Origin: Alphaproteobacteria bacterium
GTDB taxonomy: Bacteria; Pseudomonadota; Alphaproteobacteria; Rhodobacterales; Rhodobacteraceae
Length of the DNA stretch: 64,000 bases
Direction of reading: 5' to 3'
Assembly (NCBI GenBank): GCA_030429105.1
Contig: JAUIDE010000005.1
Coordinates: 1 to 64,000, forward strand
Positions 1-64,000 of the stretch are shown here, piece after piece. The position numbers and the translations under genes were made by a program. Positions within the stretch are counted from its first letter, which is position 1, and each line of letters starts with the position of its first letter. The notes under the pieces are model-generated. The model worked only from the letters and a program-made list of their open reading frames with translations. It was not told the origin of the DNA and did no database searches.

Positions 1-405
1 GGCGGCGAAGCGCCAGATCGCCGCAGGCGCCCAGGGCTCCGGCGCGCGGGCCAGCGCCCAGTCCGCCTCCGCCAGCGCGAAAGGGAGCCGGCGCCCGGCT
101 TCGAGCCGCGCCGCGCCCGCGCCGTGGAGCGCCGCCTCCGCCGGAATCTCGAGCCGGAGGGTGAGCGCCTCCTCCTCTCCGAGGAGGAGCGGCGCGGAAT
201 CCCCGGGCCGCGCAGCCTGTTCGGGCCGGTAGGCGGCGCCGTCATGGATCAGCAGCGTCGGAGTCCCGGCTACGAGGCCCAGCGCGCGGGCGGGCGGGCG
301 CTCCGGCGCGAGCGCGGCCCAGACCTCGCCGAGCCAGATCAGGAAATCCGCGATCCGCCCGCCCATATGCCCAGCCTTCCGCCGCTTCGCCGCCCGCGCG
401 CCCAT
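1..405 (-). CDS. Partial gene, possible GspL/PilM-like protein (3' end outside window)
   Basis: The minus strand is open from an ATG at 405 to the window edge with no stop, so only the N-terminal ~135 residues are visible. An in-frame ATG at 366 is an alternative start. The gene follows cca by 46 bases on the same strand, so it is probably the last visible member of that operon. Around residue 100 a stretch ending in AARLEAGRRLPF resembles the 'ARLEADRxxPF' region of GspL-like proteins of type II secretion or pilus assembly. That resemblance is weak and the function is an inference. Codon usage is like the neighbours. Confidence 0.45.
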   Translation of the reverse strand, partial: MGARAAKRRKAGHMGGRIADFLIWLGEVWAALAPERPPARALGLVAGTPTLLIHDGAAYRPEQAARPGDSAPLLLGEEEALTLRLEIPAEAALHGAGAARLEAGRRLPFALAEADWALARAPEPWAPAAIWRFAA

Positions 406-451
406 GATAAGGGGCGCGGCGGCGCTGTCCATGGCGGCGGGGCGGGAGCGG

Positions 452-1609
452 TCAGCCTTCTTCCGGCGTTCCAGCCTCGGAGAGCAGCGCCGCTCGGCTC
501 GTCGCGAAGTCCGCTTCGATCCATCGCGCCTCGGCGCGCTTGAGCGCGGCGCCGAGGGCGGGACCGGGGCGCCAGCCGATGGCGATAAGATCGGCGGCGG
601 AGAGCGGCATGGAGGCGGCGGCGCCTCGGGCGATTTCCGCCCGCCACCCGGGCGGGGGCGGCTCGCCCGCGGCGGCGCGGATCAGGAGCGCGTCCCGCGC
701 CGCCTCGGGGCCGTGACGGTAGGAGGCTTCGGCGGGGCGCTGCCGCCCGCAGAAGGCGGCGCCGATCGCGCCGAGCGCCGCCGCTTCGGCCCTCGAGAGG
801 CGGAGCGCGCGGGGGGCGCCCGGGGCGCCGAGCGCGGCGAGGCGGCGTAGCGGAGCGGGCGCCTCGCCCTCGCGCCGCTCCGACGCGACGAGGCCGGCGA
901 AGGGCGCGGCGCCGGGCAGGACGATGGGCAAGACCGGGCCCATCGCGGCGAGCGCGGGCTCCGGGTCCGGCGCGGCGAGGAGCTTCAGCATCTCTGCGCC
1001 GATCCGCTCCTGTGAGACGCGGGCGAGGCCCGGCGCGAGGTCATGGCAGGCGTCGAGGGCGGCCGCGTCGTCGAAGGCGAAGCCGAGTTGGGCATGGAAG
1101 CGGAAGAAGCGAAGGATGCGGAGGTAATCCTCCTCGATCCGCCGCCGCGGCTCCCCGACGAAGCGGAGGCGACGGGCGGCGAGGTCCGCGAGGCCCTCCC
1201 CGGTCGGGTCGAGCACGGCGCCGGACGCGTCCGCATAGAGGGCGTTCAGGGTGAAGTCGCGCCGCGCGGCATCCTCCGCCACGCCCTCGGTATAGGCGAC
1301 GACGGCGCGGCGCCCGTCCGTCTCCACGTCGCGGCGGAGGCTGGCGACCTCGAAGGGCCGACCCATCGCGACGAGGGTGACGACGCCGTGTTCGATCCCG
1401 GTCGGGTGCGCGTGGAGCCCGGCTTCGGCGGCGCGGCGCATGGTTTCTTCGGGCGGGGCGGCGACGCTGATGTCCACGTCCGCGCCCTCGCGGCCCATCA
1501 GCGCGTCCCGCACGCAGCCGCCGACGAAGAGTGGTCGGAGCGGCGCGAGCGCCGCCATCGCCGCCTGCACCGCCGGGTCCGCGAGCCAGGCGGGCGCGAT
1601 CCGCGTCAT
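452..1609 (-). CDS. cca: CCA tRNA nucleotidyltransferase / poly(A) polymerase family
   Basis: 385-residue class II nucleotidyltransferase that adds or repairs the 3' CCA of tRNA in the cytoplasm. The N-terminal catalytic motif is visible as FVGGCVRDALMGREGADVDI, with the metal-binding DVDI acidic pair. It is followed by the RRDFTLNALY motif and the RRRIEEDYLRILRFFRF motif that contributes to template-independent base recognition. I start at 1609 (MTRIAPAWL), because this ATG overlaps the stop of the NUDIX gene by ATGA; the frame is open further upstream, but that part lies in another frame of the NUDIX gene. Length is usual for the alphaproteobacterial enzyme. Co-transcription with the CoA pyrophosphatase gene is a common alphaproteobacterial arrangement. 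Confidence 0.95.
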   Translation of the reverse strand: MTRIAPAWLADPAVQAAMAALAPLRPLFVGGCVRDALMGREGADVDISVAAPPEETMRRAAEAGLHAHPTGIEHGVVTLVAMGRPFEVASLRRDVETDGRRAVVAYTEGVAEDAARRDFTLNALYADASGAVLDPTGEGLADLAARRLRFVGEPRRRIEEDYLRILRFFRFHAQLGFAFDDAAALDACHDLAPGLARVSQERIGAEMLKLLAAPDPEPALAAMGPVLPIVLPGAAPFAGLVASERREGEAPAPLRRLAALGAPGAPRALRLSRAEAAALGAIGAAFCGRQRPAEASYRHGPEAARDALLIRAAAGEPPPPGWRAEIARGAAASMPLSAADLIAIGWRPGPALGAALKRAEARWIEADFATSRAALLSEAGTPEEG

Positions 1610-2244
1610 TCCGCGGCCCGGACGCCCTGCAAGGCGGCGATCCGGTCCGCCAGGGATTTCAGCATCCCCGCGGTGGCGCCCCAGATGTAGCGGCCCTCCC
1701 AGGGGATCGCGTAGTAGAAGCGCTGGCGCCCGCCCCATTCGCCGCTGTGGCGCTTCAGGTTCGCCGGGTCCATGAGGAAATCCAGCGGCGCCTCGAATAT
1801 CTCCTCGACCTCGCCGGGCTCGGGCCGGAGCGGCGCGGACGGGTCCACCATCGCGACGACGGGCTCGACGCGGAAGCCGGTGCCCGTCTCGTAGGGGTCG
1901 ATCACGCCGAGAACCTCGACCGCCGTGCGCGGGAGGCCTACCTCCTCCTCCGCCTCGCGGAGGGCGGCGGAGACGGCGTCCGCATCCGTCGCGTCGATCT
2001 TGCCGCCGGGAAAGGCGATCTGCCCCGCATGTTCGCGCATCGTCGCGGGGCGCTGGGTGAGGATGACGGCGAGGCCGTGCCGCCGCTCCACGACGCCGCA
2101 AAGCACGGCGGCGGGGCGGAGGGGGCGGGCGCCGTTCAGGGCGCGCTTGATCTCCGGGTTGAGGTCGTAATCGGACCGGCGCGCGCCGGCGAGGCGCACT
2201 GCGCGTTCAATCTCGGATCGGCTCAGCCCTGACATGCGCCCCAT
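1606..2244 (-). CDS. NUDIX hydrolase, CoA pyrophosphatase type (NudL-like)
   Basis: 212-residue NUDIX enzyme predicted to hydrolyse CoA or other nucleoside diphosphate derivatives. The CoA-pyrophosphatase signature is seen as IAFPGGKID followed by AALREAEEEVGL, which carries the NUDIX box G(x5)E(x7)REUXEEXGU around residues 75-105. The C-terminal part with YYAIPWEGRYIWGATAGML is typical of this subgroup, where the RYIWGATA motif is well conserved. The start at 2244 is followed by a second ATG at 2235 that has GGGG at better spacing, so the true N-terminus may be 3 residues shorter. It overlaps cca by four bases (ATGA). Confidence 0.92.
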   Translation of the reverse strand: MGRMSGLSRSEIERAVRLAGARRSDYDLNPEIKRALNGARPLRPAAVLCGVVERRHGLAVILTQRPATMREHAGQIAFPGGKIDATDADAVSAALREAEEEVGLPRTAVEVLGVIDPYETGTGFRVEPVVAMVDPSAPLRPEPGEVEEIFEAPLDFLMDPANLKRHSGEWGGRQRFYYAIPWEGRYIWGATAGMLKSLADRIAALQGVRAAE

Positions 2245-2273
2245 TTGCGCCCGGGGGATGCGGAAGGCAAGCG

Positions 2274-2762
2274 TCAGGCCGGCTCCACGACATCCCCAAT
2301 CCGCACCGCGCCCGGCTCCAGCACCTCCGCATACCAGCCGCCATGGCCGCGCATCGCGTTCCAGCCGCCGGGGCCGAGCGCCGCCTCCATGCGGGAGCAG
2401 GGCGGGCAGGGGCCAGAGATGCGGAGCAGGGAGCCGCCGATGCGAACGGCCCCGTGGCGGAGGGCTGCGAGGTTGACGCCGGAAATGACGAGGTTGCGGC
2501 GGAGGAGGGCGGGCGGGGCTTCCGCCCGCCCGGCGAGGGCGGCGATCACGGGGAGATGCTCATGCTGGATCAGCGTCACGGCCCGCGGCCCGGGCTGGCC
2601 GGCGCTGCGATGATCCCCGAAGAGCCCGGCCGGGCCGATCTCCGCCGCCCCGGGCTCCTCCACCGGCTCGCGGCGGGCGGGGCGGAGGCCGATCCATTCG
2701 AGCCGGCCGGCCTGCGCATGGCGGCCGATGCGCTCCGCAAGGCCCGCCGGAACGCCGCTCAC
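2274..2762 (-). CDS. MOSC domain-containing protein
   Basis: 162 residues forming a single MOSC (Mo-cofactor sulfurase C-terminal) domain. Visible MOSC features are the RRNLVISGVNLAALR segment near residues 90-103, the GPCPPCSRM cysteine segment near 118-126 (the conserved Cys thought to carry sulfur) and the terminal RIGDVV motif. Stand-alone MOSC proteins (YiiM-like) are linked to reduction of N-hydroxylated substrates or to sulfur transfer, but the substrate here cannot be told. The start overlaps the stop of the DUF1285 gene (ATGA at 2759-2762), so the two are translationally coupled. The NUDIX gene follows 29 bases downstream. Confidence 0.88.
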   Translation of the reverse strand: MSGVPAGLAERIGRHAQAGRLEWIGLRPARREPVEEPGAAEIGPAGLFGDHRSAGQPGPRAVTLIQHEHLPVIAALAGRAEAPPALLRRNLVISGVNLAALRHGAVRIGGSLLRISGPCPPCSRMEAALGPGGWNAMRGHGGWYAEVLEPGAVRIGDVVEPA

Positions 2763-3355
2763 AGCCCGACCTCCTCCGCCGGGCAGAAGGGGAAGAAGGC
2801 GCCGGAGGAGCGGAGGCCGAACATCCGCCGCCCTCCCGCCTCCTCCACCTCGCCGGCCTCGACGAGGCGGTAATAGCTCTTCCGGTCGATCAGCGCCTCA
2901 AGCCCGCGGCGGACATGGACATAGGGCGAGGGCTCGCCCGTCTCCGGGTCGCGCTCCACACGGATCGGGTTTTCGGGCCCGGCGACCGTCTCGTCCCCGA
3001 CATTCGTGCGGAAGGTGAGGACTTGCTCCTTGCCTGATCCTTCAACGGTGAAATCCACCGCCACGAAGGGCGCGTCCTCGACTATGATCCCGATCTTCTC
3101 GACAGGGGTGACTAGGTAGTGTTTGCCGCCTTCCTTCTTCAGCACGGAGGCGAACAGGCGGACCAGCGGCTCTCTCCCTATGGGGGAGCCCAGATAGAAC
3201 CATTGCCCGTTTCGCGCGATTCGAATGTCGAGATCGCCACAGAAGGGCGGGTTCCAGAGATGGACGGGCGGCGGCCCTTTCCTGCCCGCTTTCGCGGCTT
3301 CGGCGACGGATTTCGCCAGATCGTCGGGCGCCGGCGTGACTTTCGTCTCGGTCAT
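2759..3355 (-). CDS. DUF1285 domain-containing protein
   Basis: 198-residue cytosolic protein of the DUF1285 family. The characteristic N-terminal region with VHLWNPPFCGDLDIRI and QWFYLGSPIGREPLVRLF is clear, followed by a second half with YLVTPVEKIGI and VDFTVEG. The biochemical role of the family is not established. I start at 3355 (MTETKVTPAP); the frame is open further upstream but that sequence lies in the divergent promoter gap before the MoxR gene. It is the first gene of the operon that continues through MOSC, NUDIX and cca. DUF1285 beside moxR is a recurrent arrangement in Rhodobacterales. Confidence 0.9.
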   Translation of the reverse strand: MTETKVTPAPDDLAKSVAEAAKAGRKGPPPVHLWNPPFCGDLDIRIARNGQWFYLGSPIGREPLVRLFASVLKKEGGKHYLVTPVEKIGIIVEDAPFVAVDFTVEGSGKEQVLTFRTNVGDETVAGPENPIRVERDPETGEPSPYVHVRRGLEALIDRKSYYRLVEAGEVEEAGGRRMFGLRSSGAFFPFCPAEEVGL

Positions 3356-3448
3356 TTTCACATCCCGGTGACTCGCTTTATGGTCCACACCATATAGGTT
3401 GTCTCGTCGGGGCGCATCGACGGCGCCGGATTGCAGGGAGCGTGGCCC

Positions 3449-4459
3449 ATGAGCGCAGAGCCGGACATCATCGGAGAGATCGAGGCGGTCGGCGAGAAGC
3501 TCCGCGCGGCGCGTGCGGAGATCGCGAAGCGCGTGATCGGGCAGGAGACGGTCGTCGACCTCGCGCTCAATGCGATGCTTTCCGGCGGGCACGCGCTCCT
3601 CGTGGGCGCGCCCGGGCTCGCTAAGACGCGGCTCGTCGAGACGCTCGGCACGGTGATGGGGCTCGACGCAAAGCGCATCCAGTTTACGCCGGACCTCATG
3701 CCGGCGGACATTCTCGGCGCCGAGGTGCTGGAGGAGACGGCGGGCGGCGGCCGCTCCTTCCGCTTCATCGAGGGGCCGATCTTCTGCCAGCTCCTGATGG
3801 CGGACGAGATCAACCGCGCCTCCCCGCGCACGCAATCCGCGCTCCTTCAGGCGATGCAGGAGAAGTTCGTCACCATCGCGGGCCAAAGGCGGGACCTGAC
3901 GCCGCCCTTCCATGTGCTCGCGACGCAGAACCCGATCGAGCAGGAGGGGACGTATCCGCTGCCGGAGGCGCAGCTGGACCGGTTCCTGCTCCAGATCGAC
4001 GTCGCCTATCCGACTTTGGCGGCGGAGCGGGAAATCCTGATCGCGACGACTTCGGTTGGGGAGGCGACAGCCGCTCCGGTATTTACCGGCGAGGAGCTGA
4101 TGGCGGCGCAGCGGCTTGTTCGGCGGATGCCGGTGGGTGAGCGGGTGGTCGACGCGATCCTGCGGCTGGTCCGGTCGGCGCGGCCGGGCGAGGCGGAAGC
4201 CTACGATTTCGTGGAGCGCGCGGTGAACTGGGGCCCCGGGCCCCGCGCCGCTCAGGCGCTGATGCTCGCGGCGCGCGCGCGCGCGCTGATGGACGGGCGG
4301 CTCGCGCCCGATATCGACGACGTCGCGGCGCTGGCGCGGCCCGCGCTCGTCCACCGCATGGCGCTCACCTTCGCGGCGCGGGCCGAGGGCGACAGCCTCG
4401 AGCGGGTGATCGACGCGCTTTCCGCGCGCGCGCTCGGCGCGGCGGAAGACGCGGCCTGA
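3449..4459 (+). CDS. MoxR-family AAA+ ATPase
   Basis: 336-residue MoxR ATPase, a AAA+ chaperone-like protein thought to help mature or insert metal centres in partner VWA-domain proteins. The Walker A motif GAPGLAKT is at residues 53-60 and the Walker B LLMADE at 115-120, followed by the MoxR-specific INRASPRTQSALLQAM and the sensor region ATQNPIEQEGTYPLPEAQLDRF. I choose the ATG at 3449 because AGGGAG lies 8 bases upstream; the frame also opens with a TTG at 3431. It heads a four-gene operon with the DUF58, DUF4159 and GATase-like genes, the Bat-type aerotolerance arrangement. Confidence 0.95.
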   Translation: MSAEPDIIGEIEAVGEKLRAARAEIAKRVIGQETVVDLALNAMLSGGHALLVGAPGLAKTRLVETLGTVMGLDAKRIQFTPDLMPADILGAEVLEETAGGGRSFRFIEGPIFCQLLMADEINRASPRTQSALLQAMQEKFVTIAGQRRDLTPPFHVLATQNPIEQEGTYPLPEAQLDRFLLQIDVAYPTLAAEREILIATTSVGEATAAPVFTGEELMAAQRLVRRMPVGERVVDAILRLVRSARPGEAEAYDFVERAVNWGPGPRAAQALMLAARARALMDGRLAPDIDDVAALARPALVHRMALTFAARAEGDSLERVIDALSARALGAAEDAA

Positions 4460-5376
4460 TGGCCGTTCCGGCCGCCCCGAAGCCCGTCGAACGGGTCGGC
4501 GCCGGTTGGCTCCGGCGCGACGCGGAGCGTATCTCCGGCTCGCTCCCGCCGCTGCTGGCGGAGGCGGAGCGGCTCGCGGCTTCGGTGGCCGCCGGGGTCC
4601 ATGGTCGGAAACGGGCGGGGCCGGGCGAGGCCTTCTGGCAGTTCCGCGAGGCGCTGCCGGGAGACCCGCATCAGTCGGTCGACTGGCGGCGCTCGGCCCG
4701 GTCCGATCACATGTTCGTGCGCGAGATGGAGTGGGAGGCGGCGCAGACCGTCTCGATCTGGCGCGACGACGCGCTCTCCATGGATTTCCGCTCCGAGGGC
4801 GCGGTGCGAACGAAGGCTGAGCGCGCGGCGCTCCTCTCCCTCGCGCTCGGCGTGCTGCTGATCCGCGGCGGGGAGCGGGTCAGCCTCCTCGGCACGGACG
4901 CCGCGCGGCCGGCGAGCGGAGAGAGCCAGCTGATGCGGATGGGCAAGATCCTATCCGAGACGCGCCCGACCCGTCCGGATTTCGGCGCTCCGCCCCATGC
5001 GGATTTCGCCCGGGGGGGGCAGGCCGTATTCCTCTCCGACTTCATGGGGGCGCGGGACGAGATCTTCCCCGCGCTGATCCACGCTGCGGCCTCCGGCGTC
5101 TCCGGCGCATATGTGCAGGTCGTGGATCGGGCGGAGGAGACGTTTCCTTTCGACGGGCGGCTGATCTTCGAATCGCTCGGCCGCAGCGTGAAGTTCGAGA
5201 CGGACCGCGCCCGTGGGCTCCAGCAGGCCTACAGGGACAGGCTGGCCGAACGCCGGGCCGACCTGGAACGGCTCGCCCGGCGCTGCGGATGGCGCGTGCT
5301 CGTCCACCGGACGGATGAGAGCCCGCGGAAGGCGCTGCTGTGGCTCTACGGCCTTCTCGCCGGGGGGCGCCGCTGA
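4459..5376 (+). CDS. DUF58 domain-containing protein
   Basis: 305-residue DUF58 protein, the usual partner of MoxR ATPases. The family signature around residues 62-81 (FREALPGDPHQSVDWRRSAR) is present. The remaining sequence resembles a von Willebrand factor A-like fold; LLGTDAAR and AVFLSDFMGARDEIF fit VWA strands. Start and stop overlap with the neighbours: its ATG at 4459 shares the A of the moxR TGA, and its TGA at 5374-5376 shares the A with the next ATG. The gene is thus translationally coupled on both sides. No membrane segment is obvious, so it is probably cytosolic or membrane-associated through its partners. Confidence 0.92.
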   Translation: MAVPAAPKPVERVGAGWLRRDAERISGSLPPLLAEAERLAASVAAGVHGRKRAGPGEAFWQFREALPGDPHQSVDWRRSARSDHMFVREMEWEAAQTVSIWRDDALSMDFRSEGAVRTKAERAALLSLALGVLLIRGGERVSLLGTDAARPASGESQLMRMGKILSETRPTRPDFGAPPHADFARGGQAVFLSDFMGARDEIFPALIHAAASGVSGAYVQVVDRAEETFPFDGRLIFESLGRSVKFETDRARGLQQAYRDRLAERRADLERLARRCGWRVLVHRTDESPRKALLWLYGLLAGGRR

Positions 5377-8207
5377 TGCTGACCCTCGGCGCGCTCGCCT
5401 TCCTCAACCCGTGGCTTCTGGCGGCCCTGGCGGCGCTGCCGGCGCTCTGGCTGCTGCTGAAGGCGACTCCGCCGGCGCCGGGGCGCGTCTCATTCCCCGG
5501 CGTGCGGCTCCTCCTCGGGCTCGAGGACCCGGAGAAGACGCCGCACCGCACGCCGCTCTGGCTGCTCATCCTCCGCATGGCGCTCGCCGCCGCGCTGATC
5601 CTCGCCTTCGCGGAGCCGGTGCTGAACCCGAAGGAGCGGCTCACAGGCTCCGGGCCGGTCGCCATCGTGATGGACGGCGGCTGGGCGAGCGCGCCGGATT
5701 GGGACCTGAGGCGCGAGACGGCGCTGGCGGAGATCGAGCGGGCCGAACGGGCGGGGCGCCCTGTTTCGCTCCATGTCGTCGCCCAACCGGTTCCGCCCGA
5801 TTTCCGCCTCACGCCCCGGCCCGCGGGTGAGTGGCGCGGCGTCGTCGAGGCGCTGGTCCCGGCGCCATGGGCGCCGCTGCGGGAGGAGTGGGCGGAGGCG
5901 TTCGAAGGCATGGTGCGGCCCTCGGACGAAGAGGGCGCGCTTGACGTCGTCTTCATCACCGACGGTCTTTCCCACGGCGATTCCGGCGCGCTGGCCAGGG
6001 CGCTGGACGGGCTCGGCGGGCTCCGGGTGATCGGACCCGAGGCGACCGCCTCCGCGCTTTCAGCCCCGCGGCTAGAGGACGGGCGGCTGATGGTTTCCGT
6101 GCTCCGCGCGGGCGGCGGGCCTGAACGGGCGGCGCGTGTCGCCGTCTTCGGCCGGGCGCCGGGCGAAGGCGAGGGGGAGCGGCGGCTGGCGACGGCGGAG
6201 GCGGTGTTCGAGCCCGGCGAGGCTGTGGCGGACGCCGAGATCGACCTGCCGCTCGAGCTTCGCAACCAGATCACGCGACTCGCGCTCATCGAGGAGGAGA
6301 GCGCAGGCGCCGTCGCGCTGACGGACGAGAGCCAGCGCCGCCGGCGCGTCGGCCTCGCCGCCGGGGCGGCGGAGGACGGCGGGCTGCGCCTCGTCTCCTC
6401 TCTCCATTATCTCCGCACCGCGCTGGAGCGGAACGCGGAGGTGGTTGAGGGGAGCGTCTCCGACCTCATCGCCGCCAATCCGGACGCGATCTATCTCGCC
6501 GATATCGGCAGGATCGCGGGGCCGGAGCGGGAGGCGCTGGAGGAGTTCGTGCGCGCCGGCGGCCTTCTTGTCCGCTTCGCGGGGCCGCGGCTGGCGCGCG
6601 GCGCCGACCTCGCCGCCGCCGGGGCCGCCGATGCGGCGGAGGAGGACCCGCTCCTCCCCGTTCCGCTCCGCGCCGGGGGCCGGGCGGTGGGCGGCGCGAT
6701 GGCCTGGGGCGCGCCGCAGGCGATCCGCGACTTCACGCGCGAGAGCCCGTTCTATGGCCTCTCCGCGCCGCGGGAGGTGACCGTCTCGAGCCAGATCCTC
6801 GCCCGGCTCGGGCCCGATCTCGCGGACAAGACCTGGGCGACGCTGGAGGACGGGACGCCGCTCGTGACGGCCGCGCCACTCGGAGACGGGCGGGTGGTGC
6901 TCTTCCATGTCACGGCGAACGCCGAATGGTCCTCCCTCCCGCTTTCGGGCCTGTTCGTGGACATGCAGCGCCGGCTCATCGCGCTCTCGGCAGGCGGAGG
7001 GGCGGGCGAGGCGCCGCCGCCCGAGGCGCCGATGCGCCTCGTCGCCGCGCTGGACGGGTTCGGCCGCGCGGCTCCTGCGACCGGGGACGCGACGGCCGTC
7101 CCCGCTGTTCGGCTCGCTGAGCCGGCTGGGCCGGATGCGCCCCCGGGTCTTTATGCGGGGGATACGGCGCGGCTCGCCTACAACCTCTTCCCGGAGCCGA
7201 CGGGGCTTACGCTCGCGCCGCAGCCGCCGCTTTCCGCCGGGGTGGAGACGCTCGGCGGGCGGACGGAGCGGCCGCTGGCGCACTGGCTGCTCGCCTTCGC
7301 GGTGCTGCTCTTCATGGCCGATCTGATTGCGGCGATGCGGCTTTCGGGACGGCGGCTGCGGCTCGGACGGGGCGCGGCAGTGCTGCTCCTCGCCGCCGGC
7401 TTCGGGGTCGGCCTCGGCGCGCCGCAGCCGGCCGAAGCGCAAAGCGCCGAGGAACGTGCGGTGATCGCCGCGAACCAGACCGTGCTCGCCCACATCCTGA
7501 CCGGAGACGCCGAGATCGACAGGATGGCTGAGGCGGGGCTGCGCGGACTTTCACGCGTCCTTGCTGCGCGCACCGCGGTCGAGCCGGTGGAGCCGATGGC
7601 GGTGAATCTCGAGACGGACGAGCTCGCCTTCTACCCGATCCTCTACTGGCCGGTGACGGACCGGCAGCCGACGCCCTCGGATGAAGCCTCCGCCCGGCTC
7701 AACGAATACATGCGGAACGGCGGGATGCTCCTGATAGACACGCGGGACGCGCACCTCGCCCGCGGCGGCTCCGCCTCGGGCCCGAACGCCGGCGCGCTGC
7801 GCCGGCTCGTCTCGGCGCTCGACCTGCCGCCTCTGGTGCCGGTGCCGGCCGATCATGTGCTAACGCGGACCTTCTATCTTCTTGACCGGTTTCCGGGGCG
7901 GTGGACGGGCGGCGAGGTCTGGCTCGAAGCGCCTCGCCCGGCGCCGGAGGGCGAGGAGGGCGTAAGCCTGATCTCTGACCCGAATGACGGCGTATCCCCC
8001 GTCGTCATCGGCTCGGCGGACTGGGCGGCGGCCTGGGCGGTGAGCGAGGGGGGCGATTTCCTCGCGCCGGTGGGCCGGGCGGACGGCATGCGCCAGCGGG
8101 AGCTCGCTTTCCGCTTCGGCGTCAATGTCGTGCTCTATGCGCTGACGGGCAACTACAAGTCCGACCAGGTGCATGTGCCGGCGCTGCTCGAAAGGCTGGG
8201 GAATTGA
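5376..8207 (+). CDS. BatA-like / DUF4159 domain membrane protein
   Basis: 943 residues. The N-terminus has the aerotolerance-regulator (BatA) N-terminal pattern: FLNPWLLAALAALPALWLLL, then GRVSFPGVRLLLGL, then a second hydrophobic segment LLILRMALAAALILAFAEP. A long extracytoplasmic VWA-like region follows. Near residue 636 there is a membrane segment (HWLLAFAVLLFMADLIAAM) and a further hydrophobic stretch near 660-680. The last ~250 residues form the DUF4159 domain (NLETDELAFYPILYWPVT, YMRNGGMLLIDTRD). I start at 5376 (MLTLGALAF), overlapping the DUF58 stop. The family is part of MoxR/Bat operons implicated in envelope or stress functions; the exact activity is unknown. Confidence 0.9.
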   Translation: MLTLGALAFLNPWLLAALAALPALWLLLKATPPAPGRVSFPGVRLLLGLEDPEKTPHRTPLWLLILRMALAAALILAFAEPVLNPKERLTGSGPVAIVMDGGWASAPDWDLRRETALAEIERAERAGRPVSLHVVAQPVPPDFRLTPRPAGEWRGVVEALVPAPWAPLREEWAEAFEGMVRPSDEEGALDVVFITDGLSHGDSGALARALDGLGGLRVIGPEATASALSAPRLEDGRLMVSVLRAGGGPERAARVAVFGRAPGEGEGERRLATAEAVFEPGEAVADAEIDLPLELRNQITRLALIEEESAGAVALTDESQRRRRVGLAAGAAEDGGLRLVSSLHYLRTALERNAEVVEGSVSDLIAANPDAIYLADIGRIAGPEREALEEFVRAGGLLVRFAGPRLARGADLAAAGAADAAEEDPLLPVPLRAGGRAVGGAMAWGAPQAIRDFTRESPFYGLSAPREVTVSSQILARLGPDLADKTWATLEDGTPLVTAAPLGDGRVVLFHVTANAEWSSLPLSGLFVDMQRRLIALSAGGGAGEAPPPEAPMRLVAALDGFGRAAPATGDATAVPAVRLAEPAGPDAPPGLYAGDTARLAYNLFPEPTGLTLAPQPPLSAGVETLGGRTERPLAHWLLAFAVLLFMADLIAAMRLSGRRLRLGRGAAVLLLAAGFGVGLGAPQPAEAQSAEERAVIAANQTVLAHILTGDAEIDRMAEAGLRGLSRVLAARTAVEPVEPMAVNLETDELAFYPILYWPVTDRQPTPSDEASARLNEYMRNGGMLLIDTRDAHLARGGSASGPNAGALRRLVSALDLPPLVPVPADHVLTRTFYLLDRFPGRWTGGEVWLEAPRPAPEGEEGVSLISDPNDGVSPVVIGSADWAAAWAVSEGGDFLAPVGRADGMRQRELAFRFGVNVVLYALTGNYKSDQVHVPALLERLGN

Positions 8208-10297
8208 ACGCCGCGCTCGCCTTCGACCCGGCGCTTTCTCCGCTCCTCCTCTTTCTGGCGGGGGCGGTGGCGCTTCTTCTCGTCGTCTACGCAGCGCTGG
8301 CGCGCTCTCCCGCCTGGGCGCTCCGCGCGCTCGGTTTCGGCGCGCTCTTCCTCGCGCTGGCCAATCCGTCCCTCGTGCGCGAGGCGCGGCGGGGGCTGAC
8401 CGACATCGCCTTTATCGTGGTCGACGAGAGCGAGAGCCAGTCGATCGGTGAACGTTCGGCGCAGGCGGCGGAGGCGGAGACGGCGGCGCTCGCCGCGATC
8501 GAGGCGCTGAACGCACGCGACCCGGAGAACCCGGTGGAACCCCGCGTCGTTCGCGTGCGGAACGAGGGCGGGCCGGTGGGGGACCCGGGCACGCGGCTCC
8601 TCTCCGCGCTCACGGCCGCCGCGGCGGAAGTCCCTCAGGACAGGATCGCAGGCGCGCTGCTCGTCACGGACGGGCAGGCGCATGACGCGGACCTGCTGGA
8701 GAGTTTCCCAGGCCCGGTCAACGCGCTCCTGACCGGCGCGCGGGGCGAGTTCGACCGGCGGCTTCATGTGAGCGCCGCGCCGGCCTTCGGGATCGTCGGC
8801 GAGGACGTGACTTTCCGTTTCCGAGTTGAGGATTTCGGGCCAGAGGCGCGGCTTGCGGCGCTTCCGGCCGCGCGAGTCTCGATCACGGTGGACGGCGCGC
8901 CGGCGGGGGAGACGGCACTGGCGCCGGGCCGGGAAGGCTCGCTCACGATCCCGATCACGCATGGCGGGGCGAACATCGTCGAACTGGCGCTTGAGGTCGC
9001 CGAGGGCGAGGCGACGGACCGCAACAACCGCGCCGCCTTCACCGTGAACGGGGTGCGGGACCGGCTGCGCGTCCTCCTCGTCTCCGGGGAGCCGCATTCC
9101 GGGGAGCGGACCTGGCGTAACCTGCTGAAGGCAGATCCCTCCGTTGATCTCGTGCATTTCACCATTCTCCGCCCGCCGACGAAGCAGGACGGCACGCCTG
9201 TCTTCGAGCTTTCGCTCATCGCCTTTCCGACGCGGGAGCTGTTCCTGGAGAAGGTGGACGAGTTCGACCTCATCATCTTCGACCGCTACCGCCGCCGCGG
9301 CGTGCTGCCCTCGCCCTACATCGCCAACATTGCGCGATATGTGCGGGATGGCGGCGCGGTGCTGATCGCGGCGGGTCCGTGGTTTGCGGGAGTCGAGAGC
9401 CTTTACCGCACGCCGCTGGCGGAGATTCTTCCCGTTGCGCCGACAGGCGGCCTGATCGAAGCTCCCTATCTGCCTACGGTGACGGAGCCGGGCGCGCGCC
9501 ACCCGGTCACCGCCGGGCTCGACCTCTTCAACGGGGGGGCGCCGGGCGCGCCCGTCTGGGGCCGGTGGATGCGGCAGATCGAAATGGAGCGCCTTTCCGG
9601 CGAGGTGGTGATGGCGGGGGCGGACGAGCGCCCGCTCCTCGTGCTCGACCGGGTGGGGGAAGGGCGCGTCGCCGTGCTCGGCTCGGACCATGCATGGCTC
9701 TGGTCCCGCGGTTATGAGGGCGGGGGGCCGCAGGCGGAGCTGCTGCGCCGCCTCGCGCACTGGCTCATGAAGGAGCCGGAGCTGGAGGAGGAGGCGCTTT
9801 CGGCCGTGGCGGAGGGGGCGCGGCTCACCGTGGCTCGCCGCTCGGTGAAGGAGAGCCCGGAGCGGCTGGAGATCGTCGCGCCCTCCGGAGCACGTTCGGT
9901 CGTGCCCTTCGAGGCGGCGGGGCCGGGGCTCTGGCGTGCGGTGTTCGAGGCGGAGGAGCAGGGGCTTCATCTCCTTTCCGACGGCGCGCTCTCCTCCATC
10001 GCGGCGATCGGCCCGCCGGCGCCGGTGGAGTTCGAGCGGGCGGTGGCGAGCGCGGAGCCGCTCGCAGCTCTCCTGACCGCGACGCGCGGCGGCGCGCACT
10101 GGCTGGAGGACGGGCCGCCGGATATCCGCCGCGTCGGCGAAGGCCGCGCCGCTTCGGGCCGGGGCTGGGCAGGGCTCGCGCGGCGGGAGGCTTACGCGGT
10201 GGAGGATGTGCGCCTCACGCCACTCGCACCCGGCTGGCTGATGCTGCTCCTCTCCGCCGGGCTTATGGTCGCGGCCTGGCGCGTCGAGGGCCGCTGA
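8204..10297 (+). CDS. Membrane protein with glutamine-amidotransferase-like / VWA-like domain
   Basis: 697 residues, last gene of the MoxR operon. Two N-terminal membrane segments (about residues 13-33 and 38-55) precede an extracytoplasmic region beginning ITDIAFIVV-like with VDESESQS, consistent with a degenerate VWA metal site. A class I GATase-like middle domain follows (VLLVSGEPHSGE, FDLIIFDRYRRRG, YVRDGGAVLIAAGPW), and a C-terminal anchor lies near 675-692. The start is a TTG at 8204 whose last two bases form part of the preceding TGA stop (TTGA overlap), with GGCTGGGGA just upstream. This unusual start is supported by coupling and by the lack of a better start. Enzymatic activity is doubtful because no obvious catalytic Cys triad is visible. 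Confidence 0.85.
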   Translation: MNAALAFDPALSPLLLFLAGAVALLLVVYAALARSPAWALRALGFGALFLALANPSLVREARRGLTDIAFIVVDESESQSIGERSAQAAEAETAALAAIEALNARDPENPVEPRVVRVRNEGGPVGDPGTRLLSALTAAAAEVPQDRIAGALLVTDGQAHDADLLESFPGPVNALLTGARGEFDRRLHVSAAPAFGIVGEDVTFRFRVEDFGPEARLAALPAARVSITVDGAPAGETALAPGREGSLTIPITHGGANIVELALEVAEGEATDRNNRAAFTVNGVRDRLRVLLVSGEPHSGERTWRNLLKADPSVDLVHFTILRPPTKQDGTPVFELSLIAFPTRELFLEKVDEFDLIIFDRYRRRGVLPSPYIANIARYVRDGGAVLIAAGPWFAGVESLYRTPLAEILPVAPTGGLIEAPYLPTVTEPGARHPVTAGLDLFNGGAPGAPVWGRWMRQIEMERLSGEVVMAGADERPLLVLDRVGEGRVAVLGSDHAWLWSRGYEGGGPQAELLRRLAHWLMKEPELEEEALSAVAEGARLTVARRSVKESPERLEIVAPSGARSVVPFEAAGPGLWRAVFEAEEQGLHLLSDGALSSIAAIGPPAPVEFERAVASAEPLAALLTATRGGAHWLEDGPPDIRRVGEGRAASGRGWAGLARREAYAVEDVRLTPLAPGWLMLLLSAGLMVAAWRVEGR

Positions 10298-10298
10298 G

Positions 10299-10829
10299 TC
10301 AAAGCGCTTCGAGCAGCGCTTCCGGGTTCTCGTGCACGGTGAGAAAGCCGAGGAAGCCGGGCGACGCGAAGCCGCGGGCGACGCATTGGCGAAAGAGGGC
10401 CAGCAGCGGATCCCAGTAGCCGCCGAGATTGAGGAGATGCGCGGGCTTTTCATGGAGGCCGAGCTGCCGCCATGTGAGAAGCTCGATCAGTTCGTCCAGC
10501 GTGCCCGGCCCGCCAGGCAGGGCGACGAATGAATCCGCCCGCTCGAACATGATCGTCTTCCGCTCATGCATCGTCTCGACCCGGATGAGTTCGGTGAGGC
10601 CCGAGCGCTCGATCTCCCGCGTCCTGAGGTGATGGGGGATTACGCCGACGACCTCCGCCCCGCCCTTCAGCGCCGCGGCGGCGACGCGGCCCATGAGGCC
10701 GACATCGCCCGCGCCGTAGACGAGCCCGAACCCGCGCGCCGCGATCCCGGCGCCGACGGCCTCGGCCGAGCGGGCGAAGCCCGGGTCGTCCCCGTCACGC
10801 GAGCCGCAGTAGACGCAGATCCGCTTCAT
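10299..10829 (-). CDS. LOG-family (TIGR00730) Rossmann-fold protein, nucleotide 5'-monophosphate phosphoribohydrolase type
   Basis: 176-residue protein of the LONELY GUY family, which releases the base from nucleoside 5'-monophosphates (cytokinin riboside monophosphates in plants; the bacterial substrate is often AMP-like). The N-terminal ICVYCGSR motif, the MHERK motif at about 87-91 and the defining PGGPGTLDE motif at 105-113 are all present. It lies 6 bases after glsA on the same strand, so the two are probably co-transcribed. It ends 2 bases from the end of the convergent MoxR operon with no room for a separate terminator. Confidence 0.93.
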   Translation of the reverse strand: MKRICVYCGSRDGDDPGFARSAEAVGAGIAARGFGLVYGAGDVGLMGRVAAAALKGGAEVVGVIPHHLRTREIERSGLTELIRVETMHERKTIMFERADSFVALPGGPGTLDELIELLTWRQLGLHEKPAHLLNLGGYWDPLLALFRQCVARGFASPGFLGFLTVHENPEALLEAL

Positions 10830-10835
10830 GGGCGG

Positions 10836-11729
10836 TCAGACTCCGGTTTCAGCCGCGAGGAGCGCCAGCGCCTCTGTCGCCGCGATGGAGTTGCCAAACT
10901 TGTCGAGCGGCGGCGACCACGCGCAGGCGGCGTAGCCCTTGGCCGGGTTCACCGCGACGATTCCGCCGCCCACGCCGGATTTCGCGGGGAGGCCGACGCG
11001 GAAGGCGAATTCGCCCGACTGGTCGTAGAGCCCGCAGGTCCGCATGATCGCCCGGAGGCGCAGCGCATGGGTCCCCTTCGCCAGCGCGGCATCACCCGGT
11101 TGCGGCGCGACGAGGAAGAGCGCGGCGCGGGCGACCTGCCGCGCTGTCATGGCGAGGGAGCAGAACTGGAAATAGACGTTGGTCGCCTCGATCGGGTCCT
11201 CCGTCAGGTTTCCCTTCGCTTTCAGGAGGAAGGCGGCGGCGCGGTTCATGTCTCCCGTCGCGATCTCGGAGCGGTGGACCTCGCTGTCATATCGCACGCT
11301 CTCGTCCCGGCTCAGAAGGCGCATCTGGTTGCGGAAGCCGACGGCGATGGAGGGGCGGGTGTGCAGCAGCGCGTCCGTCACGACGATTGCGCCCGCGTTG
11401 ATGAACGGGTTGCGCGGCACGCCGTTCTCCGTCTCCAGCTGGATGATGGAGTTGAAGCGCATGCCCGAGGGCTCGCGCTTCACCCGGTCCCAGAGACTGT
11501 CTCCGATCCATTCCATCGCCAGCGCGAGCGTGAAGAGCTTGGAGACGGACTGGATGGAGAAAGGCTCGTCGGCGTCGCCGACGGCGTATTCGGCACCCTC
11601 CTTCGTGACGACGGCGAGGGCGAATTTCTTCGGGTCCACGCGGGCGAGGGCAGGGATGTACTGCGCCGGGAGCCCGCCCTCTGCGGTCGGACGGGTGGCG
11701 GCTTCGATGCGGTCGAGGAGGGGCTGCAT
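10836..11729 (-). CDS. glsA: Glutaminase A
   Basis: 297-residue serine-dependent glutaminase that hydrolyses L-glutamine to glutamate and ammonia. The beta-lactamase-like SxxK catalytic motif is seen as SVSK at residues 61-64 within DEPFSIQSVSKLFTLA. Other family segments visible are RNPFINAGAI and the C-terminal AKSGVGGGIVAVNP. I start at 11729 (MQPLLDRIEAA); the open frame continues upstream but without the family N-terminus. The LOG-family gene follows immediately. Length is slightly below the usual ~305 residues, without obvious loss of a motif. Confidence 0.95.
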   Translation of the reverse strand: MQPLLDRIEAATRPTAEGGLPAQYIPALARVDPKKFALAVVTKEGAEYAVGDADEPFSIQSVSKLFTLALAMEWIGDSLWDRVKREPSGMRFNSIIQLETENGVPRNPFINAGAIVVTDALLHTRPSIAVGFRNQMRLLSRDESVRYDSEVHRSEIATGDMNRAAAFLLKAKGNLTEDPIEATNVYFQFCSLAMTARQVARAALFLVAPQPGDAALAKGTHALRLRAIMRTCGLYDQSGEFAFRVGLPAKSGVGGGIVAVNPAKGYAACAWSPPLDKFGNSIAATEALALLAAETGV

Positions 11730-11799
11730 GGCGGGGGGCTCCGGGGGCAGATTCCCCGATAAGGAGAAGAATCCGCCCGCCGCGCAAGCCCCGCAGCGT

Positions 11800-13236
11800 T
11801 CAGAGCTGCTTCTTCGGCTCCGGTACGCCCGGCATCTGGAACCCGCCGGCGGCCGGCGGCGCGGCGATCTCCTGCGTAGCCGGAGCCTGAGCCGGCGCGC
11901 CGCGCAGGCGGGAGGCCATGGCGAGGAGGAGTTGCGGCCGCTCGGCCCCCGCATTGGCGACGGCCGGGCGGGCGCCCGCGGCGAGGCCCGCAGCCGCATC
12001 GTCGAGCCATTCGGCGGACCGCGCCCTGTTCTCAGGCGCGCCGAACCCATATGCGAGGTGATAGGCCAGCGTCTCCCCGAAGCTCGACTCGCCGATGCCG
12101 ACGAGGATCATCGCGCTCGCAAGCGTCACGCGGGAATTGTCGGCGCCGTAACCGACGCCAAGGCAGATCCGGGAATTTGCGGCGAGCGCCTGAAGCGGCA
12201 CGCCGGAGCCGACGGCGTAGGCCTGGAGCGCGGCCTTCGCGGCCGGCGCGCCTTCGCCGACGAGCGTCGCAACGTAGCGGTCCATCGTCGGCGCGAAGGC
12301 CTCGCACTGGCGCTGCATCTCGCTGCGGGTGACGCCCTGGATCGTCCCGGCGAGCCGGTCGGATTCCGAAAGCGCCTCGGCGCGCACTGCGCAGAACTGG
12401 GAGGCGAGAACATACTCGCCATCGCTCGAAAGGGCAGCCTCCTGGAGGGACACGCCCACGGCGGCGGGCGCGATCCGCGCGCAGAAGGAGCTCATCGAGG
12501 CTTCAATAGGCCCGGAGGTGAAGAGCGGAAGGCCGGCGGGCGCCGCGGGCTCCGGCGCCGCCGCAGGCTCGGGCGTGGGCGCGGGCTGCGGCGCGAGGGC
12601 GGCGACCTGCGTCTGCGGCGCGACCGCGACCTGCTGCGGGAACGGGCTCGAGGGAACGATCGGCTGAGGCTGGACCCCATAGCCCTGCGGCAGCACCCCA
12701 GAATAGTAGTAGGGCAGGACGGCCCGGACGCCCTGCGGGCTCGACGCCGCGATCTGCATGGTGGTCGGTCCTTCCGCGACGGCCCGGTCATAGGCGCCGT
12801 TCAGAAAGCCGAGCTCCTGAGGCGTCAAATAGCCGGTCGCAGGGAAATTCATGTAGGCTTGGAAGGCTTGGATCGCGCCGCGAGAGCGCCCACCAAGCAC
12901 ACCGTCGGGCGCGCCGGCGTTGAAGCCGAAATAGTTGAGAGCGACCTGGGTCCGCCGGTTCTCCTCGCGCGTGTAGGGATCGATAGTCTGCCGCGGCGTG
13001 CGGTCTACGTAAACGGTGCGCGGGCGCTCCCGCTCCACGATCACCTCGCGCTCCCGAACGACGGTCTGGGGCTGCTGCTGCCGGTTCTGGTTCACCGAAT
13101 TGGTGATGACGCTGCCTACGACGCCGCCGATCACGCCGCCGAGTATGCCGGCGCCGACGTCTCCAGATTGTGCGGGCGAATTGGCGAGCGTTGCGAAGGC
13201 GACTGCGATTGCCAGACTATGTTTGAGCGCGGCCAT
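11800..13236 (-). CDS. Exported peptidoglycan-binding protein with glycine zipper
   Basis: 478 residues with an N-terminal signal peptide (MAALKHSLAIAVAFATLA) and a Gly-rich zipper-like stretch at about 27-43 (GDVGAGILGGVIGGVVGSV). A PG_binding_1-type repeat spans about 95-147 (GAPDGVLGGRSRGAIQAFQ, followed by GYLTPQELGFL). A Pro/Ala/Glu-rich linker then leads to a C-terminal ~230-residue region that I do not recognise and that contains several Cys (SSFCARI, SQFCAVR, RQCEAFAP, NSRICLG), possibly disulfide-linked in the periplasm. The start at 13236 is preceded by AGGAGAG at good spacing; the longer frame to 13347 lacks a signal peptide. Likely periplasmic and cell-wall associated; the precise role is unknown. 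Confidence 0.8.
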   Translation of the reverse strand: MAALKHSLAIAVAFATLANSPAQSGDVGAGILGGVIGGVVGSVITNSVNQNRQQQPQTVVREREVIVERERPRTVYVDRTPRQTIDPYTREENRRTQVALNYFGFNAGAPDGVLGGRSRGAIQAFQAYMNFPATGYLTPQELGFLNGAYDRAVAEGPTTMQIAASSPQGVRAVLPYYYSGVLPQGYGVQPQPIVPSSPFPQQVAVAPQTQVAALAPQPAPTPEPAAAPEPAAPAGLPLFTSGPIEASMSSFCARIAPAAVGVSLQEAALSSDGEYVLASQFCAVRAEALSESDRLAGTIQGVTRSEMQRQCEAFAPTMDRYVATLVGEGAPAAKAALQAYAVGSGVPLQALAANSRICLGVGYGADNSRVTLASAMILVGIGESSFGETLAYHLAYGFGAPENRARSAEWLDDAAAGLAAGARPAVANAGAERPQLLLAMASRLRGAPAQAPATQEIAAPPAAGGFQMPGVPEPKKQL

Positions 13237-13354
13237 GATATCTCTCCTGAATACGGCAAAGGGAGTAGGCCATAGCATGGGCCCGGCGCCAAGCGGTGAA
13301 TCGGCCCAAGGACCGGACCAACGTCGGCTTCGTGCGTAAAAACGCATTCAAAGC

Positions 13355-14218
13355 CTACTCCGCACGCCGCTCCCGGTCCGCATAACGCGCCTCGACCTCC
13401 AACTCGTAGCGGCGGGACACGGGGATGACCTCCCCCGTAGAAAGTTCGAGCTTCATCGAGCCGCGCTTGCCGATCACCGCCGCCACGGCAGGGTCCGCCA
13501 CCCAGTGCGAGCGGTGGACCTGCATGCCGGGATAGCGCGCAAGGTCCCTCACCGCGTCTCCGAACCGGTATAGAGCCATGCCGCCCTGCACGGTCGCCTT
13601 GAGTTTGACGTAATGCTCCTGCGCCTCCGCGGCGATGAGATCGCCCTCGACTTGCGGCTGCGAGGCGAGGAGGAGGCCGGGAACGTCCGGGCGCGCCCGC
13701 TCCGGCTCGGGCTCCGGCTCCGGCGCGGAAGGCGAGGCGGCGATGGCGGCCTCCCGTTGCGGCGCGTAGGGCAGAGCAGGTCGCGGGGCGGCCGGGGCCA
13801 ACGCATGGCGCAGATAGGGTGTGAGAAGGAGTGCGGAAGTCGTCAGGTGATTGTCGATCAGCGACGCCGCCTCAAGCCCCAGTCGGCTCACTAGGACGTC
13901 TGGAGCCGTCCCGAGAAGGGTCATGTCGCCAATGATAAGGTCGAGCGTCGTCACCGCCATGACGAAGGGCGGGTAGGAAAGGGCGGTTGCGAGGCCGACA
14001 TGGGCGTAAGGCGACGACCGCTCGGGAAGCGCCTGCGCCAGCGCCGCATAGGCGCCGACGATGATGAGATAGGTCATGCCGATCCGGCTGAACCAGTAGA
14101 CGTAGACGCCGACCAGGCTCCAGCCCGGCTGCCGGTTCACCTCATGGGCGGCGAGGATGAGCGCGAGCGCAAGGGCGAGGAGCGCGCCATTCGCGAGGGG
14201 GCCCCGATCCCGGTTCAT
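13355..14218 (-). CDS. Membrane-anchored LytTR-type DNA-binding regulator
   Basis: 287 residues. The N-terminal half has about four hydrophobic segments (for example ALLALALALILAAHEV, GMTYLIIVGAYAALAQAL, LATALSYPPFVMAVTTLDL). An Ala/Pro/Glu-rich linker leads to a C-terminal LytTR domain from about residue 190 (DLIAAEAQEHYVKLKATVQ, MQVHRSHWVADPAVAAV). The motif HRSHWV matches the LytTR recognition region. Membrane-bound LytTR regulators of this layout occur in Alphaproteobacteria and bind DNA directly from the membrane. An alternative ATG at 14236 adds six residues; I favour 14218 because GGGGAAAG lies at proper spacing. A small hairpin (TGCGT/ACGCA with an A-rich loop, 13333-13346) lies just after the stop. 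Confidence 0.82.
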   Translation of the reverse strand: MNRDRGPLANGALLALALALILAAHEVNRQPGWSLVGVYVYWFSRIGMTYLIIVGAYAALAQALPERSSPYAHVGLATALSYPPFVMAVTTLDLIIGDMTLLGTAPDVLVSRLGLEAASLIDNHLTTSALLLTPYLRHALAPAAPRPALPYAPQREAAIAASPSAPEPEPEPERARPDVPGLLLASQPQVEGDLIAAEAQEHYVKLKATVQGGMALYRFGDAVRDLARYPGMQVHRSHWVADPAVAAVIGKRGSMKLELSTGEVIPVSRRYELEVEARYADRERRAE

Positions 14219-14552
14219 TTTCAGGTCTTTCCCCATTCGTGATGCATGAATGAGTTGCGACGTTAGCCCAAGCCGACGGGCGCGTAAACGGATGGCGCGC
14301 GGCATGTCCGGCGCCGGCGCGACCGGCGCAAAGCGCGCTGTGCTCGTGAAGGCGCGCTTGCGCGCAAGGGGCGCGGGCGCATCATCCGGCCATGAGTGTG
14401 GACGCCCCTTCGCGTTCCGCGCCGACACCCACCACGGGCGCGGGAAGGGCGGGCAAGTGCGGCAAGGCCGCCGCCTGGACGCGACGCGGCGGCGCGGGCT
14501 CCCAAACCCCCGCGCCGCCGCACCCGCCGCCTGAAACGGCCACATGAGCAAA
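14219..14552. other. Non-coding stretch between the LytTR gene and rpsU terminator
   Basis: About 330 bases without a convincing gene. It should hold the promoter of the minus-strand LytTR gene and lies downstream of the rpsU terminator. A 51-codon plus-strand reading frame starts near 14393, but its Pro/Arg/Gly-rich translation resembles nothing known and it lacks a clear ribosome-binding site, so I do not call it. I see no tRNA, repeat array or recognisable riboswitch here. Confidence 0.5.
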
Positions 14553-14582
14553 CGAAAACCCCCGGAGCCTGCTCCGGGGGTT
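14549..14582 (-). terminator. Rho-independent terminator of rpsU
   Basis: Read on the minus strand, an AACCCCCGGAG / CTCCGGGGGTT stem of 11 bp with a 4-base loop occupies 14557-14582. It ends in TTTTCGTTTG, a U-rich tail at 14549-14558. It lies 31 bases after the rpsU stop and is the clearest intrinsic terminator in the window. Confidence 0.85.
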
Positions 14583-14613
14583 CGTCGTCAACGCCGTCGA
14601 CTGGGGCTGCGGC

Positions 14614-14820
14614 TCAGACCGAGCCTTCGCGCTGCGCCTTCTTGCGCGCGAGCTTGCGCGCCCGGCGAATCGCCTCGGCCTTCTCGCGGGCCTTCTTCAC
14701 GGAGGGCTTCTCATAATGCTGCCGAAGCTTCATCTCGCGGAAAATGCCCTCGCGCTGCATCTTCTTCTTCAGCGCGCGAAGCGCCTGATCGACATTGTTG
14801 TCGCGAACCAGAACCTGCAC
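14614..14820 (-). CDS. rpsU: 30S ribosomal protein S21
   Basis: 68-residue, highly basic S21 of the small ribosomal subunit, which aids initiation by contacting the 3' end of 16S rRNA. The N-terminus [20 protein letters not shown] and the [17 protein letters not shown] segment are the standard alphaproteobacterial S21 sequence. The gene stands alone between its own predicted promoter (14872-14900) and an intrinsic terminator (14549-14582). GGAAAGGTGGTGA upstream serves as ribosome-binding region. Length and sequence are complete. Confidence 0.98.
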
Positions 14821-14871
14821 TTACGTCACCACCTTTCCAGTGTTCGAGTTTCGGTTTTTGCAGGAGGGCGC

Positions 14872-14900
14872 TATATACCCAAGCAAGGCGGCCCTGTCCA
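14872..14900 (-). promoter_or_regulatory. Predicted sigma-70 promoter of rpsU
   Basis: On the minus strand TGGACA (14900-14895; 5 of 6 to TTGACA) is separated by exactly 17 bases from TATATA (14877-14872), giving a transcription start about 45 bases before the rpsU start. The divergent COQ9-family gene begins at 14928. A weak plus-strand combination (TTTCGG, 17-base spacer, same TATATA) might let the region work in both directions. Confidence 0.6.
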
Positions 14901-14927
14901 CCGCCTGCGTCAAGAAGCGGAGACGAC

Positions 14928-15671
14928 ATGACCGAAGCGACCGACACGACCGATCCCGCGGGCGATCCGATGGAGGCCGTCCGGGCCCAGCTTCTCGCCG
15001 CAGCGCTGCCGCACGCGCCGTTCGACGGCTGGTCCGACGCGACCTGGCGCGCCGCGATCGCCGATTCGGGGATCGACGAGGCGACGGCCCGCGCCGCGAC
15101 GCCGCGCCGGGGCCTCGACCTCGCCGTCGCCTTCCACAAGGCGGGCGACGCGGAGATGACGCGGCTCGCGGCGGAGACGGATCTCGGCGCCCTTCGTTAC
15201 TCCGAACGGGTGGCGCGGCTCGTGCGCCTCCGCCTAGAGGTCGCAGCGCGGGAGCGGGAGGCGGTGCGGCGCGGGGCGACGCTCTTTTCCCTGCCGATGA
15301 ACGCGGCGGAGGGGGCGCGGCTGATCTGGGGCACGGCGGACGCGATCTGGACGGCGCTCGGCGACACGTCGCAGGACTACAACTGGTATTCGAAGCGGGC
15401 GATTCTCTCCGGCGTCTATTCCGCCACGCTGCTCTACTGGCTCGGAGACCAGTCCGAAGGGTTCGCGAACACCTGGGCCTTTCTCGACCGGCGGATCGAA
15501 GGGGTGATGCGGTTCGAAAAGACGAAGGCGGCGCTGAAGAAGAACCCGGTTGCGCAGCTTCTCATGGCCGGACCGAAGGCCGCGCTCGCCCGCGTCCGGG
15601 CGCCGGGCGCCCGGGGCGGGCCGGTGGCGGGGCTGCCCGTAGGGCTGCCGGGGCTTTCGCGCCGGCGCTGA
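14928..15671 (+). CDS. COQ9 family protein (ubiquinone biosynthesis accessory)
   Basis: 247-residue COQ9-family protein with the TetR-like N-terminal helical fold and the lipid-binding COQ9 domain. Conserved features are LIWGTADAIWTALGDTSQD followed by NWYSKRAILSGVYSATLLY, and the C-terminal YWLGDQSEGFANTWAFLDRRI. In mitochondria and Alphaproteobacteria the family binds isoprenoid lipids and helps the hydroxylase COQ7 act on ubiquinone precursors. The start at 14928 has GGAG seven bases upstream. Divergent from rpsU, and it ends 3 bases from the convergent RidA-family gene. Confidence 0.93.
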   Translation: MTEATDTTDPAGDPMEAVRAQLLAAALPHAPFDGWSDATWRAAIADSGIDEATARAATPRRGLDLAVAFHKAGDAEMTRLAAETDLGALRYSERVARLVRLRLEVAAREREAVRRGATLFSLPMNAAEGARLIWGTADAIWTALGDTSQDYNWYSKRAILSGVYSATLLYWLGDQSEGFANTWAFLDRRIEGVMRFEKTKAALKKNPVAQLLMAGPKAALARVRAPGARGGPVAGLPVGLPGLSRRR

Positions 15672-15674
15672 AGC

Positions 15675-16070
15675 TCAGGCCGGCGGGATATGCGCCGTCG
15701 CCTCGATCTCCAGCAGCGCCTCCGGCTCCACGAGGTCGGCGACCATGACCACGCTCATGGCGGGGAAGTGGCGGCCCATGACCCGGCGATAGGCCTCCCC
15801 GACCTCGCGCTGGCGGGCCATGTATTCGGCCTTGTCCTTCACGAACCAGGTGAGGCGCGCGACATGCTCCGCGCGCCCGCCCGCAGCCTCCACCACGGCG
15901 AGGATGTTCCGCAGCACCTGCTCGAACTGGCCGACGAAATCGTGGGCGCGGAAGACCTGGTCCGCCTCCCAGCCGATCTGGCCGCCGACATGCAGCGTCC
16001 CGTCCGGCGCGAGCATCCCGTTGGCGTAGCCGCGGGGCTTCGCCCATCCTTCCGGCTGGATCGTCTTCAT
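15675..16070 (-). CDS. RidA (YjgF/YER057c/UK114) family protein lacking the archetypal Arg105
   Basis: 131 residues of the Rid family. True RidA enzymes hydrolyse reactive enamines/imines to keto acids using an Arg at position 105 within an FPARS motif. Here the corresponding stretch is FPAMSVVMVADL, with Met at 105, while the C-terminal LEIEATA motif is kept. It therefore probably belongs to one of the Rid subfamilies without the standard imine-deaminase residue. It is the last gene of the aromatic-CoA operon and is coupled to the thioesterase gene by ATGA overlap. In an aminobenzoyl-CoA pathway it might handle an amino/imino ring product, which remains an inference and is weakened by the missing Arg. 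Confidence 0.88.
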   Translation of the reverse strand: MKTIQPEGWAKPRGYANGMLAPDGTLHVGGQIGWEADQVFRAHDFVGQFEQVLRNILAVVEAAGGRAEHVARLTWFVKDKAEYMARQREVGEAYRRVMGRHFPAMSVVMVADLVEPEALLEIEATAHIPPA

Positions 16071-16495
16071 CGCGTTTCCTCCTCCGCCAGGTTCGCCTCG
16101 GCCAGAAGCCGGGCGCGCAGGTCTTCCGGCCAGGGGCGGGGGCGGCCGCCATCCCGCGCCGTGAGGACGAGGGTGGAGCGCATCTCCATCCGCGTCTCGG
16201 CCTCCGCCGTGATCTTCGTGGATATGTCGAGGCTTGCGCGGCCGACCTTCAGCGCGCGGATGGCGATGGAGAGAAGGTCCCCGTGCCGGCTCGGCGCGGC
16301 GAAGCGGACTTCCATCGAGACGGTCGGCGTCGCGAGGCCCATCGGGCCGTGCAGCGCCCAGAAGGGGGCGCCAAGTCGCGCCGCGAACCAGCACTCGACG
16401 GCCTCGTTCGCCATGTCGAAATAGCGGGGGTAGAAGACGATCCCCGCCGGGTCGCAATGGTGGAAGCGGACGGGGGCTGCATGGGTGAAGATCAT
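16067..16495 (-). CDS. 4-hydroxybenzoyl-CoA thioesterase-like hot-dog thioesterase
   Basis: 142-residue acyl-CoA thioesterase of the 4HBT hot-dog family. The N-terminal motif HHCDPAGIVFYPRYFDMAN contains the catalytic Asp15 of the 4-hydroxybenzoyl-CoA thioesterase (Pseudomonas) type. It likely hydrolyses an aromatic or pathway-derived CoA ester, perhaps to rescue CoA when an intermediate accumulates. It lies one base after livF and overlaps the RidA-family gene by ATGA, inside the large aromatic-CoA operon. The specific substrate cannot be read from sequence. Confidence 0.9.
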   Translation of the reverse strand: MIFTHAAPVRFHHCDPAGIVFYPRYFDMANEAVECWFAARLGAPFWALHGPMGLATPTVSMEVRFAAPSRHGDLLSIAIRALKVGRASLDISTKITAEAETRMEMRSTLVLTARDGGRPRPWPEDLRARLLAEANLAEEETR

Positions 16496-16496
16496 C

Positions 16497-17189
16497 TCAG
16501 ACCCCGAGGAAGCGTTCGACCACTTCGGCGTTCAGCGCCGCACCCTCGCCCGACCAGACGCTTTCGCCCTTCTCCAGCACGGCGAAGCGGTCCGCCACCG
16601 TGCGGAGTTCCTTCAGCGACTTGTCCACGAGAAGGATGGTGAGCCCTCCGTCCGCCTTCAGCCTGCGGATCGCGGCCCAGATCTCCTGCCTCACGACGGG
16701 GGCGAGGCCCTCTGTCGCCTCGTCGAGAATCAGGAGGCGCGGATTGGTCATCAGAGCGCGGCCTATGGCGAGCATCTGTTGCTCCCCGCCGGAAAGCGAG
16801 GCGGCGAGCTGGCCGCGCCGCTCCTCCAGCCGGGGAAAGAGCTTCGCCACGGTGCGGAAAGACCAGGGGCCGGGGCGCGCGGCGGCGACGAGATTCTCCT
16901 CCACGGTGAGGTTGGGGAAGCAGCGCCGCCCCTCCGGCGTCAGCCCGATGCCGAGGCGGGCGGCGCGGTGGGAGGGGAGGGGGCCAAGGTCCTCCCCGGC
17001 GAAGCGGATGGTCCCGGCCTTATGCGGGAGCATCCGCGCGATCGTGCGGATCGTCGTCGTCTTGCCCATGCCGTTGCGGCCTAGAAGGGCGAGGCATTCC
17101 CCTTCCTGCACTTCAAGACTGACGCCGAAGAGCGCCTGACTTGCGCCGTAGAAGGCGGTGACGCCCTCGAGTTCGAGAAGGGCGGTCAT
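16497..17189 (-). CDS. livF: ABC transporter ATP-binding protein, LivF type
   Basis: 230-residue ATPase of the branched-chain amino acid/aromatic acid (HAAT) importer family. Walker A GRNGMGKTT (about residues 36-44), signature LSGGEQQMLAIGRAL and Walker B LLILDEATEGL are all present. It pairs with LivG in the cytoplasm to drive the LivHM channel. The start overlaps the livG stop by ATGA. Being inside an aromatic-CoA operon, the transporter probably imports the aromatic acid rather than leucine; HAAT systems for benzoate-type substrates are well known. Confidence 0.93.
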   Translation of the reverse strand: MTALLELEGVTAFYGASQALFGVSLEVQEGECLALLGRNGMGKTTTIRTIARMLPHKAGTIRFAGEDLGPLPSHRAARLGIGLTPEGRRCFPNLTVEENLVAAARPGPWSFRTVAKLFPRLEERRGQLAASLSGGEQQMLAIGRALMTNPRLLILDEATEGLAPVVRQEIWAAIRRLKADGGLTILLVDKSLKELRTVADRFAVLEKGESVWSGEGAALNAEVVERFLGV

Positions 17190-17935
17190 TCCTCCTCCCC
17201 GAGATAGGCGCGGCGAACCTCCGGATGGGCGCGGATCTCGGCGACGGAACCCGTGGCGATCACGGCGCCGTAGACGAGCACGGTGATGCGATCGGCGAGG
17301 GCGAAGACGGCGTCCATGTCATGCTCGACGAGAAGGATCGGCGCCTCGGACCGGAGGCCGGAGAGGAGTTCGGTGAGGCGAGCCGAGCCCTCCGGCCCCA
17401 TGCCGGCCATCGGTTCGTCGAGAAGGAAGGCGGCGGGCTCCAGCGCCAGCGCCATGGCGACTTCGAGGCTGCGGCGCTCGCCATGGCTGAGATCGGCGGC
17501 GCGGACCCCCTCCCGGGCCCCGAGCCCGACGCGGGCGAGGGCGCGGCGGGCGGGCCCGGTCAGCGAGGGGTCGGAAAGGGCGGGGCGGAGGAAGCCGAAG
17601 GCCCGCCCCTGCGCGCCCGTCACGGCGAGGACGACGTTCTGGAGCACGGTGTATTCGGATGCGAGGGAGGAGACCTGAAAGCTCCGCGCCAATCCCTTCC
17701 GCGCCCGCGCCTCGGCGGGAAGGGCGCTGATCTCCTCGCCGCGGAGGCGGATCTCGCCGGCGTCCTGCCGCAGCTCGCCGACGATCTGCTTGATGAGCGT
17801 GGATTTCCCCGCGCCGTTCGGGCCGATGAGCGCGTGAATCTCGCCGCGCCGCAGTTCGAGCGTCACATCGTCCGTCGCCGTCAGCGCGCCGAAGCTTTTC
17901 CGAAGCCCCCGGATGGAAAGGACGGGTTCAGCCAT
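17186..17935 (-). CDS. livG: ABC transporter ATP-binding protein, LivG type
   Basis: 249-residue ATPase with Walker A GPNGAGKST near residue 38, signature LSHGERRSLEVAMAL, Walker B FLLDEPMAGM and switch His in LLVEHDMD. The C-terminal VLVYGAVIATG and HPEVRRAYLGEEE are typical for LivG, whose conserved AYLGxx tail is distinctive. The signature motif has SHGE rather than SGGE, a common LivG variant. The start overlaps the end of livM by 8 bases. Works with LivF as the ATPase pair of the importer. Confidence 0.93.
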   Translation of the reverse strand: MAEPVLSIRGLRKSFGALTATDDVTLELRRGEIHALIGPNGAGKSTLIKQIVGELRQDAGEIRLRGEEISALPAEARARKGLARSFQVSSLASEYTVLQNVVLAVTGAQGRAFGFLRPALSDPSLTGPARRALARVGLGAREGVRAADLSHGERRSLEVAMALALEPAAFLLDEPMAGMGPEGSARLTELLSGLRSEAPILLVEHDMDAVFALADRITVLVYGAVIATGSVAEIRAHPEVRRAYLGEEE

Positions 17936-18908
17936 CGCGCTTCTCCCCGGCCAGCAGCCCGATCAGCCCGCCGCGGGCGAAGAGGACGACCGCAAGGAGG
18001 AGGAAGCCGAAGGGGAGCTTCCAGTATTCCGTCAGCCCGCCAAGATTGTGTTCGAGCAGGATGTAGAGGCCCGCCCCCGCGACGGGGCCAAAAAGGCGCC
18101 CGACCCCGCCGAGTATGACGAAGACTATGATCTCCCCCGATGTCTGCCAGCTCAGCATCGCCGGGCTCACGAAGCGGTTGAGATCGGCGAAGAGCGCGCC
18201 GGCGAGACCGGTGATCATGCCGGAGATGACGAAGGCGACGAGGCGGATGCGGTAGGGGCCGATCCCCGTCGCCCGCAGCCGCGCCTCGTTCTGCCGCGCA
18301 CCCTGAAGCGCGAGGCCGAAGCGTGAGCGGGCGATGAGGGAGGAGAAGCCGAGCGCGAGGGCGAGGAGCGCGAAGGCGATGGCGAAGAACTGGATCGGGT
18401 CCAGCGTGTTCAGCCCCGGAAACTCCGAGCGGACATAGATCGAGAGCCCGTCCTCCCCGCCATAGGCCGGCCAGGAGATCGCGAAGTAGAAGATCATCTG
18501 CGCGAAGGCGAGGGTGATCATTATGAAGAAGATGCCGCTGGTGCGGAGCGAAAGCGCGCCGATGGCGAGCGCGGCGAGGCCGGAGAGGAGAAGCGCGACG
18601 GGCCAGTGGACAAGCATCTGCGTTGTCCCCTCGATCTGGAAGGGCTCCGTCATCAGCGGGTCGTAGTTGAGTGCATGGCTCGCCAGCACCCCGGTCGCGT
18701 AGCCGCCGAGGCCGAAAAAAGCGGCGTGGCCGAAGGAGACCATGCCGCCGAGCCCGAGCGCGATGTTTAGCCCGACCCCGGCAAGGGCGAAGATCGCCAC
18801 CTTCGTCGCGAGGGTTATGAGGAAGGGCTCGTCCATCGCCAGCGCGCCGAGGGGCACGAGGAGGAGCGCGGCGAGGATCAGGGCGTTGAGGACAGGCTCG
18901 CGGATCAT
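17928..18908 (-). CDS. livM: ABC transporter permease, LivM type
   Basis: 326-residue polytopic membrane permease of the HAAT importer. It has roughly eight to ten hydrophobic segments and the conserved GLGGMVSFGHAAFFGLGGYA motif near the N-terminus. The EAA-like coupling region is seen as SRFGLALQGARQNEARLRATG followed by YRIRLVAFVISG. The start overlaps the livH stop by ATGA. The C-terminal residues overlap livG. Forms the inner membrane channel with LivH. Confidence 0.93.
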   Translation of the reverse strand: MIREPVLNALILAALLLVPLGALAMDEPFLITLATKVAIFALAGVGLNIALGLGGMVSFGHAAFFGLGGYATGVLASHALNYDPLMTEPFQIEGTTQMLVHWPVALLLSGLAALAIGALSLRTSGIFFIMITLAFAQMIFYFAISWPAYGGEDGLSIYVRSEFPGLNTLDPIQFFAIAFALLALALGFSSLIARSRFGLALQGARQNEARLRATGIGPYRIRLVAFVISGMITGLAGALFADLNRFVSPAMLSWQTSGEIIVFVILGGVGRLFGPVAGAGLYILLEHNLGGLTEYWKLPFGFLLLAVVLFARGGLIGLLAGEKRDG

Positions 18909-19840
18909 GGCCGCGCCCCGAAGAGGCCGGTGGGGCGGAAGATCAGCACCAGCGCCATCAGGATGTAGATCAGCATCGAGGCGAGCGAGGCGCCGACGGC
19001 GCGCGCGGAGGCCGGGTCCATTACCTCCGCGAAACCGAGCGGCAGCAGGAACCGGCCGAGCGTGTCCGTCAGCCCCACCAGCAGCGCGCCCCAGAGCGCT
19101 CCGCGGATCGAGCCGACGCCGCCGATGACGATGACGACGAAGGCGAGGATCAGCACAGGTTCGCCCATGCCGACCTGCACGGACTGGATCGCCCCGACCA
19201 TCGCCCCGGCGAAGCCCGCGAGCGCGGCTCCGAGGGCGAAGACGAGGGTGTAGAGACGGTCGATGTCGACGCCGAGCGCGGCGATCATTTCCCGGTCGCT
19301 TTCCCCGGCGCGGATGCGGATGCCGAGGCGCGTCTTCCCGATCAGGAGGAAGAGGCCGACCGCCACCAGAAGCCCGGCGACGATGATCGCGAGGCGATAG
19401 GCGGGATACTGGATGCCGAAGGGGAGGCTGACCGCCCCGGCGAGGAGCGCCGGCGGGTCGAGATACATCGGCAGGGAGGTGCCGGTGAGCTGCTTCTGCG
19501 TGAAGGTGATCGCCTCAGAGAAGATCAGGATCAGCGCAAAGGTCGCCAGCACCTGGTCGAGATGGTCCCGGCGGTAGAGGCGGCGGAGCACCGTCACCTC
19601 CACCAGCACCCCCGCGGCCGCCGCGGCGGCGAGCGAGGCGGCGAGGCCGAGCCAGAAGGAGCCCGTCAGCAGCGCCACGGTCGCGCAGGCGAAGGCGCCG
19701 ACCATGTAGAGCGAACCGTGCGCGAGGTTGATGAGGCCCATCACGCCGAAGACGAGCGTCAGCCCCGCCGCCATGAGGAACAGCATGACGCCGGACTGGA
19801 GCCCGTTCAGGACCTGCTCGATCAGGAGGAGGGTGGACAT
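18905..19840 (-). CDS. livH: ABC transporter permease, LivH type
   Basis: 311-residue permease with the LivH hallmarks: N-terminal NGLQSGVMLFLMAAGLTLVFG, then GLINLAHGSLYMVGAF. The later IRAGESDREMIAALGVDI is the cytoplasmic coupling loop, and the VIGGVGSIRGALWGALLVG motif follows. Eight or so membrane segments are visible. It is separated from the upstream binding-protein gene by a 107-base gap that carries two perfect GC-rich hairpins (19858-19929), which probably reduce its expression relative to the binding protein. Confidence 0.93.
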   Translation of the reverse strand: MSTLLLIEQVLNGLQSGVMLFLMAAGLTLVFGVMGLINLAHGSLYMVGAFACATVALLTGSFWLGLAASLAAAAAAGVLVEVTVLRRLYRRDHLDQVLATFALILIFSEAITFTQKQLTGTSLPMYLDPPALLAGAVSLPFGIQYPAYRLAIIVAGLLVAVGLFLLIGKTRLGIRIRAGESDREMIAALGVDIDRLYTLVFALGAALAGFAGAMVGAIQSVQVGMGEPVLILAFVVIVIGGVGSIRGALWGALLVGLTDTLGRFLLPLGFAEVMDPASARAVGASLASMLIYILMALVLIFRPTGLFGARP

Positions 19841-19857
19841 GAGGTTCCCTGTATCCC

Positions 19858-19929
19858 GGCCCCGGCCTTGAGCCGGGGCCTCGCCGTGTTGCGCTCTGTC
19901 CGTCGAGGCCCCGGATCAGGTCCGGGGCC
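19858..19929. repeat. Two palindromic GC-rich hairpins between livK and livH
   Basis: 19858-19880 is GGCCCCGGC - 5 bases - GCCGGGGCC (perfect 9-bp arms) and 19907-19929 is GGCCCCGGA - 5 bases - TCCGGGGCC (perfect 9-bp arms). An outer GGCCTCG (19877-19883)/CGAGGCC (19904-19910) pairing can join them. The style resembles short palindromic repeats scattered in many alphaproteobacterial genomes. They sit just after the binding-protein gene on the transcript, the place where REP-like hairpins stabilise an upstream message and dampen downstream genes. Confidence 0.85.
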
Positions 19930-19947
19930 AACGCTTGCCGGGGCCGT

Positions 19948-21087
19948 TCACATCTTGCAGTCGGCCGCGTAGGCGTCCGCATGATCCTCCAGCGCCACGC
20001 CGATCACCTTGTTGGTGAAGACGTCGCCCTCCTTGATCACCTCGCGAACGTATATGTCCTGCACGGGGTGATGGTTCGGGCCGAACTTGAAGTCGCCGCG
20101 GGTGGAGGCGAAATCGGCCTTCATCAGCGCGGCGCGGAAGGCGTCGGCGTCAGCGGGGGCGGCGACCTTGAGTGCGGAGAGCATCAGGTTCGCAGTGTCG
20201 AAGCCTTGGGAGGCGTAGAGCGAGGGGAGCCGACCGTATTCGGCCTGGAAACTCTCCACGAAGGCCTTGTTCGCCGCATTGTCGAGGTCCTTCGACCACT
20301 GCGACGTGTTCTTCACGCCGAGGGCGGCGTCACCCACGGCCTGCAGGATGCCCTGGTCGAAGGAGAAGGCGGGGCCGATCAGCGGGATGTCGACGCCGGA
20401 CTGGGCGTATTGCTTCATGAAGGCGATGCCCATGCCGCCCGGCAGGAAGAAGAACACGCTGTCCGCCCCGGAGGCGCGGATCTGCGCGATCTCGGCGGCG
20501 TAGTCCGTCTGCCCGAGCTGGGTGTAGACCTCGCCGGCGTAGTCGCCGGTGAAGAAGCGCTTGTAGCCCGCGAGCGCGTCTTTCCCGGCAGGGTAGTTGG
20601 GCGCGAGGATGAAGCTGTTCTTGTAGCCGGCCTTCGAGGCGTAGGCCCCCGCGCCCTCATGCAGGTTGTCGTTCTGCCAGGCGACGTTGAAATAGTTCTT
20701 GTGACAGCCCGCGCCGGCGAGCTGAGAGGGGCCGGCGTTCGGGGAGAGGTAGAACTTGCCCTGGTTCACGGCGGAGGGGACGACGGCCATCGCGAGGTTG
20801 GACCAGATGATGCCGGTCAGGATGTCCACCTTGTCGGACTGGATCATCTTGTCCGCGAGCTGGACCGCGATGTCCGGCTTCTGCTGGTCGTCCTCCACGA
20901 TCAGCTCGACGTCGGAGCCGGCCTGCTTCAGCGCGAGCAGGAACCCGTCCCGCACGTCGATGCCGAGCCCGGCGCCGCCGCCCGAGAGCGTCGTGATCAT
21001 GCCGACCTTCACCGCCTCGGCCGAGGCGGCGGAAGCCGTTAGGGCGAGGGCGGAGAGGGCGGCGGCGAGTTTCGCCTTCAGTTTCAT
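19948..21087 (-). CDS. ABC transporter substrate-binding protein, LivK type
   Basis: 379-residue periplasmic binding protein of the type I (Leu/Ile/Val-like) fold with a clear signal peptide ending near ALTASAASA. The mature protein starts with VKVGMITTLSGGGAGLGIDVRDGF, the usual HAAT opening, and keeps NQGKFYLSPNAGPSQLAG and SFDQGILQAVG segments. There is a tandem ATG at 21096 and 21087; AGGAAGG directly abuts the first but lies 9 bases before the second, so I use 21087. It precedes livHMGF in the operon. The linked enzymes suggest an aromatic acid such as anthranilate as ligand (inference). Confidence 0.93.
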   Translation of the reverse strand: MKLKAKLAAALSALALTASAASAEAVKVGMITTLSGGGAGLGIDVRDGFLLALKQAGSDVELIVEDDQQKPDIAVQLADKMIQSDKVDILTGIIWSNLAMAVVPSAVNQGKFYLSPNAGPSQLAGAGCHKNYFNVAWQNDNLHEGAGAYASKAGYKNSFILAPNYPAGKDALAGYKRFFTGDYAGEVYTQLGQTDYAAEIAQIRASGADSVFFFLPGGMGIAFMKQYAQSGVDIPLIGPAFSFDQGILQAVGDAALGVKNTSQWSKDLDNAANKAFVESFQAEYGRLPSLYASQGFDTANLMLSALKVAAPADADAFRAALMKADFASTRGDFKFGPNHHPVQDIYVREVIKEGDVFTNKVIGVALEDHADAYAADCKM

Positions 21088-21121
21088 GGGTTTCATCCTT
21101 CCTGTTGCAGTCTTTTCTTGT

Positions 21122-21358
21122 TCAGAACGCCTTGAAGGTCAGCGTCGTCAGGGAGCGGGCGATGCCTGGGATGGTCAGCAGCTTCTCGTTGATGAAGCGG
21201 CCCACATCGGCGTTTTCCGGAATGTAGACCTTCATCAGGAGGTCATAGTCCCCCGAGGTCGAATAGAGTTCCGAGACGATCTCCCGCTCATAGATCGCGT
21301 CGGCGACCTCATAGGTCTTGCCCGGATGGCAGCGGAGCTGGACGAACACGCAGGTCAT
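21122..21358 (-). CDS. Stand-alone Lrp/AsnC ligand-binding (RAM/SAM) domain protein
   Basis: 78 residues forming only the alpha/beta ligand-binding domain of Lrp/AsnC regulators (FVQLRCHPGKTYEVADAIY, then SGDYDLLMKVYIPENADVG and IPGIARSLTTLTF). The DNA-binding helix-turn-helix is absent. Such stand-alone domains oligomerise and bind small molecules; some modulate full-length Lrp proteins. Embedded between the CoA ligase and the importer binding protein (9 bases after the ligase stop), it may sense a pathway metabolite. Complete at this length for its class. Confidence 0.9.
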   Translation of the reverse strand: MTCVFVQLRCHPGKTYEVADAIYEREIVSELYSTSGDYDLLMKVYIPENADVGRFINEKLLTIPGIARSLTTLTFKAF

Positions 21359-21367
21359 GGTCTCTCC

Positions 21368-22990
21368 TCAGGCGGAACGGAGCCGGAAGCGCTGGATCTT
21401 CCCGGTCTCGGTCTTCGGCAGCGCCTCGATGAAGAGCACGCGGCGCGGATACTTGTAAGGGGCGATGGTCTCCTTCACGTGCTCCTGCAGGAGCTTCGCG
21501 GTCGCCGGGCCGGGGTCGAAGCCCGGGGCGAGGACGACATGCGCCTCCACGATCATGCCCCGCTCCTCGTCCGGCGCGCCGACCACGGCGCATTCGGCTA
21601 CGGCCTCGTGGGCGAGGAGCGCGGCCTCCACCTCCGGGCCGGCGATGTTGTAGCCTGAGGAGATGATCATGTCGTCGTTCCGCGCGGCGAAGTGGAAATA
21701 GCCCTCCGCGTCGCGGGTGAAGCTGTCCCCCGTGATGTTCCAGCCGTTCTGGACGTACTTCTTCTGCCGTTCGTCCGCGAGGTAGCGGCAGCCGGTGGGG
21801 CCGCGGACGGCGAGGCGGCCGACCGTTCCGTCCGGAACCTCGTTGCCGGCCTCGTCGACGATCTTCGCCTCGTAGCCGGCGACGGGGCGCCCCGTGCAGG
21901 CGGGGCGGTGATCGTCGAAGCGGTTGGAGATGAAGATGTGCAGCATCTCCGTCGCGCCGATTCCGTCCAGCATCGGTTTCCCCGTCTTGGCCAGCCATTC
22001 CTCGTAAACCGGGGCGGGCAGGGTTTCGCCGGCCGAGACGGCGGCGCGGAGGGAGGAGAGGTCCGCCCCCTCGTCCATCGCCCGGAGCATCACGCGATAG
22101 GCGGTCGGCGCAGTGAAGCAGATCGTGGCGCGGTAGGTCTCGATGATCTCGATCATGTTGGGCGGCGAGGCGTTCTCCAGCAGGGTCGCCGCCGCGCCGA
22201 AGCGGAGTGGGAAGATCGCAAGCCCGCCGAGGCCGAAGGTGAAGGCGAGGGGCGGGGAGCCGACGAAGACATCCTCCGGCGTCACCTTCAGCACCTCCTT
22301 CGCGTAGCCGTCCGCAATAACGAGGAGGTCGCGGTGGAAATGCATCGTCGCCTTGGGCGATCCGGTCGTGCCAGAAGTGAAGCCGAGGAGCGCCACATCG
22401 TCCCGCCCTGTCCGCACCGCCTCGAAGCGGACAGGCTTCGTCAACGCCAGCCGGTCCAGCTCCGCGTCATGGTTCGCGGTGCCGTCAAAGCCGATGACGG
22501 CCCTGAGGAAACGGCTTGCCTTGGCGCAGAGCGCCATCTCCTCCATCAGCCTCGTGTCGCAAAGGGCGAGCTTCACCTCCGCCTTGTCCACGATCTGGCC
22601 GAGTTCACCGGCGCGGAGGAGCGGCATGGTGTTGACGACGACGGCGCCGGCCTTCGTCGCCGCCAGCCAGCAGGCGACCGTGGCGGGGTTGTTGGCGGAG
22701 CGGATCAGGATGCGGTCTCCTGGCCTTACGCCGAAATTCTCCACCAGCGTGTGAGCGAGGCGGTTTGTCCAGTCCGTCAGTTCCTTGTAGGTGCGGCGGC
22801 GGCCGTTGCCGATGAGCGCGGTGTGATCCCCGAAGCCCCTTTCCACCATCCGGTCAGTGAGTTCGACGCCGACATTCAGGTAGGGCGGATAGTCGAAGCC
22901 TTCGAGCCGGAAATCCGGCCACTCGGCCTCGGGCGGCAGATTGTCCCGCGCGAAGCTGTCGATATGCGCGCTTGGCCCCAGCATGGTCAC
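21368..22990 (-). CDS. Aryl-CoA ligase, 2-aminobenzoate-CoA ligase / benzoate-CoA ligase type
   Basis: 540-residue acyl-adenylate-forming enzyme that activates a carboxylic acid with ATP and CoA. The AMP-binding motif [15 protein letters not shown], the A5 region [16 protein letters not shown], the A7/A8 hinge [22 protein letters not shown]-type region ([22 protein letters not shown]) and the C-terminal catalytic Lys in [12 protein letters not shown] are present. The [10 protein letters not shown] motif is shared with benzoate and 2-aminobenzoate CoA ligases rather than with long-chain enzymes. The gene is coupled to the acyl-CoA dehydrogenase gene by ATGA overlap. It is the likely entry step of the operon's pathway. 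Confidence 0.92.
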
Positions 22991-24132
22991 CCCCCTATCG
23001 TATGCCGCGCTATCACCACCTTCTGCACGTCCGACGCACCCTCGTAGATGCGGAGGGCGCGGATTTCGCGGTAGAGGCTTTCGACGACGCCGCCCTTCCT
23101 CACGCCGTCCCCGCCGTGAAGTTGCACCGCCTTGTCGATGACGACCTGCGCCCGGTCAGTCGCGTAGAGCTTGGCCATCGCGGCCTCCCGCGTCACCCGC
23201 GGCGCGCCCATGTCCTTCGTCCAGGCGGCGCGGTAGACGAGGAGGGCGGCGGCGTCCACGTCCAGCGCCATCTCCGCGATGTGGCCCTGCACCATCTGGA
23301 GGTCGAAGAGCGGGGCTCCGAAAAGCTCCCGGTCGCGGACGCGCGCCAAGGTCTCGTCCAGCGCCCGGCGCGCGAAGCCCAGCGCGGCGGCGGCGACGGT
23401 GGAGAGGAAGACGTCCAGCACGGACATGGCGATGCGGAAGCCGGCGCCCTCCTCCCCAATCCGTGCGGAAACGGGGACGCGCACGCCCTCGAATTTCAGG
23501 CGGGCGAGCGGATGGGGCGCGACCGTCTCCAAACGTTCGGCGACCGTCAGGCCAGGGGAATCGGCCGGGACGATGAAGGCGCTGATCCCCTTCGCGCCCG
23601 GCCCGCCGGTCCGGGCGAAGAGGGTGTAGACGTTCGCGATCCCGCCATTGGAGATCCACGTCTTCTCGCCGTCGATCAGATAGCTGTCGCCCTCGCGCCG
23701 GGCGACCGTCTCCATATTCGCGACGTCGGAGCCCGAACGCGGTTCGGAGAGGGCGAAGGCGGAGAGGGCGGCGCCGGCGCGCGTCTTCCGCAGCCAGCCG
23801 CGCTGTTCGGGCGAGCCGAAGAGGGAGAGGGCGCCGGTCCCGAGCCCCTGCATCGCGAAGGCGAAGTCGGCGAGGCCGTCATGCCGGGCCAGCGTCTCCC
23901 GAATGAGGCAGAGCGAACGGACGTCCAGCGCGCCCGGCGCGTCCGGGTCCACCGCCGAGTGGCGGAGCCAGCCGCCTTCGCCGAGCATGCGGACGAGCGC
24001 GACGCAGGCGGCGTCGGTGTCTTCATGGTCGATGGCGGAGAGGTTGGCGGCGCACCACGCGTCCAGCGCTTCAGCCAGTTCGCGGTGGCGAGGCTCGAAG
24101 AACGGCCAGTCGAGGAAGGAGCGGTCAGGCAT
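22987..24132 (-). CDS. Acyl-CoA dehydrogenase
   Basis: 381-residue flavoprotein of the acyl-CoA dehydrogenase family. FAD/substrate motifs are visible: [16 protein letters not shown] (first ACAD signature), [19 protein letters not shown], and the C-terminal [21 protein letters not shown] and [10 protein letters not shown] with the candidate catalytic Glu near 364. It would introduce a double bond into an alicyclic or acyclic CoA ester after ring reduction. The start (24132) shares a base with the stop of the crotonase gene (TGATG). I trim the longer open frame, which extends into the crotonase gene in another frame. Confidence 0.92.
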
Positions 24133-24944
24133 CAATCCCCCGCGAAAACCGGCTTCGCCTTCGCGACGAAGGCGTCGTAGGCGCGGCGGAAATCCTTCGT
24201 CTGCATGCAGATCGCCTGCGCCTGCGCCTCCGCTTCGATGGCTTGCTCGATGGACATGGACCATTCCTGCGCAAGCATTGTCTTCGTCATCATGTGACCG
24301 AAGCCCGGCCCCTCCGCGATGCGCTGCGCGAAGGCGACGGCCTCCGCCTCCAGCTTCTCCGCCGCGACGATGCGGTTGTGGAAGCCCCAGCGCTCGCCTT
24401 CCTCCGCGCTCATCGCGCGGCCCGTGTAAAGAAGCTCCGCCGCCCGGCCCTGCCCGATGATCCGGGGCAGGATCGCGCAGGCGCCCATGTCGCAGCCGGC
24501 GAGGCCGACGCGGGTGAAGAGAAAGGCCGTCTTCGCCTCCGGCGTCGCGAAGCGGATGTCGGAGGCCATGGCGATGATCGCCCCGGCGCCGACGCAGACG
24601 CCGTCGATCGCGGCGATCACGGGCTTGCCGCAATTCACCATCGCCTTGACGAGGTCGCCGGTCATCCGCGTGAAGCGGAGAAGGCCCTTCATGTCCATGT
24701 CGAGAAGGGGCCCGATGATGTCATGCACGTCGCCGCCCGAGGAGAAGTTGCCGCCGTTCGAGGCGAAGACGACGGCGCCGACATCCTCCGCATAGTGCAG
24801 TTCGCGGAACCAATCGCGAAGCTCGGCGTAGCTCTCGAAGGTCAGCGGGTTCTTCCGCTCCGGCCGGTCGAGCGAAACTATGGCGACGTCCCCCTCGAAG
24901 CGGAGGCGGAAATGCTTCGGCTGCGTATCCCTGATCGCGGTCAT
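24132..24944 (-). CDS. Enoyl-CoA hydratase/isomerase (crotonase) family protein with atypical active site
   Basis: 270-residue crotonase-fold enzyme. The oxyanion-hole segments [12 protein letters not shown] and [19 protein letters not shown] are present. Compared with classic enoyl-CoA hydratase, the first catalytic Glu (in PExxLG) appears replaced: the local sequence is [14 protein letters not shown]. The second Glu is retained in RAAELLYTG. It may therefore perform a different crotonase reaction such as ring hydrolysis. The start at 24944 has a run of Gs just upstream and overlaps the marR stop by ATGA. Encoded between the MarR regulator and acyl-CoA dehydrogenase in the aromatic-CoA operon. 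Confidence 0.9.
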
Positions 24945-25402
24945 GCCGCCCCCTGTCTCGTCACATTGTCCAGCCTGCGGCTCAGCGCCTCCGCCTCTTC
25001 GGGCGAGAGTGCGGCGAGGCGCCGGTCGATCCATGTTTCATGCGCCGCGGCCATCGCGGCGAAGGCCTCCGCCCCCGTCTCCGTCAGCCGCACCTCGAAA
25101 GCCCGCCTGTCCCCCTCCACGGCCCGGCGCTCCACAAGGCCCTCGGCGGCGAGGCGCTCGACGATGCCGGTCACGTTGCCGTTGGAGACGCGGAGGGCGG
25201 CGGAGAGGGCGGTCATGCGGAGGCCGCCGGGGTTGCGCTCCAGCGCGGAGAGCACGTCGAACCTCGGCAGGGTGGAGCCGTGCTCCGCCCGGAGACGCTC
25301 CCGCAGCTCCCCCTCGATGGCGCGGGTCGCCTTCAGGAGCCGCAGCCAGAGGCGGAGCCGCGCCTTCGACGCGGCCTCCGTTATGGGCCGCGCCTCGTTC
25401 AC
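24941..25402 (-). CDS. MarR-family transcriptional regulator
   Basis: 153-residue winged-helix regulator. The MarR core is visible: [19 protein letters not shown], then recognition-helix region [24 protein letters not shown]-like segment ([16 protein letters not shown]) and wing [18 protein letters not shown]. MarR proteins in aromatic-CoA pathways usually repress and are released by an aryl-CoA thioester. The start is GTG (25402), overlapping the SDR stop as GTGA. The palindrome at 28503-28536 upstream of the operon's first gene is the likely operator, so it would autoregulate the whole operon (inference). Confidence 0.92.
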
Positions 25403-26160
25403 ACCTGACCCCCGGAAATCGGGATCGCCTGCGCCGTCACGGCGCCGGAGCCCGGCCCGCAGAGCCAGAGCGCGGCGGCGGCGACTTCATCGGGCTCGAT
25501 CATCCGGCCGAACGGGTTTACGTCCCGGAGGGAGGCGAGGGCCTCCTCCGGGCTGATCTTCGCCTTGCCGACGATGTTTTCCACCGAGCGGTCGATGATC
25601 GGCGTCGCGACATAGCCGGGGCAGAGGGCGTTCACCGTCACGCCCGTCTTCAGCACCTCGTCCGCCGCGCATTTCATCAGGCCGAGCACGGCGTGCTTCG
25701 ACGCGCAATAGGCGGCGCCATAGGCGAAGCCGCCGAGCCCGGCGACGGAGGAGACGATGATGACCCGGCCCCAGCCGCGCTCTGCCATCGGCTTCAGCAC
25801 CTCCCGCGTGCAGAGCATGACGCCCTCCACATTCGTCGCCTGGACCTTCCGCCAGAAATCGAGCGTGATCTTGTGGACCGGCGCCGTCTCCGCGATGCCG
25901 GCGTTCGGGACCATGATGTCGATGACGCCCTGCGCGGCGATGGTCTCCACCACCTCCCGCTCGCTTGTCACGTCCATCAGTGACCAGGTGACGCGTGGGC
26001 TCTTCGCCGCCGTCTCCTCCAGCGGGCCTTCGCGCCGGCCGGTGATGTGGACTTGCGCCCCGGCGTCGGCCAGCGCCAGCGCGATGGCGGCGCCGATGCC
26101 GGTGCCTCCGCCGGTGACGAAGGCGCGCTTGCCGGAAAGATCGGCGCGAAGATCGGTCAT
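25399..26160 (-). CDS. Short-chain dehydrogenase/reductase (3-hydroxyacyl-CoA dehydrogenase-like)
   Basis: 253-residue classical SDR. The NAD(P)-binding TGGGTGIG is at residues 16-23, NAGIA at 86-90 and the catalytic Ser138, Tyr151 and Lys155 (YCASK). The C-terminal [15 protein letters not shown] is standard. In this operon it would oxidise a hydroxyacyl- or hydroxycyclohexyl-CoA intermediate. The start at 26160 shares one base with the stop of the upstream monooxygenase/reductase gene (TGATG), showing translational coupling. The exact substrate is not readable. Confidence 0.92.
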   Translation of the reverse strand: MTDLRADLSGKRAFVTGGGTGIGAAIALALADAGAQVHITGRREGPLEETAAKSPRVTWSLMDVTSEREVVETIAAQGVIDIMVPNAGIAETAPVHKITLDFWRKVQATNVEGVMLCTREVLKPMAERGWGRVIIVSSVAGLGGFAYGAAYCASKHAVLGLMKCAADEVLKTGVTVNALCPGYVATPIIDRSVENIVGKAKISPEEALASLRDVNPFGRMIEPDEVAAAALWLCGPGSGAVTAQAIPISGGQV

Positions 26161-28451
26161 CAGACTTTCCCCAAGGTTTCCGCCCGCTCCGCGAGCCGCT
26201 GCATCTGTTCGCGGCCCGCCAGATAGGGCAGGGGCCACGGCTCCCGATCATCGCCCAGCGCCATCGCCGCGTGAAGGGTCCAGTACGGATTGGAGAGATG
26301 CGGCCGCGCGAGGCAGACGAGATCGGCCCGCCCCGCCATCAGGATCGAGTTGGCGTGGTCCGGTTCGTAGATGTTGCCGACCGCCATGGTGGCGATCCCG
26401 GCCTCGTTGCGGATGCGGTCCGAGAACGGGGTCTGGAACATGCGGCCATACACAGGGCGAGCCACCGGCGTCGTCTGCCCGGCCGAGACGTCGATCACGT
26501 CCGCCCCGGCTTCGGCGAAGGCGCGGGCGATCTCCACGGCCTCTTCCGGCGTCACGCCATCCTCCCCCACCCAGTCGGTCGCCGAGATGCGGACGGACAT
26601 CGGCTTTTCCGCCGGCCAGACGGCGCGCATCGCGGCGAAGACCTCGAGCGGATAGCGGAGCCGGTTTTCGAGCGGGCCGCCGTACTCATCCGTCCTGACG
26701 TTGGAGACGGGAGTGATGAAGGAAGAGAGGAGATAGCCGTGAGCGGCGTGGAGCTCGATCATGTCGAAACCCGCGCGCGCGGCCATTGCCGCGGCGGCGA
26801 CGAACTCCGCCTTCACCCGGTCCATGTCCGCCCGGTCCATCGCCTTCGGCGCGGCGTTGCGCGGCGACCAGGGAAGGGCGGAGGCGGAGAGGAGGGGCCA
26901 GTTGCCCTCTTTCAGGGGCGCATCCATCTCCTCCCAGCCGAGCTGGGTGGAGCCCTTCCGCCCGGAATGGCCGATCTGGCAGCAGATCTTCGCCTCGGTC
27001 TCGGCATGGACGAAATCGACGAGGCGCTTCCACCCCGCCTCGTGCTCCGGCGCATAGAGGCCGGGGCAGCCCGGCGTGATCCGTCCCTCCGCGCTCACGC
27101 AGGTCATCTCGGTATAGACAAGCCCGGCCCCGCCCTTCGCTCGCTCGCCATAATGGACGAGGTGCCAATCGGTCGGCGCGCCATCCTTCGCCTTGTACTG
27201 CGCCATTGGGGAGACGACGATGCGGTTCTTCAGTTCCATTTTCCGAAGCCGGAACGGCGCGAACATCGGCGCGCGGACGGGGGCGTTTCCGTTCACACCC
27301 GCCGCTGTCTGGAACCAGCGCTCCGCGCCCTCCAGCCACTCCGCGTCCCGCATCCGCAGGTTCTCATGGCTGATTCGCTGCGAGCGGGTGAGGAGCGAAT
27401 AGGCGAACTGCTCGGGCGCAAGGTGGAGATAGCGCTCCACCTCCTCGAACCATTCCATCGAATTGCGAGCCGCCGATTGCAGCTTCAGCACTTCGAGCCG
27501 CCGTTCTTCCTGATACTTGGCGAAGGCGGCCTCGATGCTTGGCTCCGTCGTCAGGTACTCCGCCAGCGCGATGGCGCTTTCGAGCGCCAGCTTGGTGCCC
27601 GAGCCGATGGAGAAATGGGCGGTCGCCGAAGCGTCCCCCATCAGGACGATGTTGCCGTGATGCCAGCTCTCGCAGAGAACGCGCGGGAAGTTGAGCCAGG
27701 CGGAACCGCGGAGATGCTTCGCGTTGGAGAGGAGCGCGTGCCCGCCAAGATGCTTCGCGAAGATGCGCTCGCAGGTCGCGACGCTTTCCTCCTGCGTCAT
27801 GCCGCCGAAGCCGTATGCGTCCCATGTCCCCTGGCTGCATTCGACGATGAAGGTCGCCGTCTCCGCATCGAACTGGTAGGCGTGGGCCCAGACCCAGCCC
27901 TTCTCCGTGTTCTCGAAGATGAAGGTGAAGGCGTCGTCGAACTTCGCCTTCGTGCCGAGCCAGCAGAATTTCAGCTTCCGGAGGTCGATATCCGGCCGGA
28001 ACGTTTCCGCCAGCGCCGTGCGCGTGCGGGAGTTGAGCCCGTCGCAGGCGACGACGACGTCGTAGCGGGCGGCATAGTCCTCTGCGCTTTCCACCTCCGT
28101 CTCGAACCGGAGATCGACGCCAAGGGCGCGCGCCCGCTCCTGCAGAAGAAGGAGGAGCCGCATCCGCCCGATGCCGCAGAAGCCGTGCCCGCGGGAGAGG
28201 GTCCGATGGCCGTCATGGACGACGGCGATATCGTCCCAATAGGCGAAATGCGCGCGGATCGCGGCGGCGCTCTCCGCGTCGTTCCGGGCGAGATTGTCCA
28301 GCGTCTCGTCGGAGAGGACGACGCCCCAGCCGAATGTATCGTCCGGCCGGTTGCGCTCGATGACGGTGATCTCCGCCTCCGGGCGGCGGAGTTTCATGGA
28401 GATGGCGAAATAGAGGCCGGCGGGCCCTCCGCCGAGGCAGGCGATCTTCAT
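26160..28451 (-). CDS. Bifunctional 2-aminobenzoyl-CoA (or salicylyl-CoA) monooxygenase/reductase-like flavoprotein
   Basis: 763-residue fusion. Residues 1 to ~390 are an aromatic-ring FAD monooxygenase: [14 protein letters not shown] dinucleotide fold at 7-20, ACDGLNSR at 135-142 and [19 protein letters not shown] at 271-289. Residues ~395-763 are an old-yellow-enzyme FMN domain ([50 protein letters not shown]). This architecture and length match the 2-aminobenzoyl-CoA monooxygenase/reductase of Azoarcus evansii, which hydroxylates and then reduces the ring; salicylyl-CoA 5-hydroxylases are close relatives. It is the first gene of the operon and is preceded by a palindromic operator candidate. 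Anthranilate is the favoured substrate, by inference. Confidence 0.9.
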
Positions 28452-28502
28452 CCGCGCGCTCCCATCCCCGAGTCGTTACCAGGAGGCTAACGCGGGCGGA
28501 AG

Positions 28503-28536
28503 ATATTTCAAGCATGAAACTTCAAGCTGGAAATAT
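28503..28536. promoter_or_regulatory. 34-bp palindrome, candidate MarR operator of the aromatic-CoA operon
   Basis: Arms ATATTTCAAGCATGAA (28503-28518) and TTCAAGCTGGAAATAT (28521-28536) are inverted repeats matching at 14 of 16 positions around a 2-base AC spacer. Each arm is itself a near-palindrome (TTTCA-N4-TGAAA; TTC-N6-GAA), so two dimers might bind. It is AT-rich in a GC-rich background and lies 52 bases upstream of the first gene of the MarR-containing operon. Confidence 0.75.
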
Positions 28537-28541
28537 TTTGC

Positions 28542-29915
28542 TCAGGGGCGCCCGGGCGTTCCGCCCTCGCCGAGATCCCACCAGAGACCGGCCATGATCG
28601 CGAGCCCCTCCCGCAGGATCGGGCGGAGCGCGTGCTCGTCCGGCGCGTGCTGGGAGCAGCCGGAATAGGAATGGGGAACCCAGATCGTGGGCATTCCAAG
28701 CGTATCCGTGAACTCCTCATTTGGGAGCGAGCCGCCGAGATTGGGGAGGATGGCGGGGCGCCGGCCCGTTGTCCGCTCCAGCGACGCGGCGGCCCAGCGC
28801 GCCCAGGGCGCATCGGGGTCGAGCCGCGTGGCGGTGAACGCCACGTCAGCCGAGTCGGAGACATCCACATCCGCGAAACCCTCTCGGGCGAGATGACGGC
28901 GGAGCGCGGGAAGAATCTCCTTCGGGTCCGTCCCGACGACGAAGCGTAACTGGCAGCGCGCCCGCGCGCGCCCGGCGATGGCGTTGACGGGCGAAGCCGG
29001 GTCCCCGTGGTCCACGGCCAGCACAGCGAAGCTGTTCCAGCCGAAGACGCGCTCGGACGGGGTGAGGTCGGGCTCGCCCCATCCCTCTTCGAATCCCTCC
29101 ACCGGGCACTCCGCCAGGGCGGCGCGGACCGCTGGGGTGAGGCTGCCGGGTCGCCATTCTGGAACACGAAGAGCGCCACGCGCATCGATGATCGCCGCGA
29201 GCGCATGAGCGAGGCGGATCATCGGGTCCGCGATCAGCCCGCCCCAGTTGCCCGAATGCCGCCCGCCGGCGCGGAGGTCGACCGTGAGGTCGAAGGAGAG
29301 GCCGCCGCGCGCGCCCATGAAGAGTGTCGGCCGGTCCGGCGCCAGCCGCGGACCGTCGGAGGCGATCAGAACATCGGCGGAGAGCGCCTCCCGCTCAGCC
29401 ACGAAGATCTCGTGCAGGCCGAGCGAGCCCGCCTCCTCCCCCATCTCGATCACGAGGCGGAGCGTGAAGCCGAGCCGCCCGCCCCGCGCTCTCAGCGCCG
29501 CTTCGAGCGCGGTGAGGTTGACGAGATGCTGCCCCTTGTTGTCCGCTGTTCCGCGGCCATAGAGCCGGTCCCCCGCCCGGTCGAGCGTCCAGGGCGAGCG
29601 GCCGTCGCGCCAGCGCCCCTCCATTCCGGGCACCACGTCCCCGTGCCCGTAGGAGAGGACGACCGGCCCCGCCTCCTCACGCCGCTCCGCGATGAGAAAA
29701 GGCCCGCCACTGCGCGGGTTCTCGAGGATGCGGAACGTAAAGCCCATCGGCTCCAGCATCGGGCGTATCGCCTCCTCAAGATAACGCCGGAGGTCCGGCC
29801 CCGCGCCGGGGCGCTGGCTCTCGGTCGGCAGGGCGACGAGACGGGCGAGCGACGCCTCGAAGGCGCCGCTGTCAAAAGCGGCCTCGGCGGCGGCGATGGC
29901 GGCTTCGCGGGTCAT
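28542..29915 (-). CDS. M20-family metallopeptidase / amidohydrolase
   Basis: 457-residue dinuclear zinc hydrolase of the M20 (ArgE/DapE/CPG2/carnosinase-like) family. Metal-site motifs are seen: YGHGDVVPG with His91/Asp93, GRGTADNKGQ (bridging Asp region), EMGEEAGSLG (general base and metal Glu), ASDGPRL and the C-terminal SGCSQHAPDEH. The dimerisation domain with HSGNWGG lies between. It cleaves an amide or peptide bond, substrate unknown. I start at 29915 (MTREAAIAAAEA) rather than the upstream MHNARW frame start at 29945. It lies upstream of the aromatic-CoA operon on the same strand but is separated from it by the palindromic operator region, so it is probably a distinct unit. Confidence 0.9.
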   Translation of the reverse strand: MTREAAIAAAEAAFDSGAFEASLARLVALPTESQRPGAGPDLRRYLEEAIRPMLEPMGFTFRILENPRSGGPFLIAERREEAGPVVLSYGHGDVVPGMEGRWRDGRSPWTLDRAGDRLYGRGTADNKGQHLVNLTALEAALRARGGRLGFTLRLVIEMGEEAGSLGLHEIFVAEREALSADVLIASDGPRLAPDRPTLFMGARGGLSFDLTVDLRAGGRHSGNWGGLIADPMIRLAHALAAIIDARGALRVPEWRPGSLTPAVRAALAECPVEGFEEGWGEPDLTPSERVFGWNSFAVLAVDHGDPASPVNAIAGRARARCQLRFVVGTDPKEILPALRRHLAREGFADVDVSDSADVAFTATRLDPDAPWARWAAASLERTTGRRPAILPNLGGSLPNEEFTDTLGMPTIWVPHSYSGCSQHAPDEHALRPILREGLAIMAGLWWDLGEGGTPGRP

Positions 29916-30136
29916 ACTTCGGCGCCTCCATCGCGCATTGTGCATTATGCGGTTGCGGGAGAATTCGCGCCGCCTTAGCGAAGGGTTAGCGATCCGCGGT
30001 CAAGAAGTCGACCATGCGCGCTTTTTCGCCCGTAAGGCGATTGATCGCGCTGCGGATTCGGGCGAGATTGCACCTGCGAAGGGCCGGTCACTTGGGGAAT
30101 GTCAGTTGAGCGTTGCTCGGAGCGATAGGCGTCATC

Positions 30137-31104
30137 ATGCCTGCTGACGCGGGTCAATCGCCCGCGGCGACAGTAGAGCTGTCGGTCATCGTGCCGGTCT
30201 TCAACGAGGAAGAGACGATTCCGCTCTTCCTCGCGTCGGTGCCGCGGATCCTGCGTGAGATCGGCGTCGAGCACGAGATCATCTTCATCGACGACGGCAG
30301 CAGCGACCGGACATGCGCCGTCGTCGAGGCGGCCTCGCGCGAGAACCCGAATGTCCGGCTGATACAGCTCAGGCCGCGGGCCGCGCGGTGATCCCCATGG
30401 ACGTGGACATGCAGGACCCGCCGGAACTGATCCGCGAGTTCGTGCGGCTTTGGCGCGAGGGCTATGACGTTGTCTATGGCCAGCGGGTCTCCCGCGAGAG
30501 CGACACCGGGACCAAGCGGATGACGGCGGGCCTCTTCTACCGCATCTTCAACAAGATGTCGGACACGAAGATCCACCCGAATGTCGGCGATTACCGGCTT
30601 ATGAGCCGCGCCGCCGTCGACGCGACGCTGACATTGCGGGAACGCAACCGCTTCATGAAGGGCATCTTCGCCTGGGTCGGCTTCCGCTCCGTCGCCGTTC
30701 CCTATGAGCGGCCGGTGCGCTCGGCGGGGACAACGAAGTTCAACTACTGGCGGCTCTGGAACTTCGCGCTGGACGGGATCACGAGCTTTTCGACCATTCC
30801 GCTCCGGATCTGGACCTATGTGGGCCTGACGGTGGCGGCGGCGGCGATCGTCTATATGGTGACGATCATCCTGCGCACCTGGATGTTCGGCAGCGACGTG
30901 CCCGGCTACGCCTCCCTCATGGTCGTGCTGCTGCTGCTCGGGGCCATCCAGCTAATCTCCCTCGGCGTGATCGGCGAGTATCTGTCCCGCCTCTATGTCG
31001 AGTCGAAGCAGCGGCCGATCTACTACGTTCAGCGTTCCTTGGGTTTTCCGGCGCATACCCCGCAGGAGACTGCGCCGCCGCCCGCCGGGCGCGCGCGGGC
31101 CTGA
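30137..31104 (+). pseudogene. Glycosyltransferase family 2 (GtrB/DPM-like), disrupted by an out-of-frame deletion
   Basis: The N-terminal part (30137-30391 frame) reads ELSVIVPVFNEEETIPLFL and IIFIDDGSSDRT, ending in NVRLIQL before a premature stop. The next frame resumes at about 30381 with QAAGRAVIPMDVDMQDPPEL and continues to 31104 with the two C-terminal membrane helices of GtrB/undecaprenyl-phosphate glucosyltransferases. The conserved SRNFGKEAA...AGLD block that should lie between is absent. A deletion of 3n+1 bases (about 46) would explain both loss and frameshift. The gene starts a three-gene cassette with GtrA and a polytopic GtrC-like protein, typical of O-antigen or membrane glucosylation. 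A sequencing or assembly error is the alternative. Confidence 0.8.
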
Positions 31105-31131
31105 ATCCGCTCCGGACAGGGAGACGCGCCG

Positions 31132-31518
31132 ATGCTTGTGGGTGAAATCGTCAGATTCGGGGTTACCGGCGTCGCCGCGACGCTCGCGCATCTCGCTGTC
31201 TTCGCGCTGTTGTTCGATGCGATCGGTCTCTATGCGCCGCTCGCCAACGGTCTCTCGGCGGTGTTCGCTAGCGTGGTGAGCTATGTCGGGCAAAGATACT
31301 GGGTGTTCGGCGACCGCGCCGCCGGCGCGAGCCGCGCACGCATCATTCGGTTCGCAATATCCCTCGGTCTCGCGGCGATCAGCCACGCCGCGATTCTTTG
31401 GGCCGCGCTTCACCTATTCGGCCTTGACCCGTATGTCGGCGCGGTGCTGGCGATCGTGATCGTTCCGGCCATGAGCTTTGCGATCAACCGCTTCTGGGTT
31501 TTCGGCGCCGCGACCTGA
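31132..31518 (+). CDS. GtrA-family membrane protein
   Basis: 128 residues with four membrane helices, the GtrA fold. Typical motifs are the N-terminal EIVRFGVTGVAATLAHLAVF, the middle SYVGQRYWVFGDRAAG and the C-terminal FAINRFWVFGA. GtrA proteins are proposed to flip undecaprenyl-phosphate-linked sugar across the inner membrane. It lies 27 bases after the broken GtrB-like gene and overlaps the next gene (TGATG), consistent with a gtrABC-type glycosylation cassette. Confidence 0.92.
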   Translation: MLVGEIVRFGVTGVAATLAHLAVFALLFDAIGLYAPLANGLSAVFASVVSYVGQRYWVFGDRAAGASRARIIRFAISLGLAAISHAAILWAALHLFGLDPYVGAVLAIVIVPAMSFAINRFWVFGAAT

Positions 31519-33011
31519 TGCGCCGGCAGAGGGACAAGATGGTGGACTACAGAATGCGCCTTGTCGCCGTCATCGTCTTTCTGGCGCTGATGATTCCGAT
31601 CATGATGACGCCGATCATCCCGGTGATCGACTTCTACTATCATGTCCTTCGCTACTATGTGCTCGCCGGCGAGATCGAGGGCGCAGAGGCGTTCTATCAA
31701 CCGAACTGGCAGGTTCTGCCGAATCTCGGCCTCGACATCATCGGGCTCGGGGTGGCCCAGCTCTTTCCGCCGCTGCTCGGCGCGAAGCTGATCTTCGCCC
31801 TGCTCGTCGGCGGCTTCTACTGGGCGGGCCTCGCGGCGGCGACGGCGCTTTCGGGGCGCCTTCAGCCGGCGGCGATCGCCATCTTCGCCATCGCATCCTA
31901 CAGCCACATCCTCTCCTGGGGGTTCTCCAACTTCCTCCTCGGCCTGTCGCTGGCGATGCTCTGTTTCGCAATATGGGTCAGGATGGAGGGAAGGCCTGTC
32001 GCGCAGGTAGCCGTAGCGGCGGCGCTCGGCCTTCTCATCATGATCGTTCACGCCTTTTCCTTCATGGTCTGGGGTCTGCTGCTCGCCTGCTACGAACTCG
32101 GGCGGCTTGGGCCGAACCGTCGCGATTACATCGCGAGACTGCCCCTGCGGTGGCTTCGCCTCGCTCCCGTCGCCCTGCCGGCCTTCGTTTTCTTCCTCGC
32201 AAGCGAGACGGCGGGCGGCGGCGAGCCGATCACCACGTCGATCGCCAGCCTCATGGGCTACGCCGAAGCCGGCCAGCTCTGGGAGCGGCTGATCCAGGAG
32301 GTGTGGAACCGCGCCTATAGTTTCCTCAGGGTATCCGAGTCAGGCGTCCTCCCGCTCGACATCGCGCTCGGCCTCGCGCTCTGGGGCGTGATCGCGGCGC
32401 TTCTGGTGAGTGGCGCGATGCGGCTTGACCGCCGGATCATTCCGGCGCTGATCCTCTTCGCCCTGCTTGTCGTTCTCACCCCGCCGCGGTTCTTCGGAGT
32501 GGGCGTGGTCGATGCGCGGATACCGCTCGTTCTGATCTGTCTCTTCGCGCTCGCGCTGCGGCCCGGAGCCCAGGAGCGGTGGCGCGCGGCGCCGTTCGTT
32601 CTGGCCGGTCTCGTCATCGTCAAGATTGGCGCGATGATCTTCAGCTACGCCAGCCTCGCGCCGCGATACGCCGAATTCGTCGCCTCGGCTCCGGCGCTCC
32701 GGCCCGGCGCGATCCTGGCCGCACGGCTCCCGCTGGAGCGGGTGGACCGGGAGGGGCGCAAGTTTTGCGCGCCGCTCGCGCCCGTCGCCGGCATGATGCG
32801 CTCTCTTGGCGTTCCGACCTTCGCGATCGCGACCCAGCAGCCGATCCGCCTCACCGGGGCGCTTCATGAGGCGCTCGAAAAACAAGCCGGCCCGGATGCG
32901 CTGGCGGCGGGTTTCGACTATTTCATCGTGTGTCGTGGTCTCGAAGGCGTCGAATACGGGCCGCCCCTCATCGAGGGCGAGGGCTGGCGCGTCTACGCCC
33001 GAGAGCCGTGA
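31518..33011 (+). CDS. Polytopic membrane protein, putative GtrC-like glycosyltransferase of the cassette
   Basis: 497 residues with about ten hydrophobic segments and a soluble C-terminal ~110 residues. A first extracytoplasmic loop after the N-terminal helix carries VIDFYYHVLRYYVLAGE, an acidic-residue loop in the position of catalytic loops of GT-C enzymes. No Pfam family is recognisable by eye. Its place as third gene after GtrB-like and GtrA, with a TGATG overlap to gtrA, suggests it transfers the lipid-carried sugar to a periplasmic acceptor (inference). If the GtrB-like enzyme is truly broken, this protein may lack its donor. Confidence 0.75.
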   Translation: MRRQRDKMVDYRMRLVAVIVFLALMIPIMMTPIIPVIDFYYHVLRYYVLAGEIEGAEAFYQPNWQVLPNLGLDIIGLGVAQLFPPLLGAKLIFALLVGGFYWAGLAAATALSGRLQPAAIAIFAIASYSHILSWGFSNFLLGLSLAMLCFAIWVRMEGRPVAQVAVAAALGLLIMIVHAFSFMVWGLLLACYELGRLGPNRRDYIARLPLRWLRLAPVALPAFVFFLASETAGGGEPITTSIASLMGYAEAGQLWERLIQEVWNRAYSFLRVSESGVLPLDIALGLALWGVIAALLVSGAMRLDRRIIPALILFALLVVLTPPRFFGVGVVDARIPLVLICLFALALRPGAQERWRAAPFVLAGLVIVKIGAMIFSYASLAPRYAEFVASAPALRPGAILAARLPLERVDREGRKFCAPLAPVAGMMRSLGVPTFAIATQQPIRLTGALHEALEKQAGPDALAAGFDYFIVCRGLEGVEYGPPLIEGEGWRVYAREP

Positions 33012-33030
33012 AAGCGCGACAACGGGTGGC

Positions 33031-33867
33031 CTAACCGACCGCTCCGGTCCGCCGGGCTTCCGCCCGAGCCTTCACCTCATAGGCGACCGCTCCGAGGATC
33101 GTGATCGCGATGATGAGGAAGGCGAGCGCGCTGATCGAGGGGTCCGTGCCAAGCCTCACCTTCGAGGCGAGAACGGTGGTCAGCGTCTTTTCTGGCAGGA
33201 TGGTGAACACGGTGGTGTTGTAGTTCTCGAAGCTCGTGAGGAAGGCCAGCACCGCGGCGGAGAAGATCGCCGGGCGGAGGAACGGCACGAGGATCTTGAG
33301 GAAGACCTGCACGTGGCTCGCCCCGAGATCCAGCGCAGCCTCCTCCTGCGCGCGGTCGAAACGCTGCAGCCGTGCGAGGAAGATCAGCATGCAATAGGCG
33401 GAGATGAAGCTCGCCTGACCCATCACGGTCAAGAAATAGCCGTCGAAGAAGAACGAGGAAAAGGAGGCGCCCGTCGCCGTTCCGAGCCGGTCCCAGAACA
33501 CCTTGGTCGAGACGCCGATTATGACGCCGGGCATGAGTACGGGCGAGACGACGATGGCGTAGTAGATGGAGCGCGCTCGGGAATTGAGCTTCGTCATCAG
33601 CACCGCCGCGGCGAGGCCGATGGGAACCGAGACGAGGACGACGCCGAGCCCGATCAGGAGCGAGGTCGTCGCCCCCTCGCGGATGTCGCGGTTGGAGAAA
33701 AGCTCGACGAACCATTCCGTCGTGAACCCGCGCCAGGGCGTAACGGTCGGGAAGTCCGTCGCGTTGAAGGCGGAGGCCGACATGATGACGAGCGGGCCGA
33801 AGAGCCAAGCGAAGAACAGCAAGACATAAAAGCCGATCATCGCATTCTTGATCCGCGCCGCGCTCAT
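33031..33867 (-). CDS. ABC transporter permease, PotC-like (polyamine/spermidine family)
   Basis: 278-residue inner membrane permease of the binding-protein-dependent MetI-like family with about six helices. The EAA loop is seen as EEAALDLGASHVQVFLKILVPFLRP. The sequence FENYNTTVFTILPEKTLTT resembles the conserved PotC region with the loop before the last helices. The start (33867) overlaps the stop of the second permease (ATGA). Last gene of the importer operon, convergent with the gtr-like cassette across a 19-base gap. Confidence 0.92.
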   Translation of the reverse strand: MSAARIKNAMIGFYVLLFFAWLFGPLVIMSASAFNATDFPTVTPWRGFTTEWFVELFSNRDIREGATTSLLIGLGVVLVSVPIGLAAAVLMTKLNSRARSIYYAIVVSPVLMPGVIIGVSTKVFWDRLGTATGASFSSFFFDGYFLTVMGQASFISAYCMLIFLARLQRFDRAQEEAALDLGASHVQVFLKILVPFLRPAIFSAAVLAFLTSFENYNTTVFTILPEKTLTTVLASKVRLGTDPSISALAFLIIAITILGAVAYEVKARAEARRTGAVG

Positions 33868-34814
33868 TTCGCGATCTCCCCGAGATTGACGCGGAAGAGG
33901 CGCATGACGAGGAGAACGAAGAGGATGCAGGTCGTGAGGAGCACGAAGGCGTAGGCGGCGCCGAGCGGCCAGTTCAGAGAGGTGTTGAACCGGTCGTAGA
34001 TCACCTGCGTGAACCAGAGATTCGAAGGCCCGCCGAGAATCTGCGGCATGGCGAGCGCGCCCACAGCGAGCATAAAGACCATCGTGCAGCCCGAGGCGAT
34101 GCCCGCCTTCGCATGCGGCATCACCACCCGCCAATGGATGCGCCAAGTCGGCGCGCCGAGATCGCGCGCCGCCTCGATCTGGTTGCGGTCGAGGCTTTCG
34201 AGCGCATTGTAGAGCGGGAAGATCATCAGGAGGATGTAGGCGTAGGAGAGGCCGGCATAGAGCGCGATGTCGAGCCGTATGAAGTCTATCGGCTCGCTCA
34301 GGAGGCCCAAATCCATCAGCGTCGTGTTCACGACTCCCCCTGTCCCGAGGAGGATGCGGAAGGCGAAGGCGCGGAGAATCTCGTTCACCCAGAAGGGCAG
34401 GATGAGGCAGACCGCCATCAGCCGCGCCGTTCCGCCCCCGGCCTTCTGCGCCATGTAGTAGGTGACGGGATAGCAGATGCAGAAGTCGATGATCGTGACG
34501 AGGACGGCCGCGAGGATCGTCTTGAAGAAGACGTTGAGGTGCAGAACGTTAGCCTTGAATTCAAAGCCGAGGATCGAAAGCGTCTCGGGCGAGCCCTTCG
34601 GGCCGAAGAGGAGATAGCGGTAGTTGTCCAGCGTATGCACATCCTCGGGCCCGCCGATCTTCCCGGGCGGGAGGTCATAGCGGAACGAAAAATCCGCCAT
34701 GTAGGATACGGGCAGCAGGATCATCATCAGGATCCAGAACGCCGCCAGCAGGCTGAAGACGATGCCGACCGTAGCGCCGAGGCCGCCGAAGGTTGGCAGG
34801 CGGAGCCTATTCAC
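33864..34814 (-). CDS. ABC transporter permease, PotB-like
   Basis: 316-residue MetI-like permease. The EAA loop is seen as IEAARDLGAPTWRIHWRVVMPHAK, and the N-terminal helix is followed by a large periplasmic loop (residues ~45-85), as is common in PotB-type proteins. The start is GTG at 34814, 8 bases inside the end of the ATPase gene, with GAGG upstream in register; the frame remains open further but runs through the ATPase gene. Together with the PotC-like protein it forms the channel. Confidence 0.9.
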   Translation of the reverse strand: MNRLRLPTFGGLGATVGIVFSLLAAFWILMMILLPVSYMADFSFRYDLPPGKIGGPEDVHTLDNYRYLLFGPKGSPETLSILGFEFKANVLHLNVFFKTILAAVLVTIIDFCICYPVTYYMAQKAGGGTARLMAVCLILPFWVNEILRAFAFRILLGTGGVVNTTLMDLGLLSEPIDFIRLDIALYAGLSYAYILLMIFPLYNALESLDRNQIEAARDLGAPTWRIHWRVVMPHAKAGIASGCTMVFMLAVGALAMPQILGGPSNLWFTQVIYDRFNTSLNWPLGAAYAFVLLTTCILFVLLVMRLFRVNLGEIAK

Positions 34815-35892
34815 TCGCCACCTCGCCTTCCGGCAGAACCACCCCGCGCTCTGCGTCGAAGGCGACAGGGAAGGCGGCGCCCGGCGCGGGCGGCGCGGCG
34901 CCCGCCGCCCCTCCAGAGCGGGTGACCACGAGAGGCTTCCCCTCTTGCCGCGCGAGGAAGGCATGCGTCGCATGGCCCTCGAACTCGGAGGAGAGGACGG
35001 GCGCGGAGATCGCGTTTTCCGCCGCTTCGCGCGGCTCCAGCGCCTCGGGCCGGACGAAGAGGATTGCTCTAGCGCCGGCTGAGAGACCGGGGCCGGCGCG
35101 CCCGCGCATCGGGCCGAACTCCGTTTCCACCCGCGCATAGCCGCCGGATATCTCCGCCACCCGGCCGCGGAGCGCGTTGTTCTCGCCCACGAAGGAGGCG
35201 ACGAAGGCGGTCTTCGGATCGCGGTAGATCGCCTCGCCGCTGCCGACCTGCTGAATCTCGCCGTGGCTCATCACCGCCACCCGGTCGGACATCGTCAGCG
35301 CCTCGCCCTGGTCGTGCGTGATGTAGATGAAGGTGACGCCGACCTGCCGCTGGATCGCGCGCAGCTCTGTCCGCATGTGCTGCCGGAGCTTGAGGTCGAG
35401 CGCGGAGAGAGGCTCGTCGAGCAGCAGAACCTCGGGCTTCACGGCGAGCGCGCGGGCGATGGCGACGCGCTGCTTCTGCCCGCCGGAAAGCTCGCTCACC
35501 AGCTTGTCGCCCTGGCCCGAGAGCGCGATGAGCTCGAGCAGTTCATCGGCCCGTTTCCGCCGCTCCGCCTTGGGGACGCCGCGCACCTCCAGGCCGAAGG
35601 CGATGTTTTCCCACACCTTCATCAGGGGGAAGAGCGCGAGGTTCTGGAAAATGAGCGCGGTCGGCCGCTTGTTCGGGCCGACGCCAGCCATGTCCCGCCC
35701 GCCGATGAGAACGCGGCCCTCCGTCGGTTCCTGAAAGCCCGAGACGGCGCGGAGGATCGTCGTCTTCCCGCAGCCCGAGGGCCCGAGGAAGGAGAAGAAT
35801 TCGCCCGCCCCGATCAGGAGGTCAGCGTTTTTCACTGCGGTGAAGTCGCCGAACCGGATGCTCACCCGGTCGAGCTGAACGTCTGCGCTCAT
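34807..35892 (-). CDS. ABC transporter ATP-binding protein, PotA-like
   Basis: 361-residue ATPase with Walker A GPSGCGKTT near residue 37, signature LSGGQKQRVAIARAL, Walker B VLLLDEPLSALD and switch YITHDQGEALTMSDR. The last ~120 residues are a TOBE-type regulatory domain (FVGENNALRGRVAEI, FVRPEALEP). This belongs to the spermidine/putrescine (PotA) and related opine/amino acid importers. The gene follows the binding-protein gene after 71 bases that carry a perfect 10-bp hairpin. Confidence 0.93.
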   Translation of the reverse strand: MSADVQLDRVSIRFGDFTAVKNADLLIGAGEFFSFLGPSGCGKTTILRAVSGFQEPTEGRVLIGGRDMAGVGPNKRPTALIFQNLALFPLMKVWENIAFGLEVRGVPKAERRKRADELLELIALSGQGDKLVSELSGGQKQRVAIARALAVKPEVLLLDEPLSALDLKLRQHMRTELRAIQRQVGVTFIYITHDQGEALTMSDRVAVMSHGEIQQVGSGEAIYRDPKTAFVASFVGENNALRGRVAEISGGYARVETEFGPMRGRAGPGLSAGARAILFVRPEALEPREAAENAISAPVLSSEFEGHATHAFLARQEGKPLVVTRSGGAAGAAPPAPGAAFPVAFDAERGVVLPEGEVASE

Positions 35893-35921
35893 CGAAAGGC
35901 CCCCGCCGCGCCGCGATGCTC

Positions 35922-35946
35922 GGGGGCCGGCTTCGCGCCGGCCCCC
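35922..35946 (-). repeat. Perfect hairpin between the binding-protein and ATPase genes
   Basis: GGGGGCCGGC and GCCGGCCCCC form a perfect 10-bp stem with a 5-base TTCGC loop. On the transcript it follows the binding-protein stop by 17 bases and precedes the ATPase start by 29. There is no U-tract, so a message-stabilising or partial attenuation role fits better than full termination. Confidence 0.8.
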
Positions 35947-35963
35947 GCTCGGTCATGCGAAGG

Positions 35964-37091
35964 TCACGCCGCCTGGAAGCGGTCGACATACTCCGTGCGG
36001 ACGCCGGCATACCATTCCGGCTCCCGCGGCCAGGCCCAGAGGTTGGAGAGAGCGTCCCCCGGATAGGCTTCGGCGAAGTTCTTCTTCGACACTTCGGTGA
36101 GGTGCGCGTCCGCGCCGATCACGCAGGAATTGTAGCCTGTCAGGTTCGCCGTCATGCCCCCGTTCTCCGGCCGGAAGGAGAATTCGAGGAAGGCGTAGAT
36201 CTGGTCCATGTTCTCGGCGCCGACGGGGATGGCGAGGCCGTCGACCCAGGCCAGTGCGCCTTCCTTGGGCGCCTGATAGGTGACGGGGTCGCCCGCCGCC
36301 TTCATCGCGAGGATCGGGCCGTCCCATGTCTGCCCGATCACGACGCCCTCGTTGAGGAGGCCGGTCTTCTGCCCGTCCGCGTCGTTCCAGAACTTCTTCA
36401 CATGACTCTTGCGGGCGATGGTCCAGTCCGTGACCTTCTGCCAGATCGGGCGCATCGCCTCCTCGGAGGCGTAGGCGGCCTTCATCGCGCCCGGCTCCAG
36501 CTCGCCTATCGTCTCCATGTAGAGACCGGCGCCGAGCATCATGGAATGCGGGCGGCCCATCATCTTGCCCGCCATCGCGTCGGACCAGAGATCGCCGTAG
36601 GAGGGGACGCCGCCCTCGGGCGTCCACTGATCGGTGCGCCAGGCGATGGCCTCCGTGCCCCAGAGCTGCGGCAGCCAGTGCGAGCCCGAGCCGCCGAAGT
36701 TCCATTCCTCCTCGCCGATCTTCACCAGCGCCGGGTTGAGCGCGGCGACCGGCACGCGCGCCATGTCGAACGGTTGGAGAAGCTCCAGCGGCTCCCACTG
36801 GGGCGAGCGCATGTTGGTGGGCGAGACGAGGTCGAAGCCGCGACCGCGGCTCGTCCGCATGTTGTTGATGATCTCCTCGTTCGAGCCGATTGGGGTGTGG
36901 TTGATGGTGATCCCCGTCTCCGCCTTGAACGCGTCCTTGAACGCGTCGGGCAGATAGTCGGACCACATCATCACGTTGATCTCGCCCGAGGAGGCGTTGG
37001 CCTTGCGCACGAAGGCCGGCGCGGCGAGCGCCGCGGCCGCGGTTCCTAGGAACCGGCGGCGGGAGAGGGGAAGTTTCGCAGAAATCGTCAT
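35964..37091 (-). CDS. ABC transporter substrate-binding protein, PotD-like, Tat-exported
   Basis: 375-residue periplasmic binding protein of the spermidine/putrescine (SBP_bac_8-like) group. The N-terminus has a twin-arginine signal (LSRRRFLGTAAAALAAPAF), so it is probably exported folded. The mature start EINVMMWSDYLPDAFKDAFK and the motif VIGQTWDGPILAMK match PotD/PotF-like proteins, whose Asp and Trp residues bind amines. I start at 37091 with GGAG in register; ATG at 37103 is an alternative. It is the first gene of the importer operon, preceded by a hairpin at 37114-37134. The ligand is unknown; a polyamine or a cationic heterocycle is possible. Confidence 0.92.
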   Translation of the reverse strand: MTISAKLPLSRRRFLGTAAAALAAPAFVRKANASSGEINVMMWSDYLPDAFKDAFKAETGITINHTPIGSNEEIINNMRTSRGRGFDLVSPTNMRSPQWEPLELLQPFDMARVPVAALNPALVKIGEEEWNFGGSGSHWLPQLWGTEAIAWRTDQWTPEGGVPSYGDLWSDAMAGKMMGRPHSMMLGAGLYMETIGELEPGAMKAAYASEEAMRPIWQKVTDWTIARKSHVKKFWNDADGQKTGLLNEGVVIGQTWDGPILAMKAAGDPVTYQAPKEGALAWVDGLAIPVGAENMDQIYAFLEFSFRPENGGMTANLTGYNSCVIGADAHLTEVSKKNFAEAYPGDALSNLWAWPREPEWYAGVRTEYVDRFQAA

Positions 37092-37113
37092 CGAACGCTC
37101 CATGTTGGCGGCT

Positions 37114-37134
37114 GCGCCCCGCTGACCGGGGCGC
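37114..37134 (-). promoter_or_regulatory. 5'-leader hairpin upstream of the binding-protein gene
   Basis: GCGCCCCG and CGGGGCGC form a perfect 8-bp stem with a 5-base loop, 22 bases before the chosen start of the PotD-like gene. It could be the end of the transketolase transcript or a leader structure. No U-run follows and I do not recognise a riboswitch class. Confidence 0.45.
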
Positions 37135-37295
37135 CCTCTTGTTCGCGGCGGCGCAGCCGGATAGGGCCGCTTGCGCCGCGCGACGTCGGGCGCAGGTTTC
37201 ACCAGCGCGCAGCCCGTTGCAAGCTTTCGTTAACGCAGGATCGCGACGTTTCTCTTGCACCGCGCCGCGCGCAGCGAGGCGCCGTCGCTATCGGC

Positions 37296-39311
37296 TCAGA
37301 GCAGCGCCTTCGCCGCCGCCGCCGCGGCTTCCGCCGTGATGCCGAAATGCCTGTAGAGCTCGGGCGCCGGGCCGGAGGCGCCGAAGTCCTCCATGCCGAT
37401 GAAGGCGGCCTTCCGCCCGTCCCCCCGCTCGCCGGCGAGCCAGCGGTCCCACCCGAAGCCCGTGGCTGCCTCGATGGCGACGCGGACGGGGCCGCGCGGC
37501 AGGACCCTGCGGCGATAGCCTTCATCCATCGACGCGAAGAGCTCCCACGAGGGCATGGAGACGACACGCGCGCCGATCCCCTCCGCCTGGAGCGCGGCCC
37601 GCGCGGCCATCGCGATCTCGACCTCGGAGCCGGTGGCCATGAGGATGACCTGCCGCTTGCCCTCCGCCTCCGCCAGCACATAGGCGCCCTGTTCGGAGAG
37701 GTTGCGGTTGGTGTGGTCCGTCCGCAGCGTCGGCAGGTTCTGCCGCGTCAGCGCCAGCACGCTCGGGCCCTTGCGTGTCAGCGCGATCTCCCATGCCTCA
37801 GCGGTCTCCACCGCGTCGGCGGGGCGGAGGACGCAGAAGCCCGGCGTCGCCCGAAGCATGGCGAGATGTTCGACCGGCTGGTGCGTCGGCCCGTCCTCGC
37901 CGAGGCCGATGCTGTCATGCGTCATCACGTAGATCACGCGCTGGCCCATCAGCGCGGAGAGGCGCATGGCCCCGCGGGCGTAATCCGAAAAGACGAGGAA
38001 GGTGCCGCCATAGGGAACGACGCCGCCATGGAGCGCCATGCCGTTCATCGCCGCCGCCATGCCGTGCTCGCGGATGCCGAAATAGACGTAGCGGCCGCCC
38101 GGGTTCTCGGCGGAAAAGACGCCGAGATCAGGCGTCAGCGTGTTGTTGGAGCCCGTGAGGTCCGCCGAGCCGCCGATCGTCTCCGGCATCACCGGGTTGA
38201 CCGCGGCGAGGACGTTCTCGGAGGCCTTGCGCGTGGCGACGGAGGGGCGGGACTCGCTCGCCTCCTTCTTGAAGCGGCGGATGGCGCCGGCGAGCCGCTT
38301 CGGGGCGGCGCCGGAGACGACGCGATCGAACTCCTCGCGTCGACGGGGGGAGATTTTATCGAGGCGAGCCTCCCAGGCCTCCCGCGCCGCGGCGCCCTTG
38401 CGCCCGATCTCCGCCCATTCCGCGGCGATGTCCGCCGGTATCTCGAAGGGCCCCTCGCTCCAGCCATAGGCGGCGCGGGCGCCCGCGATCTCCGCCGCGC
38501 CGAGCGGGGAGCCGTGGGCCTTCGCGCTGTCCTGTTTCGTCGGCGCGCCGAGGCCGATGTGAGTCTTGCAGGCGATGAGCGTCGGCTGCGCCGAGCCCTT
38601 CGCCGCCTCAAGCGCCGCGCCGATGGCCGCCGGGTCGTGCCCGTCGATCTCGATCACTTCCCAGCCCGAGGCGCGGAAGCGCGTGGGCTGGTCCGTCACG
38701 TCCGAGAGGGAGACGGCCCCATCGATGGAGATCCCGTTGTCGTCCCAGAGCACGATAAGCTTGCCGAGGGCGAGGCGCCCGGCGAGGCCTATCGCCTCCT
38801 GGCTCACGCCCTCCATCAGGCAGCCGTCCCCGGCTATGACGTAGGTGTGGTGATCGACGACCTGCTTGCCGAAGCGCGCGGCCATGGACCGCTCCGCCAT
38901 CGCCATGCCGACCGCGGTGGCGAGGCCCTGGCCGAGCGGGCCCGTCGTCGTCTCGATCCCGGCGCCGTGGCCGAATTCGGGGTGCCCCGCCGTCCGCGCG
39001 CCAAGCTGGCGGAAGCGCTTCAGCTCATCGAGCGGGAAATCGGCGTGGCCAGTGAGGTGGAGAAGGCCGTAGAGCAGCATGGAGCCGTGGCCGGCGGAGA
39101 GCACGAACCGGTCCCGGTCGGGCCAGTGAGGGGCCGAGGCGTCGAACTTCATGTGGTCGCGGAAGAGGACGGTCGCGACGTCCGCCATGCCCATCGGCAT
39201 GCCGGGATGGCCGGAATTCGCCGCCTCCACCGCGTCCATGGCGAGAACGCGGAGCGCGGCGGCGCGGCGCCAGTGGTCGGGATGGGCGGCGCGGAGGGCG
39301 GCGATGTCCAC
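37296..39311 (-). CDS. tkt: Transketolase
   Basis: 671-residue thiamine-diphosphate enzyme that moves two-carbon ketol units in the pentose phosphate pathway and, in autotrophs, the Calvin cycle. The N-terminal [21 protein letters not shown] contains the conserved SGHPG, the ThDP motif is [13 protein letters not shown] through LIVLWDDN, and the pyrimidine domain has [21 protein letters not shown]. The length is standard. The gene stands in the same direction as its neighbours but 78 bases after the AA_synth gene and is probably transcribed independently. Confidence 0.97.
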
Positions 39312-39389
39312 GGGGCGACTCTCTCATGTCCAGATCGGGTGACGGCTTATCGCGGAGCGCCGGGCGGCGGGTCAACCCCGCGCCCGGAT

Positions 39390-39965
39390 TCAGCCCGCTG
39401 GCGGCTGCTTCGGCGGGCCGCCGCCGACGCGGGGCAGGGGGCGGCCCCCGTCCGTCAGCGCGACGGCGAGGACGATCTCTCCCGCCCGCGGCGCGTCCGG
39501 CATGGAGACCGTGATCGCGTCGAAATGCGCGCGGGACCATGCGTCATGCCGGTGCCCGAGCGGCACGTCGAAGCTCCGCCCTGGCCCGCCGCGCCCCTTG
39601 GCCGAGGGGATCAGCGCCGCGCCGCCGCCGATCAGCGCGCGGAGCGGCGCGCCGAGCTTCGGATGGAGAAGCGCGGCGGCGTGTTCCATCTCCCCGTCTT
39701 CGCCAACGAGAGCCGCCTTGCCGTAGCCCTCCACCGCCTCCGGCGCGCAGCCGAGGGTGGCGAGGGCGAGGCGGCCAAGCCTGTCGCCGAGGATCGCGCC
39801 CGTTTCGATCAGCTCCGAGAGATCCTCCACATAGCGCCCTGCGAAGGGGTTCGAGACGACGGCGAGCGCGACGGCGCGGCGGATCGGGCGGGGGAGGGGA
39901 CGGGTGAGCTCCGCGAAGGTTTCTTCCACCAAAGTCAGCGTCTTGCGGATTTCGGGTTCAGGCAT
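39390..39965 (-). CDS. Amino acid synthesis (AA_synth, PF06684/DUF1185) family protein
   Basis: 191 residues. The family pattern is visible: N-terminal IRKTLTLVEETFAE, then AVALAVVSNPFAGRYVEDLSEL, the GYGKAALVGEDGEMEHAAALLH segment (only part of it is quoted here as YGKAALVGEDGE) and GRSFDVPLGHRHDAWSRAHFD. The name 'amino acid synthesis' is historical and the biochemical role is not established. It ends the five-gene cluster and overlaps the UPF0280 gene by 8 bases, with GAGGAG upstream of the chosen ATG at 39965. The conserved link with a hydroxynicotinate-reductase-like gene suggests a step in N-heterocycle breakdown (inference). Confidence 0.85.
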   Translation of the reverse strand: MPEPEIRKTLTLVEETFAELTRPLPRPIRRAVALAVVSNPFAGRYVEDLSELIETGAILGDRLGRLALATLGCAPEAVEGYGKAALVGEDGEMEHAAALLHPKLGAPLRALIGGGAALIPSAKGRGGPGRSFDVPLGHRHDAWSRAHFDAITVSMPDAPRAGEIVLAVALTDGGRPLPRVGGGPPKQPPAG

Positions 39966-40797
39966 GGGCGAGGCGCTCCTCGGGGTCAAGCATGAGGGTC
40001 TCGCCGCCGAGCGCGAGGAGGGCGCCGCGGATCAGCCCGTCGTCGCGCATCCGTCGCGCCTCCGCGAGCCCCGCGGCCAGCGCGGCGCGGGCTTCCGCGG
40101 AAGAGATCGGGCCGAGGCCGGTGACGACCAGCCTTTCTCCAAGGTCGCTGTCGGGCGCGAGGCTCCGCGCCGGGGCGCGAGCGATGGCGGGATGGCCGGG
40201 CAGGTCGACGGCGTTGCCGATCAGCGTCGCCGCCGCGTCCGCCGCCGCGGCGGTTTCCGCCAACACGGTTACGCTCTCCGCAATCCCGAGGCTGAAGCTC
40301 CTCCCGCCGCGGCCGGAGGTGGCTACACCGCCGAACCCGCCTCCGGCGGCAAGGCGGAAGCGTCCGATCTCCCGACCGTCCGGGGCGCGGATCGCGGTGT
40401 CGAACGTCTCGCCGGGCGCGAGATGCAGCGCGATGTCGCCGCCATTGTTGACATAGGCGCGGGCGAGCGGCCCGGCGCGGCGCATCGCCGAGAGCACGGT
40501 CTCCGCCACCGCGCCCGCCACCGCCGCCATCGGCGTGACGAAGGCGCGGGCGGCGTGCGGGCGCGTCGCCAACCACATGCGCCGCGCCGTTTCGCCTTCG
40601 GGGCGTTCGGCGGTCGGGCGGCGAAGGAGCGGCAGCTCCGCGCAGAGCTCTTCGAGGATCGTCGCGAAACGCGTCTCCGCCGCTTGGAGGGCGGCGGCGC
40701 GGCCCGGCCCGTCCGCCCCGATCACGAGGTCGATGGGCCCGTGCCGGAGCGAGAGCCGCCCGCCGGAGAGCGGGGCCGAGACGGGCCGCTCCCTCAC
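39958..40797 (-). CDS. UPF0280 family protein (ApbE-like fold)
   Basis: 279 residues of the UPF0280 family, a relative of ApbE FAD:protein FMN transferases. Visible family stretches are FVTPMAAVAGAVAETVLSAM and AYVNNGGDIALHLAPGE, the latter matching the ApbE-like metal/FAD-binding NNGGD segment, and the later SLGIAESVTVLAETAAAADA. The start is GTG at 40797, overlapping the stop of the Hnr-like gene as GTGA; no ATG fits. Its coupling to a gene for a protein whose characterised relative carries covalent flavin makes a flavin-attachment role plausible, but this is an inference. Confidence 0.87.
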   Translation of the reverse strand: MRERPVSAPLSGGRLSLRHGPIDLVIGADGPGRAAALQAAETRFATILEELCAELPLLRRPTAERPEGETARRMWLATRPHAARAFVTPMAAVAGAVAETVLSAMRRAGPLARAYVNNGGDIALHLAPGETFDTAIRAPDGREIGRFRLAAGGGFGGVATSGRGGRSFSLGIAESVTVLAETAAAADAAATLIGNAVDLPGHPAIARAPARSLAPDSDLGERLVVTGLGPISSAEARAALAAGLAEARRMRDDGLIRGALLALGGETLMLDPEERLAHA

Positions 40798-42236
40798 CGT
40801 CCCCACCGGAAATTGCGCGCCGACCGCGGGTCCGGCGCCGCCGAAGCCTCGCGCCGCGCTCCGCCGATCACCTCCGCGAGCGGGCGGACCTGATCGGCAT
40901 GGCCGCCGAGGGCGAGATAGTCCGACAGGCGGAGCGTGAACTCGATGGGCGCGACGAGCGCCGGCGTCGGCACATAGCCGAATGCGTTGTGCGGCGTCTC
41001 CGTCACGTCCGCCATCACGGTGATGCCGCCGCCGGGCCAGAGATAGGCCGGCGCCCCGCCGATGGTGACGTTGGAAAGCATGGCGCGCACGGCGCGCGTG
41101 AGCCCGACCGGGTTCTCCGTCACGCCCGAGCGGAGCGAGCCGCCGGCGCCTGCCATAAAGAGCGCGGATGTCAGCGCGGGCTCGCAATTCTCCCGCACCC
41201 GTTCGGCGGAGGCGACAAGGGCGGGCGGCAGGTCCTCCTCCTCCGGCTCCAGCGCCTCGTTGAGGCGGAAGAAGGCGGCGTCCTCCCCCGTGGTCGAGAC
41301 CATGAAGAGCGTCATGCCCGGCCGCGCCTTCTTCGGGTCGGCGGGGCGGAGGATGGCGCGCGGGTCGGTCACGTCCGTCCCGCCCCAGCCGGCGCCGGGC
41401 TCCGCCACCTGGAAATAGCGGCCGGGGGTGGAGCGGCGGCCCTTCACGCGGATGCCGGTCGGCTCCAGCCCGAGCATTCGCCCGGCCTGATGCTCGGAGA
41501 GGACGCCGGTGATGTGGTCGTCCACCACGATCACCTCGTCCGCATGGGGCGCCCATTGCTTCGCGAACATGCCGATGGCGGCGGAGCCGCAGCCGACGCG
41601 CATCAGCCGCTCCTCCTTCCCGTCGATCAGCGGCGCGCGACCGGCCTGCACGACCATCGTCGCGCCGCCCTCGACGGATAGCTCCACCGCCTCCCGATTG
41701 CAGAGCGCGAGAAGCGTGGCGCAAGTGACGCGCCCCTCAGCCTTTCCGCCCCCGGTCAGATGCTCAACCCCGCCGAGGGAGAGCATGCGCGAGCCGTATT
41801 CCGAGGTCGTGACATGGCCGACCGGCTCGCCCTCCGCGCGGACGATGGAGCGCTCTTCACCGATATGGCGGTCCGTGTCGATCTTCAGCTTCACGCCGCA
41901 ATAGGAGAAGATGCCTTCGGTGACGACCGTCACCATGTCCACCCCCTCCACCTCCTCGGACACGATGAAGGGCGCGGGCTTGTAATCGGGATAGGTCGTG
42001 CCGGCGCCCACTGCCGTGAGGAAGGGCCTGCCGCGGACGATGCCGCCGTCCCAGGCGTCGCCAAGAAAGGGCACGGCGGGCGCGCCCGCCTCAATGGCGG
42101 TGAGCGGGTCGAGCCGCACCAGTTCGCCCCCGCAATTGGCGTAGCGGTCGCAGGCGCCCGCCCGGCCCTCGGCGATGTAGCAGAGCACTGGGCAGGCGTC
42201 GCAGCGGATCTTCCCGACCTCGGGCGCGTCGCTCAT
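40794..42236 (-). CDS. 6-hydroxynicotinate reductase-like Fe-S protein
   Basis: 480 residues resembling 6-hydroxynicotinate reductase (Hnr) of Eubacterium barkeri, which reduces 6-hydroxynicotinate to a tetrahydro-6-oxo product and carries a 4Fe-4S centre and covalent flavin. The N-terminus has a Cys cluster at 12, 15, 19, 29 and 35 (CDACPVLC...GACDRYANC), a plausible Fe-S site. Other landmarks are [20 protein letters not shown] and the C-terminal [22 protein letters not shown] at 190-193 is the only stretch resembling a flavinylation site and it is not canonical. Gene starts and stops overlap with both neighbours (ATGA, GTGA). Function in an aerobe is inferred from similarity and from the adjacent hydroxylase. 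Confidence 0.82.
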
Positions 42237-44977
42237 GCGCCGGCCTTCCGGAGCGCCGCGAAGAGCCGCGCGGGCGTCGCCGGCAGCTTGGCCGGACGCA
42301 CGCCTGTCGCGTGCGCGATGGCGTTGAGGATCGCCGGCGCGGTCGGGATCAGGGCGTGTTCGCCAAGGCCCTTGGCCCCGAACGGCCCATGCATGTCCCC
42401 CGCTTCGACGACAATCGTCTCGACCGGCGGCATGTCGCCGATGGTGGGGATGAGATAATCGTGCAGGTTCTCCGTCCGCCCCGGAATGTATTCCTCCATC
42501 AGCGCCATGCCGAGCCCCTGCGCGATCCCGCCCTCGACCTGCCCCTCGATGAGGAGCGGGTTGATGGCCCGGCCCACGTCATGCGCCGCGACGAAGCCTA
42601 GCGGGCGGACGGTTCCGAGCGCGAGGTCCACCTCTACTTCTGCGATATGCGCTGCGTAGCCGAACTGGGCGTAGGGCTCGCCCTGACCCGAAGCGTCGAG
42701 CGGCTTCGTCGGTGGGTCGTAGGTCTCCTCCACCCGGATCGCATAGCCGAGATCGTCGGGCGCGAATGCGAAGAGCGAAGGGCGGTGCGTCACGCCCGCC
42801 ACTGTGACGGTCAATCCCTCCGGCCCGGAGCCGATCCGCGCGCCTTCTCCCGCATTGACGAGGGCGAGGAGACGGGCGCGGAGCGCAAGGCCGGCGAGGC
42901 GCGCGGCGTTCCCGGTCACGAAAGTCTGGCGGGAGGCGGAGGTCTTGCCCGCGTCGGGCGTCAGGTCGGTGTCGGCCCCGACTGTTTCGATGGCGGAAAG
43001 GGGTGCGCCGAGCGCCTCCGCGAAGATCTGGGGGATAACGGTGTCCGCCCCCTGGCCGATGTCCATCGCGCCCTGATGCAGCACGATCCGCCCCTCCGGC
43101 GTGACCCCGGCGCGAATCGTAGAGGGATTGGGGAGCGAGGTGTTCCCACAGCCGTACCAGCCCGCCGCCACGCCGACCCCGCGGCGGAGCGGGCCGGTTT
43201 CGCCCACGTTGAACGCCTCCGCCGCAGCCCGCCGCGCCCTCCACGGCGCGCGCAGCGCTTCGAGGCAGGCGGAGATGCCGACGCCGTGGGAAAAGACCTG
43301 CCCCGTCACCGTCGGTTCGCTGTCGCGAAGCGCGTTGAGGATGCGGAACTCGAGCGGATCGAGACCGAGACGCGCCGCCAGCTCGTCCATCAGCGGCTCC
43401 GCCGCCGCCGCGGCCTGCGGCACGCCGAAGCCGCGGAAGGCGCCGGAGGGCGGGTTGTTGGTGTGGATCGCGCGCGCCTCCGCCCGATAGTCCTGCACCA
43501 GATAGGGGCCGGAGGCGTGGACGGGCACACGGTTGGCAACAGTCGGGCCCCAGGAAGCGTAGGCGCCGGTGTCGAATTCGCCCTCGAAGGCGAAGCCGCA
43601 GAGCCGCCCGTCCTCATCCGCCCCAATCCGCACCCGCATGGCGGCGGGATGCCGCTTCGTGCTCGCCCGCATCGACTCGCTCCGGCTCCAGGCGATGCGG
43701 ACGGGCCGGCCCGTGCGGATTGCGGCGAGGGCGAGGTAGGGCTGAACCGAAAGGTCGAGTTTCGCGCCGAACCCGCCGCCGACGGCGGTGGGCCGGATAC
43801 GGATGCGGCTCTCGGGCCAGCCGAGGATGAGCGCCAGCGCCTCCCGGTCCATCCCCGGCGCCTGGGTGCAGGCGGAGACCTCCAGCCTCTCTCCCTTCAT
43901 CTCCGCGAAACCGGCCTCGGGCTCGACATAGGCGTGCTCGACGAAGCTCGTCTCCAGCCGCCCCTCGACGACATGGGCGGCGCGCGCAAGCGCCGCCTCG
44001 GCGTCGCCGCGGGCGACGAAGCCTCGGCACATGAGGTTGCCGGGCCGCCCTTCATGCAACGCCGCTGCATCGGGGGCACGCGCCGCCGCCGGGCTTTCCA
44101 CAGCGGGCAGGGGCGCCCATGAGACGGGAAACTCATCCGGGGCGAAGCGCGCCATCTCCTCCGCCTCGCCCACGACGGCGGCGACCGCCTCGCCCCGGAA
44201 GCGGACCTCGGAGACTGCGAAGACGGGCTGGTCCGCAAAGGCCGGGATGACGCCGAAGCGGTTCTCCCCCGGCACGTCCGCAGCCGTGAGCACGCAGGCG
44301 ACCCATGGCCGGGAGGCCGCCCAAGCCTCCAGGTCGCCGAAGGCGAAGGCGGCGCGGGGATGGGGCGAACGGATAATGCGAAGTACGAGCGCGCCGGGGG
44401 GCGCGAGATCGTCCCCGAACCGTGTCAGCCCCACGACCTTCTCCGCCCCGTCGCGCCGGATCACGCCCGCGCCGACGCCGCCCTCCGTGGGCGCGGGCGC
44501 GATGCGCCCCGCCGCCGCATCCGCCACCGCCGCGACGATCTTGCGGTAGCCGGTGCAGCGGCAGAGGACGCCGGCGAGCGCTCGCTCGATCTCCGCCTCG
44601 CCTTTCGGCCCCTCGGCGCGGAGCAGGGCGGCGGCGGAGACCATCATGCCCGGCGTGCAGATCCCGCATTGCGCGGCTCCACGCGCCTCGAACGCCGCGG
44701 CGAGGGCGCGGCCCTCGGTTGTCTCCCGCAGGGCGGCGACCGTCTCGACCGAGCGCCCCTCCGCCCGCCGCGCTGGGGTCAGGCAGGCGCAGACAGGCGC
44801 GCCGTCGACCATCACGGTGCAGGCCCCGCAATCCCCCGCGTCGCAGCCGATCTTGACCTCGAGCGCGCCGAGCCGGTTTCGCAGGGTCTCCGAAAGCCGC
44901 TCGCCCGCGCGGGGCTCCGCCGCGACCGGCGCGCCGTTGAGGCGAAAGGCGAGCGGGGCGGGGGCGGCGCGGTTCAC
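42233..44977 (-). CDS. Xanthine dehydrogenase-family hydroxylase, fused 2Fe-2S and molybdopterin subunits
   Basis: 914 residues. Residues 1-155 are the 2Fe-2S subunit: plant-type cluster Cys45, Cys50, Cys53, Cys65 and the second cluster Cys104, Cys107, Cys139, Cys141 ([17 protein letters not shown]). Residues ~165-914 are the molybdopterin subunit, with the conserved active-site Glu873 in [17 protein letters not shown]. In most relatives these are separate polypeptides; here the electron-entry and Mo parts are fused. Such enzymes hydroxylate a carbon next to N in heteroaromatic rings using water. The gene overlaps both the FAD-subunit gene and the Hnr-like gene by four bases. Substrate unknown; nicotinate-like heterocycles fit the neighbour. 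Confidence 0.92.
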
Positions 44978-45825
44978 GGGATCAGCCCCGCGCCCGCCGC
45001 CGCTTCGCGAAGCGCGCGCCGCGCGATCTCCGCCGCCGCGGCGTGGCGATATCCGGCGTCCGCCCGCACGTCGTCGATCGGCGCGAGCGGGCCGAGATGC
45101 GGCGCGACGAGCGCCGGATCGTCGAGCGCGCCCGGCTCCGCCCCCGCCAGCGCCGCCTCCAGCCCGGGGAGCCGCACGGCGACCGGCGAGCAGGCGCCGA
45201 CCGCGACGCGCGCCGCGCCGATCCGCCCGCCCGCGCCGGGGGCGACGAGCGCCGCCGCCATCGCGATGGAGATGACGAGATGCGCCCGCGCGCCGAGCTT
45301 CACGAAGGCGCCCGCCGCGCCCTCAGGCGGCGGCGGAATATGGACGGCGACGAGCAGCTCGCCGGGCTTCAGTGCAGTCCGCCGCGGCCCGGTCAGGAAT
45401 TCGGAGAGCGGCAGGCGGCGCGCGCCCTCCGCGCCGGCGACCTCGACCTCTGCGTCGAGCGTCAGAAGCGGCGGAATTCCGTCCGCCGCCGGCGAGGCGG
45501 TGCAGAGATTGCCGCCGATGGTTCCCGCATTCTGGATCTGGACAGAGCCGACCATTCGCGCCGCCGCGCGGAGCCCGTCGAAAGATCGCGGAAACGGATG
45601 CGATGCGATCTCCGTCCAGGTCGTAAGCGCGCCGATGCGCCAACCGTCGGGCCCCGCAGCGATGCCGCGGAGCGCAGTGACCCCGGTCAGGTCGAGGAGC
45701 CGGGCGGGGGCGGGGCGCTCCCCGAGCGCGGGATAGAGATCGGTGCCGCCGGCGATGGCCGGCCCCGCGCCTTCGCGCATCAGCGCGAGCGCGTCCTCCA
45801 GTGTGGCGGGGGCGGCGTAGGCCAT
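44974..45825 (-). CDS. FAD-binding subunit of the molybdenum hydroxylase
   Basis: 283-residue medium (FAD) subunit of the xanthine dehydrogenase/CO dehydrogenase family. FAD motifs [12 protein letters not shown] near residues 24-35 and [16 protein letters not shown] near 115-130 are present. It accepts electrons from the 2Fe-2S clusters of the fused partner encoded next. I start at 45825 ([13 protein letters not shown]); the frame is open upstream but the family begins here. It is the first gene of the cluster, and 178 bases separate it from the divergent cyclase gene. Confidence 0.92.
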
Positions 45826-45954
45826 CTCTTTGTCCCTCAGGCTGGCGGGATGATCGGAGCGGCGCGGCCCGGCTGTCAATCCGCTTCGCGCCGGGGCCCC
45901 GGGCGTCGCAATCTGGTAAGGATTGCAGAGCTATGCTCGCGTGACTTCGGTCAA

Positions 45955-45983
45955 TTGAGGCGGGAGGCGTTTTCGGCTAGAGT
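45955..45983 (+). promoter_or_regulatory. Predicted promoter of the adenylate/guanylate cyclase gene
   Basis: TTGAGG (45955-45960) and TAGAGT (45978-45983) are separated by 17 bases, followed by GAGGAAAG before the ATG at 46004. Each box matches consensus at 4 of 6 positions. The start distance leaves a very short leader, so the call is tentative. Confidence 0.35.
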
Positions 45984-46003
45984 GAGGAAAGACGCGCAAG
46001 TCC

Positions 46004-48202
46004 ATGCACCCGATCTATAATCGCCCGGAGGCGCTCTTGGCGGAGGAGCCCAAATCGACATCGAGGCGCCGCTGGCGGATCTCGCTCCGCGTGAGCGTGG
46101 TTCTGGTCATGGTCGGAGCCGTCGCGATGACTTCGGCCGCGGTCCATCTCCCATGGTTCTTCATCAGCCGGGAGAACGTGGCGGACATGTCCCGTCAGCT
46201 CAACGCCGAGATCGTCTCTGGCGTGAACCGGGAGCTGGCGACTCTCTTCGAGAGCGCCGAATCCGCTCAGGAATCGCTTCGCGGCGCGATCGAGGCGGAA
46301 GTGTTCGAGATTGAGGACAAGGCGAAGCGGGATGCGCTCTTCTTCTCCGTTCTGAAGGCTCATCCGCATTTCTCCTGGGTCAGCTTCGGCGCGCCAAACG
46401 GCGATTTCTTCGGCGCGCAGCGCCGCGACGAGGTCAATCTCCGTATCGTGGAAAGCCGCTGGAACGTAGAACGCGGCGAAGCGGAAAGGGTCGAGACCTA
46501 TTTCGTGAACGACGGCGTGCGCGTTAGCCGCACCGTCACGAAACGGGAGGTGAACGACTACGATTCCCGCACGCGCGAATGGTTCAAGGAGGCGATCGCC
46601 GCGCCCGGTCGGCATGTCTGGACGGACATCTACGTCTTCAGCGCCTCCCGCCGCCCGGGCCTCAACACCGCAGTGACGGCCGAGCGCGCCGCGACGGGGG
46701 AGCGGATAGGCGTCGTCTCCATAGCCATCGAGCTAGAGCGCATCTCCCGCTATCTCGCCGGCCTGCCCTCGCTCCGCTCCGGCGGCGCCTTCCTCGCGGA
46801 CCGGCAGGGGCGGCTCGTCGCCTTCGGCGAGGCTTCGGAAGTGACGCGCCTCTCGGCGAACGGCTCGGATCCGGAGCTTCGACCGCTCAAGGAGAGCAAC
46901 CATCCGATGCTCGCCCTCGCTGCGCAGGGGATCACCGCTGGCGGGCTCAGCCTCGCGACCGTGGCCGAGCCCGTGCAGATCGTCGCGGAGGATCTGGCCG
47001 GGGATCGGCATTTCCTTTCACTCGCGCCCGCGGCGCGGGAGGGGTGGATCGTGGGCACCGTGATTCCGGAGGCGGATTTCATGGGCGTCATCAATGCGAA
47101 CCAGGCGCGGCTTGCCCTCATCGTCGGCGCGCTGCTCGCCCTCGTCGGCCTCTCCGCGCTCTTCATCTCGCGCTCGCTTCTCGTCCGCCCGCTCGATTCG
47201 CTTGTGGCGGAGACGGAGAAGGTCGCCCGTTTTGATCTCGACGCCGTCCGCCCGGTGGATAGCGCGGTTGTGGAGGTTGCGGCGCTTTCCGATGCCGTGG
47301 GGCGGATGGCGCGCGGCCTCGGCTCCTTCCGCCGCTACATCCCGATGGACCTCGTCCGCGCCCTGCATGACCGGGACGTGGTGGCGGAGCTTGGCGGGCA
47401 GCGGCGCACGATGACCGTGATGTTCATGGACCTCGAAGGCTTCACCACGATCTCCGAACGGCTCGGCCACCGCGTCGCCCCGCTGCTGGCCGATTATTTC
47501 GGCGCAATGAGCCGGGCGATCGAGGGGCGGAAAGGCACGATAGACAAGTTCATGGGCGACGGCGTGATGGCGTTCTGGGGCGCCCCCGCCTATGACGAGG
47601 ATCATCCGCTCCACGCCTGCCTCGCCGCGCTCGACTGCCAGGAGGAGATGGACCGGCTCAGGAAAGAATGGACGGCGAGGGGCCTCCCTGCGCCGCGCCT
47701 TCGGATCGGGGTGACGACGGGGCGCGTCGTCGTCGGCAATTTCGGCTCCGAGGAGCGGCTGAACTACACCGTGATCGGCGACCCGGTGAACCTCGCCGCC
47801 CGGCTCGAAGGCATGAACCGGACTTACGGGACGCGCATCCTCATCTCCGGCGAGTGCTGGGAGCTGGTGAAATACGACATGTGCGCCCGCCGCGTGGACG
47901 TGGCGAAGGTGAAGGGCAAGGACGAGCCGACGACGCTCTACGAGCTGCTTGCCGCGCGGGACGAGAACGGCCGCGTGGCCCCCGGGTTCGAATGGGCGGA
48001 GCGCTACGAAGCCGGTTTCGCGCTCATGTCGGAGCGGCGTTTCGGCGAGGCGGCGGAGGCGTTCCGCGAGACGGTCGCGGCGAAGGGCTCCGAGGACGGG
48101 CCCTCGCGTCGTCATCTGGAGCGCATCGAGGCGGAAATGGCAGCCGCGCCGCCGCGGCCTCGCGCGGTCGATCCTGCCGCCGCCCCGAAGCGGGACGCCT
48201 GA
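46004..48202 (+). CDS. Membrane class III adenylate/guanylate cyclase with Cache sensor and HAMP domain
   Basis: 732 residues. TM1 lies at about 27-50, followed by a periplasmic dCache-type sensor with the DSRTREWFKEAIAAPG motif (about 185-200). TM2 is at about 367-388, a HAMP linker follows (SLLVRPLDSLVAETEKVARF), then a class III cyclase domain at about 465-640 with metal Asps in FMDLEGFTTISE and KFMGDGVMAFWG. A TPR-like tail (ERRFGEAAEAFRETVAAKG) ends the protein. The Lys before FMGDG fits ATP specificity, so cAMP is the more likely product. Cache domains usually bind small organic ligands; the ligand is unknown. It is divergent from the Mo-hydroxylase cluster. Confidence 0.9.
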   Translation: MHPIYNRPEALLAEEPKSTSRRRWRISLRVSVVLVMVGAVAMTSAAVHLPWFFISRENVADMSRQLNAEIVSGVNRELATLFESAESAQESLRGAIEAEVFEIEDKAKRDALFFSVLKAHPHFSWVSFGAPNGDFFGAQRRDEVNLRIVESRWNVERGEAERVETYFVNDGVRVSRTVTKREVNDYDSRTREWFKEAIAAPGRHVWTDIYVFSASRRPGLNTAVTAERAATGERIGVVSIAIELERISRYLAGLPSLRSGGAFLADRQGRLVAFGEASEVTRLSANGSDPELRPLKESNHPMLALAAQGITAGGLSLATVAEPVQIVAEDLAGDRHFLSLAPAAREGWIVGTVIPEADFMGVINANQARLALIVGALLALVGLSALFISRSLLVRPLDSLVAETEKVARFDLDAVRPVDSAVVEVAALSDAVGRMARGLGSFRRYIPMDLVRALHDRDVVAELGGQRRTMTVMFMDLEGFTTISERLGHRVAPLLADYFGAMSRAIEGRKGTIDKFMGDGVMAFWGAPAYDEDHPLHACLAALDCQEEMDRLRKEWTARGLPAPRLRIGVTTGRVVVGNFGSEERLNYTVIGDPVNLAARLEGMNRTYGTRILISGECWELVKYDMCARRVDVAKVKGKDEPTTLYELLAARDENGRVAPGFEWAERYEAGFALMSERRFGEAAEAFRETVAAKGSEDGPSRRHLERIEAEMAAAPPRPRAVDPAAAPKRDA

Positions 48203-48205
48203 GGG

Positions 48206-48811
48206 TCAGGTCTTCCGGCGGGTCAGCGCGAGCCAGGGGCGAAGGTCGACGATGGCCTTCGCCGCAACAGCCAGGACGAACGCCGAGAGCGCGATCTTCG
48301 AGATCGTTTCCATCGTCCCCTCGATCAGGAGGGCATGCGCCGCCGCGCCCGCCACGATCAACGCGGCGAGCGACAGATGGACCAAGCGCCAGAGGGCCGG
48401 CCTCAGCTTCCTTCGAACGAGCGCGACCAGCGCCGTCGCGATCATGGCCCACATCGCGATGACGCCCCAGAGTGAGAAGGGCGTGGGCGAGCGGAGAAGG
48501 AGCGCGTCGATCACGTCGGGTGGGCTCGTCAGCCAGAGGCCGCCGACATGCACGACGACTGCGGCAACAATTCCCGCCCCGACCCATCGGTGCACGGCGC
48601 GCCCACGCGGTGCTGGCAGCCCCGGCAGGTATCCCCGCGCCAGGAGCGGCTGGAAGAGCAGCATGGCGAGCGCCGCGACTCCTGCGAAACCGGCGACGAT
48701 GTAGACCGGCTCCCGCCACGCAAGCAGCGGGCTCGCCGCGGCAAGAGCGAGGGGAACGAGAGCGGCCGCGGCGACCGCCGCCCAGATCAGCGCCGCGCGG
48801 AGCCGGGGCAT
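48206..48811 (-). CDS. Ferric reductase-like transmembrane protein
   Basis: 201 residues with six to seven hydrophobic helices. The helix pair with AVHRWVGAGIVAAVVVHVGG and ALWRLVHLSLAALIVAGAAAHAL places His residues (HRWVG, VVHVGG, RLVHLSL, AAHALL) suited to bind two haems, as in ferric reductase-like (FRD/MsrQ-like) membrane domains. It would carry electrons through the membrane. The gene follows the intradiol-dioxygenase-like gene by 4 bases, so the two are co-transcribed and probably work together. It ends 3 bases from the convergent cyclase gene. Confidence 0.82.
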   Translation of the reverse strand: MPRLRAALIWAAVAAAALVPLALAAASPLLAWREPVYIVAGFAGVAALAMLLFQPLLARGYLPGLPAPRGRAVHRWVGAGIVAAVVVHVGGLWLTSPPDVIDALLLRSPTPFSLWGVIAMWAMIATALVALVRRKLRPALWRLVHLSLAALIVAGAAAHALLIEGTMETISKIALSAFVLAVAAKAIVDLRPWLALTRRKT

Positions 48812-48815
48812 AAGG

Positions 48816-49328
48816 TCAAACGGGCTTCAGCACGAAATGGGCGCTGAGCGTCGTCTCCCGCGCGCTCGCCATGACGGGGCGGAGGAACACGGTCTCGAAC
48901 CCGCCGCGACCGTGCTCCGCGTCATAGGCGAGGTGGCCGTGCGGCTGCCCGAAGGCCGGCACGATCTGCGGCATGTCCATGCGGAACTCGCCGTTCGCGT
49001 CGGTCAGGGTGGCGCCGTGGCTCTCCCAGTCGCGCTCATGGCCTTCGGTGGTGTGCGCCCAGATCTGGATGCGCACGCCTTCGAGCGGCGCCCCGTCCCC
49101 CGCCCGGCGCACCGTGCCCGTCATCAGGAAGCCGCCGCCGCCGATCCGCTCCACGAGCGGCGCGCCGGGCCGGTAATTGTTCGCGCCGCCGCGCATGGTC
49201 GGCGTCGGCTCGACCCCCTCTGCGCGGAGCGGGGCGAACAGCCCCGAGCCTCCCGTGATCAGCGCGGCGCCGGCGAGGCCGGAGCCCGCGAGAAGCATGT
49301 CACGACGGGTGAACGGAAGTCTCGCCAT
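48816..49328 (-). CDS. Tat-exported intradiol dioxygenase-like protein with altered iron ligands
   Basis: 170 residues with a twin-arginine signal (FTRRDMLLAGSGLAGAAL) and an intradiol ring-cleavage dioxygenase beta-fold (FLMTGTVRRAGDGAPLEGV, RIQIWAHTTEG, TLTDANGEFRMDMP). Of the four canonical iron ligands, the His-x-His pair is kept (His130, His132 in GQPHGHLAY), but the positions expected for the two Tyr look like His97 and Phe126. It may therefore bind metal differently or act non-catalytically in the periplasm. It is paired with a ferric reductase-like membrane protein, suggesting a redox role rather than catechol breakdown. These ligand assignments are by-eye alignments. Confidence 0.75.
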   Translation of the reverse strand: MARLPFTRRDMLLAGSGLAGAALITGGSGLFAPLRAEGVEPTPTMRGGANNYRPGAPLVERIGGGGFLMTGTVRRAGDGAPLEGVRIQIWAHTTEGHERDWESHGATLTDANGEFRMDMPQIVPAFGQPHGHLAYDAEHGRGGFETVFLRPVMASARETTLSAHFVLKPV

Positions 49329-49417
49329 TCTGTGCTCTCCTCATCCTGTCGGATCGTCCCTCGGGAGAGATAGGCGCGAAAGGCGCGCGATAAAGCGCGT
49401 CCGCCGGTCGCGCAGCC

Positions 49418-50590
49418 TCAGCCGCCCTGCGGAAGGCTCCGCCCGTTCACCCGCGCGGGCTCCCCTTCCGGCCCGTAGATCGCGCTCGCCGCCTCGAAGA
49501 GCGAGAACGGGATTGAAAGGCCGATCCGCCGCGCGTGAAGGAAATTGATCGCGATGTCGGGAGGAGAGACGACTCCCACAGGCAGTTCCCCCGCCGCCGC
49601 CTCCCCCGAAAGCACCTTGAAGGCGTAGGAGGCTGCGAGGCGCGCGTTCGATTCGAAGCTGACGCCGATTGAGAGCGCTGCGCTCTCCTCGCCCGCCTGC
49701 ACCACCTCCGGTGCGACGGACAGCACCGGAACGACGCCGGCGAGCCGGTTGATCGCCCCGATCTCCGCGAAGACGGCGGTTGCGCCGGTGATCCAGATCA
49801 GGCTTTCCCGCAACTCCGGATCGACGGCGCGCAGCCGCTCCAGCGCCGCCGGAAGCAGACGCTCCAGATCGGCCCGCGCAGTCTCCGGGCCGCGGACCGC
49901 GACCTCGACCGCCTCGACCCCGATCTGGCGGAGCGCCTCTGCGATGGGGCGGGCCTGCGTCTCCACGGCGCTGACGTTTTTTTGATCAGTCAGGATCGCC
50001 ACGCCTTTCAGGCCGGGCTTCAGAAGCTTCAGATGCTCGACCTGCACGTCGACGAGAAGGTTGAGAGACGTGAAGGCGATGTTTCGCCCGCTCCCCTCCC
50101 GATAACCGCCGATCTGGCCGAGCGGCACCGGATCCTTGGCGCAAATGGTGACGAAGGGGAGGGGAGGCTCAGCCGTCCGCGCGGTAAGCCATTCGACGGT
50201 TTCCGAGCCCATCGCGAAGCCGAGCGCGGCGCCTCCGGCCGTCGCCTCGCGGAGGATGGCCTCGCCCCGCGCCGGGTCCTTCGCGAAGTTCACGGCGATG
50301 ATCCCGGGCGGGTCCGCGCGGGCGGCGAAGGCCTCGAGCAGCGTGGTCATGGCGATGTCATAGGCGGAGGACTTCCGAGGATAGACGACATAGATGAGGC
50401 GAGAGGGCTCGGGCGCGTCCTTGAGGCGCAGCCGCACGCGCATCTCGTCCGCCGGGTCCGGCAGGTCCGCCACCCAGAGCGCGGCGGCCTCCGGCGCGAT
50501 CCTGAACCAGTCGCCGAGCCGTTCGGATGCCTCTGTCCGCGGCGTCAGGATGGCCAGCGCCAGCAAGATCAGAAGGGTGGCGGCTCTCAT
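49418..50590 (-). CDS. ABC-type substrate-binding protein, TrpX-like (PF04392)
   Basis: 390 residues with a signal peptide (MRAATLLILLALAILTPRTEA) and the two-lobed ABC_sub_bind fold. Landmarks are GIIAVNFAKDPARGEAIL, PFVTICAKDPVPLG, KGVAILTDQKNVSAV and the C-terminal PPDIAINFLHARRIGLSIPF, which is close to the NxxxAxxLGIxxP ending of TrpX-type proteins. No transporter permease or ATPase of the usual TrpYZ kind is nearby; instead it is coupled by ATGA to an MFS gene with an attached sensor region. It may present a ligand to that sensor rather than to an ABC channel (inference). Confidence 0.85.
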   Translation of the reverse strand: MRAATLLILLALAILTPRTEASERLGDWFRIAPEAAALWVADLPDPADEMRVRLRLKDAPEPSRLIYVVYPRKSSAYDIAMTTLLEAFAARADPPGIIAVNFAKDPARGEAILREATAGGAALGFAMGSETVEWLTARTAEPPLPFVTICAKDPVPLGQIGGYREGSGRNIAFTSLNLLVDVQVEHLKLLKPGLKGVAILTDQKNVSAVETQARPIAEALRQIGVEAVEVAVRGPETARADLERLLPAALERLRAVDPELRESLIWITGATAVFAEIGAINRLAGVVPVLSVAPEVVQAGEESAALSIGVSFESNARLAASYAFKVLSGEAAAGELPVGVVSPPDIAINFLHARRIGLSIPFSLFEAASAIYGPEGEPARVNGRSLPQGG

Positions 50591-52833
50591 GCCCCGGCCC
50601 TCCGCCCGGCGAGGGCGGCGACGAGGCCGAAAAGGCAGGTGAGGCCGAATATGGCGCCGGCGATCCAGAGGAAACCGCCGCCGCCGCCCGCCGCCGCCAG
50701 CGCCGCCGCGGCGAGGCCGGGGCCCGCGACGTGCCCCGCCCGCTCCGCAATCCGATAGAGCGCGGTCGCCGTCGGCGCCCCGAGCCGCGCCGCCGCGCCG
50801 CTCTCGGCCACATAGGCGATCACGGGGGCGTTTACGCAGCCATGCGCCAGGCCGGTCAGGAACACGCCGGCGAGGGCCAGGGCCGTCGCCGCCCCGGAGC
50901 CCGTCTCGACGATGGCCGGCGCGCCGATCGCCGCGATCCCGACCGCCGCGCCCGCCCCGCCGAGAAAGAGCAGCGCGCCGGCGCGCCCGGTCCGATCCGC
51001 CCAGCGCGCGGCGGGCCCGGTGGCGAGGAGAACGCCAACGGCGTAGAGCATCAGGATCTGCCCGATCTCCTCCGCCGTCCAGCCCAGCGCAGAGAGATGG
51101 AGCGGCGCCGCGAAGACGATGATGCCGGTCAGCGCCGCCTTCGCGGGCGCGCCCACCAGCAGGAGAGCGCCAAGAAATCCGGCGGAGCCGAAGGCCCGCG
51201 GCAGGTCGGCGAGCCGCGGCCCGCCTCCCGCATCCCGCCGGCCCACCTCCAAACGGGGAAGCGCGCGCGCCAGCGCGGCGACGATGAGCGCCGCTGCGGC
51301 GGCGATGAGGAAGACGCCATCGGCCCCGAGGTCCGCGACGAGAAGCGAGCCGATCGCCGCCCCCGCGATCATGCCCCCGTTGAAGCCGAGCACGATCACC
51401 GCCGCAGCGCGGGTCCGGCCGCCGGGCGGCGCCGAAAGAAGCGCCGCCTGCACCCCGATCAGAAGGAGGCCCTGCCCGGCCCCGGCCAGCGCGCGCGCGC
51501 CGAGGAGCGGCGAGAAGCCGGGCGCCAGAGCGGGGATCGCGCTGGCGAGCGCGACGAGTAGCGCGCCGAGCAGGGTGACGGGTCGCGCCCCGAGCCGCGC
51601 GGAAAGCGCCGTCGCAGGCAGGAGCGCGAGAAGGAAGGCGGCGAAGTATGCGCTGAAGACGAGGGATGCGCCGCCGCTCGCCCCGGCCTCCGCCGCCGAT
51701 CGCTCGGCCAGCTGCGGCAGGAAGCCCGCAGTCAGGAAATCCGCGAAGACGGCGAGAAAGAAGGCCGGACGGAGCGCGGCGAACCGCGGATCGGCCCCGC
51801 CTTCCTCCTCCGCCCCGCGACGGATGAAGCCGAAGGCGGTCGCCGCCACGAGGCCCGAGGCGATCAGGAGGGCGGCGAAATTGCGGACGCTTCGCAAGAC
51901 TGCGCGCCAGACGACCGTCGCCGGCAGCGCAACCGCGATCTCCGCCCCGGCCGGAAGCGGAGCCCGGTATTCGAGCGCGCCGGGCGGAGCCCGCCAGGGC
52001 CGGCCCACTGCGCCCGCCTCGTCATGGACGGCGACGACCCCGCCGACGACGAGGCCTACCGCCGCGACATCCGCGTTCGCGCGGGCGTATTCGCCGAGGA
52101 GCGCATCGAGCCCGTTCACATCGTCAAGGTCGAGCCCATAGGCGAAGAGCGGACCGACCCGCCCGGCGAGCGATTCCGAAATCGCCTTTGCGCGCGCCGC
52201 CGCGCCTTCGGCGTAGAGCGCGGCGAGGCTGCCCGTCACCGCCGTGGCCGCGATGACGAAGGCGGCGGCGAAGGCGGCGAAGAGCCGCCGCCGCCGTCCT
52301 TCCCGCAGCGCATAGAGAAAGACGGCGAGGGCGAGCCCCCCGGCCAGCGCCGCGAGCGCCGGAAGGGGGCGGGAGGCGCGCGCGGCGAGCGCCTCCCGGT
52401 CGAGCCTGAACTCAAGCGCGCCCGCCGCGCCGAAGCGCCCCGCGAGAGGGAGAGTCACGAGAAGCCGAGTCTCCGTCTCCCGCGTCTCTCTTGCGCCGGG
52501 CGGCGGCCGCGCCGTCTCTCCGGCCTCACCCGCGGCGAAGAGCGTCCGGCCTTCCGGCCCTCGCAACACGATGCCCGCCATTGCGGGATCGGCGGCGCGA
52601 ATCGGCTCGGCGATCTGCGCGAAGCCGGGGAAGGCGCTAAGCGGCAAGCCGGCGGCAAGATGTGGGGCGAGCGCGGCGGCGAGCACCTCCGCCTCCGCCG
52701 CCGCCTTTTCCTCGACGAAGCGCGGCCAACCCCGCTTCGCCTCGCCCCAGCCGACATAGACGAGGAGCGCAAGGGAGAAGAGCGCCGTCAGCCCCGCCGC
52801 AGCGGCGCCGCGGAGCCCGCCGCCTCGCCTCAT
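50587..52833 (-). CDS. MFS transporter fused to an N-terminal membrane sensor-like region
   Basis: 748 residues. The first ~345 residues carry four hydrophobic segments (near 12-28, 155-175, 182-210 and 320-340) that bracket two extracytoplasmic loops of about 125 and 110 residues, resembling periplasmic sensor domains. From about residue 350 (RFAALRPAFFLAVFADFLTAGFL) there are twelve helices of an MFS permease with ALSARLGARPVTLLGALLVA between helices 2 and 3. MFS proteins are normally ~400 residues, so this is a fusion. It overlaps both partners by ATGA. The cargo is unknown; the sensor could gate or respond to transport. I know of no characterised protein with this layout. Confidence 0.82.
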   Translation of the reverse strand: MRRGGGLRGAAAAGLTALFSLALLVYVGWGEAKRGWPRFVEEKAAAEAEVLAAALAPHLAAGLPLSAFPGFAQIAEPIRAADPAMAGIVLRGPEGRTLFAAGEAGETARPPPGARETRETETRLLVTLPLAGRFGAAGALEFRLDREALAARASRPLPALAALAGGLALAVFLYALREGRRRRLFAAFAAAFVIAATAVTGSLAALYAEGAAARAKAISESLAGRVGPLFAYGLDLDDVNGLDALLGEYARANADVAAVGLVVGGVVAVHDEAGAVGRPWRAPPGALEYRAPLPAGAEIAVALPATVVWRAVLRSVRNFAALLIASGLVAATAFGFIRRGAEEEGGADPRFAALRPAFFLAVFADFLTAGFLPQLAERSAAEAGASGGASLVFSAYFAAFLLALLPATALSARLGARPVTLLGALLVALASAIPALAPGFSPLLGARALAGAGQGLLLIGVQAALLSAPPGGRTRAAAVIVLGFNGGMIAGAAIGSLLVADLGADGVFLIAAAAALIVAALARALPRLEVGRRDAGGGPRLADLPRAFGSAGFLGALLLVGAPAKAALTGIIVFAAPLHLSALGWTAEEIGQILMLYAVGVLLATGPAARWADRTGRAGALLFLGGAGAAVGIAAIGAPAIVETGSGAATALALAGVFLTGLAHGCVNAPVIAYVAESGAAARLGAPTATALYRIAERAGHVAGPGLAAAALAAAGGGGGFLWIAGAIFGLTCLFGLVAALAGRRAGA

Positions 52834-53984
52834 TCGATCAGCCTCTCGAGATGGGCGACGACGCTCGGCCGGTTGCGGAAATAATGGTCCAGCCGATCAA
52901 GCAGAAGGGAGAGCAGTAGGTCCTCGTAGTCCATCCCTTCCGACCCGAGGCCGAGGCAGACAAGGCTCGTTCCGCGCTCGTCCGGGCGCTTCAGATCGGG
53001 CTTCGGGTTCGCCTCGAGGATATGGAGCCGCCCCGCCGAGTCCGCCCGCACGTCGAGCCGCACGAGACACCGAATCTGGAGATCGTCGTGAACGCGCCGC
53101 GCGAGCGCGAGGAGCGGCTCTCGTACCGGATCGCCAGGCGGGAGCGCGCGGGCGCGGCCGCCGTCGATCGGCTTCAGGTCCATCGAGATGAAGATCGCCT
53201 CTCCTGGCGCGAGGCGGCGCTCGACGGCGGAGAAGGCGAAGGGCTCGGCGCCCCGCTCCGGGCGCCCGCCGCGGACGACGACCGGGCCGGAGACGGCCAC
53301 GCAGTACTCGGGTCCATCCATGAAGGCCTCGACCAGCACCTGGTTCAGCGTCTCGCGATAGACGGCCTCTACTACTCCGGGCACATCCTCCCTCGCCGCG
53401 ACATGATGGACGTTGAGGGAGGCGCGGCCGATCACCGGCTTGACGACGAAGCCGCCCTCCCAGCCGTCGAAGGCGCGCCGGAAGGCAGGGTCCTCAAGCT
53501 CGAGGCGCCCGCGCACCCCGTCCCAGACAAGAAAGGGCGGGGTCGGGAGGCCGAGCGCCTGCGCCTCCCGCTTGAAGACCTGCTTCGAATCGAGGGTGAG
53601 CGCGAGAAGCGGGCGATGGCCGACATAGGGGATTCCCGCCAGCTCCATCACCGCGGGGGCGTGGGCGATGGCGTCATAACCCTGCATCCCGGCGGTGTTT
53701 AGCCAGGCGAGATCGATCCGCTCCTCCCGCAGCCGGTCGGGCAGGGTCAGGTCGTCCGGCAGGAGCATGACATGGCGGAAGCCGGCGGCGCGGAGGCCGT
53801 TCCTTATGTCCTTGGCGACGGGCTTGTAAGACTTTTCGGACCGCGGATTGCGCCCCTTGTGGATCACCGCGCCCTGCGCCTCCTTGTCGCCGTTATAGAC
53901 GACGGCGACGCGCAGCCCCTCCCGGAGCCCGTCGAGCCCGGCGACGAGCCGGTCGAAGGGGTCGATGGCGCTCAATGCGGTCAC
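52830..53984 (-). CDS. ATP-grasp ligase, D-alanine-D-alanine ligase-like
   Basis: 384 residues with ATP-grasp features: a pre-ATP-grasp fold (RVAVVYNGDKEAQGAV), a central PYVGHRPLLALTLDSKQVF region, the ATP-binding Lys in GGFVVKPVIGRASLNVH, and the metal-binding HILEANPKPDLKRPDE near the C-terminus. It resembles D-Ala-D-Ala ligase-like enzymes that join a carboxylate to an amine. The chain is longer than Ddl (~310) and the serine loop of true Ddl is not evident, so a different peptide or amino acid ligation is likely. It is the first gene of a three-gene operon with an MFS-sensor fusion and a binding protein. Confidence 0.85.
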   Translation of the reverse strand: MTALSAIDPFDRLVAGLDGLREGLRVAVVYNGDKEAQGAVIHKGRNPRSEKSYKPVAKDIRNGLRAAGFRHVMLLPDDLTLPDRLREERIDLAWLNTAGMQGYDAIAHAPAVMELAGIPYVGHRPLLALTLDSKQVFKREAQALGLPTPPFLVWDGVRGRLELEDPAFRRAFDGWEGGFVVKPVIGRASLNVHHVAAREDVPGVVEAVYRETLNQVLVEAFMDGPEYCVAVSGPVVVRGGRPERGAEPFAFSAVERRLAPGEAIFISMDLKPIDGGRARALPPGDPVREPLLALARRVHDDLQIRCLVRLDVRADSAGRLHILEANPKPDLKRPDERGTSLVCLGLGSEGMDYEDLLLSLLLDRLDHYFRNRPSVVAHLERLIE

Positions 53985-54077
53985 TCCTGCGGTCCAAGGC
54001 GCTTTCTGCGCTGCGGGAGGCTAACAAAGGGTTGAGGGATGGCAAGGCCGGAAGGCCATAGCGCCGCGCAGTCCCGG

Positions 54078-54710
54078 TTAGCCGGGGGCCAGCAGACGAC
54101 GGAGCGGGGCTTCCGCTTCAGGTCGTCCGAAGAGCCGGAAGCGAGAAAGATGGGGAAGCCGGGCGACGATCCGACCGTCCGGCGCTCGATAACGCCGGAG
54201 GCTGACGGAACCCCAGCCGGATGAAAACTTCGCTTCGAGCCGCGCGCCTATCGCCTCCCTCGCGATTTCCGCCGCCTCGTCGGAACAGGCGATGACGAGC
54301 CGGATTTCCTTCCGCGACAGCGCCTCCTTCCAGAACGCCCGCCCGAACGCGAGCCCGCCGCGCTTCTGGCCCACGCCCACCCCTTCCCAGTCGTCGCTCC
54401 GGAACGGCATGGCGACGCCGGTCAGTATCTCGGCAGGCTTCAGGCCGATGAAGTCTGCGAGGCGGAGGAATTGTCCGGTGATCGGTGATTGCGTCGTATG
54501 CCGCTCGACCTCATAGGAGTTCCCGCGCTCGTCCGAGACGACGCGCATCTCCGCCCCTGCCGGAACCCGCCCGCCCGGATTGAGCGAGATGAAGGCGGCC
54601 CGCGCCGTCCCCAGCGTCGCCCATGAGGAATAAAGCAGCTTGTAGCCGTCGGCGAAGCCGAGCGTCTTCTCATCGGCCTCAAGCCGGGCCGCCCAATCCG
54701 CACGGTTCAT
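54078..54710 (-). CDS. Unrecognised protein, possibly uracil-DNA-glycosylase-fold
   Basis: 210 residues, soluble. Near residue 40 the segment AAFISLNPGGRVP resembles motif 1 of the uracil-DNA glycosylase superfamily (xxLNPG), and near the C-terminus LPHLSRFRLFG could correspond to motif 2 (HPSxx). The middle part EVERHTTQSPITGQF and VACSDEAAEIAREAIGARL-like stretch (VIACSDEAAEIAREA) is also compatible. This assignment is a guess from short motifs. The start at 54710 shares a base with the stop of the 510-residue gene (TGATG), so the two are coupled. The gene is part of an unusual, partly AT-rich segment. Confidence 0.7.
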   Translation of the reverse strand: MNRADWAARLEADEKTLGFADGYKLLYSSWATLGTARAAFISLNPGGRVPAGAEMRVVSDERGNSYEVERHTTQSPITGQFLRLADFIGLKPAEILTGVAMPFRSDDWEGVGVGQKRGGLAFGRAFWKEALSRKEIRLVIACSDEAAEIAREAIGARLEAKFSSGWGSVSLRRYRAPDGRIVARLPHLSRFRLFGRPEAEAPLRRLLAPG

Positions 54711-56242
54711 CACGAACTCCCTTCCTTGGTCGCAGTCTGCAAAGCCTCCGCCTCCCGCCGCGCGCGCCATCGCTCGCGCAACGCCTGCTCGTCCGCCTCC
54801 GCCTGCGCGCGCCGGCTTCCGGTAAAGTCGGCGAGCGAGGCGCGATAGTCCGCGACCCAGTCCCTGAGCGCGGCCTCGATGCTTCCGTCATGGAGCCCCG
54901 CCTCGACATGCCAGGCGAGCGTCCCGCGCGGGCTCCAGAGCGTGCGGCGGGTCTCCCAAGGCAGGTTGACCGGCTCGGATTTGCGATGGTCAGGACCGTC
55001 GCCGTAGGAGAGGTCGTCGATCAGCCAGTCCTGCACGGATCGGGGAGAGACGGGGTTGAAGCGAAGATATTCATAGGTGTCGGTCGGGGTCTCGTCGCCA
55101 TCCAATTGGTTCGCACTGCGGGATGGCCTGAAGAAGGCAGATGAAGCGGGAGACTTGTTCTGCTTCACTAATCTCGACCAAGCTAATTCGAATGATTCTG
55201 AGAAATTTACGTCATTGCAACATGGCTCATCGAATGAATTTTGACCAGACCAAGTCATTTCATTGGAGAAATATTCAAAATCTGACAAGGTGCTCTTTGC
55301 TACTAGTGTCTTAGAAATTGGAGCTTCAAGTCTAAGCTCGTCAAGACAACTGCGCATGAAATACGCGCTGGCGGAAAGCGGCCCGGTCGGCGCTATCGCG
55401 AGGTGAAGGTCCCAGTATGCAGTAACGACGCCCGGCGCGACGGTTCCGTGCTCGTCATCGAAGGATGTCCTCACAACAAATTCGCCGCGCAGCTGGCCGA
55501 ATGGTATGCGGGCTATCCGGATCGCTGGAAATGGAGGGACACCGCCATCGAAAAGAACCGGATAGAATCGGCCAGCAGGGGAAACACGGAAAGCATCCGA
55601 TTCGATGCTTTCTTCCAGCGCCATTGCGACTGGCGCGCCATATGGGTCCCACCCTGCGCTTACCGACTCAGCTTCGGTCCAAAGCGATTGAATATCGAGC
55701 GAAACTGCGAGATCGCGAACGAGGTCTTGCAGCAAGCGGGAGAGGCGAAGCGCCGGGTTCGCCTCGTCCTCGGTGACGGGGCCAATCTCCTTTGCCAGTC
55801 CGGCGCGTTCAAGAAGTTCTATCTGCGTCTCATCCCGGTCCCGCCCGATAATCCCGGCGAGGGCTGCGACAAGCCTAAGATAGGTGGCGGCGTTCTTGAG
55901 CGGGGTGGGGCCATGCTTTGGATACTTTGATCGCGCCTCCGCATTCACCACTTCAATACGGTCATGAAGTTTCCAACGGGCGATGCGGAAAGCGCCTTCA
56001 CCGCTAACCTTTTCGTTTTCGCAAGTCGGCGCGACTTCCGCCGTCAGCTTCGCCTTCCTTACTTCCTGGTAGAGCTGGGAGACCATCAGGGCGGCTTCGA
56101 GTCTCTGGTCACCTTCCAGTTTGCGTTTGCCGTCTTTCAGCAAAGCGGCGACCTCTGCTATCCTCTTTTGCCTCACTCGGTTGGTGAGTTTTTTGCGTTC
56201 CGTGGGCTCAATTCGCTCCTTGCGCATCGTCCCATCCCTCAC
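54710..56242 (-). CDS. Hypothetical protein with AT-rich core, likely acquired
   Basis: 510 residues, no recognised domain. The N-terminal ~60 residues are Lys/Arg/Glu-rich and helical (ERKKLTNRVRQKRIAEVAAL), and the C-terminal ~70 residues are again charged and Ala/Arg-rich. No signal peptide or membrane segment. Base composition changes within the gene: the 120 bases 55201-55320 are 36% G+C, while the flanks are GC-rich, as if a foreign core were ameliorating. The start GTG at 56242 overlaps the stop of the upstream small gene (GTGA); ATG at 56227 is an alternative. It forms a coupled trio with a small DUF4258-like protein and a UDG-like protein. Confidence 0.75.
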   Translation of the reverse strand: MRDGTMRKERIEPTERKKLTNRVRQKRIAEVAALLKDGKRKLEGDQRLEAALMVSQLYQEVRKAKLTAEVAPTCENEKVSGEGAFRIARWKLHDRIEVVNAEARSKYPKHGPTPLKNAATYLRLVAALAGIIGRDRDETQIELLERAGLAKEIGPVTEDEANPALRLSRLLQDLVRDLAVSLDIQSLWTEAESVSAGWDPYGAPVAMALEESIESDAFRVSPAGRFYPVLFDGGVPPFPAIRIARIPFGQLRGEFVVRTSFDDEHGTVAPGVVTAYWDLHLAIAPTGPLSASAYFMRSCLDELRLEAPISKTLVAKSTLSDFEYFSNEMTWSGQNSFDEPCCNDVNFSESFELAWSRLVKQNKSPASSAFFRPSRSANQLDGDETPTDTYEYLRFNPVSPRSVQDWLIDDLSYGDGPDHRKSEPVNLPWETRRTLWSPRGTLAWHVEAGLHDGSIEAALRDWVADYRASLADFTGSRRAQAEADEQALRERWRARREAEALQTATKEGSS

Positions 56243-56511
56243 TTCACGCCGCGGCGGTAGCGCCGCCCGGCGGGGCCGTCATGGATCGGTAGGATCGTGA
56301 CGAGCGTTCCCTCCGTGATCACGGCCGCATAGCGGGCGAAGCGCGGGTTCCCCATCGCCGCCGCGGCTCGGCGGCTGATGCTGAGCGCGACAGCGCCGCC
56401 GCCGACATGCGTCTCCCTGTCGGCATGGTCGAGCAGCTGCCCGATCATGTCGCGCCGACCGCAGCGTCTTGCGGCGTGCCGGCTAATACTCAGGTTCGTC
56501 CGGTCATCCAT
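56239..56511 (-). CDS. Small protein, DUF4258-like (possible RelE-type fold)
   Basis: 90 residues. The N-terminal SISRHAARRCGRRDM and the C-terminal part with AVITEGTLVTILPIHDG followed by a basic tail RRYRRGVK resemble the DUF4258 pattern (xxSxHAxxRMxxRGI ... VVTxDGxVITVxHR...R), a family with RelE/HigB-like folds, some of which act as toxins. No antitoxin gene is seen next to it; instead the 510-residue gene follows with a GTGA overlap. The assignment is by pattern only, and a role in a toxin or defence unit is a hypothesis. Confidence 0.65.
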   Translation of the reverse strand: MDDRTNLSISRHAARRCGRRDMIGQLLDHADRETHVGGGAVALSISRRAAAAMGNPRFARYAAVITEGTLVTILPIHDGPAGRRYRRGVK

Positions 56512-56620
56512 GTTCGCCTCCTTCGTCTGTCTGACAAGAAGAAGGCATGCTGGAGTGGCTTAGTGGAAGGCCAATTTAGGCTTCCAGCATTCGATTTTTT
56601 GGCTTTAGCTTTGGCCTCAC

Positions 56621-58429
56621 CTAGATCGCCGCGCAGGCCCTCCCGAGCCAGACCCGCTCCGACTCGCTCAGCAGCGGGGAGAGGGCCGCCTCGACCCGCG
56701 CGTGATAGGCGTTCAGCCAGTCGCGCTCCGCCTGGTCCAGCAGCGCGGGGTCGATGAGGCGGCGGTCGATGGGGCAGAACGTCAGCGTCTCGAATCCGAG
56801 CATCGGGCGCTCCCCGCCCTCGGGAACAGTGGGCCCCTCGACCAGCACGAGATTCTCGATCCGGATTCCGAATGCGCCAGTGCGGTAATAGCCGGGTTCG
56901 TTCGAGCAGATCATGCCCGACCGGAGCGGGACCGTCCCTCGCCGCGAAAGGCTCTGCGGCCCCTCGTGGACGCCGAGATAGGCGCCGACGCCGTGTCCCG
57001 TGCCGTGGTCATAGTCGAGCCCGGCGCGCCAGAGCGGCGCGCGGGCGAGCGTGTCTATGTCCCGCCCCGTCGTCCCCTCGGGGAAGCGCGCCAGCGTCAC
57101 CGCGATCATCGCCTTCAGGACGAGCGTGAAGGCGCGAACGGCGCCCTCGGGCGGGAAGCCGACCGTCACGGTGCGGGTGATGTCCGTCGTCCCGTCGAGA
57201 TATTGCCCGCCGGAATCGATCAGCATCAGCTCGCCCGGCGAAAGCCGCCGGTCCGTCGCCTCGGTGACCCGGTAATGCACGATGGCGCCGTTGGGGCCGG
57301 AGCCGACGATGCTGTCGAAGCTGATGTCCATCAGCGCGTTGGTCGCGCGCCGCTCCGCCTCCAGCCGCTTCGCGATGGCGATCTCGGTGAGGGCGCCGCC
57401 CGGCGCCTCCCGGTCGAGCCAGCAGAGGAAGCGGGCCATGGCCGCGCCGTCCCGCAGATGCGCCTCACGGGCGCCTGCAGCTTCCGCCTCCGTCTTGATG
57501 GCCTTCGGCAAACGGCAAGGATCGTCCCCCTTCACGATCCGGGCGCCGCCCGCCTCCGCCGCGCGGAAGAGGGCGAAGGGGGCGCTCTGCCCGTCCAGCA
57601 GCAGCGTCTTGCCGCCGAAGCCGCCTACCGCCGCCTCGAACTCGTCCCGTGGGCGAATGGCGACGCCCTCGCCCAGATGCTCGCGCAATCCCTCCGCCTC
57701 CTGTCCCGGCCGGAGGAAGAGCGTGACAGCGCCAGCCGCGTCGATCAGCGCGAAGACGAGCGGGGCGGGGAGCCGCGGCAGGTCGTCTCCGCGAATGTTT
57801 AGCAGCCAGGCGACGCTGTCCGGCAGGGTGAGCGCCGCTGCGTCAGCCGCCGCCGCCCGAATGGCGGCGGCGACGATCTCCCGTTTCTCCGCCGCGCTTC
57901 TCCCGGCCAGCGCGTCAGGATAGGGGCGGATGGGGGCTGCGGGCGGGGCGGGGCGGTCCTCCCACACCGCGTCGAGCGGGTTGCCGTCGGTCGGCGAGGC
58001 TTCCATCCTGGCGGCGGCCAGCCGTGACTTGAGAGCCTCGACCTCCGCGGCGCCATGAAGCCACGGGTCGAACCCGATCTTCGCGCCCGTCTTCGCTGCT
58101 CCGGCGACCCACGCGCCGACAGGAGCTTCATGGAGCGGCTGGAGCGACCAGAGCGCGCCATCCGCCTGCTGCGCGGCCTGGAGCGTGTAGCGCCCGTCTA
58201 CGAAGAGGGCGGCCCTGTCCGCCAGCACGGCGGCGACGCCGGCCGAGCCGGTGAAGCCTGTCAGCCAGGCGAGCCGCGCGTCGGAGGGCGGGACATACTC
58301 GCCTTGATGCGCGTCGGCGCGCGGGACGAGGAACCCGTCCAGCCCCCTCCGCGCCAGTTCCGCGCGGAGGCGCGAGAGCCGCGCGCTCCGGTCCGCCGCC
58401 GCGCCCGGGGCCTCGAAAGTCTGGAACAT
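56621..58429 (-). CDS. Aminopeptidase P family metallopeptidase (M24B, Xaa-Pro)
   Basis: 602 residues. Two N-terminal creatinase-like domains (AELARRGLDGFLVPRADAHQG and DSVAWLLNIRGDD) precede the pita-bread M24 domain at ~310-540. Metal ligands are visible: the Asp pair in LIDSGGQYLDGTTDITRT, His in DHGTGHGVGAYLGVHEGP, Glu in CSNEPGYY and Glu in IRIENLVLV. The C-terminal extension (TFCPIDRRLIDPALLDQAERDWL-type, with CPIDRRLIDP) is typical of the long ~600-residue aminopeptidase P group. It releases N-terminal residues before proline in the cytoplasm. It borders the AT-rich segment at its 3' end. Confidence 0.95.
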   Translation of the reverse strand: MFQTFEAPGAAADRSARLSRLRAELARRGLDGFLVPRADAHQGEYVPPSDARLAWLTGFTGSAGVAAVLADRAALFVDGRYTLQAAQQADGALWSLQPLHEAPVGAWVAGAAKTGAKIGFDPWLHGAAEVEALKSRLAAARMEASPTDGNPLDAVWEDRPAPPAAPIRPYPDALAGRSAAEKREIVAAAIRAAAADAAALTLPDSVAWLLNIRGDDLPRLPAPLVFALIDAAGAVTLFLRPGQEAEGLREHLGEGVAIRPRDEFEAAVGGFGGKTLLLDGQSAPFALFRAAEAGGARIVKGDDPCRLPKAIKTEAEAAGAREAHLRDGAAMARFLCWLDREAPGGALTEIAIAKRLEAERRATNALMDISFDSIVGSGPNGAIVHYRVTEATDRRLSPGELMLIDSGGQYLDGTTDITRTVTVGFPPEGAVRAFTLVLKAMIAVTLARFPEGTTGRDIDTLARAPLWRAGLDYDHGTGHGVGAYLGVHEGPQSLSRRGTVPLRSGMICSNEPGYYRTGAFGIRIENLVLVEGPTVPEGGERPMLGFETLTFCPIDRRLIDPALLDQAERDWLNAYHARVEAALSPLLSESERVWLGRACAAI

Positions 58430-58498
58430 GAGTCTCGCTCCGCCTGCCTGTCTTTCGACGACGGTGGACCGGCGCGGCGCAACTCCGCAAGGTCCGTC

Positions 58499-59320
58499 TC
58501 ACTCGGCGAAGGCGTCCCGCGCCTCCACCCCGATCAGGAGCGTCAGCCGCTCGCCCGACGGCCCGGTCAGACTAAGGCGTTCCGCGAGCCGCCCGCGGCG
58601 CCAGCCGAAGGGCTGCCGCTCGCCGCGCCAGCGCGCTTCCGGCTTGTCGAGGAAGGCGAACTCCGCCGATTCGTCGACGAGCGCGGCGCGCGCCTTCTCG
58701 CCCGTGAGATCGCGAAAACTCACGATCTCCGCCCGGCCCATCGGCTTCAGCGCCTCCGCCACAAGGCGTCGCGCGCCTTCGGGGCCAATCAGGAAGGCGG
58801 AGACGGCTGGCGCGAAGGCGAAGCTTTCGAGCGGGGCGAGCAACGCGCCGTCCGCCGCGACGACGCGGCAGCCGCATTCGGGCTCCGCGCCCCGCCGTTC
58901 CAGCTGCGCAAGGCAGGCGGTGAGCGCGGCTTCGGCCGCCGTCGCGGCGTCCGGCGCGGGCGGAGAGGCGGCGGCGGCGGGGCAGGAGGCGGGCGGGGCG
59001 CCGCGCGCCAGCGCGCGCGGGAAGGCGGCGGCCAGGAAGGCCGCGCCCTCGGGCGAGGCGCGGAGCCAGGGCGCCGCCGCGACCTGGACCCGCCGCGGGC
59101 CTGTTTCCGCAGCGATCCGACCCGCCGCCTCCGCGGCCCGCGACCCCGCGAGGCGCGCCTCCGCGGCCGTCTTCGCCTCATAGGTCGGCGGCGCCTCCGG
59201 CGCGGCGAGCCGGGCGAGGTCGGCCGGAGACGGCCCGCTCAGGCCGCCGACGCCGGCGCCCGGCGCTGCGCAGGCCGTCAGCATCGCGACGCACCCGATT
59301 GCAATCATGACGCGAATCAT
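58499..59320 (-). CDS. Predicted lipoprotein of unknown function
   Basis: 273 residues with a lipoprotein signal peptide MIRVMIAIGCVAMLTAC, where LTAC is the lipobox and Cys17 the lipidated residue. The mature part is very Ala-rich with several Cys (ASCPAAAAS, TACLAQLER, PECGCRVV). The C-terminal half (APAVSAFLIGPEGARRLVAE, AEIVSFRDLTGEKARAAL) looks like a compact alpha/beta domain that I do not recognise. I start at 59320 because it gives the signal peptide and has GAGCGGA upstream; the open frame to 59365 begins with GTG without a signal. The gene is divergent from the cold-shock gene. Confidence 0.78.
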   Translation of the reverse strand: MIRVMIAIGCVAMLTACAAPGAGVGGLSGPSPADLARLAAPEAPPTYEAKTAAEARLAGSRAAEAAGRIAAETGPRRVQVAAAPWLRASPEGAAFLAAAFPRALARGAPPASCPAAAASPPAPDAATAAEAALTACLAQLERRGAEPECGCRVVAADGALLAPLESFAFAPAVSAFLIGPEGARRLVAEALKPMGRAEIVSFRDLTGEKARAALVDESAEFAFLDKPEARWRGERQPFGWRRGRLAERLSLTGPSGERLTLLIGVEARDAFAE

Positions 59321-59355
59321 TTCTGTCCGCTCACCCTTTCCGCCCGTATCGGCTA

Positions 59356-59385
59356 TTGACGCCACCTTACGGCGAGGGGAATATT
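59356..59385 (+). promoter_or_regulatory. Predicted promoter of the cold-shock operon
   Basis: TTGACG (59356-59361) is followed after 18 bases by AATATT (59380-59385). The resulting leader of about 70 bases contains a small GGTGT/ACACC hairpin (59404-59419) and a T-rich segment, in line with the structured leaders of cold-shock genes. The -35 box also lies within the alternative GTG reading frame upstream of the lipoprotein, which argues against that longer start. Confidence 0.45.
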
Positions 59386-59463
59386 TGACCAGAGGAAGCC
59401 GCAGGTGTTTCGATACACCAAGATTTTGCGGGTTTTCGGATTTGCGTCCGGTGGGGTGACGGT

Positions 59464-60030
59464 TTGAGCGAGACGATGACGAGCGACGCCGAGGAGGTGC
59501 TGGGCCGCGTAAAGTGGTACGACGCCGGAAAAGGCTACGGCTTCGTCGCCACCGACGATGGCGGAGGCGACGTGCTTCTGCACGCCAACTGCCTTCGCCG
59601 CTCGAATCTCACTTCCGTGGCTGACGGCGCACGGATCCGCCTTACCGCCTATCGCGGCGATCGCGGTCGGCAGGCGCATGTCGTCCTCGAAGTGGAACAG
59701 CCGGCTACGATTGCGGCGGTGGTCGCGGCGCCGGAGCCGCCGAAACCCGCCAAGCCGACCGAAGTGCTCGCGGAGCTCACCAACGCCTCCGGCTGGTGCG
59801 CTGCGCGCATCAAGTGGTTCGACCGGGCGAAGGGCTTCGGCTTCGCCAACATCTTCGGCGACGAGGCGGACGTTTTCGTCCACATGGAGCTTGTCCGCGC
59901 AGCCGGCCTGCCCGATCTCGCGCCCGGCGAGGCGATCGCGGTCCGTGTCGCCGACGGGCCGCGCGGGCGCATGGCCTCCGAGGTCTGCGCCTGGGACGCG
60001 ATGCCGCTCGTGATCGCGGGGGGCGACTGA
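59464..60030 (+). CDS. Cold-shock protein with two CSD domains
   Basis: 188 residues with two cold-shock domains joined by a Pro/Ala/Glu linker. CSD1 has GRVKWYDAGKGYGFVA and GGDVLLHANCL; CSD2 has ARIKWFDRAKGFGFAN and EADVFVHMELV, each with RNP1- and RNP2-like aromatic patches for single-stranded nucleic acid binding. The double-domain form is characteristic of Alphaproteobacteria. The frame starts with TTG at 59464; an ATG at 59476 (MTSDAEE) is an equally plausible start and has GAGCGAG upstream. The DUF192 gene overlaps the stop. Confidence 0.93.
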   Translation: MSETMTSDAEEVLGRVKWYDAGKGYGFVATDDGGGDVLLHANCLRRSNLTSVADGARIRLTAYRGDRGRQAHVVLEVEQPATIAAVVAAPEPPKPAKPTEVLAELTNASGWCAARIKWFDRAKGFGFANIFGDEADVFVHMELVRAAGLPDLAPGEAIAVRVADGPRGRMASEVCAWDAMPLVIAGGD

Positions 60031-60506
60031 TCGGCGCCGGGCGGCTCGCCGCCGGCGTCGCCGGCCTCATCGCCCTCGTCGCTTCGGGGGCGGCGGGAGA
60101 AGGGGCCTGCGCCCCGGATCGGATCGACATCCGCACGGACAAGGGCGACGTCAGCTACCGCGTCGAGATCGCCGACGACCCGGAAGAGCGTGCGCGCGGC
60201 CTGATGTTCCGGGAGGAGATGCCGAGGGACGCCGGCATGATCTTCGTCTATCCCGAGGCGCAGCCGATGGCCTTCTGGATGAAGAACACGCCTCTGCCGC
60301 TCGACATAGTCTTCATCAGCCGGCGCGGCGTGATTTGCGGGATCGCTGAGAACACCACGCCCTTCTCGGAGGAGTCGATCCCCTCCGGCTGCGCCGCGCA
60401 GGTCGCGCTCGAGGTCAATGCGGGCGAGGCGGCGGCGCAGGGGCTCAGGCGCGGCGCCGCCGTCCGCCATCCGGCGATCCTGGATCCGGTCTGGACCTGC
60501 GAATGA
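60027..60506 (+). CDS. DUF192 family exported protein with a non-standard start
   Basis: About 159 residues. DUF192 motifs are clear: ADDPEERARGLMFREEMP, AFWMKNTPLPLDIVFI and VALEVNAGEAAAQGLR. The N-terminus is a signal peptide (GAGRLAAGVAGLIALVASG). No ATG, GTG or TTG occurs in frame between the signal peptide and the cold-shock gene; the first one downstream lies inside the domain. I therefore place the start at CTG 60027 (or ATC 60030), which overlaps the cold-shock TGA and sits 3 (or 6) bases after a GGGGGG run. Strong coupling to the upstream gene could support a rare start; a base error is the other explanation. The family has no settled function. Confidence 0.8.
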   Translation: MIGAGRLAAGVAGLIALVASGAAGEGACAPDRIDIRTDKGDVSYRVEIADDPEERARGLMFREEMPRDAGMIFVYPEAQPMAFWMKNTPLPLDIVFISRRGVICGIAENTTPFSEESIPSGCAAQVALEVNAGEAAAQGLRRGAAVRHPAILDPVWTCE

Positions 60507-61519
60507 GCCCGGCTGAGGCGGCGCGCGTGGCCGGGAACGCCATCGCGGCGCAGGTGCGCGCCATGGGGCGGGGGCCGTCCCGTGGGCGCGGCCTGACGCG
60601 GGAGGAGGCGCGGGAAGCGCTCGCCGCCATTCTCGCCGGCGAGGCCGCGCCGGAGGCGACGGGGGCGCTCCTCATGCTGATGCGGTATCGCGGCGAGAGC
60701 GCGGAGGAGATCGCGGGCTTCGTCGAGGCGCTCCGCGCGCGGCTCCCGCACTGGGCCGGCATTGGCGCGGCGGTGGACTGGCCCTCCTACGCCGCGGGGC
60801 GCACGCGCGGCCTGCCGCTCTTCCTTCTCGCGGCGCGGCTGGTCGCGGCTTCGGGCCGGCCTGTGATTCTGCATGGCTGGAACTCCCATCTCGACCATCC
60901 GGTGACGACGCGCCTCGGGGCCGAGGCTCTCGGCGTTCCCGTCGCCGAGAGCCCGGAGGCGACGCGCGCCGCGCTGGCCGGGGAGGGGATCGCCTATGTC
61001 CCGTTGGCTGCGCTGGACGGGGAGGCCTTGCGCCTCCTGCGGCTCAGGGAGGTGCTCGGCCTCCGCTCGCCGGTCAACACGGCGCTCCGCGCGCTCAATC
61101 CCACGGGATCCCCGGCCAGCGTGCAGGGCGTGTTCCATCCGCCCTACCGCGCGCTCCAGGCGGACGCGGCGCGGCTACTCGGGCAGAAGGCGGTCGGCGT
61201 GCTGAAGGGCGGGGGCGGGGAGTTCGAGAGGCATCCGGGCAAGGCGGTCTCGCTCTTCGGCTTCCGGCCGGAGGGCGATTTCGCGCACGAGGCACCGGCG
61301 ACGGAGGAGATCGCGCCGCGCAGGATGCGGGAGGAGGGCGCGGCGCCGAGCCCCGCGGCGCTCGCCGCGCTCTGGTCCGGCGCGGCGGAGGACGGGTTCG
61401 CGCGCGCCGTCGTCCTCGCCACTGCAGGCGCGGCGCTCCATGTCGCCGGGGCGGGAACGCTGGCGGAGGCCGAGCGCATGGCGGAACGGTTATGGGAGGA
61501 ACGATGCAGGGCGCTCTGA
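60503..61519 (+). CDS. TrpD2-like glycosyl transferase family 3 protein (YbiB-like)
   Basis: 338 residues. The N-terminal helical domain LTREEAREALAAILAGEAAPEATGALLMLMR-type region (GLTREEAREALAAIL) matches glycosyl transferase family 3 N-terminal domains, and the core has SGRPVILHGWNSH and the RSPVNTALRALNP loop. It resembles the TrpD2/YbiB group, relatives of anthranilate phosphoribosyltransferase that bind nucleic acid and lack PRPP activity in the E. coli member. The GTGTS-type PRPP motif is not evident. The start overlaps the DUF192 stop (ATGA) and the end overlaps the nucleosidase gene by 16 bases. Confidence 0.88.
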   Translation: MSPAEAARVAGNAIAAQVRAMGRGPSRGRGLTREEAREALAAILAGEAAPEATGALLMLMRYRGESAEEIAGFVEALRARLPHWAGIGAAVDWPSYAAGRTRGLPLFLLAARLVAASGRPVILHGWNSHLDHPVTTRLGAEALGVPVAESPEATRAALAGEGIAYVPLAALDGEALRLLRLREVLGLRSPVNTALRALNPTGSPASVQGVFHPPYRALQADAARLLGQKAVGVLKGGGGEFERHPGKAVSLFGFRPEGDFAHEAPATEEIAPRRMREEGAAPSPAALAALWSGAAEDGFARAVVLATAGAALHVAGAGTLAEAERMAERLWEERCRAL

Positions 61520-62040
61520 TCTTCGTGGCGCTGGAGGACGAATTGCCGGCCTCGGCCGTTCCTGGCCACCGCGTGATCTATACCGGCGTCGGCAAGGTGA
61601 ACGCCGCCCTCGCCGCCGCCGCCGCCTTCGCCGCTTCGCGCCCGCCCATCGCCGTGAACTACGGCACGGCCGGGGCGGTGACTCCCGGCCTCTCCGGGCT
61701 GATCGAGGCCGGCGCGGCGGCGCAGAGGGACATGGACATCCGCCCCCTCGGCCTCGCCCTCGGCGAGACGTTCGGGGATCGGGAGCCGCCGGTGCTGCGT
61801 TGGGCGGAAGGGCCGGTCGTCGGCACGGGGGACAATTTCGCCGCCGCGAGGCCGGAACTCGCCTGCGACCTCGTGGACATGGAGGCCTATGCGCTCGCAA
61901 AGGCCGCGATCCGCGCCGGAGTGCCTTTCCGCTGCCTGAAATACGTCACTGACGCGGCGGACGAGGGCGCCGCGGCGGACTGGGCGGCGAACAAGGCGAA
62001 GGGCGCCGCGCTCTTCGCCGCCTGGCTCGCCGGGCTCTGA
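61504..62040 (+). CDS. 5'-methylthioadenosine/S-adenosylhomocysteine nucleosidase-like phosphorylase
   Basis: 178 residues of the PNP/UDP phosphorylase-like fold. Motifs YTGVGKVNAA, VNYGTAGAV, the nucleoside-binding VDMEAYALAKAA and the catalytic Asp in KYVTDAAD fit MTA/SAH nucleosidases. The chain is shorter than MtnN (~230 residues), so it may be a minimal nucleosidase with a different preference. GGGAGGAACG before the ATG at 61504 is a strong ribosome-binding site. It ends the operon started by the cold-shock gene. Confidence 0.88.
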   Translation: MQGALIFVALEDELPASAVPGHRVIYTGVGKVNAALAAAAAFAASRPPIAVNYGTAGAVTPGLSGLIEAGAAAQRDMDIRPLGLALGETFGDREPPVLRWAEGPVVGTGDNFAAARPELACDLVDMEAYALAKAAIRAGVPFRCLKYVTDAADEGAAADWAANKAKGAALFAAWLAGL

Positions 62041-62085
62041 TCGCGGGCTTTCCCGCCGGGCGCGAAAGGGGTATTGAGGCCCGGT

Positions 62086-62162
62086 CGGAGCGTAGCGCAG
62101 CCTGGTAGCGCATCTGCTTTGGGAGCAGAGGGCCGGAGGTTCGAATCCTCTCGCTCCGACCA
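62086..62162 (+). tRNA. tRNA-Pro (anticodon TGG)
   Basis: 77 bases including an encoded CCA. The acceptor stem CGGAGCG pairs with CGCTCCG, the anticodon stem CTGCT/AGCAG-type arms frame the loop TTTGGGA with anticodon TGG, and the T arm AGG-TTCGAAT-CCT is standard. The D arm GCGCAGCCTGGTAGCGC includes the GG of the D loop. It reads proline codons, including CCA and CCG by wobble. Confidence 0.97.
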
Positions 62163-62215
62163 TTCCCCTTTCCCGCGCGCTGGCCATTCGCCTCGCTTCG
62201 CGCTAGGTAACCGGC

Positions 62216-62416
62216 ATGGCCACCACGCTCTTCTATGCGGCGATCGCCGCCTGTCTCGTCGTCCTCGCCGTTCTCGCGGTCGGGGTGTTCTCTTTTGCCA
62301 AGGGCGGAGAGTTCAACAGAAAGTACGCCAACAAGATCATGCGGCTCCGCATCGTCACACAGGCGATCGCGGTCGTGTTGATCCTCGCGGCGGTTCTTGC
62401 GCGGCAGGGGGGCTGA
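62216..62416 (+). CDS. Twin-transmembrane HIG1-domain protein
   Basis: 66 residues with two membrane helices (TLFYAAIAACLVVLAVLAVG and AVVLILAAVLA) and the HIG1 motif FNRKYANKIMRLRIVTQAIA between them. HIG1 proteins in mitochondria help assemble or regulate cytochrome oxidase; in Rhodobacterales the small gene recurs just before the cobalamin adenosyltransferase gene, as here (2 bases gap). Likely an inner membrane protein. Confidence 0.9.
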   Translation: MATTLFYAAIAACLVVLAVLAVGVFSFAKGGEFNRKYANKIMRLRIVTQAIAVVLILAAVLARQGG

Positions 62417-62417
62417 G

Positions 62418-62990
62418 ATGGTCGTTCTCAACCGCATCTACACGCGCACCGGCGACGGCGGCGACACCGCGCTCGGCGACGGGGCCCGCGTGCCGAAACA
62501 TGCCCTTCGCGTTTCCGCCTACGGGACGACGGACGAGACGAACGCCTGCATCGGCCTCGCCCGCCTCCACGCCGCAGGCGCAATGGACGATGCGCTTGGC
62601 CGCATCCAGAATGACCTCTTCGATCTCGGCGCCGATCTCTGCGTTCCGGACATGGAATCTGACGCGACGGCGGAGTACCCGCGCCTCCGCATGACCGAGG
62701 GGCAGGTCGAGAGGCTGGAGCGGGAAATCGACGAGATGAACGAGCGCATCCCGCCGCTCCGCTCCTTCGTCCTGCCGGGCGGCTCCGCCCTCGCCGCCCA
62801 TCTTCACCTTTGCCGAACAGTCTGCCGCAGGGCGGAGCGGCTGACGACGGAACTTTCCGCGGCCGAGCCCGTTAACACCGCGGCGCTGAAGTATCTGAAC
62901 CGTCTGTCGGACTGGTTCTTCGTCGCCTCCCGCGCCGCCAATGACGACGGCGCGCGGGACGTGCTCTGGGTTCCCGGCGCCAACCGCTGA
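62418..62990 (+). CDS. Cob(I)yrinic acid a,c-diamide adenosyltransferase, PduO type
   Basis: 190-residue ATP:corrinoid adenosyltransferase making adenosylcobalamin. The ATP-binding N-terminus RIYTRTGDGGDTALGDG is diagnostic of the PduO family. The helical RLRMTEGQVERLEREID, the FVLPGGSALAAHLHLCRT and CRRAERL segments, and the terminal LNRLSDWFFVASR motif are present. I start at 62418 (MVVLNRIYT) with GGGGGG upstream; the frame opens earlier inside the HIG1 gene. The pair HIG1-PduO is probably an operon. Confidence 0.95.
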   Translation: MVVLNRIYTRTGDGGDTALGDGARVPKHALRVSAYGTTDETNACIGLARLHAAGAMDDALGRIQNDLFDLGADLCVPDMESDATAEYPRLRMTEGQVERLEREIDEMNERIPPLRSFVLPGGSALAAHLHLCRTVCRRAERLTTELSAAEPVNTAALKYLNRLSDWFFVASRAANDDGARDVLWVPGANR

Positions 62991-63064
62991 GCGCATCGTG
63001 GCGCCGGAGCGGAACGGGGTGTAGCCTTCGGCTGCAAGATCCGAAAAGCCGAGGGGAAACGCCA

Positions 63065-63874
63065 ATGAAACTCGAGATCGGTCCACAGGACAGCATCTTC
63101 TATCTTCACGAGCCGCCTTCGCGCGAGAGGGCGCCGACCTTCTTCTTTGTGAACGCCCTGACCGGTTCGACCGACCATTGGGAGGCGAAGATCGGCCCGG
63201 CCCTGCGCGCGGCCGGCTTCGGCACGCTCAGCTACAATTTCCGTGGCCAGGCGGGGAGCGACTTCTCGCCCGCGATCGAACTCACAAACGACCTGATTGT
63301 GGGAGACATCGTTCGCCTCAACGAAGCCCTGCGCCCGCAGCGGCCAATCCTTGTCGGCCTGTCCATCGGCGGGCTCTTCGCGGCGCAGGCGCGGAGAGCC
63401 GGGGTGGATGCGGAGGGGCTCGTCCTTCTCAACACCCTCCGAAAGATCGGGCCGCGCATCGCCTGGATGAACGAGGCCCTGCCCATCGTCGTCGCCGAGG
63501 GCGGGGTGCGTATGTTCATGGACGCGACCTTCCCCCTGATCGTAAACCCGGAATATCTCGCGGCGGCGCGCCCGAACTTCCTGAAGGGCGGCTACGAGCC
63601 GCTCGACCCCGCGCACGGCCACATGAACCTGATGCGCAACTCGCCCAACACTGACTGGAATTTCGACTGGGCGAGCCTCGACCTGCCAGTTCTTTCGATC
63701 ACCGGCTGGCATGACCGCGTGTTCCGCGACCCGGAGGTCATCGACGAACTTTCCGCTCTCCTGCCGGAGGTCCGGCGCGAGGAATGGGAGGATTGCGGAC
63801 ATCTCGTGCCGCTTGAGCGGCCCGAGCGCCTCGCAGAGCGGCTGATCGGCTTCGGGCGCGAGATCGAGGGCTGA
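63065..63874 (+). CDS. Alpha/beta hydrolase
   Basis: 269 residues of the alpha/beta hydrolase fold. The nucleophile elbow is GLSIGG near residue 98-103, the oxyanion region FFVNALTGSTDHWE lies near 27-40, the acidic residue is likely in TGWHDRVF, and the catalytic His is in EDCGHLVPLERPERLAE. GAGGGGAAAC precedes the ATG. The substrate is unknown; soluble esterase or C-C hydrolase types share this pattern. It stands where many relatives have the electron transfer flavoprotein genes after the adenosyltransferase, so the local gene order differs here. Confidence 0.9.
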   Translation: MKLEIGPQDSIFYLHEPPSRERAPTFFFVNALTGSTDHWEAKIGPALRAAGFGTLSYNFRGQAGSDFSPAIELTNDLIVGDIVRLNEALRPQRPILVGLSIGGLFAAQARRAGVDAEGLVLLNTLRKIGPRIAWMNEALPIVVAEGGVRMFMDATFPLIVNPEYLAAARPNFLKGGYEPLDPAHGHMNLMRNSPNTDWNFDWASLDLPVLSITGWHDRVFRDPEVIDELSALLPEVRREEWEDCGHLVPLERPERLAERLIGFGREIEG

Positions 63875-63939
63875 GCGCACTGCGCCGGCCTCGACGATGA
63901 TCGACGCGGCGGGCCGCCCGCCGCGGGAAAGGATGATGG

Positions 63940-64000
63940 ATGTTCAAACTGCTTGGCGCGCTTGCGTTTTTCCTTCTGTCTCTCGTTGCGGTTCCTGTCG
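63940..64000 (+). CDS. Start of an exported protein (truncated by window edge)
   Basis: ATG at 63940 opens a frame to the window end that translates MFKLLGALAFFLLSLVAVPV, a typical signal peptide or first membrane helix. GGGAAAGGATG lies upstream at suitable spacing. An overlapping ATG at 63933 in another frame does not give a hydrophobic N-terminus. The product cannot be named from 20 residues. Confidence 0.5.
   Translation, partial: MFKLLGALAFFLLSLVAVPV

Follow-up and report, generated by a model that had tools for sequence, protein, structure and literature searches.

The five-gene operon described here probably encodes the first two steps in the reductive breakdown of nicotinate or a close relative, in an organism that is missing enamidase and would open the reduced ring, 1,4,5,6-tetrahydro-6-oxonicotinate (THON), with HyuAB. 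In the proposed pathway, an FAD protein and a fused Fe-S/Mo protein would hydroxylate nicotinate at C6 and an Hnr-like protein would reduce the resulting 6-hydroxynicotinate to THON. The UPF0280 protein may assist in the production of active Hnr, by maturation or cofactor attachment, while the AA_synth protein may play an accessory part when the ring is opened, perhaps by acting on the enamine or aldehyde that results. The THON lactam would then be opened by an ATP-dependent oxoprolinase-type HyuA/HyuB pair encoded on another contig, yielding 2-formylglutarate and ammonia and leading into glutarate metabolism. Gene content, conservation, the alternation of enamidase with HyuAB, the coupling of Hnr to UPF0280 in the sampled genomes and the predicted UPF0280 fold are observations, from which we infer the substrate, all of these reactions and the roles of UPF0280 and AA_synth.

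Architecture and conservation of the operon

The window is the whole 64,000-nucleotide stretch of DNA that was analysed, and the operon within it consists of the following genes:

44974..45825, minus strand: FAD-binding (medium) subunit of an XDH-family molybdenum hydroxylase; ATG start at 45825; FAD_binding_5 (2e-43) and CO_deh_flav_C (9.4e-10) in Pfam
42233..44977, minus strand: fused 2Fe-2S/molybdopterin subunit, presumed nicotinate 6-hydroxylase; GTG start; Fer2, Fer2_2, Ald_Xan_dh_C, MoCoBD_1 and MoCoBD_2 in Pfam
40794..42236, minus strand: Hnr-like 6-hydroxynicotinate reductase, presumed Fe-S protein, by homology to annotated plasmid proteins
39958..40797, minus strand: UPF0280/COG2122 protein with an ApbE-like fold; GTG start; NCBIfam PRK04334.1-2
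39390..39965, minus strand: AA_synth protein (PF06684, DUF1185), B-type paralogue, relative of SPO0826/2QTP; ATG start, with an alternative TTG start possible at 39989; Pfam 2.7e-66

Neighbouring genes overlap by 4, 4, 4 and 8 bases along the run (window coordinates), and the five form one operon. The sequence-only reading had described five overlapping genes of these families at 39390-45825, as the coordinates, overlaps and Pfam and NCBIfam matches bear out. Of 80 relatives' loci fetched, 68 had enough flank for a count of gene order, and because 64 of these 68 retain all five genes in the same order and on the same strand, the grouping as judged from gene order is more than chance. Co-occurrence of the families, which the same reading had proposed as a check, is not rare: of the 32 Hnr-bearing genomes, all have UPF0280 and 31 have AA_synth.

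The window locus differs from those of its relatives in its surroundings. No enamidase, MarR gene or second AA_synth gene was found there, and the branched-chain-type transporter that is adjacent in relatives is not beside the window operon, the nearest such genes lying 20 kb away. These absences would fit a nicotinate pathway that has decayed or been cut short and now ends at THON in this organism; however, such decay is highly improbable given that the five overlapping reading frames are all intact, that the corresponding contig from a near relative, L002, carries UPF0280, AA_synth and part of Hnr at 89-96% identity to those of the window, and that a HyuAB orthologue is present in the genome.

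Hydroxylation and reduction of the ring

As expected for the THON route of the Ndh-Hnr-enamidase type, the window encodes an XDH-family Mo hydroxylase together with an Hnr homologue. The fused Mo protein matches the nicotinate dehydrogenase 3HRD in a search of the PDB (1.1e-80 and 7.1e-55), where aldehyde oxidoreductase 1DGJ and others outrank it. For the Hnr-like protein, neither Pfam nor NCBIfam gave a match at E 0.001, and it is assigned as an Hnr homologue by its 60-68% identity to 26 plasmid proteins. Nine cysteines are invariant across 15 aligned Hnr homologues. No solved structure homologous to Hnr by sequence was found in the PDB, and a model built from the 15-sequence alignment (pLDDT 50.6) was uninformative in Foldseek and VIA comparisons (best E 1.2, best Z 3.5).

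The chemistry of the first two steps is like that of Eubacterium barkeri, but the Mo subunit is fused to the 2Fe-2S domain in the window and split in E. barkeri, and enamidase was not found in the window's genome. Nicotinate fermentation in E. barkeri reportedly involves ndhFSLM, hnr and ena, and is said to have been described by Alhapel in 2006. According to PMC3511419, one alphaproteobacterial Hnr is 42% identical to that of E. barkeri, and a cluster converting nicotinate via 6-hydroxynicotinate to THON is described in the aerobic alphaproteobacteria Azorhizobium caulinodans and Bradyrhizobiaceae SG-6C. The window shares with that cluster the first-step genes and an Hnr homologue; the published cluster also has two proteins of unknown function, which we take to be UPF0280 and AA_synth, and an ABC transporter. 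The aerobic setting, pointed out in the sequence-only reading, had therefore already been described. Likewise, because 17 of the 26 plasmid homologues are annotated as 6-hydroxynicotinate reductase and the cluster is published (PMC3511419), the core of the operon (Mo hydroxylase and Hnr route) is not new; what is new is how the ring would be opened.

Gene context supports the hydroxylation and reductive dearomatisation of an N-heterocycle that had been proposed, and allows the heterocycle, then called unknown, to be named. The same genes lie near enamidase in relatives and a similar cluster has been published (PMC3511419), so that the substrate is very probably nicotinate. A tree of Hnr proteins places that of the window in a clade (support 97/95) whose 9 other rows include 8 with enamidase, and its substrate is therefore probably the same as theirs, although this position is unsure because the branch is long (0.70). 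Homarine was considered as a substrate for marine clusters, prompted by a 2026 paper cited in PMC13390433; among the matches listed for a literature search on trigonelline, none concerned this cluster.

Two candidate ring openers that alternate

Enamidase opens the reduced 6-hydroxynicotinate ring. An enamidase gene, identified through similarity to 2VUN (E 3.7e-105), lies within 10 kb of the cluster in 45 of 58 relatives' loci. In the window's own genome (a 201-contig assembly, 99.48% complete), a single-sequence search for enamidase was empty and a profile search gave at best a weak amidohydrolase match (E 1.8e-4); in the 17 Hnr genomes with the enzyme, the profile reaches E values of about 5e-180 or lower. 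This system is therefore a variant, not a full member, of the Ndh-Hnr-enamidase nicotinate route.

The genome instead has HyuA and HyuB genes, adjacent to each other on another contig (C69), that belong to the ATP-dependent oxoprolinase family and whose Hydantoinase_A and Hydantoinase_B domains exceed the curated cut-off. The earlier remark that no ring-opening enzymes adjoin the cluster, and that the following steps might be different, proved useful in this respect. This gene content contrasts with the Azorhizobium type, represented among the relatives by Azorhizobium oxalatiphilum (L078), which carries enamidase. The C69 proteins are 59-65% (HyuA) and 71-76% (HyuB) identical over their full length to Hnr-linked HyuA and HyuB, while the remaining five HyuB proteins in the genome reach at most 37%. 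Against the PDB, HyuA matches N-methylhydantoinase 7HK5 (4.8e-117) and 5-oxoprolinase 6YRA (2.1e-111).

With the HyuB clade defined as at least 67% identity to the query HyuB (other matches reach at most 46%), the 32 Hnr genomes comprise 15 with enamidase only, 15 with the HyuB clade only, two with both and none with neither (Fisher p 2.4e-7); kinship enters these counts, as genus g34 supplies 8 of the 17 HyuB genomes and genus g30 9 of the 17 enamidase genomes. The clade was found in none of the 112 Hnr-less genomes, of 366, that were searched for HyuB. In a second data set, 26 Hnr plasmids, 16 carry enamidase, 10 HyuB and none both or neither, counts that are not independent since Sulfitobacter contributes 12 of the 26. 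From this alternation across genomes and plasmids, we infer that HyuAB replaces enamidase as the ring opener in this organism. Hnr and HyuAB occur in one stretch in Fuscovulum ytuae NZ_CP124537 and Neorhizobium CP030828; in F. ytuae (strain YMD61) a single plasmid stretch combines them with the hydroxylase, UPF0280, AA_synth and a transporter. HyuA and HyuB lie apart in two genomes (G139, G016), and seven plasmids (six of Sinorhizobium medicae, one of Rhizobium rhododendri) encode a HyuB of this clade on records that lack Hnr.

The 5-oxoprolinase OplAB, CapAB caprolactamase and N-methylhydantoinase are ATP-dependent lactam hydrolases related to this HyuAB, and OplAB hydrolyses the six-membered delta-valerolactam (PMC11033972), a chemical precedent for the proposed step. 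The Hnr-associated HyuB proteins form a separate clade that, among the genomes tested, is found only in those bearing Hnr. No paper joining HyuAB and nicotinate by title or abstract was found among the matches listed in the open literature.

Alternatively, the module in HyuAB-type genomes, this one included, may act on a different N-heterocycle or pyridine carboxylate, such as picolinate or an N-methylated pyridine carboxylate, and the lactam formed by its reduction would require HyuAB in place of enamidase. Consistent with this, 13 of the 16 tree rows with HyuAB or both openers form a separate Hnr clade (support 99/97), and the Mo hydroxylase varies by lineage, being of the NicAB type in one locus (L180) and of the fused type in the window. 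Furthermore, the C69 pair is unlinked to the operon and follows on from the genes of an ABC transporter of the Bmp type. The binding protein and the permeases of this transporter had no match at any other locus compared, and its ATPase is 30-38% identical to other ABC ATPases; for these reasons HyuAB could serve another lactam here. A different substrate is nevertheless rather unlikely, as the window's Hnr groups with the enamidase type and outside the HyuAB clade, two genomes (G123, G194) combine one Hnr with both openers, and nicA/nicB (nicotinate dehydrogenase) are annotated within the HyuAB-type stretch of Neorhizobium CP030828.

It is also conceivable, but quite improbable, that THON is opened by AA_synth itself or by an isochorismatase-like amidase on another contig (C67), HyuAB having some other job. 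AA_synth is nearly universal among Hnr genomes, as counted above, and is found next to relatives of enamidase in two genomes that have no Hnr (G238, G289); however, it is equally present where enamidase exists and so does not alternate with it. The isochorismatase-like gene lies near Hnr in 9 of 16 loci fetched from HyuB-clade genomes and has a 65% identical copy in the window's genome, but among those 16 loci it is confined to one lineage (family f10), and it occurs in an enamidase-type locus as well (L060).

The UPF0280 and AA_synth proteins

The coupling of Hnr and UPF0280 is strict within the sampled genomes. UPF0280 lies directly behind Hnr in all 32 Hnr-bearing genomes, and among 366 Hnr-less genomes a single, weak match was found. 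Exceptions among the individual loci are one without UPF0280 within 10 kb of Hnr (L065) and two in which it lies upstream at a distance (L068, L073). In the Pfam/NCBIfam scan, for which the query carried 12 extra codons upstream of the gene, UPF0280 scored 349 bits against PRK04334.1-2 (cut-off 290).

As modelled (pLDDT 91.6), UPF0280 has an ApbE-like fold. The model matches 2O34 at Z 20.6 and the ApbE/Ftp flavin transferases at Z 14.6-16.9 over 202-215 aligned residues, with the next structural group (uricase, GTP cyclohydrolase; all below 8) at Z 7.8. Pfam ApbE matches 8 of 17 UPF0280 homologues weakly (best 5.9e-5) and the window protein not at all at E up to 10. ApbE flavin transferases carry a His-Ile-x-Asp-Pro-x-Thr-Gly (HIxDPxTG) loop and their target proteins a Dxx(S/T)GA(S/T) flavinylation site. 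UPF0280 shares the predicted fold but not the loop, which by reading is missing from 17 of 17 rows of its alignment. No conserved flavinylation site was found on reading the 15-sequence Hnr alignment: the window's SVEGGAT (residues 187-193) resembled an ApbE target and was rejected because it is not conserved in 14 aligned homologues, and in DHITGVL, which is invariant or nearly so, Leu occupies the acceptor place. From gene context and the modelled fold, UPF0280 is probably a maturation factor for Hnr. In homocysteine synthesis, genetic evidence connects a COG2122 protein with a system of DUF39 and NIL/ferredoxin proteins (PMC5764234); its partner there is DUF39, and here Hnr. A kinship of Hnr with DUF39/HcyBio was considered and is not supported, a permissive Pfam scan giving no PF01837 match for Hnr members.

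The AA_synth protein matches PF06684 at 223 bits (cut-off 27) and is related to both solved members of the family, PDB 2QTP and 3BYQ; it belongs with 2QTP, a member from this same type of cluster. The 'amino acid' role of PF06684 has been argued partly from transporter genes beside a member belonging to this cluster type. Two AA_synth copies are found in 53 of 58 relatives' loci (at least 9 kb of flank on both sides), whereas a single copy was found in the window, in the whole-genome search and on the L002 contig. The window copy is 53-64% identical to relatives' B copies and 95% identical to that of L002.

Significance

It is possible, though doubtful, that enamidase and a dedicated ATP-dependent HyuAB clade are unrelated interchangeable openers, and that UPF0280/COG2122 is a dedicated Hnr maturase, perhaps a new type of flavin transferase without the usual ApbE loop or target motif. 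If true, two families listed as 'unknown' would each acquire a function, and the COG2122 of homocysteine synthesis would be seen to perform a similar task. Nicotinic acid is vitamin B3, and soils, plants and the sea commonly contain nicotinate and its methylated forms. If the proposed pathway is correct, the known ring opener is absent from 15 of the 32 sampled bacteria that have the Hnr route, which would use another, and a clade now named hydantoinase or acetophenone carboxylase would gain a candidate substrate. Three old questions, namely the functions of UPF0280 and PF06684 and the reduction of an aromatic ring by an aerobic cell, would become directly testable in harmless bacteria that can be cultured.

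The operon and its nicotinate-type core

The operon consists of five genes with overlaps of 4, 4, 4 and 8 bases between successive members:

39390-45825, minus strand: FAD subunit, fused 2Fe-2S/Mo subunit, Hnr-like protein (Hnr, 6-hydroxynicotinate reductase), UPF0280 and AA_synth, in that order

All gene names except that of Hnr are backed by Pfam or NCBIfam models. The five-gene cluster noticed in the sequence-only reading is confirmed. The Hnr-like protein matched no Pfam or NCBIfam model at E 0.001 and is so named because of the annotation of its homologues; among those on 26 plasmid records (60-68% identical), 17 are annotated as 6-hydroxynicotinate reductase, 3 as hypothetical protein, and 6 are unannotated there. 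Residues 115-150 of Hnr (window 41787-41894) weakly resemble the C-terminal barrel of the glycine cleavage T-protein, a match seen in 13 of 15 homologues (best 3.2e-4), and an Hnr structure model of poor quality matched the T-protein 1WOO at Z 2.7.

With each species represented by a single genome, a scan yielded 503 Hnr relatives, and the set of loci examined is skewed to close, mostly rhodobacterial relatives because the best 80 of the 503 were retained. The five genes occur in order in 64 of the 68 loci with enough flank; the exceptions are L065, in which UPF0280 was not seen within 10 kb, L068 and L073, in which UPF0280 lies upstream together with AA_synth, and L078. In the window the operon is flanked by a transketolase gene downstream and a divergent cyclase-domain gene upstream, both unmatched in the 80 loci save for the transketolase in a near relative (L002). 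Among the 58 loci whose flanks reach 9 kb or more on each side, two AA_synth genes are present in 53, a MarR gene in 49, an enamidase in 45, a branched-chain-type ABC binding protein in 45, a CoA-transferase in 14 and HyuA or HyuB in none. The amidohydrolase adjoining the cluster in relatives is identified as enamidase, the usual opener of the reduced ring, by its match to 2VUN (E 3.7e-105). A cluster of such type has been described in Azorhizobium caulinodans and strain SG-6C as serving nicotinate breakdown (PMC3511419), and the route through 1,4,5,6-tetrahydro-6-oxonicotinate, THON, has been summarised elsewhere (PMC9304392). On the strength of this neighbour and these sources, the operon core is very probably a known nicotinate module. 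The earlier interpretation, hydroxylation and reductive dearomatisation of an unknown N-heterocycle, was half right.

Alternation of enamidase and HyuAB

The genome that contains the window (4.46 Mb in 201 contigs, 99.48% complete) yielded no enamidase by single-sequence search and only a 1.8e-4 match by profile search. Hnr is present in 32 of 398 genomes of the phylum. At E 0.001 the enamidase profile hits 273 of the 398, mostly by way of other amidohydrolases that align weakly and over short stretches; the strong hits, all listed and defined by E below 1e-100 (next-best 3.3e-10), occur in 19 genomes, namely 17 of the 32 Hnr genomes (599-794 bits) and the genomes G238 and G289. With 349 and 340 bits, the copies in the latter two fall far below the rest, and they adjoin an AA_synth gene without Hnr. 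Enamidase-like genes (41-43% identical) lie directly beside AA_synth in loci L149 (5074-6800) and L150 (4089-5910) of Hnr-less genomes, with an AMP-binding enzyme upstream in L149.

The surroundings of Hnr were taken from the 14 other enamidase-less Hnr genomes and from G123 and G194, giving 16 loci (L131-L146), 8 of which contain HyuA and/or HyuB genes of the ATP-dependent oxoprolinase/hydantoinase family. One Hnr-linked HyuB was then used as query against 64 genomes, split evenly into 32 that bear Hnr and 32 that do not. A distinct HyuB clade (67-100% identical to the query, at least 850 bits; next matches at most 46%) is found in 17 of the 32 Hnr genomes, comprising all 15 that lack enamidase as well as G123 and G194, which possess both enamidase and the clade. 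This clade is absent from the 32 Hnr-less genomes searched (best 317 bits, 33%) and from 80 further Hnr-less genomes (best 45%). The alternation among the 32 Hnr genomes gives a Fisher exact p of 2.4e-7, a value that is too small owing to relatedness. HyuB lies within about 15 kb of Hnr in 7 of the 17 genomes, and HyuA and HyuB are not adjacent in G139 and G016. In the G016 locus (L135 9818-11226), the Hnr match is broken into two adjoining halves (residues 8-245 and 245-489), pointing to either a split gene or a frameshift.

Two further genes recur in these surroundings. A ferredoxin-NADP reductase, a possible electron donor for Hnr, is encoded within 10 kb in 23 of the 58 loci of the best-80 set, and relatives of the L071 copy (64-72% identical) are found near HyuAB in L137, L141, L144, L170-L175 and L180. 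An isochorismatase-like hydrolase on another contig of the window's genome (C67; L169 3853-4446) is 65% identical to a gene adjoining Hnr in 9 of the 16 loci, and could be an amidase acting at a later step.

Plasmids exhibit the same alternation. Hnr occurs in 26 of 72,556 plasmid records, with enamidase on 16 (67-89% identical) and the HyuB clade on the other 10 (74-81%); none carries both and none neither. On some of the Sulfitobacter plasmids, e.g. NZ_CP081121, enamidase is accompanied by a HyuB from a different clade (about 43%). Annotation around Hnr was examined for three plasmids:

Fuscovulum ytuae: MarR, FAD, Mo, Hnr, UPF0280, AA_synth, unknown gene, five transporter genes, HyuA and HyuB, in one stretch
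Neorhizobium NCHU2750: annotated nicA/nicB, fpr, transporter, MarR, hnr, UPF0280, two AA_synth, hyuA, hyuB
Pleomorphomonas SM30: Hnr, UPF0280, AA_synth, HyuA, HyuB, annotated nicR; Mo hydroxylase not in the stretch shown

As counter-evidence, the HyuB clade is present on seven other plasmid records that lack Hnr, six from Sinorhizobium medicae and one from Rhizobium rhododendri. One S. medicae plasmid holds its Hnr-linked-clade HyuB (76%) at NC_009620.1 100427-102106. In S. medicae Hnr may be chromosomal, or the HyuB clade may have another use.

In the window's own genome the pair lies on a separate contig (C69), where a Bmp-type ABC transporter operon (binding protein, ATPase, two permeases) continues straight into HyuA and HyuB. 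These are 59-65% and 71-76% identical, respectively, to Hnr-linked pairs, against about 40% and at most 37% for the other HyuA and HyuB of this genome. This HyuA resembles N-methylhydantoinase 7HK5 and 5-oxoprolinase 6YRA. The oxoprolinase OplAB hydrolyses delta-valerolactam, which is, like THON, a six-membered lactam (PMC11033972). Doubt about the pair arises mainly because the Bmp binding protein and permeases are unmatched at the other loci compared; the ATPase matched other ABC ATPases at 30-38%.

UPF0280 and AA_synth

UPF0280 follows Hnr, in the same orientation and within 600 bases, in each of the 32 Hnr genomes; the 366 Hnr-less genomes give a single match, short and weak (G293, 4.5e-5). 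Because this coupling is independent of opener type, the partner of UPF0280 would be Hnr or the hydroxylase, not the opener. Neither this strict coupling nor the proposed exchange of the ring-opening enzyme, HyuAB in place of enamidase, was found described in the open-access literature searched. The best structural match to a confident model of UPF0280 is 2O34 (Z 20.6); ApbE/Ftp flavin transferases come second (Z 14.6-16.9), and the next group lies far lower at 7.8. A flavin transferase role is attractive since the Hnr of Eubacterium barkeri reportedly carries covalent flavin. We lean towards maturation of Hnr in some form; flavin transfer specifically is a tentative suggestion.

AA_synth is found in 31 of the 32 Hnr genomes (all but G139) and in 28 of the 366 others. 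By reading, 2QTP (SPO0826, PF06684) is one residue apart from the B-type AA_synth, one of two paralogues, in the Ruegeria pomeroyi cluster (L046, 12937-13515), where branched-chain-type transporter genes follow directly. The 2QTP structure paper argues an amino-acid role partly from the adjacent branched-chain-type transporter SPO0822-0825 (PMC2954203); this looks mistaken, since such genes adjoin the AA_synth of the Hnr cluster in L046. An AA_synth homologue has been placed in coumarin breakdown and reportedly also in that of trigonelline (PMC7913881). Our low-confidence guess for AA_synth is that it deals with enamine or aldehyde intermediates. A VanA-type Rieske oxygenase, found within 10 kb in 21 of the 58 loci (L020 14242-15309 and 20 of the 57 others), might feed the pathway by demethylating trigonelline or a similar N-methylated pyridine carboxylate.

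Evolutionary history of Hnr and its proposed openers

In a 45-row Hnr tree, from which G322 and G016 were left out, 13 of the 16 rows from HyuB-clade genomes form one clade (99/97). G139 and G167 fall among enamidase-type rows. The window's Hnr, on a long branch that leaves its exact position unsure, falls outside the main HyuB-type clade and within a 10-row clade (97/95) whose other 9 rows include 8 with enamidase, detected by profile search in G339 and at the loci L009, L015, L016, L020, L043, L046 and L060; in L008 none was seen within 10 kb. At least five changes of the HyuB label are required on this tree, and the openers therefore appear to have been exchanged several times. Such apparent exchange inside one Hnr lineage argues for a single common substrate.
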